From positions 1 through 32,065 of the forward strand of contig NZ_PRLH01000015.1 in NCBI RefSeq assembly GCF_003013815.1: DNA of 32,065 bases, written 5' to 3'. A program made the position numbers and the translations under genes. The notes beneath the pieces are model-generated. The model was given only the letters and a program-made list of their open reading frames with translations, was not told the DNA's origin and ran no database searches. This DNA is from Cyanothece sp. BG0011. GTDB lineage: Bacteria; Cyanobacteriota; Cyanobacteriia; Cyanobacteriales; Microcystaceae. This document shows, piece after piece, positions 1-32,065 of this stretch (the stretch's first letter is position 1; the number at the start of each line of letters is the position of its first letter).

Positions 1-736
1 CATAAATATCTAAGCCAAATCCTTCAGGGGTGGTATGGTCAAATCTTAGGGCATTTCCGTTAACATCATTGTGGCTAAATGTAATAGTATTGCCATTAAT
101 AGACTCAATAGTTAAAACTTCATCTTGAGTAACACTATTATCTGCATGAGAACCATTTTTGTCCCATTGAGTTCCTGTGAGAACAATTTGATCTCCTACT
201 TCCCAATTCGTAGGAACAGGTTCAGAAAAAGTCAGTTCTGTCGAACCCGCTAAATGATTATCAGCAAGGGTTACGTAAGCGGTTTTTTCTTCCCCAAAAA
301 TACTGACTTTGGCTCCATCTCCTGCCACTAACCCACGACTTAGTTGATGAGGGTCCCAGTTCGTATCAATTTCAGGATTATTCGGATCAACTGGAGCAAA
401 AATGATATTAGCTTGAGCTTTAATCGGATTAAGCTCAGTTCCCATTTCTAGGGTTCCTGTATTAGAAACCGCAATATAATCAACAATCAGTTGAGTATTA
501 GTATTTTCTGAAAATGCAAGAGTCCCATCGACTCTAATGGTATGAATTCGTGCTTCACTCTTTTGATCATAGAAAACCTGTACTCCTTGGGCAATTACCA
601 CATCAGCATTATCATTAGGAATAATTCCATCTTGCCAAGTATTGGGATCAAACCAATCACCATTATTAATAGCAATATGAGTAGCATTACTATGAGGAAC
701 AATATCTAAAAAAGATGCATGACTATGAGTATCCAT
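1..736 (-). CDS. G8-domain surface/extracellular protein, N-terminal part (runs off the window)
   Basis: The minus strand is open from an ATG at 734-736 to the left edge, giving 245 codons without a stop. An in-frame TGA at 752-754 and no other ATG fix this start. Residues from about 25 to 115 fit the G8 domain, with spaced Trp and Gly residues (NGDWFDPNTWQDG near the start, then IRVDGTLAF and NTGTLEMGTELNP). G8 domains are beta-rich and occur in large extracellular proteins of animals and bacteria. The rest reads as beta-sheet repeats (TNWEVGDQIVLTGTQW). No signal peptide is visible, which is usual for cyanobacterial proteins secreted by type I or other C-terminal signals. It faces away from the polysaccharide cluster and is not part of its operon. 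The family call is good; the substrate is unknown. Confidence 0.75.
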   Translation of the reverse strand, partial: MDTHSHASFLDIVPHSNATHIAINNGDWFDPNTWQDGIIPNDNADVVIAQGVQVFYDQKSEARIHTIRVDGTLAFSENTNTQLIVDYIAVSNTGTLEMGTELNPIKAQANIIFAPVDPNNPEIDTNWDPHQLSRGLVAGDGAKVSIFGEEKTAYVTLADNHLAGSTELTFSEPVPTNWEVGDQIVLTGTQWDKNGSHADNSVTQDEVLTIESINGNTITFSHNDVNGNALRFDHTTPEGFGLDIY

Positions 737-1057
737 AAAGTTTTTACCAATTCACTTACTTTCTAAAAGTTCCCCAACTACTTTAGAAATACTATCAGGG
801 ATATTCCCTATTTTTTCCTGACACTTCATAGGGTTAGTTGCGGTATTTCTTGTCAGTAGAAACACTGGTTTTCTTCTGAATTAAAAACCCTAGATAAACA
901 ATATGAGAAAAATGTTAAGTATTCGTGAAGCTATCGAGCTACGATCTGATCACGTAATGTGATATAAATCAAAAAGGTAGTCAAACCTTAAATTTATTAG
1001 ATGATTAAGCTATTGCACGTAATTGTTTTTAAGTCAATATAAACAAAACCTCAAATT
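737..1057. other. Divergent intergenic region between the G8 gene and the flippase
   Basis: This 321-base spacer separates two divergent genes, so promoters in both directions are expected. I see no coding potential. A small hairpin (AGGGA-tat-TCCCT, 797-809) followed by six T residues looks like a plus-strand terminator, but no plus-strand gene ends here. No promoter stands out clearly from the AT-rich background. Confidence 0.4.
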
Positions 1058-2408
1058 ATGTCATCAATCAAGAAAAAAGCTATTAGTGGCACTATCTGGA
1101 CTGTTGTTGGTTATGGGGGAAGTCAAATATTAAGGCTCGGAGCAAATATTATTTTGACTCGCCTGTTAGTTCCTGAATTATTTGGTTTGATGGCATTAAT
1201 GAATACTTTTATTACGGGACTTAAGTTATTTTCCGATCTCGGTATTCGTCCTAGTATTATTCGTAGTCCACGAGGTGATGATCCTGTCTTCATTAATACA
1301 GGTTGGACACTACAAGTCATTAGAGGATTTGGTTTGTGGATTGCTTGCTGTCTAATTGCCTGGCCAGTAGCGCAATTATATGACAATCCAGACCTTATTT
1401 GGTTACTACCTATTGTCGGCTCTACCACTATCATGAGTGGATTTAGTTCTACTGCTCTGGTAACCCTCAATCGTAAAATGAATTTCCGTATTATCACCCT
1501 CTTTCCGTTGGCAGTGCAAATTATTAGTTTGGCTGTGACAATTATTTGGGCTTGTTTTCATAAAACGATTTGGGCTTTGGTGGTTGGCTCTTTAACTTCT
1601 AGTATGATTAATATGATTATAAGTCATCGATTAGATCCAAAAGTATCTAATCGATTTATGTTAGATAAAGAGTCTCTCGAAGAACTGGTATCTTTTGGTC
1701 GGTGGGTATTCTTGGCCACGATAATGACTTTTTTGGCTGAACAAGCTGATAAATTATTATTAGGTAAGTTTCTATCTTTGGAGATGTTAGGGGTATATGT
1801 TGTGGCTTTCACCCTAGCAGATGTTCCTAGAAAAGCGTTTAGGCAAGTTAGTCAAAACGTGATGATGCCAATTATCGCCTCACAAAAAGAACTACCAAGG
1901 AAACAGCTAAGAAATAAAATTTTAAAAAAAACGTTGGTTAGTCTTGATTGCATTAGCAGTCATAGTTAGCTTGCTATTTTGCACAGGAGATTATATTATT
2001 TACTTTTTATATGATTCAAGGTATCAAGCAGCAGGCTGGATGCTTCCTATTTTATCTTTGGGTTTATGGCCGATGATGCTATCAGTAACAATAGATAAGT
2101 CTCTTTACGCTCTGGGAAAACCTATATATCCAGCTTTAGGGAATGGTCTAAAATTTTTATATATGTTAATTGTAGTCCCTTTATCCTTTTGGAATATGGG
2201 ATTAATTGGAATTATCCTAGCTATTGCTTTTAATGATTTTCCTTATTATATAGCTGTTAATTATGGACTTTGGAAAGAAAAGTTACTTAGTTTTTCTCAA
2301 GATATAAAAGCAACTACTATCTTAATTTGTTTATTGGTTTTAGGAACAGCGATCCGCTTAATGTTGGGTGTGGGATATTCCATTGATACAATTCCTCTAA
2401 ATCTTTAA
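1058..2408 (+). pseudogene. Wzx-like polysaccharide flippase, frameshifted at an A8 tract
   Basis: Two overlapping reading frames (1058-1969 and 1944-2408) together make one multi-spanning membrane protein of the polysaccharide exporter/MOP flippase family, which moves lipid-linked sugar units across the inner membrane. The first frame has the family's typical start (SSIKKKAISGTIWTVVGYG, then LTRLLVPELFGLMAL) and ends abnormally in SLDCISSHS. The second frame continues a transmembrane helix (RWLVLIALAVIVSLLF). The break is a run of eight A at 1924-1931. With seven A, the two halves fuse into a 449-residue protein of normal family length. It could be a sequencing error, a recent pseudogene, or a phase-variable or slippage-decoded gene. 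It leads the polysaccharide cluster. Export function is inferred from family and neighbours. Confidence 0.85.
1924..1931 (+). other. A8 homopolymer at the flippase frameshift
   Basis: Eight consecutive A residues lie exactly where the flippase frame breaks. Removing one A (or adding two) restores the full protein. Tracts of this length are known sites of replication slippage, RNA polymerase slippage and sequencing indels. Confidence 0.8.
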
Positions 2409-2484
2409 ATGAGTTAAAATCCTTAATAATAAAAACGGACTACTTCTAATTGAATTGAGAATAAAATGAGGATAAAGAACAGTA

Positions 2485-3465
2485 ATGTTAAAATATTTGA
2501 TAACTGGTTGTGCCGGTTTTATTGGGTTTCATTTGAGTCAAGATATCCTAAAAAAAGGAAGTATGGTTATTGGCTTCGATAATTTGAATTATTATTATGA
2601 TGTTGATCTAAAAAAAAGTCGGCTCAGTCAACTTAATGTTTATAAAAACTTTAAATTTCATCAACTAGATTTAACTGATCAACAAAGTATTTTAGAATTA
2701 TGTACTCACCATAACTTTGATTATGTTATTCATCTGGCAGCCCAAGCGGGTGTTCGTTATTCTTTGGAAAATCCTCATGCTTATGTTGATAGTAACTTAG
2801 TGGGATTTATTAACATTTTAGAAGGATGCCGTCACGGAAAAGTCAAACATTTAGTTTATGCTTCTTCAAGTTCGGTTTACGGAGCTAATCAGAAAATCCC
2901 CTTTTCAACTCAGGATAATGTGGATCATCCCATTAGTCTATATGCTGCTACAAAAAAAGCCAACGAATTAATGGCTTATACTTACAGTCATCTTTATAAA
3001 ATACCAACAACAGGGTTACGTTTTTTTACTGTTTATGGGCCATGGGGTCGTCCAGACATGGCCTATTTTTTATTTACAAAAGCTATCATAAAAGGGAAAC
3101 CAATTAAAGTTTTTAATCATGGCAAAATGAAGCGAGATTTTACCTACATTGATGATATCGTTGAAGGCATTGTACGAGTCAGCGAGAAGATTCCCCAAGG
3201 GTCAGAATTGAATAATAATGTTCCGGCCAAGGTATATAATATAGGGAATAACCAACCCGTTGAACTCATGACTTTTATCGAAGTCCTAGAAAACTGCATA
3301 GGCAAAAAAGCCATTAAGGAATTTTTGCCTATGCAACCAGGAGATGTACCCATGACTTATGCTGATATTGATGATTTAATTAATGATGTCGGTTTTAGTC
3401 CTCGTACTTCTATCGAAGAAGGACTAGATAAGTTTGTTCAATGGTATAAATCCTTTTATCTTTAA
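2485..3465 (+). CDS. NAD-dependent epimerase, UDP-glucuronate 4-epimerase type
   Basis: This is a short-chain dehydrogenase-type nucleotide-sugar epimerase of 326 residues. The NAD-binding glycine motif TGCAGFIG is at residues 7-14, the catalytic Ser stretch ASSSSVYG at about 126-133, and the YxxxK pair is Y153/K157 in YAATKKANE. The segment [17 protein letters not shown] after the Rossmann fold and [15 protein letters not shown] are typical of UDP-glucuronate 4-epimerases, which make UDP-galacturonate for capsules. It starts 76 bases after the flippase and 57 bases before the sulfotransferase, in the same direction, so co-transcription is likely. Supplying an acidic sugar would suit a charged exopolysaccharide. 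Other UDP-sugar epimerases of the same superfamily cannot be excluded. Confidence 0.88.
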
Positions 3466-3521
3466 ATTAGCTCGACATTAAATCTGATTCTTGTTTGATA
3501 GAAAGTCTAAAGAGTTAATCA

Positions 3522-4427
3522 ATGACTAAACCTGATTTCATTATTATTGGTGCAGCCAAATCTGGGACAACAACCTTGTATAAATATTTGTCTCGTCATC
3601 CTCAAATTTATATGAGTCGTATAAAGGAGCCGGATTTTTTCTCTTTAGACAAAAATTATGCTAAAGGTATACACTGGTATAACTCACTGTTTGAAGGAGC
3701 TAAGCCAAGCCAACTTTGCGGAGAGGCATCAACAACCTACTCGAGATGGCATCAGTATCCTAAAACTGTTGAACGTTTAGCCAAACATCTTCCTGATGTC
3801 AAGTTGATATACATTATGAGACATCCCATTGACCGTGCTTATTCTTTTTATGCTTACCGCCTCAGACGAAGTCAATACAACAGAGAATTTTTAGCCACAA
3901 GGAACGAATTAATGGAGGCAAAAACCTTTGAGGATGCGATCGCTCAACAGAGTGAGTTTATTGATAGTAGTTACTATTTAGAACAAATTGAGAAATATTT
4001 GCCTTTTTATCCACGAGAATCTTTTTTATTTTTGTTAATGGAAGATTTAATAGATAATCCTATGAATGTAATGAATCAAATCTTTGAGTTTTTGGGAGTT
4101 GATTCTAATGTTAAATTAATTCAGGAAGAACCGATCATTGCTAACAAAGCTGATGATGATGCAAAAAAATTTTTTCTTTGGAATTTAAGGAAATCTGTTC
4201 AGGCTATTCCTTTGGTTAAGTCTACGGCTCAATTATTGCCGAAGTCTTTTAAAAAAAGCTTCTATGAAATAGTATATAAGTTGAGCTATAAAAAGCTGAA
4301 CCATCAAGAATACGTTCCTCCTAAAATGTTACCTGAAACTCGTAAGATGCTAATAGAAAAATTTCGAGAACCGAATGATAGACTATCTCAATTTCTAGAG
4401 AGAAATCTTTCTCACTGGAATCAATAA
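3522..4427 (+). CDS. PAPS-dependent sulfotransferase (carbohydrate type)
   Basis: A 301-residue sulfotransferase that would move sulfate from PAPS to an acceptor, probably a sugar of the polysaccharide made by this cluster. The 5'-phosphosulfate loop is intact near the N-terminus (IIGAAKSGTTTLYKYL, residues 8-23). The 3'-phosphate-binding motif is at 98-110 (IMRHPIDRAYSFY, with R100 and S108). Both match the heparan sulfate-type sulfotransferase family, and the length is normal. It has no membrane segment and should be cytosolic. It is the only intact one of three sulfotransferase genes in the first 8.3 kb. The acceptor is not predictable from sequence; small molecules or lipids remain possible. 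Confidence 0.9.
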   Translation: MTKPDFIIIGAAKSGTTTLYKYLSRHPQIYMSRIKEPDFFSLDKNYAKGIHWYNSLFEGAKPSQLCGEASTTYSRWHQYPKTVERLAKHLPDVKLIYIMRHPIDRAYSFYAYRLRRSQYNREFLATRNELMEAKTFEDAIAQQSEFIDSSYYLEQIEKYLPFYPRESFLFLLMEDLIDNPMNVMNQIFEFLGVDSNVKLIQEEPIIANKADDDAKKFFLWNLRKSVQAIPLVKSTAQLLPKSFKKSFYEIVYKLSYKKLNHQEYVPPKMLPETRKMLIEKFREPNDRLSQFLERNLSHWNQ

Positions 4428-4477
4428 CTTTATTCTTTACCTTTAAATAATTTGTATAATCATAGGAAAATTTTATC

Positions 4478-5305
4478 ATGCAAACTACAGACTTAAGATT
4501 TTGTTTAGATGCTAACTACTTAGACACATTAGCAGATAAATATCATAGCGAATATATCAATGCTAAACCTTTCCCTCATATTGTCCTTGATAATTTCCTA
4601 CCAGAACCTGTCTTAGAAAATATCTTACAAGAATTTCCCGATGTCAAAGCTTCTGGTTGGCGAAAGTCTGAGCGAACAACAGAAAAGAAATTAGATTCTT
4701 TTCCTGAACTAGACATGGGAGATGAAACTCGTTTTCTCTTATATCAGTTAAACTCATCAATTTTTATTAGTTTTTTAGAAAAATTAACAGGAATCTCTGG
4801 AATCATACCAGATCCTCATTTTCAGGGTGGAGGACTTCATCAAATTGAACGAGGAGGATTATTAAAGATTCATGCTGACTTTAATAAGCATAGAAAAATG
4901 AATATAGATCGTCGTTTGAATTTACTGATCTATCTCAATAAAAATTGGCAAGAAGAATATGGGGGACATTTTGAATTGTGGAACCGAGATATGACGGTTT
5001 GTGAAAAGAAAATTTTGCCGATTTTTAATCGTTGTGTTATTTTCAGCACCTCAGATTTTTCCTATCATGGACATCCTGAGCCTTTAAACTGTCCGGAAGA
5101 AATGACGAGAAAATCCTTAGCCCTATACTACTACAGTAATGGACGACCCCCTGAAGAAGTGTCTAACGGACATTCAACTCTTTTTAAGGAACGTCCAGAG
5201 GATAATTTCAAGAAAAAGTCTGCTGGTGGTAAAAAGAAAACCTTTCTCAATCAATTATTACCTCCGATTCTGATGGATTTATATCGTCAGTCATCTAAGA
5301 AATAA
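4478..5305 (+). CDS. 2-oxoglutarate/Fe(II)-dependent oxygenase
   Basis: A 275-residue protein with the double-stranded beta-helix pattern of prolyl 4-hydroxylase-like oxygenases. The iron-binding residues can be read as H132 and D134 (IHADFN) plus a distal His in SYHGHPEPL (H197), with R211 in TRKSLALYYY as the likely 2-oxoglutarate anchor. LNLLIYLNKNW before the distal His is typical. The C-terminal 40 residues are basic and outside the domain. It sits between the sulfotransferase and the polymerase on the same strand, so it probably hydroxylates or otherwise modifies the same product, or a protein handling it. The family call is strong; the substrate is unknown. Confidence 0.88.
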   Translation: MQTTDLRFCLDANYLDTLADKYHSEYINAKPFPHIVLDNFLPEPVLENILQEFPDVKASGWRKSERTTEKKLDSFPELDMGDETRFLLYQLNSSIFISFLEKLTGISGIIPDPHFQGGGLHQIERGGLLKIHADFNKHRKMNIDRRLNLLIYLNKNWQEEYGGHFELWNRDMTVCEKKILPIFNRCVIFSTSDFSYHGHPEPLNCPEEMTRKSLALYYYSNGRPPEEVSNGHSTLFKERPEDNFKKKSAGGKKKTFLNQLLPPILMDLYRQSSKK

Positions 5306-5326
5306 GCTTTTTACTAATAACTTATT

Positions 5327-6718
5327 ATGAGTCCTCAAGCCATATTGGTCATGTTGTTGTGGCCAGGAGTCGTTTTTTTTCTATTTTATCGTTTTCCCAG
5401 TCAAAAAGCAGTAATCATCTCCTTCATAATAGCTTGGTTATTCTTGCCTCAAAAAACAGGATTCGAGATACAAGGATTACCTGACTATAACCGAATATCT
5501 GCTACTTGTTATAGCATCTTAATAGCTACTATTATTTTTGATTTTCAACGGTTTAAAAATTATAAGTTTAGCTGGATTGATTTACCTATAATCATTTTTA
5601 GTATCTCCCCGTTTTTCGCTTCAGTGAGCAATAATCTTGGAGTTTATGATGGCTTATCCTCCTCACTAAGTCAAACAGTTCGTTATGGTTTCCCTTATCT
5701 GTTGGGTCGCCTCTACTTGGGAAATTTGTTAGGGATGAAAAGACTAGCTATGGCTATTTTCGTTAGTGGATTAATTTATATGCCCTTGTGTTTATATGAA
5801 ATCAGAATGAGTCCACAGCTACATAGCATGGTCTATGGTTTTATGGGACAGCGTGAGTTTGCTCAATCAATCCGTTTAGGTGGGTATCGTCCTACAGTTT
5901 TCCTCTTTCATGGACTGAGTGTAGGAATGTGGATGATGGCGGCGACACTGATTGGATGGTGGTTATGGCAGTCTGGTACGATAAAAAAGTTATGGAATAT
6001 ACCCATTACTTTCTTCGTTCTTCCCCTAACTGCTACTTTTATTTTAATTAAATCAACAGGGGCTTATATTTATTTCGCTTATGGGATCTTGGTATTATTT
6101 AGTGCGAAATGGCTGAAAACTAATCTTCCTTTATTGATATTGATTATTTCTATATTTATTTATTTATTCTTAGGAGCAACAGGCCAATTTTCGGGTAAAG
6201 GGGCTGATCAAGTTCTTGACTTTTTGTCTTCAGTCGTCCCTCAAGATAGACTTAGTTCTTTGGAATATCGATTTGATAATGAAGAAATTTTAGTTGAAAA
6301 GGCACTAGAGAGACCTATTTTTGGTTGGGGAGGATGGGGGAGAAATCGCGTTTATGAGTATAATTGGGAAGGAGTTTTAGTTGATGTATCTACCACTGAT
6401 AGTTTATGGATTATACAATACGGAATCAATGGTGCTGTGGGTTTAATTAGTATTTTTGCAACATCCTTACTACCATCATTCATGTTTATTTTGTCAAAAT
6501 CTAAATATCCAGCGGGTTTATGGTTACATCCCCAAATAGCCCCTGTTGCAGTTTTAGTAACAATTCTGCCTCTTTATATGTTAGATTGCACTCTTAATAA
6601 TCAATATAATCCAGTCTTCATGTTGTTATCTGGGGGATTAGCAGCATTTATGGTCAAAAAGCCAAAAATATATTCGCGAAAGTTGAGAGATATTTATTAT
6701 GGAAAAACCTTAACCTAA
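5327..6718 (+). CDS. O-antigen polymerase/ligase-like membrane protein (Wzy type)
   Basis: A 463-residue polytopic membrane protein, starting 21 bases after the oxygenase gene. Hydrophobic helices run through most of its length. A large loop between the later helices contains RPIFGWGGWGRNRVYEYNW, the position of the Wzy_C loop with its conserved Arg/Gly residues. GYRPTVFLFHGLSVGMW in the middle is also typical of the cyanobacterial O-antigen polymerase family. Such proteins join lipid-linked repeat units outside the inner membrane, or ligate finished chains. Next to a flippase and sugar-modifying enzymes, polymerisation of a capsular or released polysaccharide is the best guess. Sequence divergence in this family prevents separating polymerase from ligase. 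Confidence 0.8.
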   Translation: MSPQAILVMLLWPGVVFFLFYRFPSQKAVIISFIIAWLFLPQKTGFEIQGLPDYNRISATCYSILIATIIFDFQRFKNYKFSWIDLPIIIFSISPFFASVSNNLGVYDGLSSSLSQTVRYGFPYLLGRLYLGNLLGMKRLAMAIFVSGLIYMPLCLYEIRMSPQLHSMVYGFMGQREFAQSIRLGGYRPTVFLFHGLSVGMWMMAATLIGWWLWQSGTIKKLWNIPITFFVLPLTATFILIKSTGAYIYFAYGILVLFSAKWLKTNLPLLILIISIFIYLFLGATGQFSGKGADQVLDFLSSVVPQDRLSSLEYRFDNEEILVEKALERPIFGWGGWGRNRVYEYNWEGVLVDVSTTDSLWIIQYGINGAVGLISIFATSLLPSFMFILSKSKYPAGLWLHPQIAPVAVLVTILPLYMLDCTLNNQYNPVFMLLSGGLAAFMVKKPKIYSRKLRDIYYGKTLT

Positions 6719-6771
6719 TGCTTAATCTTGCTTTGATTCTATTTTTGTGTCATCGTATTGTAAGGTGAATT

Positions 6772-6930
6772 ATGCCCAATAACTATCAATTCCTTGTTAC
6801 AAAACCCATATTTCTCGTAGGTGCTGAACACTCTGGAACAACACTTTTAAGATTGATGCTTTCTCACCATCCCCAGCTTTCTTGATGCCTAAAATTTGAA
6901 TATGTTGTTGATCAAGGGACAAATATCTGA
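6772..6930 (+). pseudogene. Sulfotransferase remnant with a TGA nonsense codon
   Basis: An ATG at 6772 opens 37 codons containing a complete 5'-PAPS-binding loop (IFLVGAEHSGTTLLRLML, then SHHPQLS). A TGA at 6883-6885 follows. Read through, the frame continues CLKFEYVVDQG and stops at 6928. In this family the loop is followed by residues like WCNEFEY, so the TGA most likely replaced a Trp codon (TGG to TGA). Homology ends by about 6930, where the pentapeptide gene begins on the other strand, so at least 80% of the gene is lost. It is too short to be reported as a normal gene and is most likely non-functional. Confidence 0.75.
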
Positions 6931-6953
6931 AATAGAGTACTAGTTATGGAGAT

Positions 6954-7460
6954 TTATGGACAGAATAGAGTGTCTTTAGTCTTTCTACCTGTAATTGGAT
7001 TCGTTCCCTTGGCTATGTCACATAACTTTTTTTCAGTATCAAGACGCAGCAAAACATCGGTAAAATCTGCCCCATCAATAACTGCGCCGTTAAACAAAGT
7101 ATTAGTTGCAAATGCTCCTTCTAAAATGGCATTAGTAAAGTTAACACGCACTAATCTAGCTGACTCTAAATCAGCATACCTTAAGTCTGCCCCTTCAAAA
7201 TTTGCTCCTTCTAAATTAGAGGCAAAAAATCTTACCCCTTGTAAATTAGCATGACTAAAATCACAACCCCGTAAGTTAGCGTGTTCAAAATCTGAGTCTC
7301 GCAAATCTTGACCCGAAAAATCTCGCTCAACTAAGTTTTGCTTGGCATAATTAACACTCCAAGCTGGTAAAACTGGGTTAATCAATACAAAGGCAAAAGT
7401 ACATATCACTACTAAAGTAATATATATGTACTTTTTTGAATTTTTAATGTTGACCATCAC
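6954..7460 (-). CDS. Exported pentapeptide-repeat protein (lumen/periplasm type)
   Basis: A 168-residue protein. Residues 8-34 form a signal peptide with a basic start (NIKNSKKY), a hydrophobic core (ITLVVICTFAFVLI) and a likely cleavage area around LPAWS. Residues 42-135 contain a run of A(D/N)LXX pentapeptides (DFEHANLRGCDFSHANLQG, later ANFEGADLRYADLES), which fold as a right-handed quadrilateral beta-helix. A C-terminal cap with two Cys residues (LCDIAKGTNP, TLFCP) is common in thylakoid-lumen pentapeptide proteins and may form a disulfide. Their function is mostly unknown. It lies alone between two sulfotransferase remnants, and its repeats create a false open frame on the plus strand. 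Confidence 0.88.
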   Translation of the reverse strand: MMVNIKNSKKYIYITLVVICTFAFVLINPVLPAWSVNYAKQNLVERDFSGQDLRDSDFEHANLRGCDFSHANLQGVRFFASNLEGANFEGADLRYADLESARLVRVNFTNAILEGAFATNTLFNGAVIDGADFTDVLLRLDTEKKLCDIAKGTNPITGRKTKDTLFCP

Positions 7461-7543
7461 AATGAAAAGTGTTTATTTTTAGCTCATGTAGTTATCTTAT
7501 CAGAGTCAGAGTAATCAATCTTAAATAGACGAAAAAAATTTTT

Positions 7544-8271
7544 TTATTGAGAAAATGTTGTCTTTAAATAACTCATTATAGTTTTGAACTTACTTCTGTC
7601 CGTTAACATTTGTTGAGTTCGGTAATTCAGAAAAATAATCGATGTCTGTAATAAATCTGCTAAATCTGACAGCTTAGGGGTAGGATTTTTTAAATCGTAT
7701 CCTGCCTCTTTCATCACCTCTCCAGCAATTTTCTCACAAATCCAAACTTCTGTATCTGTGACTTCTGTTCGTTTTTTTCCAGCAAAAGATGTATTTTGTT
7801 TCGAAGTCTTTACCTCTACATGAGGTAATCTAGTTGTGTCAAGAAACCTCGCTAATTTTTCCGCCTGTTCCTCAGAATCAGCTACTAAATCTTCAAACTT
7901 TATGGAAAATATTTCTGCTTTTCTTTGATTTTTCACTTTTTTCACTGTATTATAGGCTATCTTCCAATAATTAGCATAGGCTAAAGGGTGATAATCACGA
8001 GTGTCACCATCTTGAGCATGAACGTACTTTTTAGAAGCCATCATTTTTCTAGGATCACGCATAATAAATATAAAATATCTAAACCTTGTACTTTCTGATA
8101 AATCATTAGATCATCAAAAACATACCAATCTTTTAATGTAGATAAAGTATGAGCTAAAAAAGAAGATCCACTTCTGGGAAGGCCGACGACTATAACTGGG
8201 GGAGTTGATTGCTCAACGACAGGAGTTGTTGAAAAAAGAGGAGAAGTAGGAGATTTTGAAGTTTCTAGCAT
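7544..8271 (-). pseudogene. Sulfotransferase with internal deletion and frameshift
   Basis: Two minus-strand frames (8041-8271, 76 codons; 7544-8062, 172 codons) are parts of one sulfotransferase. The first carries the 5'-PAPS loop VVGLPRSGSSFLAHTL and ends abnormally in LCVILEK. The second begins in the middle of the 3'-phosphate motif; extending it backwards gives RFRYFIFIMRDPRKMM, the usual beta-strand before that motif. The two PAPS motifs are only about 40 residues apart, while the family normally has roughly 80 or more between them. So a deletion, not just a one-base slip, removed the middle and changed frame. The C-terminal part has no further breaks. It is almost certainly inactive. 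Confidence 0.82.
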
Positions 8272-8338
8272 AAAGATTCCGTGATGACTTGCAGAATACT
8301 ATTAATATATTATACTTAACCCAATTTTCAATATTCTT

Positions 8339-8767
8339 ATGACTTCTATCGGCAAAATTGGTGAACAATTTGTGGCTCAATGGTTAATTTCCCAAGGCTG
8401 GCAGATTTTACATCAGCGTTGGCGATCGCCTGGGGGAGAAATTGATATTATTGCCCAACATCAGAATAGTAATACTATCATTTTTGTGGAAGTTAAAACC
8501 AGAAAAAGCAAAAACTGGGATCAATCTGGCATTTTAGCAGTCACCCCTCAAAAACAAGCTAAAATTACCCAGACAGCCTCTTATTTTTTAGGGCAATATC
8601 CTCAGTTTTCTAACTTTATTTGTCGTTTTGATGTGGCTTTAGTTCATCATCAACCTTGTTATCCGAGTGATAATAAGCACTCTAATTTTCTCGTTGAAAT
8701 AGGAAAACCGATTCAATGGCAAGGTTATCAGCTAACATTATTAAAATATATTAAAGCGGCTTTTTAA
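8339..8767 (+). CDS. YraN/UPF0102 family endonuclease-fold protein
   Basis: This 142-residue protein belongs to the small conserved UPF0102 (YraN) family. It has a PD-(D/E)xK-like nuclease core: E9 near the start (IGEQFVAQWL), then GGEIDIIA (E34, D36), then FVEVKTRKS (E51, K53). Length and start match the family, although no ribosome binding site is visible before the ATG. The family resembles Holliday-junction resolvases, but its physiological role is unsettled. Its 3' end overlaps the convergent serine hydrolase gene by four bases. Confidence 0.92.
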   Translation: MTSIGKIGEQFVAQWLISQGWQILHQRWRSPGGEIDIIAQHQNSNTIIFVEVKTRKSKNWDQSGILAVTPQKQAKITQTASYFLGQYPQFSNFICRFDVALVHHQPCYPSDNKHSNFLVEIGKPIQWQGYQLTLLKYIKAAF

Positions 8768-10032
8768 CCTTCTGTTGGGTTGCTATTACTGGTTGTTTCT
8801 TCGGGTTGAGGTTGAGTTTCAACAGGTTTCTTAACAGTTTTAGGAACGGGACGAGGTTGATAATATTTAAAGTGTTGATAAACCGTTCTAGAAATTTCTT
8901 GAATCAGATGACGACCGGCTATATCATCATAAGCTCTTTCAGCAAAAACGGCTCCAATATAACGCTTTCCGGTGGGCATATCAATAATACCAGCATCCCC
9001 AATAATTGTCCCAATATCCCCTGTTTTATGGGCAATGTTAGCCTGTTTTTCTAACCCTTGAGGCAGTAAAGTTCGGGTGCGTGTTCCTTCCATAATAGAG
9101 ATGAGGCGATCGCGGGATCTCGCACTAATTAAGTCACCCCTTTCTATCCTTGCTAAGAGTTTACTTAAATCTTCTGAACTGGTTTTATTGGTTCCTTCTA
9201 AATCAGGTAAAATATTATTAATTTCAGTGTTTTTCATCCCCCATTCTTTAAAGCGTTGGTTAAGAACTTCTTTACCTCCTATCTGTTTAACTAACATTTC
9301 TGTGGCCGTATTATCACTAATTACTATCATTTTTCTCGCCACTTCAATGGCAGGAAATTTTTTATTTTCCTGCATATATTGCATATCCCCTGAACCACTA
9401 ACCATCACGTCTTTAGTCATGGTTAACATTTGATCAAGGTGAATATTTCCTTTATCAACTTCTTGGAAAAAAGCCACTAAAACAGGTATTTTGATCGTAC
9501 TAGCGGCCGGGATCGGTTGTGTGCCATTATAAGTAACATAAGCCCCATTATCTAAGTCAATAAACCAAGCTTGGGGTTTCACATTGGGGTATTTAGCATC
9601 AATTTTTTGTATTTTTTCTTTGAGTGCGGTTAATTCTTCACTAACGGGAATAGTGGCAGAAGATTTCGGGGTTACTTTTTCGGGTTTCTCTTCTTTGGTT
9701 TCTTCTGGGGACGGTTTAACCAATTGAGAGGCTTTGAGATAAGCTGCTAAGATATCTTGAGGATTAATAATGGTGAGGGTGGTTCCTGCGATCGCACCAA
9801 TACCAACCCCCATAATACCAATACGTAAAAGATACAAGAAAAGTCGAACTAAGAGATTAGGGGAACGCTTAGAGGGGTTAGGACGAGATTTTCTCGTTTC
9901 CCTGGAGAGTTCGGTTTTACTATTTCTTCGTGTCCCTGAAACGAGTTTAACTGGTTTCTCATTATGATTAACCCGACGACGTGCTATTTTTTTGGGTTGA
10001 GTAGAGGCAATAGAAGAAGTTCGACGCGCCAT
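8764..10032 (-). CDS. Membrane-anchored serine hydrolase, class A beta-lactamase-like
   Basis: A 422-residue protein in three parts. Residues 1-60 are very basic and rich in Arg, Lys and Ser. Residues 61-89 form one transmembrane segment (LFLYLLRIGIMGVGIGAIAG). A PAPS/Pro-Glu linker leads to a beta-lactamase-like domain from about 130. The catalytic motifs are complete: S178-T-I-K181 (SxxK), S239-D-N, and K336-T-G. The domain would face the periplasm. Cyanobacteria carry several such proteins; they may be beta-lactamases or, more often, peptidoglycan-related peptidases. The long cytoplasmic basic tail and Pro-rich C-terminal tail (YYQPRPVPK onward) are extensions beyond the enzyme core. No antibiotic-resistance role can be claimed from sequence. 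Confidence 0.85.
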   Translation of the reverse strand: MARRTSSIASTQPKKIARRRVNHNEKPVKLVSGTRRNSKTELSRETRKSRPNPSKRSPNLLVRLFLYLLRIGIMGVGIGAIAGTTLTIINPQDILAAYLKASQLVKPSPEETKEEKPEKVTPKSSATIPVSEELTALKEKIQKIDAKYPNVKPQAWFIDLDNGAYVTYNGTQPIPAASTIKIPVLVAFFQEVDKGNIHLDQMLTMTKDVMVSGSGDMQYMQENKKFPAIEVARKMIVISDNTATEMLVKQIGGKEVLNQRFKEWGMKNTEINNILPDLEGTNKTSSEDLSKLLARIERGDLISARSRDRLISIMEGTRTRTLLPQGLEKQANIAHKTGDIGTIIGDAGIIDMPTGKRYIGAVFAERAYDDIAGRHLIQEISRTVYQHFKYYQPRPVPKTVKKPVETQPQPEETTSNSNPTEG

Positions 10033-10145
10033 AATTTCAGCTTATCTATAGTGTCATTGATTTCAGTTACCCATTCAGACGTAAAAAACCTCTTAGAGTT
10101 GCATTAATCCTAAGTTATTTAGATTTAGTTTATTTTTAAGCTAAA

Positions 10146-10397
10146 CTAGCTTAAATCAATTTCAATTTCTTTGATAACTGTATCTCCATCAATAATTCCA
10201 AGTTTATATCCTTTTTGTTTAGCTTCTTCTTCAGCAATACCAAAGAGTGCTATTCCGTTTATAATTATGTTAGCGATATCTGTATTGTTGTTTTTAGCTA
10301 ATTTTTCCAGAAGTTCATAAAGTTCTGGAGAAATACTCAAGTTTAACTGTTTAGATAACTCTGTATTATTGGTCATATTAAGTATTGGAGGATTCAT
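10146..10397 (-). CDS. Small ribbon-helix-helix-like protein
   Basis: An 83-residue protein. Residues 12-45 (SKQLNLSISPELYELLEKLAKNNN) have the strand-helix-helix pattern of CopG-type proteins: a short beta strand, then a helix starting at SPELYELL. The C-terminus ends in a short acidic strand (TVIKEIEIDLS). Proteins like this are common in cyanobacteria and may bind DNA or act as antitoxins. No toxin gene lies next to it. An in-frame ATG eight codons in (MTNNTELS) is an alternative start. Real gene likely; function inferred only from fold pattern. Confidence 0.6.
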   Translation of the reverse strand: MNPPILNMTNNTELSKQLNLSISPELYELLEKLAKNNNTDIANIIINGIALFGIAEEEAKQKGYKLGIIDGDTVIKEIEIDLS

Positions 10398-10482
10398 TAA
10401 TACAATAGGTAAAAAAAGCGGGTGATCTTCATTATAAAAAATAAGACTGTCTAAACTTATCGTTAGTACAGTTTCATTGTCA

Positions 10483-10622
10483 ACTCACATCTTACACCCC
10501 TACAGCAAAACTGAAATAAAAAACACAGAAAATTAACTATCAAATAGTTTCAGTCAAAATAAACCTCTATTTTTCTTCTGCTGTTCTCTTTTTTCTCTCC
10601 GAACTAAGCGCAAGATGTGAGT
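10483..10622. repeat. Candidate foldback/MITE-like element with 11-bp terminal inverted repeats
   Basis: ACTCACATCTT at 10483-10493 is perfectly repeated in inverse orientation at 10612-10622. Inside, CAGCA faces TGCTG and ACTGAAA faces TTTCAGT in the right nested order, so the 140 bases can fold as one long interrupted hairpin. It has no coding capacity and ends six bases before the stop of the next small gene. Both ends are flanked by CA. It may be a miniature transposable element; a single copy in the window cannot prove it. Confidence 0.45.
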
Positions 10623-10627
10623 CACTA

Positions 10628-10948
10628 TTATTGTTTCTTGATGTGATCATCATGTAATTTAATAGTAGATACTTCTACGTTTTTATCATGTTCAGTGTTA
10701 GATACTGCAACAGGAACCATTACAGGAACAATCTTCACCACTTGCAAAAATATCGATAAAATTAGCAATACAGTCTTAATTTGTTCATTGACAAGAGCCA
10801 ATTTTTTTTGTTCAAAGTCGATAGCTTTCAGTCGTTCAAGATTTTGATCTGTAGCTGATATTTGTTGTTCTTCTGTCTTATTGACTCGTAAATCATCTTG
10901 TTTAACTCCATGATGATTGAGGTATTTTTGCGTTGATATTGTTTGCAT
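10628..10948 (-). CDS. Small single-span membrane protein, unknown
   Basis: I do not recognise this 106-residue protein. Residues 1-50 are polar and probably helical (EEQQISATDQNLERLKAIDFEQKK). A hydrophobic segment at about 58-83 (TVLLILSIFLQVVKIVPVMVPVAV) would span the membrane once, and the last 25 residues are charged and rich in His. The long leading helix followed by one membrane span suggests a scaffold or small anchor. It borders the foldback element on one side and a palindromic AT-rich region on the other. Confidence that it is translated is moderate. Confidence 0.45.
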   Translation of the reverse strand: MQTISTQKYLNHHGVKQDDLRVNKTEEQQISATDQNLERLKAIDFEQKKLALVNEQIKTVLLILSIFLQVVKIVPVMVPVAVSNTEHDKNVEVSTIKLHDDHIKKQ

Positions 10949-11046
10949 GGTTTTTTGGGAGTATGTGTGAGTAGAGACGTTGTATCCAACTTTTCTACCT
11001 TTATGTATACGTGAAAAAAGTCAAGAACTGGTAAAATGACTTAAAA

Positions 11047-11153
11047 TTAAGTTATTTTAATTTTCTTTCAAAAGATTAAAATAGTAAAATGTAACTTAAT
11101 TAGCCTTATTTTACTAATTTCGTCTTTTTTCGAGGATTGTGAAAATAACTTAA
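11047..11153. promoter_or_regulatory. Nested inverted repeats upstream of the small RHH-like gene
   Basis: TTAAGTTATTTT at 11047-11058 is inverted perfectly at 11142-11153 (12 bp). Inside, TAGTAAAAT at 11082-11090 is inverted at 11108-11116, and ACTTAA-AA-TTAAGT forms a small hairpin at 11039-11052. The region ends 29 bases before the next start codon. Repeated half-sites suit binding by a ribbon-helix-helix regulator, but the sequence is so AT-rich that some symmetry is expected by chance. Confidence 0.35.
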
Positions 11154-11182
11154 CTTCTTATTTTCAATAGTTTAAACGTTCT

Positions 11183-11521
11183 ATGGATACCAACAAAACC
11201 CAAAATAGAGTACAAGCTTATTTAAGTAATTCTGTCTATCAAGCTTTTCGTGAATATTGTAAAAAGGAAAAATTAAACCAATCACAAGCAATGGAGAAAA
11301 TACTTTCTAATTTTTTATTACAGAAAGAGAAAGTATATATCATTGCAGACAATAACCAAGATAAAATAAAAGACTTAGAATCTAGACTGAGTCAATTAGA
11401 AGCTATTATAAAAACTAAAGATTATATGATTACAAACACTAAAGATTATTTAGAGAAAGCAAGAGTTAATACTTATTCTATTAAATTAACCAGTAAAAAT
11501 ATTAACAAAATCATGAAGTAG
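11183..11521 (+). CDS. Small protein with RHH-like N-terminus and coiled coil
   Basis: A 112-residue basic protein. Residues 8-45 (RVQAYLSNSVYQAFREYCKK, then NQSQAMEKILSNFL) fit a ribbon-helix-helix DNA-binding pattern: strand, helix, turn, helix. Residues 60-98 are a heptad-like coiled coil (DKIKDLESRLSQLEAIIKTK). Such plan is seen in small cyanobacterial regulators and in plasmid partition-type proteins. It stands alone, downstream of strongly palindromic DNA that it might bind itself. Regulation is inference. Confidence 0.55.
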   Translation: MDTNKTQNRVQAYLSNSVYQAFREYCKKEKLNQSQAMEKILSNFLLQKEKVYIIADNNQDKIKDLESRLSQLEAIIKTKDYMITNTKDYLEKARVNTYSIKLTSKNINKIMK

Positions 11522-11739
11522 CTATCTTATTTTAAGAGTAAATTGATCATACAAAATCAACTATAATTAATCAATTAAAAAATAATAAAATTGATAAAAA
11601 ATGATACCAACCATTGACTCTGTAAATAAAATTGTTAACTTATAAGATGATTTTTCAACAATCTGAAAAAAGACTTAAAAGATTGCAGTATTTGTTGAGA
11701 CTTTCCCTAGACTTAAAGAACAAAACACAAAAAAGATAA

Positions 11740-13878
11740 ATGATTAGCAATTTATCTTCACAAGAGTTAATCATTCAGCTTGCTATACTCACACACTCAA
11801 AAAAAATTATGGGAAGACTCAGGAAACATCAGGAGAACTCTGGGAAATTATTGTCACAAAAAAGAACCCATGAGAAGAAACCATTAAAGCGAATTTTGAC
11901 AAGTTTATTTTTGGGAATAATTAGCTTAGAAACAACTTTACCTTTAGTGGCTAATTCCCGTAATCCTCAAGAAACCGTGAATTGTGATATGTTAATCGTA
12001 GGGGCTGGTTTAGCGGGTTCGGCGGCAGCTTATGAGGGTTTATTAGCAGGAAAAACCGTTTGCTTAACCGAAATTACCGATTGGGTTGGGGGACAAATTT
12101 CCTCACAAGGAACCTCAGCGTTAGACGAAGGAAAACGACAGCGATCGCAACAACATTTCCCTAGAGGATATAACACCTTAAGACAGAATATTGCCCGTCT
12201 CTACAATCGGCAAAATCCTGGGGAGTGTTGGGTCAGTGAAAGTTGTTTTCTTCCTTATCATGGTCATCAGTTATTGTATCAACAATTAAAAGAAGCGGCA
12301 CAATGGGGAAGAGGTACGTTAAAATGGTTTCCTTCTACGGTGATTAAAGACGTAGAATTAAGTGAAGATGGAAAATTAATTAACAGTGCGATCGCTATTC
12401 AACACAGTCCCAAACCTGGAACCCCTCATCTCAACAAAGAACCCCTTTCTCAAACCATTGAAGACGCTTATAGCTACGAAAACTCTCAACGGTTTAACAA
12501 GAAAATTATTCGCTTCGAGTCTAAATCTAAACAAGGAAGTCCCACCGACTGGTTTGTTATAGAAGCGACAGAAACCGGTGAAATCGTCGCTTTAGCAGAC
12601 GTTCCCTACCGTTTAGGACTCGATCCCCGTAGTCATCTTAACCCCTCTTCTCCCACGGAAAAGGGCGATCCCTATTGTGTGCAAGGGTTTACCTATCCGT
12701 TTGCAATGGAACGAACCGCAACTCCTCAACCTCAGACGAAACCCTCCTTTTATGAACAGTACGAACCCTACTACGGTTATGACAGCGATCGCAGAATGGC
12801 TTATTTTGACCTAGTCTTTACCTATCGACGCATCTGGAGTAACGAACAAGGAAAATTTGTCAAAGTGGGGCCGATGAAAGTTCATGAACCCACCCCCGGC
12901 GATATTTCCATGCAAAACTGGGTATGGGGTAATGATTACCGTCCCGGAACTTCTCAAGATAACTTAGTTTATAGTCGTAGACAACTCGAACAAACCGGAC
13001 AACTCGAACCCGGCGGTTGGAAAGGGGGACTCCGTACAGATGCTTTACGCAAAGGCGAAGAACTCTCTAAGGGGTTTTACTATTGGTTAGTTGCCGGTAC
13101 TACTGATTCTCGTTTAGGCTATGGGGTTAAACGGCCTCATCCTAACCATCGCTTTTTACAAGGGTTAGATTCTCCCATGGGAACCAGTCACGGGTTATCC
13201 AAATACCCCTATATTCGAGAAGGAAGACGCATTATCGGTAGGCCCTCTTACGATCATCCTCAAGGGTTTACTATTAACGAGATCGATATTTCCACTAAAG
13301 ATTATTGGCATGATTTTTATCGCACTTCTTTACCTCGTCCCATGTATCAGTTGGTGTGGTCAACTATTGCGGATTTAGAATCAAAATTTGTCACTGCTAA
13401 CGATCGCCCGTCTTATATGATCACTCGACGCACCCATGCGACAGTTTACCCTGACTCCGTGGGAGTCGCCGACTATATGATTGATTTTCATCCCTGTATG
13501 GCCTTATCTCCCCCAGAAACGCGAGGCAACCGGGAACGTCCAGGGGTTCGTGTTGCTCACGGTGGGGCCCATCCGGCACAAATACCTTTGAGGGCTTTAA
13601 TTCCGCAAAAAGTGGATAATTTGATTGTCTCAGGGAAAAGTATTGCCACCAGTCATATTGCTGCGGCTGCTTATCGGGTACATGGGTTTGAATGGTCTGT
13701 CGGTGCTGCAGCCGGTACTTTAGCTAGTTTTTCTCTAGAACAAGGCATTTTACCCTATCAATTAGTAGATAATTTACCCCAGCAAGAAGCTAAATTACAA
13801 CAGTTACGTCGACGGTTAGAAAGTAATGGGAATCCGACAACATTTCCCCGTGACATAATGTTTAGTCTTCGTCGTTAA
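11740..13878 (+). CDS. FAD-dependent oxidoreductase with secretion-type N-terminus
   Basis: This 712-residue flavoprotein belongs to the FAD-dependent oxidoreductase family (PF12831-like). The dinucleotide-binding motif is at residues 84-100 (MLIVGAGLAGSAAAYEG, with GxGxxG). TEITDWVGGQISSQG follows, where FAD-disulfide family members have a Cys after the GGQ. A second FAD-contact region near the C-terminus reads DNLIVSGKSIATSHIAAAAYRVHG. Residues 48-72 (KKPLKRILTSLFLGIISLET) look like a signal peptide or anchor, so the real start may be the ATG at 11809, 24 residues before it. The reaction is unknown. It is monocistronic and followed by a cyanobacterial repeat. Confidence 0.82.
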   Translation: MISNLSSQELIIQLAILTHSKKIMGRLRKHQENSGKLLSQKRTHEKKPLKRILTSLFLGIISLETTLPLVANSRNPQETVNCDMLIVGAGLAGSAAAYEGLLAGKTVCLTEITDWVGGQISSQGTSALDEGKRQRSQQHFPRGYNTLRQNIARLYNRQNPGECWVSESCFLPYHGHQLLYQQLKEAAQWGRGTLKWFPSTVIKDVELSEDGKLINSAIAIQHSPKPGTPHLNKEPLSQTIEDAYSYENSQRFNKKIIRFESKSKQGSPTDWFVIEATETGEIVALADVPYRLGLDPRSHLNPSSPTEKGDPYCVQGFTYPFAMERTATPQPQTKPSFYEQYEPYYGYDSDRRMAYFDLVFTYRRIWSNEQGKFVKVGPMKVHEPTPGDISMQNWVWGNDYRPGTSQDNLVYSRRQLEQTGQLEPGGWKGGLRTDALRKGEELSKGFYYWLVAGTTDSRLGYGVKRPHPNHRFLQGLDSPMGTSHGLSKYPYIREGRRIIGRPSYDHPQGFTINEIDISTKDYWHDFYRTSLPRPMYQLVWSTIADLESKFVTANDRPSYMITRRTHATVYPDSVGVADYMIDFHPCMALSPPETRGNRERPGVRVAHGGAHPAQIPLRALIPQKVDNLIVSGKSIATSHIAAAAYRVHGFEWSVGAAAGTLASFSLEQGILPYQLVDNLPQQEAKLQQLRRRLESNGNPTTFPRDIMFSLRR

Positions 13879-13881
13879 ACC

Positions 13882-13946
13882 GTAGGGTGGGCAAATCAAA
13901 AAATTATCTTACCTACTAATAATGTCAAAAACTTTGCCCACCTTAC
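13882..13946. repeat. GTAGGGTGGGCAAA inverted repeat (cyanobacterial intergenic repeat)
   Basis: GTAGGGTGGGCAAA at 13882-13895 pairs with TTTGCCCACCTTAC at 13933-13946, 14 bp with a single G-U pair, around a 37-base loop. It starts four bases after the oxidoreductase stop. GGTGGGCA/TGCCCACC palindromes are widespread between genes in cyanobacteria. It may also act as the transcript end, although no T tract follows. A partial relative (TTACCCACCCTAT) occurs at 19223-19235. Confidence 0.7.
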
Positions 13947-14034
13947 AAAACTATTAACGATATAATTCGTTAATTACTATTAAGTCTCAGAAAATATTGT
14001 TAAAATTATCATAGGTTAGATAGAAGTTTAATTA

Positions 14035-14490
14035 ATGAGTTCCATTGACAGCATGATAGAAACTGACGAAAACAATAATATGACTAACCTTTATGAAACA
14101 GATTTCATAGAGTGGACGATTAAACAAGCTCAAGCATTAAATGATCATAATATAAAAGCTCTTGATTGGGATAACTTAAAAGAGGAGATAGAAGACTTGG
14201 GAAAAGAGCAAATTAATGCAGTCCATAGCTTTCTAAAACAAATTATAATACACAGATTAAAACTAGACTATACTAACGAGATTCTATCACGGGGACATTG
14301 GATGGATGAAATTGACGATTTTCAAGACGAAATTGAGAGAAGATTAACGAAAACCCTGTTAAACAAAATCAATATTGAACCTGAATATGAGCGAGCAAAG
14401 CGTAAGGTCTTAAAATCATATAAGATTAACTTACCTGATCAATGTCCTTATACTTTTGAAGATTTAATGACGAGATTACCAGATAATTAA
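14035..14490 (+). CDS. DUF29 family protein
   Basis: A 151-residue DUF29 protein. The hallmark LYETDFIEWTIKQAQAL begins at residue 18, followed by LDWDNLKEEIEDLGKEQ and the His-rich helix FLKQIIIHRLKLDY. The family is abundant in cyanobacteria and has no established function. The domain begins close to the ATG at 14080 (MTNLYETDF), so this could be the real start instead of 14035, whose extra 15 residues are acidic and not family-like. It converges on the defence-like operon with only nine bases between the stops and no terminator. Confidence 0.85.
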   Translation: MSSIDSMIETDENNNMTNLYETDFIEWTIKQAQALNDHNIKALDWDNLKEEIEDLGKEQINAVHSFLKQIIIHRLKLDYTNEILSRGHWMDEIDDFQDEIERRLTKTLLNKINIEPEYERAKRKVLKSYKINLPDQCPYTFEDLMTRLPDN

Positions 14491-14499
14491 TAAAATTAA

Positions 14500-14979
14500 T
14501 TACCAGTTATGATTGTTATCCATTTCTGTTTTAAGAATTTCAACATATCTAATCAAAAATTCTTCAGCAAAATAAGGTTTAGATATTTTGGACTGTAAAT
14601 AGTCAAACCCTCCACTTGCATAAGCGTTCATTTTATTCATTCCGTCATCAGTTAGGTTAGTAATGCTGTTAGGATCAATGAGTTTGACTAAAATTTTTTT
14701 AGCCTGACTTTTATCATCTAAAGTTAATCCTTTATCTGACAATTCTGCTTGTATTAATAACCCAATAATTAAATTCTGTTGACTTTTATAGTCTGAGACA
14801 AAATAATCAACAAAATCAGCAGAATGACTGGGATCTGGGGTACTTTTATTTTTGGAAGCTAGTCCCATCATTAAACATAGATAGTATAAATCAAATTCAG
14901 TATTTATAGGCGGTTTTTGCTTCTTGATCTTAGAAAACCAGTCTCTTGCATCGTGACGTATGCGAAATGATTTAGCCAT
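14500..14979 (-). CDS. Unrecognised protein, last gene of the ATPase/nuclease-helicase operon
   Basis: This 159-residue protein has no family I can name with confidence. It is largely helical and basic at the start (KSFRIRHDARDWFSKIKKQK). It continues TEFDLYYLCLMMGLASKN, an arrangement loosely like that of the small DndE-type proteins of DNA phosphorothioation systems, which also begin with a basic strand and a helix ending in CLxxGL. The rest (LIIGLLIQAELSDKGLTLDD, DYLQSKI) gives no catalytic motif. A ribosome binding site (AAGAGGT) precedes the ATG, and the gene follows the ATPase gene by 15 bases. It is probably a small DNA-binding or bridging subunit. That role is inferred. Confidence 0.8.
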   Translation of the reverse strand: MAKSFRIRHDARDWFSKIKKQKPPINTEFDLYYLCLMMGLASKNKSTPDPSHSADFVDYFVSDYKSQQNLIIGLLIQAELSDKGLTLDDKSQAKKILVKLIDPNSITNLTDDGMNKMNAYASGGFDYLQSKISKPYFAEEFLIRYVEILKTEMDNNHNW

Positions 14980-14994
14980 AATAGTTACCTCTTT

Positions 14995-16968
14995 TTAATA
15001 GTCTAATAAATCAAAATTATTAAAATAGTCTTCACCTTCAATAATGACACAATTTTTATTATCAATTACGCCTTTTGATGGTAAAGCTTTTTCTAATTGT
15101 TGGGTTGTTTCTGTTTTTCGGAAGACAGTCACAAAGTTGATATTCTCTGCATTGTTAGCTAATGTATCTGTAAACCCTTCTCGTTCAGAAGAAATAGTAA
15201 AAGCAATAAATTGTTCACATAAATCGGGTATTATTTGACCTATTTCTCGTCTAACTGTAATATCAATAGAGTTTGCTGGACTATCAACTAATAAAGGAAA
15301 TTGATGTTGTCCTTCTGATAATAACGTTGTTAGAAAAATATAACCAACTGATAAGGTTTGTCCCATACTTGCTGCTTTTTGTCCCTCTAATGTAATTGAG
15401 TGGTTAATCTCACTAATGGAAATGGGATCACGATATAATATTTGTTCTAATTTTTGATTACATTTATCACGGATAGACTCTCTAAGGTTATTATTTGCTT
15501 TCGTTTTAGCAAGTTTTAGAATCTTTTGTAAAATCTCTTTTTTTCGACGCATTTCTATTGTATTAGAAATTTCAGCAAGTTTGATTTCTTCATCTTCTAA
15601 CCATTGTTTTAATGCTTTTAAACAATTTGTTTTTTCATAAGACTTTGGTTTATCATTATGATTAGGTTCCCTTTCAATTGCTTCTAATTCTAACTCAATT
15701 TTCTTCTTTATTTCCTTCTTTTCATCAAGTTGTTCCTTCCATTTTTTGACTTCATCAGTACCTTGAGAAATACTCAGATCATAATAATATTTATATTCTG
15801 TTTCAAGGTCTTGTTTTTTCGTCATCTCTTTCTTTAAATCGATTACACCGTTATTTATTTTTTCTACATTATAATCTGTGTTTATTAAGTCTCTTCTTAT
15901 ATCTTCTTTTAAACTATTTAAAAAAATAGCAGTATTATCGGAAAGATATAAATTAGCGCGTTGTTTAATAATTTCTCTTATTTCATCATTTAATTCTCTA
16001 CCACAAATACAATCTTTTTCATTACAAAGATCAATAAAAAATTGACGAGATGCTTTTTCAGGCAATTCAGCTTTATCAAATTTATCTTTTAATTCAATCA
16101 GTGACTCTCTAAATTTTGGATGTAATAATTCAGGTTTTCTAATGTCTTGCATTAATTGTTCAACATTGTTTTTAACTGTATTATTAGTATCATTTATTTT
16201 GATTTTTGTTTCATTTATTATTTCGCTGATATCTTGATTTTCATTTGTATGAAATTCTATTTTTGATTCTAAATCTTCTATTTCTTTCTCAAGTTTAGAA
16301 TATTTACGCCGTCTAGTTTTCAGAATATCTTCTATGGTTTGAATACGTTTTTTTAACTCATTTACTTTATTTCTTTGTCGTGTATGGCCCCTTGTACATT
16401 GTGCTTTATAAGCAGTTTCTCTGTCCCAATGACTTTCAACATCCTTATGCAATTCATCTAATAAATATAACTGAAATAAAGAATCAATTGCTTGAGATGC
16501 TTCTGACTTGCTGGAGTCTAATAATTCTTGAACAAGTTCCCCATCAAAAATAAATAATCTCACAAATTTAGGGTTTAAGAATCTTCGGATATTAATGGGT
16601 AATTTGTCATAATCAGTTATTCCCCCAACTTTAGAATAACTGGAAAGATTATCAACAATTCCTTCTTCAAAGTTAAACATTAATTTAAAGGTTAAAAACT
16701 CGTTATCAACCCGTAAATTTAAGGTAAATGAGCCTTGAGGATTATTGTCCCCATGACGACGATAACTTTTAATTGTTTCTGCATCCCACTTACTTACTTC
16801 TCCTGTCAAAGCAGCACGAATTAAGCTTAAAATTGTGGTTTTTCCTGTACCATTTGGCATTTGGATTAAAGCAACATGGGCAGGGTTTTCACCAGACATT
16901 AAATTGATTTCCATATCTGGACATCTTAACCCTTTACATTCCCAACTGATAATGTCAATCTTCATCAT
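14995..16968 (-). CDS. SMC/DndD-like ATPase with Cys-x-Cys centre
   Basis: A 657-residue ABC-type ATPase of the SMC/Rad50/DndD group. The Walker A motif is QMPNGTGKTT at 36-45. RLFIFDGELVQELL (137-150) matches the conserved FDGE stretch of DndD-type ATPases. Long coiled coils run from about 195-270 and 355-500. Between them, C315 and C-I-C-G at 320-323 resemble half of a zinc hook. The signature region is GQTLSVGYIFLTTLL (536-550). Walker B is FPLLVDSPANSID (557-569), with VDSP rather than the usual acidic pair, as in other DndD-like ATPases. It would hydrolyse ATP while clamping DNA. Its start overlaps the 64-residue gene by 14 bases, indicating coupled translation. Confidence 0.85.
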   Translation of the reverse strand: MMKIDIISWECKGLRCPDMEINLMSGENPAHVALIQMPNGTGKTTILSLIRAALTGEVSKWDAETIKSYRRHGDNNPQGSFTLNLRVDNEFLTFKLMFNFEEGIVDNLSSYSKVGGITDYDKLPINIRRFLNPKFVRLFIFDGELVQELLDSSKSEASQAIDSLFQLYLLDELHKDVESHWDRETAYKAQCTRGHTRQRNKVNELKKRIQTIEDILKTRRRKYSKLEKEIEDLESKIEFHTNENQDISEIINETKIKINDTNNTVKNNVEQLMQDIRKPELLHPKFRESLIELKDKFDKAELPEKASRQFFIDLCNEKDCICGRELNDEIREIIKQRANLYLSDNTAIFLNSLKEDIRRDLINTDYNVEKINNGVIDLKKEMTKKQDLETEYKYYYDLSISQGTDEVKKWKEQLDEKKEIKKKIELELEAIEREPNHNDKPKSYEKTNCLKALKQWLEDEEIKLAEISNTIEMRRKKEILQKILKLAKTKANNNLRESIRDKCNQKLEQILYRDPISISEINHSITLEGQKAASMGQTLSVGYIFLTTLLSEGQHQFPLLVDSPANSIDITVRREIGQIIPDLCEQFIAFTISSEREGFTDTLANNAENINFVTVFRKTETTQQLEKALPSKGVIDNKNCVIIEGEDYFNNFDLLDY

Positions 16969-17149
16969 AATTTTGTACTTTTATCGATTCATAAATTAAT
17001 TCTAGTCTTTGTGCTTTATCACTATCAGATAAAGTATTTTTATTGATAGCTTCCAGCCAAGCAATGATCTGTCTAGAAACTGAGTCATCTTGACCCATTT
17101 CTTCAACAGAATCCTCAATTGCTTTTTTAATTTCATGTTCAATAGACAT
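16955..17149 (-). CDS. 64-residue acidic operon protein overlapping both neighbours
   Basis: A small acidic protein (SIEHEIKKAIEDSVEEMGQDD, later RLELIYESIKVQNYDED), predicted almost fully helical. Its start lies within the last 11 bases of the nuclease-helicase gene, and its end overlaps the ATPase start by 14 bases. That double overlap argues strongly that it is a real gene made at a fixed ratio to its partners. I recall small proteins of this size annotated as associated with DNA modification systems, but I cannot confirm the match. It may be an adaptor or inhibitor of the ATPase or nuclease. No motif supports a more exact call. Confidence 0.75.
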   Translation of the reverse strand: MSIEHEIKKAIEDSVEEMGQDDSVSRQIIAWLEAINKNTLSDSDKAQRLELIYESIKVQNYDED

Positions 17150-19160
17150 CGCTGTTTATCCTCCTAGTTTGTGATAATTCAGTTAACCAAAGATAACGCT
17201 CCTCATCAGCACTTAATCTATCTTTTTGTTCCTCACTCTCAACAACAAAGTCGATAATTGTTGCTTGTTTATTAGGATTTTCTGTATCAGTTCTAAGACA
17301 ACGACCAATTCTTTGTATGGTTTCTAATTTCGCTCTTGCTGATGAAAATATAATAACATTTTTTAGTCTTTTAATGTCGATTCCTTGAGAAATTCTATGA
17401 CAAGCAATTAAACAATCAATCTCTCCTTGTGCAAATTGTTTAAGATAACTTGGATCTTCCCCTGAGTAGTAAGTACGATAACGATGAGTATGTTTATGAA
17501 TGGTATTTAAAAGCTGATCTCCGTACCATTTTTCTTCAACAAAGATAATAGTTGACTTGAGAATATCAGGATTACTATCAACAAAATAAGCAAATACTTC
17601 TGGCTTTTTTTCAGCTAGTTTATAAACTTTAGAAAGTGCTGTCCATATTTCTTCTTTTGTCATAGGATTCCCTTCTTTTTCTCTAGCGGCTTTTTGTTTA
17701 TAAACTTGCTCACGTCTTTGTTTATCTCCATCGGTTAATTGATATCTCAAGGGGATATAATTAAGCTCACAAAGGATTCCTCTTTCGATAGCTTCTTTTA
17801 AACCAAATTGAAAAAATACTTCTCCAATTTCCTCAAAAATAAATTGTGTTCCTTCTTGATCATATTCTCTTTCTGGTGTCGCACTTAACCCTAAACGATA
17901 ACCAAAATTTTGATGTTTACCTTGCAAGTTTTTACAGTTTTCTGGACTGCCCAAACCATGAACTTCATCATGAATAATTATCATTCTTTGTTTCTCATCA
18001 TCTTCAATCTGATTTAATAGTTTACTAAGATTTTGACGAGAAATAATGATAACAGCTTTGTGATGATTGTTAATAAATTTTTCTAATTCGTGATTATTTT
18101 TATAGTGTTTAAATACCCGAAATCTTTGCTCTCGTTGAATTGCCCAACCTAGTATTTCTTGTGACCATTGATCTAATAAATCATTGCCATCTGTACTAAT
18201 AATAATACTGTCAATTTTCTGCTCATCATCTAGTTTGGTTAAAATTTTTATACTGGTTCGTGTTTTACCTGTTCCCGTGGCCATTTCTAAAACACCATGA
18301 TGCACGTTTAAGAATTTTTTTACCGCTTCTTCTTGGTGTTGCCAACGCTGATCTTTTTCTACAGTTTGTGAAATCTTTTTAAACTGATGTGACTTATTGG
18401 TGTTAGAATATAGAGGATTATGATTAGGGGCATAATCTTTAATAAATTTAATGGTTTGCTGAGAGAGAGAAAGAGTTTTTAAACCTGTAGCTTTTCCTAA
18501 CCAAGCTTCCTCAAATTCTTCTATTTTAATATCAATTCTTTCTTGATCGGCTGTTAGCCAACTTCGATAAACATCAATAGATTCATAATTCAAATTATGA
18601 CCATTAAAAGACTCATTCGCTGAACCCGTAAAAGCGATCGCATCTCCCCAGGGAAAGTCAAAAATTCCTATTTTTTTATGAAACAATCCCATTTGTTCTA
18701 AATTTTGTGGAAAAGCAAATTTCAAGATTAATCTATCATTAGCTATCATCCAAGCTAATAACTTTTGTCTCATTTCAAAAGAATCATTATTTAGCGCGTC
18801 TCTTACAACCTGATCGGCAATAATTTGTTTTAATTTCTTTCTTTCCTTTTCATCAGTCGCGATGCTCAAGGTTTTTTTATCTTCCTCTGATAACTCAGGA
18901 GAAATTATTAATTTAACCATCACATCATCTAAAATAAGATGAGCGATCGCATTATTCCAACTTAACAAAGCACTACTAGAAAAATACCCAACAGCGCGAC
19001 GATATTGATGACAATGTTTTAAACAAGGGGTAAAAAAATCTTCACCTAAATTAGTTTTACCACTGCGATAATGGTTGTTAATATTTCTGATAACCTCTTT
19101 CCCTTGTTTATTCCAAGGGAACTGATAATCTATGATTGAAGAATTGAACATAGAATACAA
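17139..19160 (-). CDS. Phospholipase D-type nuclease fused to SF2 helicase (phosphorothioation-restriction-like)
   Basis: The 673-residue protein joins a PLD nuclease domain to a DEAD/DEAH helicase. The N-terminal part (YRSGKTNLGEDFFTPCL, YRRAVGYFSSSALLSW, LIISPELSEEDKK) closely resembles proteins annotated as DNA phosphorothioation system restriction enzymes. Its single HxK(x4)D motif is complete: H161, K163, D168, followed by GSANES at 179-184, so a dimer would form the active site. Helicase motifs are Walker A MATGTGKT (293-300), DEVH (398-401), SATPE (426-430) and QRIGRCLR (616-623). It would translocate on DNA and cut it. It leads the operon. Two HIP1 sites lie inside it, unlike the other three genes. 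Alternative: a repair helicase-nuclease. Confidence 0.85.
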   Translation of the reverse strand: MYSMFNSSIIDYQFPWNKQGKEVIRNINNHYRSGKTNLGEDFFTPCLKHCHQYRRAVGYFSSSALLSWNNAIAHLILDDVMVKLIISPELSEEDKKTLSIATDEKERKKLKQIIADQVVRDALNNDSFEMRQKLLAWMIANDRLILKFAFPQNLEQMGLFHKKIGIFDFPWGDAIAFTGSANESFNGHNLNYESIDVYRSWLTADQERIDIKIEEFEEAWLGKATGLKTLSLSQQTIKFIKDYAPNHNPLYSNTNKSHQFKKISQTVEKDQRWQHQEEAVKKFLNVHHGVLEMATGTGKTRTSIKILTKLDDEQKIDSIIISTDGNDLLDQWSQEILGWAIQREQRFRVFKHYKNNHELEKFINNHHKAVIIISRQNLSKLLNQIEDDEKQRMIIIHDEVHGLGSPENCKNLQGKHQNFGYRLGLSATPEREYDQEGTQFIFEEIGEVFFQFGLKEAIERGILCELNYIPLRYQLTDGDKQRREQVYKQKAAREKEGNPMTKEEIWTALSKVYKLAEKKPEVFAYFVDSNPDILKSTIIFVEEKWYGDQLLNTIHKHTHRYRTYYSGEDPSYLKQFAQGEIDCLIACHRISQGIDIKRLKNVIIFSSARAKLETIQRIGRCLRTDTENPNKQATIIDFVVESEEQKDRLSADEERYLWLTELSQTRRINSDVY

Positions 19161-19393
19161 CGATAATTTTCTTTAGCATTCCCAAAAATTCCTAATCTGT
19201 ATCATCACAGAAGCAAAAAACCTTACCCACCCTATAACAGTTGTCTAGTGAACTGTTGAAAATAACAATTTTTTGACTAACTTGTTTTTCTTGTCAAAAC
19301 GATGTTGCAAGCGCACACCTTTTCTATTCTGTATAGAATATCATGTCAAGTCAAGAAAAAGCAATCATTTTTAACATTAATTAGGGAAATATT
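19161..19393. promoter_or_regulatory. Spacer upstream of the nuclease-helicase operon, with two dyads
   Basis: This spacer should hold the operon promoter on the minus strand and the end of the XPB-like helicase gene transcript. AACAGTT-N8-AACTGTT is a perfect dyad at 19236-19257. TATTCT-gtat-AGAATA is a second at 19325-19340. Either could be an operator. A half-copy of the GGTGGG-type repeat (TTACCCACCCTAT) lies at 19223-19235, directly beside the first dyad. I see no gene here and no convincing terminator. Confidence 0.4.
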
Positions 19394-20875
19394 TTACTCT
19401 TCTTCTCCCCATTTCGTTTTAGGTTTTTCAGCAGCCCTCAAAGACTTTTTAGACTTCATGTCGTAGGTTGAGGGTAACACTTCTAATTGTTGAGGTTTGG
19501 GGGTTTTTGTTCCTTCTTTTCTACGCTGTGATGTTCGTTCCTCGCTGGTGTCTTCTGCGACAATTTCATAAAGAGTTGCTAACTTATTTTTTCCCTTTCC
19601 TTTCCGCAAAATACGACCCAATCTTTGAACATATTCCCGTGCCGAACTGGTTCCCGATATAATAATAGCAACTTTAACCTCTGGCACATCAACCCCTTCA
19701 TTTAAAACATGGGAAGTCACTAAACTTTTATAAATACCTTCTCGGAACCGTGTTAAAATATCGTGACGCTCTTTTACTGGGGTTTGATGGGTAATAGCAG
19801 GAATTAAAAAGTCTTGAGAAATGCGGTAAACTGTCGCATTATCATTGGTAAAAATTAATAAAGAATCGTGATGATGTTCACAAACTAATTCTGCTAAAAT
19901 TCTTAATTTTCCTTCCGTACCGGCCGCGATTTCTTTCGCTTCTCGATGGGCTAACATTGCCCGTCTTCCGGCTGCACTTCTGGCACTCGCTTTGACAAAA
20001 ATTTGCCAGCCATTTAAACTACTCAAAGAAATATTAGACTTGCGTAAAAAATCATTACGAATTTGTATCGCCTTCTCATAACTTTTTCGTTCTGTTTGTG
20101 ATAGTTTTACTTTAATTTCTACTACTTCGTGATCCGCTAAAGTACCCCCCGCTAGTTCTTTAACTCCCTTGCGATAAACCACCTCACCAATTAAACTATC
20201 TAAGTCACGATGACTACCATCAGCCCTTTCTGGAGTAGCAGTTAAGCCTAAGCGATAGGGAGAAATAGCGTATTCTGCAATAACACGAAAAAAATCAGTA
20301 GGAAGGTGGTGACATTCATCAAATATCTGTAATGCGTAGCGATTTCCTAGCGTTTCTGCGTGAATAGCTGCACTGTTATAAGTTGCAATTAAAATAGGAC
20401 TGCGATCTCGCGATCCTCCTCCCAATAACCCCACCTCAATGTCAGGAAAAGCCGCACTCATTTGAGCATACCATTGGTGCATTAAATCCAAGGTTGGCAC
20501 TATAATTAAAGTAGTGCGAGGTGTGGCGATCATCGCTAACTGGGCTAAATAGGTCTTTCCCGCGGCCGTGGGCAACACCACCACCCCTTTACGTCCCGAA
20601 TGTTTCCAAGCCTCTAACGCCTCCGTTTGATGGGGATAAGGTTCCCTTTCAAAACTAGGGGTTAGGTCTAACGGAAAAAAGTCTTTAGCTTCATCAATTA
20701 AGCTAAGATTATCAGCCTGTAAGGTTTCAATTAACGTCCGATAGTAGATAGCCGGAACCCTAAACTTTTCGATGCGATCATCCCAGGTAGCGAATTCAAT
20801 CCAAGCTTTACCCCTTGGAGGTGGATGTAAAATTAAAGTTCCGCGATCGTATTTCAGTTTACTGGGTCGTGCCAT
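19394..20875 (-). CDS. XPB/Rad25-like DEAD/DEAH helicase
   Basis: A 493-residue superfamily 2 helicase like archaeal and bacterial XPB (ERCC3-type) proteins. An N-terminal damage-recognition-like region (residues 1-80) precedes Walker A PTAAGKT, the DECH box in FDECHH, GLTATPER and the C-terminal motif VI YVQRLGRILRKGKG. The C-terminal 45 residues are charged and rich in Lys, Arg and Glu. In cyanobacteria and archaea such helicases are often partnered by a Bax1/DUF790 nuclease, which is not visible here. It lies 233 bases upstream of the nuclease-helicase operon on the same strand, so it could be its neighbour by chance or share a DNA-handling role. DNA repair is the most likely function. Confidence 0.85.
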   Translation of the reverse strand: MARPSKLKYDRGTLILHPPPRGKAWIEFATWDDRIEKFRVPAIYYRTLIETLQADNLSLIDEAKDFFPLDLTPSFEREPYPHQTEALEAWKHSGRKGVVVLPTAAGKTYLAQLAMIATPRTTLIIVPTLDLMHQWYAQMSAAFPDIEVGLLGGGSRDRSPILIATYNSAAIHAETLGNRYALQIFDECHHLPTDFFRVIAEYAISPYRLGLTATPERADGSHRDLDSLIGEVVYRKGVKELAGGTLADHEVVEIKVKLSQTERKSYEKAIQIRNDFLRKSNISLSSLNGWQIFVKASARSAAGRRAMLAHREAKEIAAGTEGKLRILAELVCEHHHDSLLIFTNDNATVYRISQDFLIPAITHQTPVKERHDILTRFREGIYKSLVTSHVLNEGVDVPEVKVAIIISGTSSAREYVQRLGRILRKGKGKNKLATLYEIVAEDTSEERTSQRRKEGTKTPKPQQLEVLPSTYDMKSKKSLRAAEKPKTKWGEEE

Positions 20876-21284
20876 GTAGTCCTTGAGTTCTAGGTTTTTC
20901 TACTTTAACGATTCCCTCAATCTTGACACAAAATACTAACTCATTTGACGAAAATTAAATTTCGGACAGAACGGCACTCTCATTATTCAACTATACCTTA
21001 TCATAAGTGCCTATAAAGGCGCAACTTCGTGGTGACAAGTTGGGTAATTTTGTTCCTTGAGCAAGATTTTATCAGCATTGACAAACCATAGGAAATTTAA
21101 ACTTAAAAATTATTTTTCATTAATAATATTTATAAACACACTTCAATGGGCTAAACATAACTAAACTTTATATATTAACCAATGAAAAAAGGTTGAGCTT
21201 TTTTAATAACTCAACCAATTGTTTAATTTAGTTTAATCTCTTGTGGATTGGTAAGGAAAAGCCTTATAATCCTGGTAAGATAGT
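20876..21284. other. Intergenic region between the XPB-like helicase gene and psbN
   Basis: These 409 bases contain the promoter side of the helicase gene and the 3' end of psbN. I see no gene. A short hairpin (GCCT-ATAA-AGGC, about 21012-21023) lies in the middle, and the terminator of psbN at 21185-21216. The stretch 21100-21190 is very AT-rich. Confidence 0.5.
21185..21216 (-). terminator. Rho-independent terminator of psbN
   Basis: Read on the minus strand, GGTTGAG (21210-21216) pairs with CTCAACC (21191-21197) around a 12-base loop, and six T residues follow (21185-21190). It lies about 70 bases beyond the psbN stop, so psbN makes a short monocistronic transcript. Confidence 0.8.
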
Positions 21285-21416
21285 CTAGTCTTCGTGATCT
21301 TCAAAGGGATCACTTAACTGGGCAGATGGGGGTCCAAATGCTGTGTAAATGGCAAATCCAGTAATGACAAGAAGAATTGAGCCAATAGCGATACTTAAAA
21401 CAGTTGCAGGTTCCAT
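21285..21416 (-). CDS. psbN: Photosystem II assembly protein PsbN
   Basis: A 43-residue protein, too short for many gene callers. It has a single membrane helix ([20 protein letters not shown], residues 4-23), then [11 protein letters not shown] and the acidic C-terminus DPFEDHED. The pattern METATVLSI...YTAFG...DPFEEHED is diagnostic for PsbN. PsbN is a thylakoid protein needed for photosystem II assembly and repair rather than a subunit of the mature complex. In many cyanobacteria and in chloroplasts it lies antisense beside psbH; no psbH is seen here. Start and stop are unambiguous (ATG at 21414-21416 on the minus strand). Confidence 0.95.
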
Positions 21417-21427
21417 AGGATTTTTAA

Positions 21428-21456
21428 AAGATGATATCGATCATCTTAATATTATA
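21428..21456 (-). promoter_or_regulatory. psbN -10 box and perfect dyad in the leader
   Basis: TATAAT on the minus strand (21451-21456) is a good -10 element 35 bases before psbN. Just downstream, AAGATGAT-ATCG-ATCATCTT (21428-21447) is a perfect 8-bp dyad that would overlap the transcription start, as an operator or a 5' mRNA hairpin. No good -35 box is seen. The core GATGAT-N4-ATCATC recurs at 29966-29981. Confidence 0.5.
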
Positions 21457-21573
21457 GTTAAAAAGTGTAACGTTATCTATCAATTCTATCTTAGTTTTGA
21501 CACCAACCCCTTGAAATCCATCAACTTTTTATCGATTGCATGATTCTGAGAGATTCAGTATTAATAAAAATTT

Positions 21574-22674
21574 ATGTCCTCTGTTATTCAAGTTACTTTA
21601 CCTCACACAAGCTACAATATTATTACTTCTCCTAACAGTTTAGGGAATGTCGGCCGACATCTAACCTCACTGAAATTAGGTCAAAAAATCCTGGTAATTT
21701 CTAATCCAGATATTTTTGATTACTATGGAGAAACTGTTATTAATTCACTCAATGAAGCAGGGTTTAAAGTCTTTTCTCATTTAATTCCTGCAGGAGAAAC
21801 TTACAAAACCTTAGAAAGCATTTCTCAGGTTTATGATATTGCCTTAAAACATCGTTTAGAAAGAACATCCACCTTATTAGCCTTGGGAGGTGGAGTCATA
21901 GGAGATATGACAGGGTTTGCTGCAGCCACTTGGTTAAGAGGCATTAATTTTGTTCAAGTTCCCACCTCTTTATTAGCCATGGTAGACGCTTCTATTGGAG
22001 GAAAAACCGGGGTTAACCATCCTCAAGGAAAAAATTTAATTGGTGCTTTTTATCAACCCCGTTTAGTGTTTATTGATCCGATGGTATTAAAAACATTACC
22101 AGTTAGAGAATTTAGAGCAGGAATGGCAGAAGTGATTAAATATGGAGTCATTTGGAACCCAAATTTATTTAATCAATTAGAAGCACAGAAAAAATTAGAC
22201 AGTTTAGACAATATCAATCTAGAAATTTTGCAAGAAATTATCGAACAATCTTGTCAAGCCAAAGTTGATGTGGTTAATCAAGATGAAAAAGAAGCCGGCC
22301 TCAGAGCTATTCTAAACTATGGTCATACCATTGGCCACGCCATAGAAAGTTTAACCGGTTATAGTCAAATCAATCACGGAGAAGCAGTGGCACTAGGTAT
22401 GGTAGCAGCAGGGAAAATAGCAGTAAAATTAGGAATGTGGACAGAAGAAATGGCTCAAAGACAAGAAAATTTGCTTAAAAAGTCTGCTTTACCAGTCAGC
22501 CTCGATAATCATTTAAATTTAGAGAATATTATAGAAACCTTACAGTTAGATAAAAAAGTCAAAGGAGGAAAAGTTCGCTTTATTTTACCGACAAAGATTG
22601 GCAAAGTAGAAATTAAGGCAGAAATTCCCTCTGAAGTGATTATCACGGTATTAGAAGAAATGAAAAGGACTTGA
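21574..22674 (+). CDS. aroB: 3-dehydroquinate synthase
   Basis: A 366-residue AroB, catalysing the second step of the shikimate pathway: DAHP to 3-dehydroquinate, using NAD and a divalent metal (usually Zn). The NAD-binding segment is [19 protein letters not shown] (from about residue 107). Next comes [23 protein letters not shown]. The metal ligands expected in this family are the Glu in [10 protein letters not shown] and the His residues in [12 protein letters not shown] and [11 protein letters not shown], all present. Length is normal for the family. It is divergent from psbN, and a 233-base gap separates it from clpP, so it is probably transcribed alone. Confidence 0.97.
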
Positions 22675-22907
22675 TAAGCTATCTAAAAAATGTGCTAAGG
22701 TGAAAGCAACAAAACGTGAGACCCAGCATCCCAATTACTAAAATTGTTGTAAGCGAGACAAAATTAGAGAATAAGACTTATAATTAAACCAAGTCGGTAT
22801 CTAGGCAGTGGTCTGGTTACCGCCAACGGTAGAATCAATCAAGGTTTCACCGTAATTGTCTAACGTATAGAAATACTATTTTTAAGTTAAACCGAAACAG
22901 AAAGGCT

Positions 22908-23597
22908 ATGATTCAATCGCGATCGCTAGATTATACTCTATCAAGTAAACGTCCCTCAGAAATTTACGCCACCGCACAAAACATAGTGCCGATGGTTGTA
23001 GAACAGTCTGGCGTAGGGGAAAGAGCCTTTGATATCTATTCAAGACTATTACGGGAAAGGATTGTCTTCCTAGGAACCCCCGTAGATGACCAAGTAGCAG
23101 ATTCAATTGTGGCTCAACTCCTGTTTTTAGATGCAGAAGACCCAGAAAAAGACATTCAAATCTACATCAACTCACCAGGAGGGTCGGTCTATGCAGGATT
23201 AGCCATTTATGATACCATGCAACAAATACGTCCTGATGTAGTCACCATTTGCTTTGGACTAGCCGCTAGTATGGGAGCCTTCCTACTCTCAGGAGGAACA
23301 AAAGGTAAACGGATGGCTTTACCCAGTTCTCGGATTATGATTCATCAACCCCTTGGGGGCGCACAAGGCCAAGCCGTAGAAATCGAAATTCAAGCTAAAG
23401 AAATTCTCTACATAAAAAAACGGCTGAACGATATGCTGGCTGAGCATACGGGACAACCTTATGACAAAATTGCGACTGATACAGAACGAGACTTTTTTAT
23501 GTCAGCCCAAGAAGCAGTGGATTATGGTTTGATTGATCAAGTCATCTCTCGACCAGATTTGTCCGATCCCACTGTCCCTGTAACCTCACTCAACTAA
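22908..23597 (+). CDS. clpP: ATP-dependent Clp protease proteolytic subunit, clpX-linked paralogue
   Basis: A 229-residue ClpP serine protease with an intact catalytic triad: S121 (GLAASMGAF), H146 ([10 protein letters not shown]) and D195 (DTERDFFMS). It forms the tetradecameric chamber that degrades proteins fed by ClpX. The linkage to clpX, 11 bases downstream, matches the clpP2-clpX pair of cyanobacteria. The first 28 residues go beyond the usual ClpP start; they could be a propeptide, or translation may start at the ATG at 22992 ([19 protein letters not shown]). A HIP1 site lies within the first codons. Paralogue numbering is inferred from context. Confidence 0.95.
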
Positions 23598-23608
23598 CTC
23601 AACCGCTT

Positions 23609-24925
23609 ATGTCTAAATACGACTCCCACCTAAAATGTTCATTTTGTGGAAAATCCCAGGAGCAAGTACGAAAGCTAATCGCTGGCCCGGGAGTCTACAT
23701 CTGCGATGAATGTGTCGAGCTTTGTAACGAAATTCTAGACGAAGAATTAATGGGAACCTCGGGTCCAATTACAGACAAAAGTAATCCCCGTCCTAAAGCC
23801 CGTCCCGCTAAAAATGGGACATCCCTGAAAGAGCTACCTAAGCCCATGGAGATCAAAGACTATCTTGATGAGTATGTGATTGGTCAAGATGAGGCGAAAA
23901 AAGTGCTTTCTGTGGCTGTTTACAACCATTATAAGCGTCTGAATTTGGTTCAGGGAAAAAATGATGATGACAACATCGAACTGCAAAAATCGAATATCTT
24001 GCTAATGGGGCCAACCGGTTCAGGGAAAACCCTGTTAGCTCAAACCTTGGCACAAGTATTAGAAGTTCCTTTTGCTGTGGCAGATGCAACCACCCTAACA
24101 GAAGCAGGATATGTAGGGGAAGATGTCGAAAATATACTCCTGCGACTCCTGCAAGTGGCTGATCTCGATGTCGAAGAAGCCCAAAGAGGAATTATTTATA
24201 TTGATGAAATCGATAAAATTGCTCGTAAAAGTGAAAATCCCTCCATTACCAGAGATGTGTCCGGAGAAGGGGTACAACAAGCCCTTTTGAAAATGCTAGA
24301 AGGAACCGTAGCTAACGTTCCCCCTCAAGGCGGTAGAAAACACCCCTATCAAGATTGTATTCAAATCGATACCAGCAACATTTTATTCATTTGCGGTGGG
24401 GCTTTTGTTGGTTTAGACCGAGTGATAGAACAACGCATCGGCAAGAAATCCATGGGGTTCGTTCGTCCAGGGGAAGGACAGTCAAAAGAAAAACGGGCAG
24501 CGGATTTAATGCAACGAGTGGAACCCGATGATTTGGTAAAATTCGGCATGATTCCTGAATTTGTCGGCAGAATACCCGTAATGGCGGCTCTAAACCCCTT
24601 AACGGAAGAAACCCTGGTGGCAATCTTAACCCGTCCTCGCAATGCTTTAGTTAAGCAATACCAAAAACTGCTAAATATGGACAATGTTGAACTAGAATTT
24701 AGTGAAGAAGCAGTTAAAGCGATCGCTCAAGAAGCCTATCGACGGAAAACTGGCGCAAGAGCGTTACGGGGCATTGTTGAAGAACTGATGTTGGATGTAA
24801 TGTACGAGTTACCTTCGCGCCAAGATGTCCAGAAGTGTATGATTACCAAAGAAATGGTAGAAAAACGCTCAACCTCTGAGTTGTTGGTACATCCGTCCTC
24901 TATAGTGACCCCCGAATCTGCTTAA
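23609..24925 (+). CDS. clpX: ATP-dependent Clp protease ATP-binding subunit ClpX
   Basis: A 438-residue AAA+ unfoldase. The N-terminal zinc finger has C10, C13, C32 and C35 ([17 protein letters not shown]). Walker A is GPTGSGKT (134-141), pore loop GYVG at 168-171, Walker B IIYIDE (195-200), and the sensor and C-terminal ClpB_D2-like regions follow ([18 protein letters not shown]). The ClpP-docking IGF loop is MGF here (282-284), a conservative change seen in this group. It is translated with clpP from one message and selects substrates for it. A HIP1 site lies within the 3' third. Confidence 0.97.
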
Positions 24926-25274
24926 AAACCTCCTTTGATGATGTCACAGCTAGGGCAAAGGAAATTGACAGTGGAAATAGTAGGGAAACTTTTTACTATT
25001 TTCACCTGTTGAGGTGTGTCTAGGAATTTGACTCAGAGATAATAGGTTATAGAAATTTAACTAACTGGGTCGAAGAAATTCCATAATCCAACCTACTCAA
25101 AAAAAGAATTTAGCTTAAAAACTTCCCTTCTGAGGAAAAATCTGTTAAGATAAATTAAGAGTACAAAAGGGGCAAACCAGTATCCCAAACATTATTCTTA
25201 GCCAAAAGGCTGTACTAAAGGATTTGCTTGGTTTTTCGCCCCAGTGGAAGACAAGGGGTAAAACCAAATAATAC
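24926..25274. other. Intergenic region between clpX and rimO with two structured elements
   Basis: These 349 bases contain no gene that I can see. GTGGAAATAGTA (24971-24982) pairs with TACTATTTTCAC (24994-25005), a 12-bp stem without a T tract, 45 bases after clpX; it may stabilise or end the clpP-clpX message. The second half holds the folded leader described at 25169-25242. A rimO promoter should lie between 25050 and 25160, but none is clear. Confidence 0.55.
25169..25242 (+). ncRNA. Folded 5' leader upstream of rimO-crhR (possible cis-regulatory RNA)
   Basis: GGGGC (25169-25173) pairs with GCCCC (25238-25242). Just inside, AAACCA (25174-25179) pairs with TGGTTT (25229-25234). The apical part holds a second perfect hairpin AGCC-AAAA-GGCT (25200-25211). 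The structure ends 32 bases before the rimO start. In Synechocystis the rimO-crhR transcript is known to be processed and under CrhR-dependent autoregulation, so a folded leader here is a plausible target. That link is inference; the pairing is visible directly. Confidence 0.5.
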
Positions 25275-26588
25275 ATGGGCAACAAGCCAACTATTGCTAT
25301 ATCTCACCTCGGTTGTGAGAAGAATCGTATAGATTCAGAACATATGCTAGGCTTACTAGCGCAACAGGGATATTCTATCGATGCTAACGAAGAATTAGCC
25401 GATTACGTTATTGTTAACACCTGTAGCTTTATTCAAGAAGCCAGAGAAGAGTCTGTTCGGACTTTAGTCGAATTGGCTGAAGCGAATAAAAAAATCATTA
25501 TTTCTGGCTGCATGGCTCAGCATTTCCAAGAGGAGTTATTAGAAGAGTTGCCCGAAGCGGTTGCTTTAGTAGGAACGGGAGACTACCAGAAAATCGTAGA
25601 TGTCATTCAACGGGTAGAAACAGGGGAAAGAGTCACAGAAGTGTCTCAAAACCCCACATTTGTAGCCGACGAAACGATACCTCGCTATCGCACAACTAAC
25701 GAGGCGGTTGCCTACCTTCGAGTAGCAGAAGGATGCGATTATCGTTGCGCTTTTTGCATTATTCCTCATTTGCGGGGCAATCAGCGATCGCGTTCTATTG
25801 AATCGATTGTAACCGAAGCCCAACAACTAGCCGATCAAGGGGTACAAGAGATTATTCTTATCTCCCAGATTACCACCAATTACGGCTTAGACCTTTATGG
25901 AGAACCCAAACTAGCGGAACTATTAAGGGCATTAGGAAAAGTTGATATTCCTTGGATTCGCATTCATTACGCTTATCCTACGGGATTAACTGAAAAAGTG
26001 ATTGATGCCATTAGAGATACCCCAAATATCTTACCCTATTTGGATTTACCGCTACAACATTCTCACCCCGCTATTTTAAAAGCCATGAATCGTCCCTGGC
26101 AAGGTCAGGTTAACGATAATATTATTGAAAGATTGAAAAAATCAATCCCTAATGCTATTTTGCGAACCACATTTATCGTAGGGTTTCCAGGAGAAACAGA
26201 AGAACATTTTGAGCATTTAATTAACTTTGTTCAACGACACGAATTCGATCATGTCGGAGTGTTTACCTTTTCTCCTGAAGAAGAAACACCAGCGTATCAA
26301 ATGCCCAACCAAGTATCCTCAGAAATAGCCCAAGAAAGACGGGACTATTTAATGGAAATTCAGCAACCGATTGCTGCTAAAAAAAATCAACAATGTGTTG
26401 GGAAAACAGTAGAAGTATTAATTGAACAAGAAAACCCGAAAACCGAAGAATGTATCGGACGTTCAATCAGATTTGCCCCCGAAGTAGATGGAGTTGTTTA
26501 TGTCAGAGGAAAAGGACAATTGAATTCAATTATGCCCGTCAAAATTACCGATGCTGATGTTTATGATCTTTATGGAAAAGTCATCTAA
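25275..26588 (+). CDS. rimO: Ribosomal protein S12 methylthiotransferase RimO
   Basis: A 437-residue radical SAM methylthiotransferase that adds a methylthio group to an Asp of ribosomal protein S12. The N-terminal UPF0004 domain has the three Fe-S cluster Cys residues C14 ([12 protein letters not shown]), C50 (VNTCSF) and C79 (SGCMAQ). The radical SAM motif CxxxCxxC is C154, C158, C161 ([16 protein letters not shown]). A TRAM domain occupies the last 65 residues ([11 protein letters not shown] onward). [12 protein letters not shown] favours RimO over MiaB. It is followed by crhR after 161 bases; the same order exists in Synechocystis. Confidence 0.96.
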
Positions 26589-26749
26589 ACCCAACCCCTG
26601 AATTCCGTACAAACCGTAGTGGAAACTAACTAAAAACTTATGCTAATATAAGTCACAATAATAAGCAGTTTGAAAAGCCACTATAAAGAAATCTAGCTGC
26701 ACTTTCTAAACGTTTAATCCATAGTTAACTTACCAACAAAAACGACCTT
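26589..26749 (+). promoter_or_regulatory. rimO-crhR intergenic region
   Basis: The 161-base spacer between rimO and crhR lacks a terminator, so read-through is likely. It contains TAGTGG and CCACTA half-sites able to pair. In Synechocystis this spacer is where the joint transcript is cut, separating crhR from rimO. I see no strong ribosome binding site before crhR. Confidence 0.4.
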
Positions 26750-28186
26750 ATGACCATTTCTTTCGAGAACCTAGGACTATCCGAAGCCCGCATTAACCAG
26801 TTACAAACCCTCGGATTTGAAAGTCCTACCGAAATTCAAGAAAAAGCAATCCCCTTACTATTAGAAGGGCATGATGTCCTAGGACAATCTCAAACAGGAA
26901 CAGGAAAAACGGCAGCCTATTCCTTACCAATCCTTGAACAAATTGATACCAAAAATCCTAATGTTCAAGCCTTAATTTTGACCCCAACTAGAGAACTTGC
27001 TCAACAAGTTGCAGAAGCGTTAAAAGACTTTTCAACAGAACGTCGCCTCTATATTTTGACGGTTTATGGAGGTCAATCTATCGAACGACAAATCCGTAGT
27101 TTAGAACGGGGAGTACAAATTGTTGTCGGAACCCCTGGACGAGTTATCGACTTACTAGAACGGAAAAAATTAGTCATAGATTCTTTACGTTGGGCAGTCC
27201 TTGATGAAGCCGATGAAATGTTAAGTATGGGTTTCATTGATGATGTCAAAACTATTCTGAGAAAAACCCCCGAATCCCGAAATACTGCTTGTTTTTCAGC
27301 GACGATGCCTAGAGAAATAAGAGACTTAGTTAATCAGTTCCTCAAGTCTCCTGTTACCGTATCCGTCGAACGGACTCAAGCTGCTCCCACACGCATTGAT
27401 CAGCATCTCTATATGGTTCCGAGAGGATGGTCAAAACGCAAAGCCCTACAACCTATTTTAGAAATTGAAGATCCTGAGTCAGCCATTATCTTTGTTCGTA
27501 CCAAACAAACTGCCTCGGACTTGACCAGCAAACTTCAAGAAATTGGTCATAGCGTGGATGAATATCATGGGAACCTTTCTCAGTCCCAACGAGAACGATT
27601 AGTCCATCGCTTCCGAGACGGGAAAATTAAATTAGTAGTGGCCACTGATATTGCTGCACGGGGCTTAGACGTGGAAAATTTAAGCCACGTTATTAATTAC
27701 GACCTACCCGATAATAGTGAAACCTATATTCATCGTATTGGTCGTACTGGAAGAGCAGGGAAAACAGGAACTGCTATTTCTTTAGTAGAACCTATTGATC
27801 GCCGTATGGTACGACAAATTGAAAAGAGACTGCGACAAAAGCTAGAAACTTGTAAGCTACCTAGTCGTTCTCAGGTTGAGGCGAAACGCCTAGAAAAACT
27901 GCAAAATGAAATTAAAGAATCCTTAGCAGGAGAGCGAATGGCCTCGTTTTTACCCTTAGTACGGGAATTAAGCGACGAATACGATCCTCAGGCGATCGCG
28001 GCTGCGGCTCTACAAATGATTTATGACCAAGACTGTCCTGACTGGATGAAGAAAGATTGGGAAGTACCCGAATCAACTGTGCCTAAGCCTGTCATTAAGG
28101 GTAAGGGTAAATATAATTCTAACAAGCGCAATAATAACTCTAACCGAGGAAATCGTAAAATTGTGAGCCATCAACCAGGTCGTTAG
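26750..28186 (+). CDS. crhR: DEAD-box RNA helicase CrhR
   Basis: A 478-residue DEAD-box RNA helicase. Visible motifs are the Q motif region (FENLGLSEARINQLQTLGFE, TEIQ), Walker A SQTGTGKT (47-54), PTRELA, GTPGR, DEAD at 152-155, SAT at 183-185, and HRIGRTGRAG near 330. The C-terminus is basic and Asn/Arg-rich (KGKGKYNSNKRNN). Synechocystis CrhR is induced by cold and by redox changes, rearranges RNA, and regulates its own operon. The rimO-crhR order and the C-terminal region (SLAGERMASFLPLVRELSDE) support orthology. It is the last gene of its unit, ended by a strong terminator. Confidence 0.93.
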   Translation: MTISFENLGLSEARINQLQTLGFESPTEIQEKAIPLLLEGHDVLGQSQTGTGKTAAYSLPILEQIDTKNPNVQALILTPTRELAQQVAEALKDFSTERRLYILTVYGGQSIERQIRSLERGVQIVVGTPGRVIDLLERKKLVIDSLRWAVLDEADEMLSMGFIDDVKTILRKTPESRNTACFSATMPREIRDLVNQFLKSPVTVSVERTQAAPTRIDQHLYMVPRGWSKRKALQPILEIEDPESAIIFVRTKQTASDLTSKLQEIGHSVDEYHGNLSQSQRERLVHRFRDGKIKLVVATDIAARGLDVENLSHVINYDLPDNSETYIHRIGRTGRAGKTGTAISLVEPIDRRMVRQIEKRLRQKLETCKLPSRSQVEAKRLEKLQNEIKESLAGERMASFLPLVRELSDEYDPQAIAAAALQMIYDQDCPDWMKKDWEVPESTVPKPVIKGKGKYNSNKRNNNSNRGNRKIVSHQPGR

Positions 28187-28211
28187 AAACTAAAATAAAT
28201 TTAATGTTTAT

Positions 28212-28243
28212 AGCTCTTGTCTCATTGACAAGAGCTTTTTTTT
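28212..28243 (+). terminator. Rho-independent terminator after crhR
   Basis: A perfect 10-bp stem AGCTCTTGTC (28212-28221) / GACAAGAGCT (28227-28236) with loop TCATT is followed by an uninterrupted T8 run to 28243. It begins 26 bases after the crhR stop. Confidence 0.93.
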
Positions 28244-28439
28244 ATATATTTCAAACAATTTAATTATTTGTTATTTTTATATTAAAGATTTTTAAGAAAA
28301 ATTGAGTTTTAAAACCTAATGTTTTTATGGCTTTAGAGAAGTTAGAAAAGCTTATTTTTTGAAATAGATAAATTAAATAGACTGGTAATAGAAGGGATTA
28401 CTTATTGCTTCAAGAAATTATTTGGAAGTTTTTACCATT

Positions 28440-29036
28440 ATGAAAAAATTGATACAGTCCTTGTCAATTGGAACAGCAGGATTGACCATTGCTATGGCTA
28501 TAGGAAGTAAACCGGCTAATGCTTTAACCTTTGAATTTTCTCAATTAGGATGGTTGCCAGGTGGCGGAGAAGTAACAGGAACATTTACAGGAGAAGATAA
28601 AAATGGGGACAATATGATTATATTTGACCCCGATCCTGCCTTTAATGAAGTGTCTGCTTATGAAATGAACTTTTCAGGAAACTCCACTTTCGCTGATTTT
28701 ACTCATACCTTAGACAATATAGATTTAAACGTGTTTTTCCTTGAGTATGGACTAGGAGATTCTTCTATATTTATTGCTTCTATTGGTGATCGTCTACCTG
28801 ATAATACTTCTAATAATAATATTGTTAATGGTAGGATTTCCAATTACGATACTGACGGGTTGGATAATATGTCTATCATAACTCAAGATGGTCAACCCAA
28901 TCCCATTGAAACCAGTGAGGCAGTTGATGTTACCCCTAGAGAGGTTCCTGAACCTACATCCTGGATAGGATTAATACTGGTTGGCTTAAGTGGATATTTT
29001 CAGAGAAAGATCAACACAAATCGGAGTTCAGAGTGA
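28440..29036 (+). CDS. PEP-CTERM sorted surface protein
   Basis: A 198-residue exported protein. The ATG at 28440 begins a clean signal peptide (MKKLIQSLSIGTAGLTIAMA, cleavage likely after PANA) and is preceded by GGAAG. A TTG 18 bases upstream is possible but less likely. The mature part is acidic, rich in Asn and Asp (GEDKNGDNMIIFDPD). The C-terminus is a complete PEP-CTERM signal: VPEPTS at 169-174, a hydrophobic helix (WIGLILVGLSGYF), then a basic end (QRK). Such proteins are processed by exosortase and tend to co-occur with exopolysaccharide production. The biochemical role is unknown. Confidence 0.88.
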   Translation: MKKLIQSLSIGTAGLTIAMAIGSKPANALTFEFSQLGWLPGGGEVTGTFTGEDKNGDNMIIFDPDPAFNEVSAYEMNFSGNSTFADFTHTLDNIDLNVFFLEYGLGDSSIFIASIGDRLPDNTSNNNIVNGRISNYDTDGLDNMSIITQDGQPNPIETSEAVDVTPREVPEPTSWIGLILVGLSGYFQRKINTNRSSE

Positions 29037-29120
29037 TTATTTTTACAACGAGATCGTCAGGGTTTAAGACTTGTAGGTTTTCTAAGTTATCTCTCAATTT
29101 CCTAATAAGGTTTTTTGATT

Positions 29121-29165
29121 AAAAAAACAACCCACACTGATTTTCAAAGATTTCCAGTGTGGGTT
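29121..29165 (-). terminator. Terminator of the minus-strand exported protein gene
   Basis: AACCCACACTG (29129-29139) is inverted at 29155-29165 (CAGTGTGGGTT), an 11-bp perfect stem. On the minus strand the hairpin is followed by a T7 run (29121-29127), 36 bases beyond the stop of the gene at 29201. There is no T run on the plus strand after the stem, so it serves mainly the minus strand. Confidence 0.85.
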
Positions 29166-29200
29166 AATGAACAACCAAATAACTGTTGTTGTTGTTAACT

Positions 29201-29875
29201 TTAGAAAATTTTGTGAGGACTGAGAAAAACCAATCCAGCAATAATCAATAAAGCGGTGGTTAAGCTATTTTCAGGGACACTCTGTGGATCTTGTTCTACT
29301 GGTACAAATTTAGCCTTCTCAGCACTATAACCATTAAATTGAGAACCAGAAGGGGTAATTGAGTCAGACGAGGTAGGTTCACCTAAGTTAAAATTAATGA
29401 AATACGTATTATTTGTTAAAGCTTGATTTAATTTTTGCTCATTAGGGAGGTTAGAAACTGGTAAACTAGAGGCAATTACATCAGAATCAAAGTTTTCGCT
29501 TTTAATTTCAAATCCGTATTTTCTTGTTTGGGTTGCTCTGGTTCGATTGTAGGCAAAAATATCTAACTGGCCGGTACTAACATTAAAATCGAAGCTATCA
29601 AAGTCCGCATTTTTAGCAAAGTTGAGATCATAGCTCATGTCATCATAATTCGTTAGAGAAAAACTGGTTAAGGAGTTAAAACCTTCTAACTTATTATTGG
29701 TTACTATGCTATCATCCCAAGTAAATGCGATTCTACCTATTTTATTTCCGTTAGCATTGATTATCTCTCGATTAAGTGATCCTGCTTGAACGGGGTTAAG
29801 GGGAGCAAAACTAAAAATTGCACCCATACCAATACTTACACCTAGAAATCCTAGGGAGGTTGATTTCATATTCAT
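29201..29875 (-). CDS. Exported protein with variant PEP-CTERM-like C-terminus (PEN)
   Basis: A 224-residue protein with a signal peptide (residues 1-31: STSLGFLGVSIGMGAIFSFA, cleavage probably after VQA). The mature domain is rich in Asn, Asp and Phe (NFAKNADFDSFDFNV). The C-terminus reads VPENSLTTALLIIAGLVFLSP then HKIF. It keeps the order motif, hydrophobic helix and basic tail, but PEP is replaced by PEN. A similar cyanobacterial protein usually has PEP there. Start is the first of two close ATGs. It converges with the neighbouring PEP-CTERM gene, although the two show no obvious sequence similarity. Confidence 0.75.
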   Translation of the reverse strand: MNMKSTSLGFLGVSIGMGAIFSFAPLNPVQAGSLNREIINANGNKIGRIAFTWDDSIVTNNKLEGFNSLTSFSLTNYDDMSYDLNFAKNADFDSFDFNVSTGQLDIFAYNRTRATQTRKYGFEIKSENFDSDVIASSLPVSNLPNEQKLNQALTNNTYFINFNLGEPTSSDSITPSGSQFNGYSAEKAKFVPVEQDPQSVPENSLTTALLIIAGLVFLSPHKIF

Positions 29876-30220
29876 ATTTGGTTTCTCTTAAATAATTAGT
29901 TTAGATTCTATATTTAGAATAATTTTTACCTTACCCTCCCTCAAGGATTAAAATCACAATTGGCCGATGATTTTGATCATCGACAATGGAAAATAAATAT
30001 GTTAAGAATTCCTATTAATCGAGTTTGAGACGTATTTCAGCCTAATTTTTAATGAATTTTTTTTCAAGGATTAATCTCACTGTCGATGTGTGATTGGTGT
30101 TATGGATAAAAACTTGCTTTGTTTGCATAAACCCGTTAAAATAGCGATCAATTTTTGTGAAGGTTATAATATACCCTGCAAAGGAATAGCCTAAAGCAAA
30201 GCTACCTAAGGAGGCGCGTC
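29876..30220. promoter_or_regulatory. Divergent promoter region with palindrome, before the acyl-CoA dehydrogenase gene
   Basis: These 345 bases separate divergent genes. A palindrome at 29959-29987 reads ATTG-gc-CGATGAT-tttg-ATCATCG-a-CAAT, with an outer 4-bp and inner 7-bp arm. It lies 84 bases before the minus-strand gene start. The plus-strand promoter is listed separately. No gene is visible in this stretch. Confidence 0.55.
30114..30142 (+). promoter_or_regulatory. Sigma-70-type promoter of the acyl-CoA dehydrogenase gene
   Basis: TTGCTT (30114-30119) and TAAAAT (30137-30142) are spaced by 17 bases, close to consensus. Transcription would begin near 30149, leaving a leader of about 70 bases. 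The unusually complete ribosome binding site AAGGAGG lies at 30208-30214, six bases before the ATG. Confidence 0.65.
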
Positions 30221-32029
30221 ATGCACCAACTCAAGCAATATTGGGTTGCTGAAAGACTTGACAAAGACTTAGGAGATCCGTGGACTCCTGAGAACGTAAT
30301 GTCGTTTAAGCAGGTCGTTGAGATCGACGAGAAAGAGGAATTTCCTCACTCAGAGATCGAATGGCTTTACAACTGGAAACTGCAACATTACTATGTTCCG
30401 GCGGAGTGTGGTGGGGAATTTACCTCGTTTGAGGAATTTTTAGCATTTGTTCGTGTGTTATGTCGTCGAGATCAAACCATAGGGATCGCATTTACCACCC
30501 TATTCTGGTCTTTCATCACGTGGATGGCAGGAACCGATGAACAAAAGCAACAGTTAGCCCAATACATCAAGAACGAAAACGGGGCGATGTGTTTAGGCTA
30601 TTCTGAACGAGAACATGGGAGTGATCTCGTTGGCGGTGATTTAACGGCAAAAAAAGTCCCAGGAGGATACATTCTCAATGGAGAAAAATGGCCCATTAAC
30701 CGCGCTACTATTTCAGGAATATCTTATATTTTGGCCAAAACTGATCCAGAAGGGGGACCAAAATGCTTAACCCTGTTCATGGTAGATAAATCTCAATTAA
30801 ACCCTGATCATTATTACAATTTACCAAAAATTTTAACCCACGGTATCCGCGCATCGGATATGAGTGGGATCGGCTTTAAAGATTGTTTTGTTCCTGACTC
30901 AATGCGGATTAAAGAGGAAGGAGATGGCTTAGAATTTGCTTTAAAAGGCTTTCAAGTTACCCGTACCTTCTGCGCTGCTTTTTCGTTGGGTGCGGCAGAT
31001 ACTGCTTTAAGAACAACCTTAAATTTTGCCACGAAACGGGTGGTTTATGGGAAGAAGGTCATTGATATTCCCCAACCCCGTAAAGTGCTGGTGGATGCTT
31101 TCTTAGATATCTTAATCTGTGATTGCGAAACCATTGGGGCAGCTAGAGGATTTCATATTATCCCCGGACAGTTTAGCGTTTGGTCTGCGGTGACTAAATA
31201 TTTCGTCACCACCCAAATCGAAACCATGATCAACAGTGTTTATACTGTACTCGGATCACGGTTCTATATGCGCGAAGAACATGACTGGGGTATCTTCCAG
31301 AAGGTACTACGGGATAATTCCATCATCAGTATGTTTGATGGCAGTACCGTGGTTAATTTACACGCATTGATGCTTCAGTTTAGACAATTAACCAAACAAC
31401 GGGCCCGTCGTAAACCAGGAGCGATCGCCGATTTACAAAAACGCTTAGAAGCTATCTTTTCTTTAGAACAACCCTTACCAAGCTTTAAGGGAGAGAAACT
31501 CGAATTATTTGGTCGCGGGGCCGATGATCCCTTACAAGGGTTAGAAATCGCTCTACAACAGCTAGAAGCGTTTAAAGAAACCACAGATATAGATGAGGAA
31601 GTGTTAGAAAAGCTGATGGTTTTGGGTAATTTAGTCTTAGAGGAATTAAACGCCCACGATGAGTTAATTGCTAACTCAAAGTTTGAATATGGCCATGATC
31701 AATCCCCAGAATTGTTTGAAGTTGCCAAAACCTACTGTACCCTTCATGCTGCGGCCTGTTGTTTACAGATGTGGTTATACAATCGAACAATTTTAGGGGA
31801 CTTTTTTGCTCAAGGAGAATGGTTAGTTTTAAGCTTACACAGACTCTTAAGAACAATTCGACCCTTACCTTATAGCATTTCTGATGTGTATGTGGAAAAT
31901 ACCGCCCAAGAACTGCTAAAACTTTATAAAGAAGATAAACTGTTTTCAATCGTTCCTTTTCAATTAGCTCATTCACCGATAAACGAGGATCGCTCTTATG
32001 CAACTTCAAAGCTCCAGCTACAAGCTTGA
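30221..32029 (+). CDS. Acyl-CoA dehydrogenase family protein with C-terminal extension
   Basis: A 602-residue flavoenzyme of the acyl-CoA dehydrogenase family. Visible features are the N-terminal helical domain (YVPAECGGEFTSFEEFLAF), the FAD-binding middle domain (MCLGYSEREHGSDLVGGDL, YILNGEKWPINRA), and the C-terminal helical domain (FAFQ-like TLNFATKRVVYGKKVID and MINSVYTVLGSRFYMRE). The last 180 residues form an extension beyond the usual 380-430-residue enzymes. Cyanobacteria usually lack classical beta-oxidation, so such proteins are often part of biosynthesis of unusual lipids or polyketides, acting on a carrier-bound acyl chain. A strong promoter and AAGGAGG precede it; the next gene overlaps its end, so an operon is likely. 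Substrate unknown. Confidence 0.87.
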   Translation: MHQLKQYWVAERLDKDLGDPWTPENVMSFKQVVEIDEKEEFPHSEIEWLYNWKLQHYYVPAECGGEFTSFEEFLAFVRVLCRRDQTIGIAFTTLFWSFITWMAGTDEQKQQLAQYIKNENGAMCLGYSEREHGSDLVGGDLTAKKVPGGYILNGEKWPINRATISGISYILAKTDPEGGPKCLTLFMVDKSQLNPDHYYNLPKILTHGIRASDMSGIGFKDCFVPDSMRIKEEGDGLEFALKGFQVTRTFCAAFSLGAADTALRTTLNFATKRVVYGKKVIDIPQPRKVLVDAFLDILICDCETIGAARGFHIIPGQFSVWSAVTKYFVTTQIETMINSVYTVLGSRFYMREEHDWGIFQKVLRDNSIISMFDGSTVVNLHALMLQFRQLTKQRARRKPGAIADLQKRLEAIFSLEQPLPSFKGEKLELFGRGADDPLQGLEIALQQLEAFKETTDIDEEVLEKLMVLGNLVLEELNAHDELIANSKFEYGHDQSPELFEVAKTYCTLHAAACCLQMWLYNRTILGDFFAQGEWLVLSLHRLLRTIRPLPYSISDVYVENTAQELLKLYKEDKLFSIVPFQLAHSPINEDRSYATSKLQLQA

Positions 32030-32065
32030 TGACCAAGCAGCAGCAACTATCACCCCAGTCGAAAC
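31998..32065 (+). CDS. Start of next gene, overlapping the dehydrogenase end (partial)
   Basis: An ATG at 31998, with GAGG nine bases before it, opens a frame to the right edge (MQLQSSSYKLDDQ, then AAATITPVET). It overlaps the dehydrogenase gene by 32 bases. An alternative start is the ATG at 32029, which overlaps the dehydrogenase stop as TGATG and reads MTKQQQLSPQSK. I favour the first because it has a ribosome binding site. Too short for a functional call. Confidence 0.45.
   Translation, partial: MQLQSSSYKLDDQAAATITPVE

Follow-up and report, generated by a model that had tools for sequence, protein, structure and literature searches.

The Four-Gene Cassette

The window analyzed here, 32,065 nucleotides of Cyanothece sp. 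BG0011, is an entire contig (C213). ORF calling on the window delineates four coupled genes on the minus strand between positions 14500 and 19160. pbeA (17139–19160) encodes 673 residues from a TTG start at 19160, with ATG as the fourth codon at 19151. It is followed by pbeB (16955–17149), encoding a small acidic protein of 64 residues of the Sp-CxC family, pbeC (14995–16968), encoding a CxC-clade ABC ATPase of 657 residues with a coiled coil and a CxC hook, and pbeD (14500–14979), encoding the fourth cassette member, of 159 residues. pbeA and pbeB overlap by 11 bases (17139–17149), pbeB and pbeC by 14 (16955–16968), and 15 bases (14980–14994) separate pbeC from pbeD. The first-pass annotation had described four minus-strand genes with these overlaps and this gap, and the coordinates agree. 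The cassette is a PbeABCD, or CxC ABC-ATPase, system, a kind that is already published.

Two neighboring genes were considered as further members and rejected. The XPB-like helicase gene at 19394–20875 is kept without the cassette in cyanobacterium SU3, and the DUF29 gene at 14035–14490 lies on the opposite strand and is missing at the SU3 locus.

PbeA, PbeB, and PbeC

PbeA is an HKD endonuclease fused to an SF2 helicase. The PADLOC PbeA model PDLC02703 matches it over residues 26–648 (E 2.2e-257, 853.7 bits), and its motifs are intact. Pfam places PLDc_2 at residues 57–201 in the N-terminal part (PF13091, 27.7 bits, cut-off 27), then ResIII and Helicase_C from about residues 260–274 on. By alignment, the HKD catalytic motif is HKKIGIFD (residues 161–168, minus strand 18657–18680). 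Of 17 aligned PbeA rows, 16 retain the HxK and the 17th ends at a contig edge; the D is shifted by one position toward the C-terminus in most of the remoter rows. The same 17-row alignment locates the helicase Walker A motif, MATGTGKTRTS (residues 293–303, minus strand 18252–18284); GTGKT, DEVH, SATP, and QRIGRCLR are all intact. The HxK(x4)D and helicase motifs claimed in the first reading are thus confirmed. Its statement that the N-terminal part resembles phosphorothioation (PT) restriction enzymes needs correction, the likeness to TIGR04095 (175.6 bits, under the cut-off of 600) lying at residues 273–664, in the helicase part, while the N-terminal part matches PLDc_2. The TIGR04095 restriction enzyme has a helicase core related to that of PbeA, and a member over the cut-off (L197, 503 residues) has no PLD match, unlike PbeA. 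In a profile search, the solved-structure relatives of PbeA by sequence were XPB-type and other helicases. Among phage records, PbeA had just two matches, both distant (28 and 26%).

PbeB, previously noted simply as a 64-residue acidic protein, belongs to a real Pfam family, PF20304 (E 7.3e-14, 52 bits, cut-off 27.5), described in Pfam as a small protein of certain CxC ATPase-based DNA modification systems. In a search of the genome with PF20304, pbeB was the sole match at E ≤ 0.001.

For gene 3, the best PADLOC match is PbeC (E 8.9e-22, 75.6 bits), ahead of DndD (E 4.1e-19, 67 bits). Canonical DndD is ruled out as its identity, the score against TIGR03185 DndD (49.5 bits) being far under the cut-off of 245.85. 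Alignment reveals a Walker A motif GTGKTT, the CxC center C320-I-C322 (minus strand 16003–16011), and a Walker B motif LLVDSP. The CxC is kept in 12 of 13 aligned PbeC rows, which are all those that span the site, the 13th being an N-terminal fragment. Together, the PADLOC match and the aligned motifs identify an ABC ATPase with a coiled coil and a CxC hook, which bears out the earlier description of an SMC/DndD-like ATPase with a CxC center. Long helices flank the CxC on both sides in a low-confidence AlphaFold model (pLDDT 59.9, 4 sequences). A profile search of solved structures with PbeC returned nothing at E ≤ 0.01.

The Fourth Protein

That the fourth ORF represents a genuine gene is clear from 17 homologues of 151–163 residues, which align with it at 30–61% identity. 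These homologues are encoded downstream of pbeC in cyanobacteria, proteobacteria, a Priestia, and a haloarchaeon. Gene 4 occupies the PbeD position in the cassette. The window protein finds no convincing family in Pfam, NCBIfam, PADLOC, or PHROGs, and its homologues find no fitting family in Pfam or PADLOC; a KNOX2 match was dismissed, as it concerned 1 of 18 sequences at E 0.013. The first reading had called this gene unrecognised, which holds as far as library families go, though not with respect to known systems, in which it takes the PbeD place.

Published work assigns PbeD to DndE, which for this system means a double ribbon-helix-helix protein, and neither sequence nor fold confirmed this assignment here. 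HMM-HMM comparison of PbeD with DndE (hhalign) gave a probability of 0.1% with 6 vs. 7 sequences and 0.2% with 18 vs. 11. Against a control of 3600 shuffles (99th percentile 1.3 bits, maximum 5.5 bits), the DndE HMM scored at best 2.4 bits on the 18 PbeD sequences, with 3 of them above the 99th percentile and 15 below; such scores would lend no support worth claiming to PbeD being DndE. The AlphaFold model of PbeD, built from 4 sequences, is too poor to use (pLDDT 53.5), and Foldseek with this poor model gave no match at E ≤ 0.001. In a profile search of solved structures with PbeD, nothing came under E 0.28.

dnd Genes Elsewhere in the Genome

Within the contig, 14.5 and 12.9 kb of other sequence flank the cassette. 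dnd genes are found on two other contigs, C180 and C217, so that pbe and dnd are unlinked in this genome. Toward its end, C180 carries three DndB-family ORFs (PF14072, 278, 261, and 51 bits, cut-off 29.1); their best score against TIGR03233 DndB is 271.7, under the cut-off of 328. One of them is homologous to the pbe-adjacent gene of three genomes of the order, G197, G473, and G540 (712–726 bits). After these ORFs, C180 ends with roughly the first 84 dndC codons, 77% identical to the DndC of G197. The end of C217 holds the apparent last 21 dndC codons (LSWGTIKFGQPINNPENENNP vs. LSWGTIKFGQPIDNP in SU3), then a spacer, DndD (679 bits, cut-off 245.85), and DndE (136.6 bits, cut-off 71.85). Both SU3 (95% over 724 bp) and a Crocosphaera MAG (89% over 1198 bp and 85% over 78 bp) align with this end at their dndC-dndD junctions. 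We infer that C180 and C217 very probably adjoin inside dndC, about 1.3 kb of which is unassembled. At E ≤ 1, the genome yielded no further dndC pieces, except a weak match to a different frame of 322 codons. The genome thus has dndC, dndD, and dndE, dndC as two contig-end pieces with its middle in the assembly gap; dndC may be intact in this strain.

The first-pass annotation had regarded the modification genes as lacking. This is true locally only, and its proposed check of the rest of the genome did find them, as DndB-family genes, the ends of dndC, dndD, and dndE. Its suggestion that the unit senses a modification made elsewhere fits their location on two other contigs.

Occurrence and Gene Order in Relatives

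Surveyed with PDLC02703 at E ≤ 1e-60, 15 of 386 genomes sampled from the phylum and 37 of 388 from the window's order, Cyanobacteriales, carry PbeA. The distribution is patchy, and the genes are not the ubiquitous repair genes that the first reading had considered as a refutation. Among these 37 genomes, dndC is over the cut-off in 30, appears as a contig-end fragment in two (G000, G612), and was not found in five (G070, G500, G546, G564, G654); from these five, the pbe module may be able to stand without dndC.

Because dndC is nearly universal in the order, co-presence is not evidence of partnership, and physical linkage was used instead. The phylum sample includes 105 genomes of the order, 93 of which have dndC at E ≤ 1e-25, the G000 fragment counted: 6 of 7 PbeA-positive vs. 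87 of 98 PbeA-negative genomes. There is no enrichment, and PbeA-dndC co-occurrence was rejected as partnership evidence within the order. In contrast, coordinates place dndC at most 10 kb from pbeA on the same contig in 18 of the 37 (G197, G116, G473, G540, G598, G604, G553, G445, G409, G542, G596, G469, G557, G635, the second copy of G481, G491, G526, and G591), for about 0.1 genomes expected by random placement according to our arithmetic. This linkage, unlike co-presence, speaks for partnership. Some of the 18 linked cassettes are broken or partial, such as that of G598, where pbeA has two stops. The 19 genomes without dndC within 10 kb comprise 12 with dndC elsewhere over the cut-off, two with a contig-end fragment, and five with none; many of these cases lie on short contigs, and non-linkage is certain only in near-complete assemblies (G312, G496).

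The four genes stay together in relatives, as the first-pass annotation proposed to verify. Of 13 loci read from the taxonomic order, 8 show the complete A-B-C-D series. In one of these eight, G663, pbeA carries an in-frame stop close to its start. Outside cyanobacteria, Ramlibacter (L028) has the whole order with dnd genes adjoining pbe, and the four genes are laid out alike in two Rhizobium plasmids, Halorubrum, and Priestia. In both Rhizobium plasmids and in Halorubrum, gene 2 is annotated "CxC ATPase DNA modification system associated small protein." Six plasmid matches were found and five opened (the two Rhizobium, Halorubrum, Priestia, and Methylobacterium L171; Natribaculum, the sixth, was left out), and dnd adjoins pbe in all five, as determined by phmmer for L171. 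In Priestia, dptF is also near pbe.

Within the order, pbeA-B-C-D is directly followed by dndC and dndD in G409 (L202) and G557 (L206). In G197, G473, and G540, pbeABCD is followed by a DGQHR/DndB-family gene, a dndB-like gene, a further gene, and dndC; G473 has one extra gene. The further gene before dndC is an HNH gene in G197, the one scanned, and dndD comes after dndC in G197 and G540, where the stretch reaches. The pbeB-pbeC region of G197 is damaged.

Gain and Loss of the Cassette

SU3 is syntenic with the window on both sides of the cassette (87.5 and 89.8% in the flanking blocks). There, 97 bp replace window positions 14740–19390, and of the cassette just the 3' end of pbeD survives. 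The single remnant found corresponds to window positions 14485–14739 (minus strand; blastn 87.8% over 255 bp to L026). SU3 retains a full-length dndC match (710 bits). The closest cassette is found in the Crocosphaera MAG (L027; PbeA 1244 bits), with pbeC in two ORFs and different flanking genes. G612, of the window's genus (L208), has only pbeA and pbeC fragments, next to the genes that flank the cassette in the Crocosphaera MAG. G629, listed in the same genus, shares its dndC coordinates with the MAG, which points to a Crocosphaera-like cyanobacterium as the window's host. At further loci, pbeC is split or cut (L203, L201, L205, L207) or N-terminally truncated (L106).

Relation to Published Systems

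A CxC ABC-ATPase / clade-2 DndE system was reportedly described by Krishnan in 2020. PbeABCD is equated with the CxC ABC-ATPase system in the text of Rakesh 2024 (PMC10853773), which assigns PbeD to DndE and reports CxC systems also apart from DndD-centred ones. An HKD and SF2 helicase protein, a small protein, and a CxC ATPase are shared with the window cassette; the DndE nature of the fourth protein comes from that article (PMC10853773) and was not reproduced here.

In a haloarchaeon, pbeABCD lies beside dndCDEA, and the two together lower plaquing of virus SNJ1 about 10^4-fold in a PT-dependent manner (Xiong 2019, PMC6459918). According to the same text, loss of any pbe gene impairs protection, the pbeA deletion leaving a little of it. 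The DndCDEA-PbeABCD of Haloterrigena jeotgali A29 described there resembles the present case in gene order, protein types, and presence of dnd in the genome, with proteins 2 and 4 of 66 and 152 residues vs. 64 and 159 in the window. It differs in that dnd is adjacent to pbe (PMC6459918), whereas in the present genome the dnd genes are on other contigs. The comparison with H. jeotgali is by description; the best-matched archaeal PbeA is that of Halorubrum trapanicum, 38% identical. DndFGH has likewise been studied as a partner of Dnd phosphorothioation; it has no sequence homology to pbeABCD according to the text of Xiong 2019 (PMC6459918), and no DndFGH-type match was obtained in PADLOC for the four proteins (for the ATPase, among the best 25 of 31 matches).

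Proposed Working of the Cassette

Most likely, PbeABCD is the restriction half of a PT defence whose modification half is the genome's own dndB-dndC-dndD-dndE, located elsewhere. In this strain, DndCDE together with a housekeeping cysteine desulfurase would put sulfur on the cell's own DNA at short motifs. A PbeC dimer with PbeD would scan DNA for target motifs devoid of the sulfur mark. PbeA would then be engaged. Its SF2 motor would travel along DNA, and its single-HKD nuclease, probably dimeric, would cut the invader or block it and so halt viral replication; PbeB may be a small regulator or adaptor. The dnd and pbe halves would act in trans from separate loci. Antiviral action and PT dependence are transferred to the window cassette by analogy with the archaeal system. 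Simple restriction is disfavoured because, as reported in the text of Xiong 2019 (PMC6459918), viral DNA cleavage was not seen. The early view of an anti-phage or restriction unit tied to phosphorothioation finds its place here, and the PbeABCD identity that it had named as a check proved right.

The partner could instead be a DNA methyltransferase of the same genome, in which the C5-methylase family has 11 matches and N6_N4_Mtase has 6. Cytosine methylases stand beside some CxC systems (Rakesh 2024, PMC10853773), and among 553 pbeAC, 233 of which have dndCD within 10 kb, the other 320 comprise 155 with a methylase and 165 with neither (Xiong 2019, PMC6459918). However, C213 has no match to either methylase family, none of the eight scanned window proteins (11183–20875) is a methylase, and the nearest members of the subfamily are often beside dnd, which this genome has too; a methylase partner is therefore quite unlikely. 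SMC-like defence ATPases such as those of Wadjet and Lamassu are not known to need DNA modification. By comparison, the cassette might work alone, PbeC-PbeD sensing DNA structure or a phage state, as the 165 pbeAC without dndCD or methylase within 10 kb and the lack of detectable dndC in 5 of 37 PbeA-positive genomes of the order could suggest. We consider this very unlikely, given that protection was PT-dependent in the archaeal system (Xiong 2019, PMC6459918) and that most locally solitary cassettes are not solitary genome-wide (12 of 19 with dndC elsewhere, 2 of 19 with a fragment).

Finally, the cassette could be a decaying relic, already silent and kept by chance. Decay is indeed frequent in relatives, from the pbeD stub of SU3 and the fragments of G612 to the broken pbeC of L203, L201, L205, L207, and L106, but in the window none of the four ORFs is interrupted and every motif checked is preserved, which makes a relic highly improbable. 

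Returning to a PT defence with two unlinked halves, we tentatively suggest, at somewhat less than even confidence, that pbeABCD is a movable plug-in on an old, nearly universal PT epigenome of the order. The cassette would arrive, exploit the mark in trans as a self-label, whatever its own site in the genome, and later be lost. The mark itself would be kept for other reasons and cyanobacterial Dnd would be armed only intermittently.

The locus is neither a novel system nor one without modification genes; it is a further example of PbeABCD. Its significance, which is modest, stems from the connection with cyanobacterial Dnd systems. Jian 2021 (PMC8569181) states that cyanobacteria have no PT restriction systems and that the original role of dnd clusters may have been protection from oxidative stress or epigenetic regulation; the word PbeABCD occurs 0 times in its main text. 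Cyanobacterial Dnd, reported without restriction partners, does sometimes have PbeABCD: 37 of the 388 genomes surveyed in the order carry PbeA, 18 of them within 10 kb of dndC. Besides, calling cassettes solitary by distance overcounts orphans, as 12 of the 19 so classed have dndC over the cut-off elsewhere and 2 have a contig-end fragment.

Genes flanking the cassette

Just upstream of pbeA and on the same strand, the window carries a gene (19394-20875) whose product is an XPB-like SF2 helicase that contains a damage-recognition domain. This helicase is retained in SU3, a cyanobacterium syntenic with the window on both sides, whereas the cassette is not. On the other side, a DUF29 gene (14035-14490) is convergent with pbeD, from which it is separated by 9 bp. 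The syntenic locus of SU3 is devoid of the DUF29 gene, and window positions 13894-14484 are unmatched there. In G197, a PbeA-carrying genome of the same order, the cassette is damaged (locus L106, 6492-10377): pbeB has lost its end and pbeC its N-terminal part. The adjoining dndC and dndD are both full-length.

Association with Ssp genes and a second ATPase dyad

Four genomes of the phylum, all small, have a PbeA-B-C cassette plus a fourth small ORF coupled to the Ssp phosphorothioation system, not to Dnd. A brxP/sspD-like gene is followed by sspB, sspC, and sspA, then directly downstream by PbeA-B-C and the small ORF. Loci L117, L120, and L121 are each contiguous; L118 and L119 represent a single genome split over two contigs. 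Gene identities come from PADLOC for L117, where the PP-loop gene scores 283 bits for BrxP vs. 55 bits for SspD, and from layout and sequence for L118-L121. SspABCD and PbeABCD are both named in 9 papers, among them PMC10853773 and PMC12707154, so the pairing may not be new.

A second dyad pairs a small protein of 57-119 aa with a DndD-like ATPase bearing CxC. In the strain's own genome, it lies on contig C201 (locus L155, 6025-7995), which ends after the dyad. It also occurs at L159 and L161, where neither PbeA nor DndE was detected immediately beside it, and at L197, L199, and L200, where a helicase gene precedes it and pbeABCD lies 2-2.7 kb downstream. At L197, the one scanned among these three loci, this helicase corresponds to TIGR04095 (653.8 bits).
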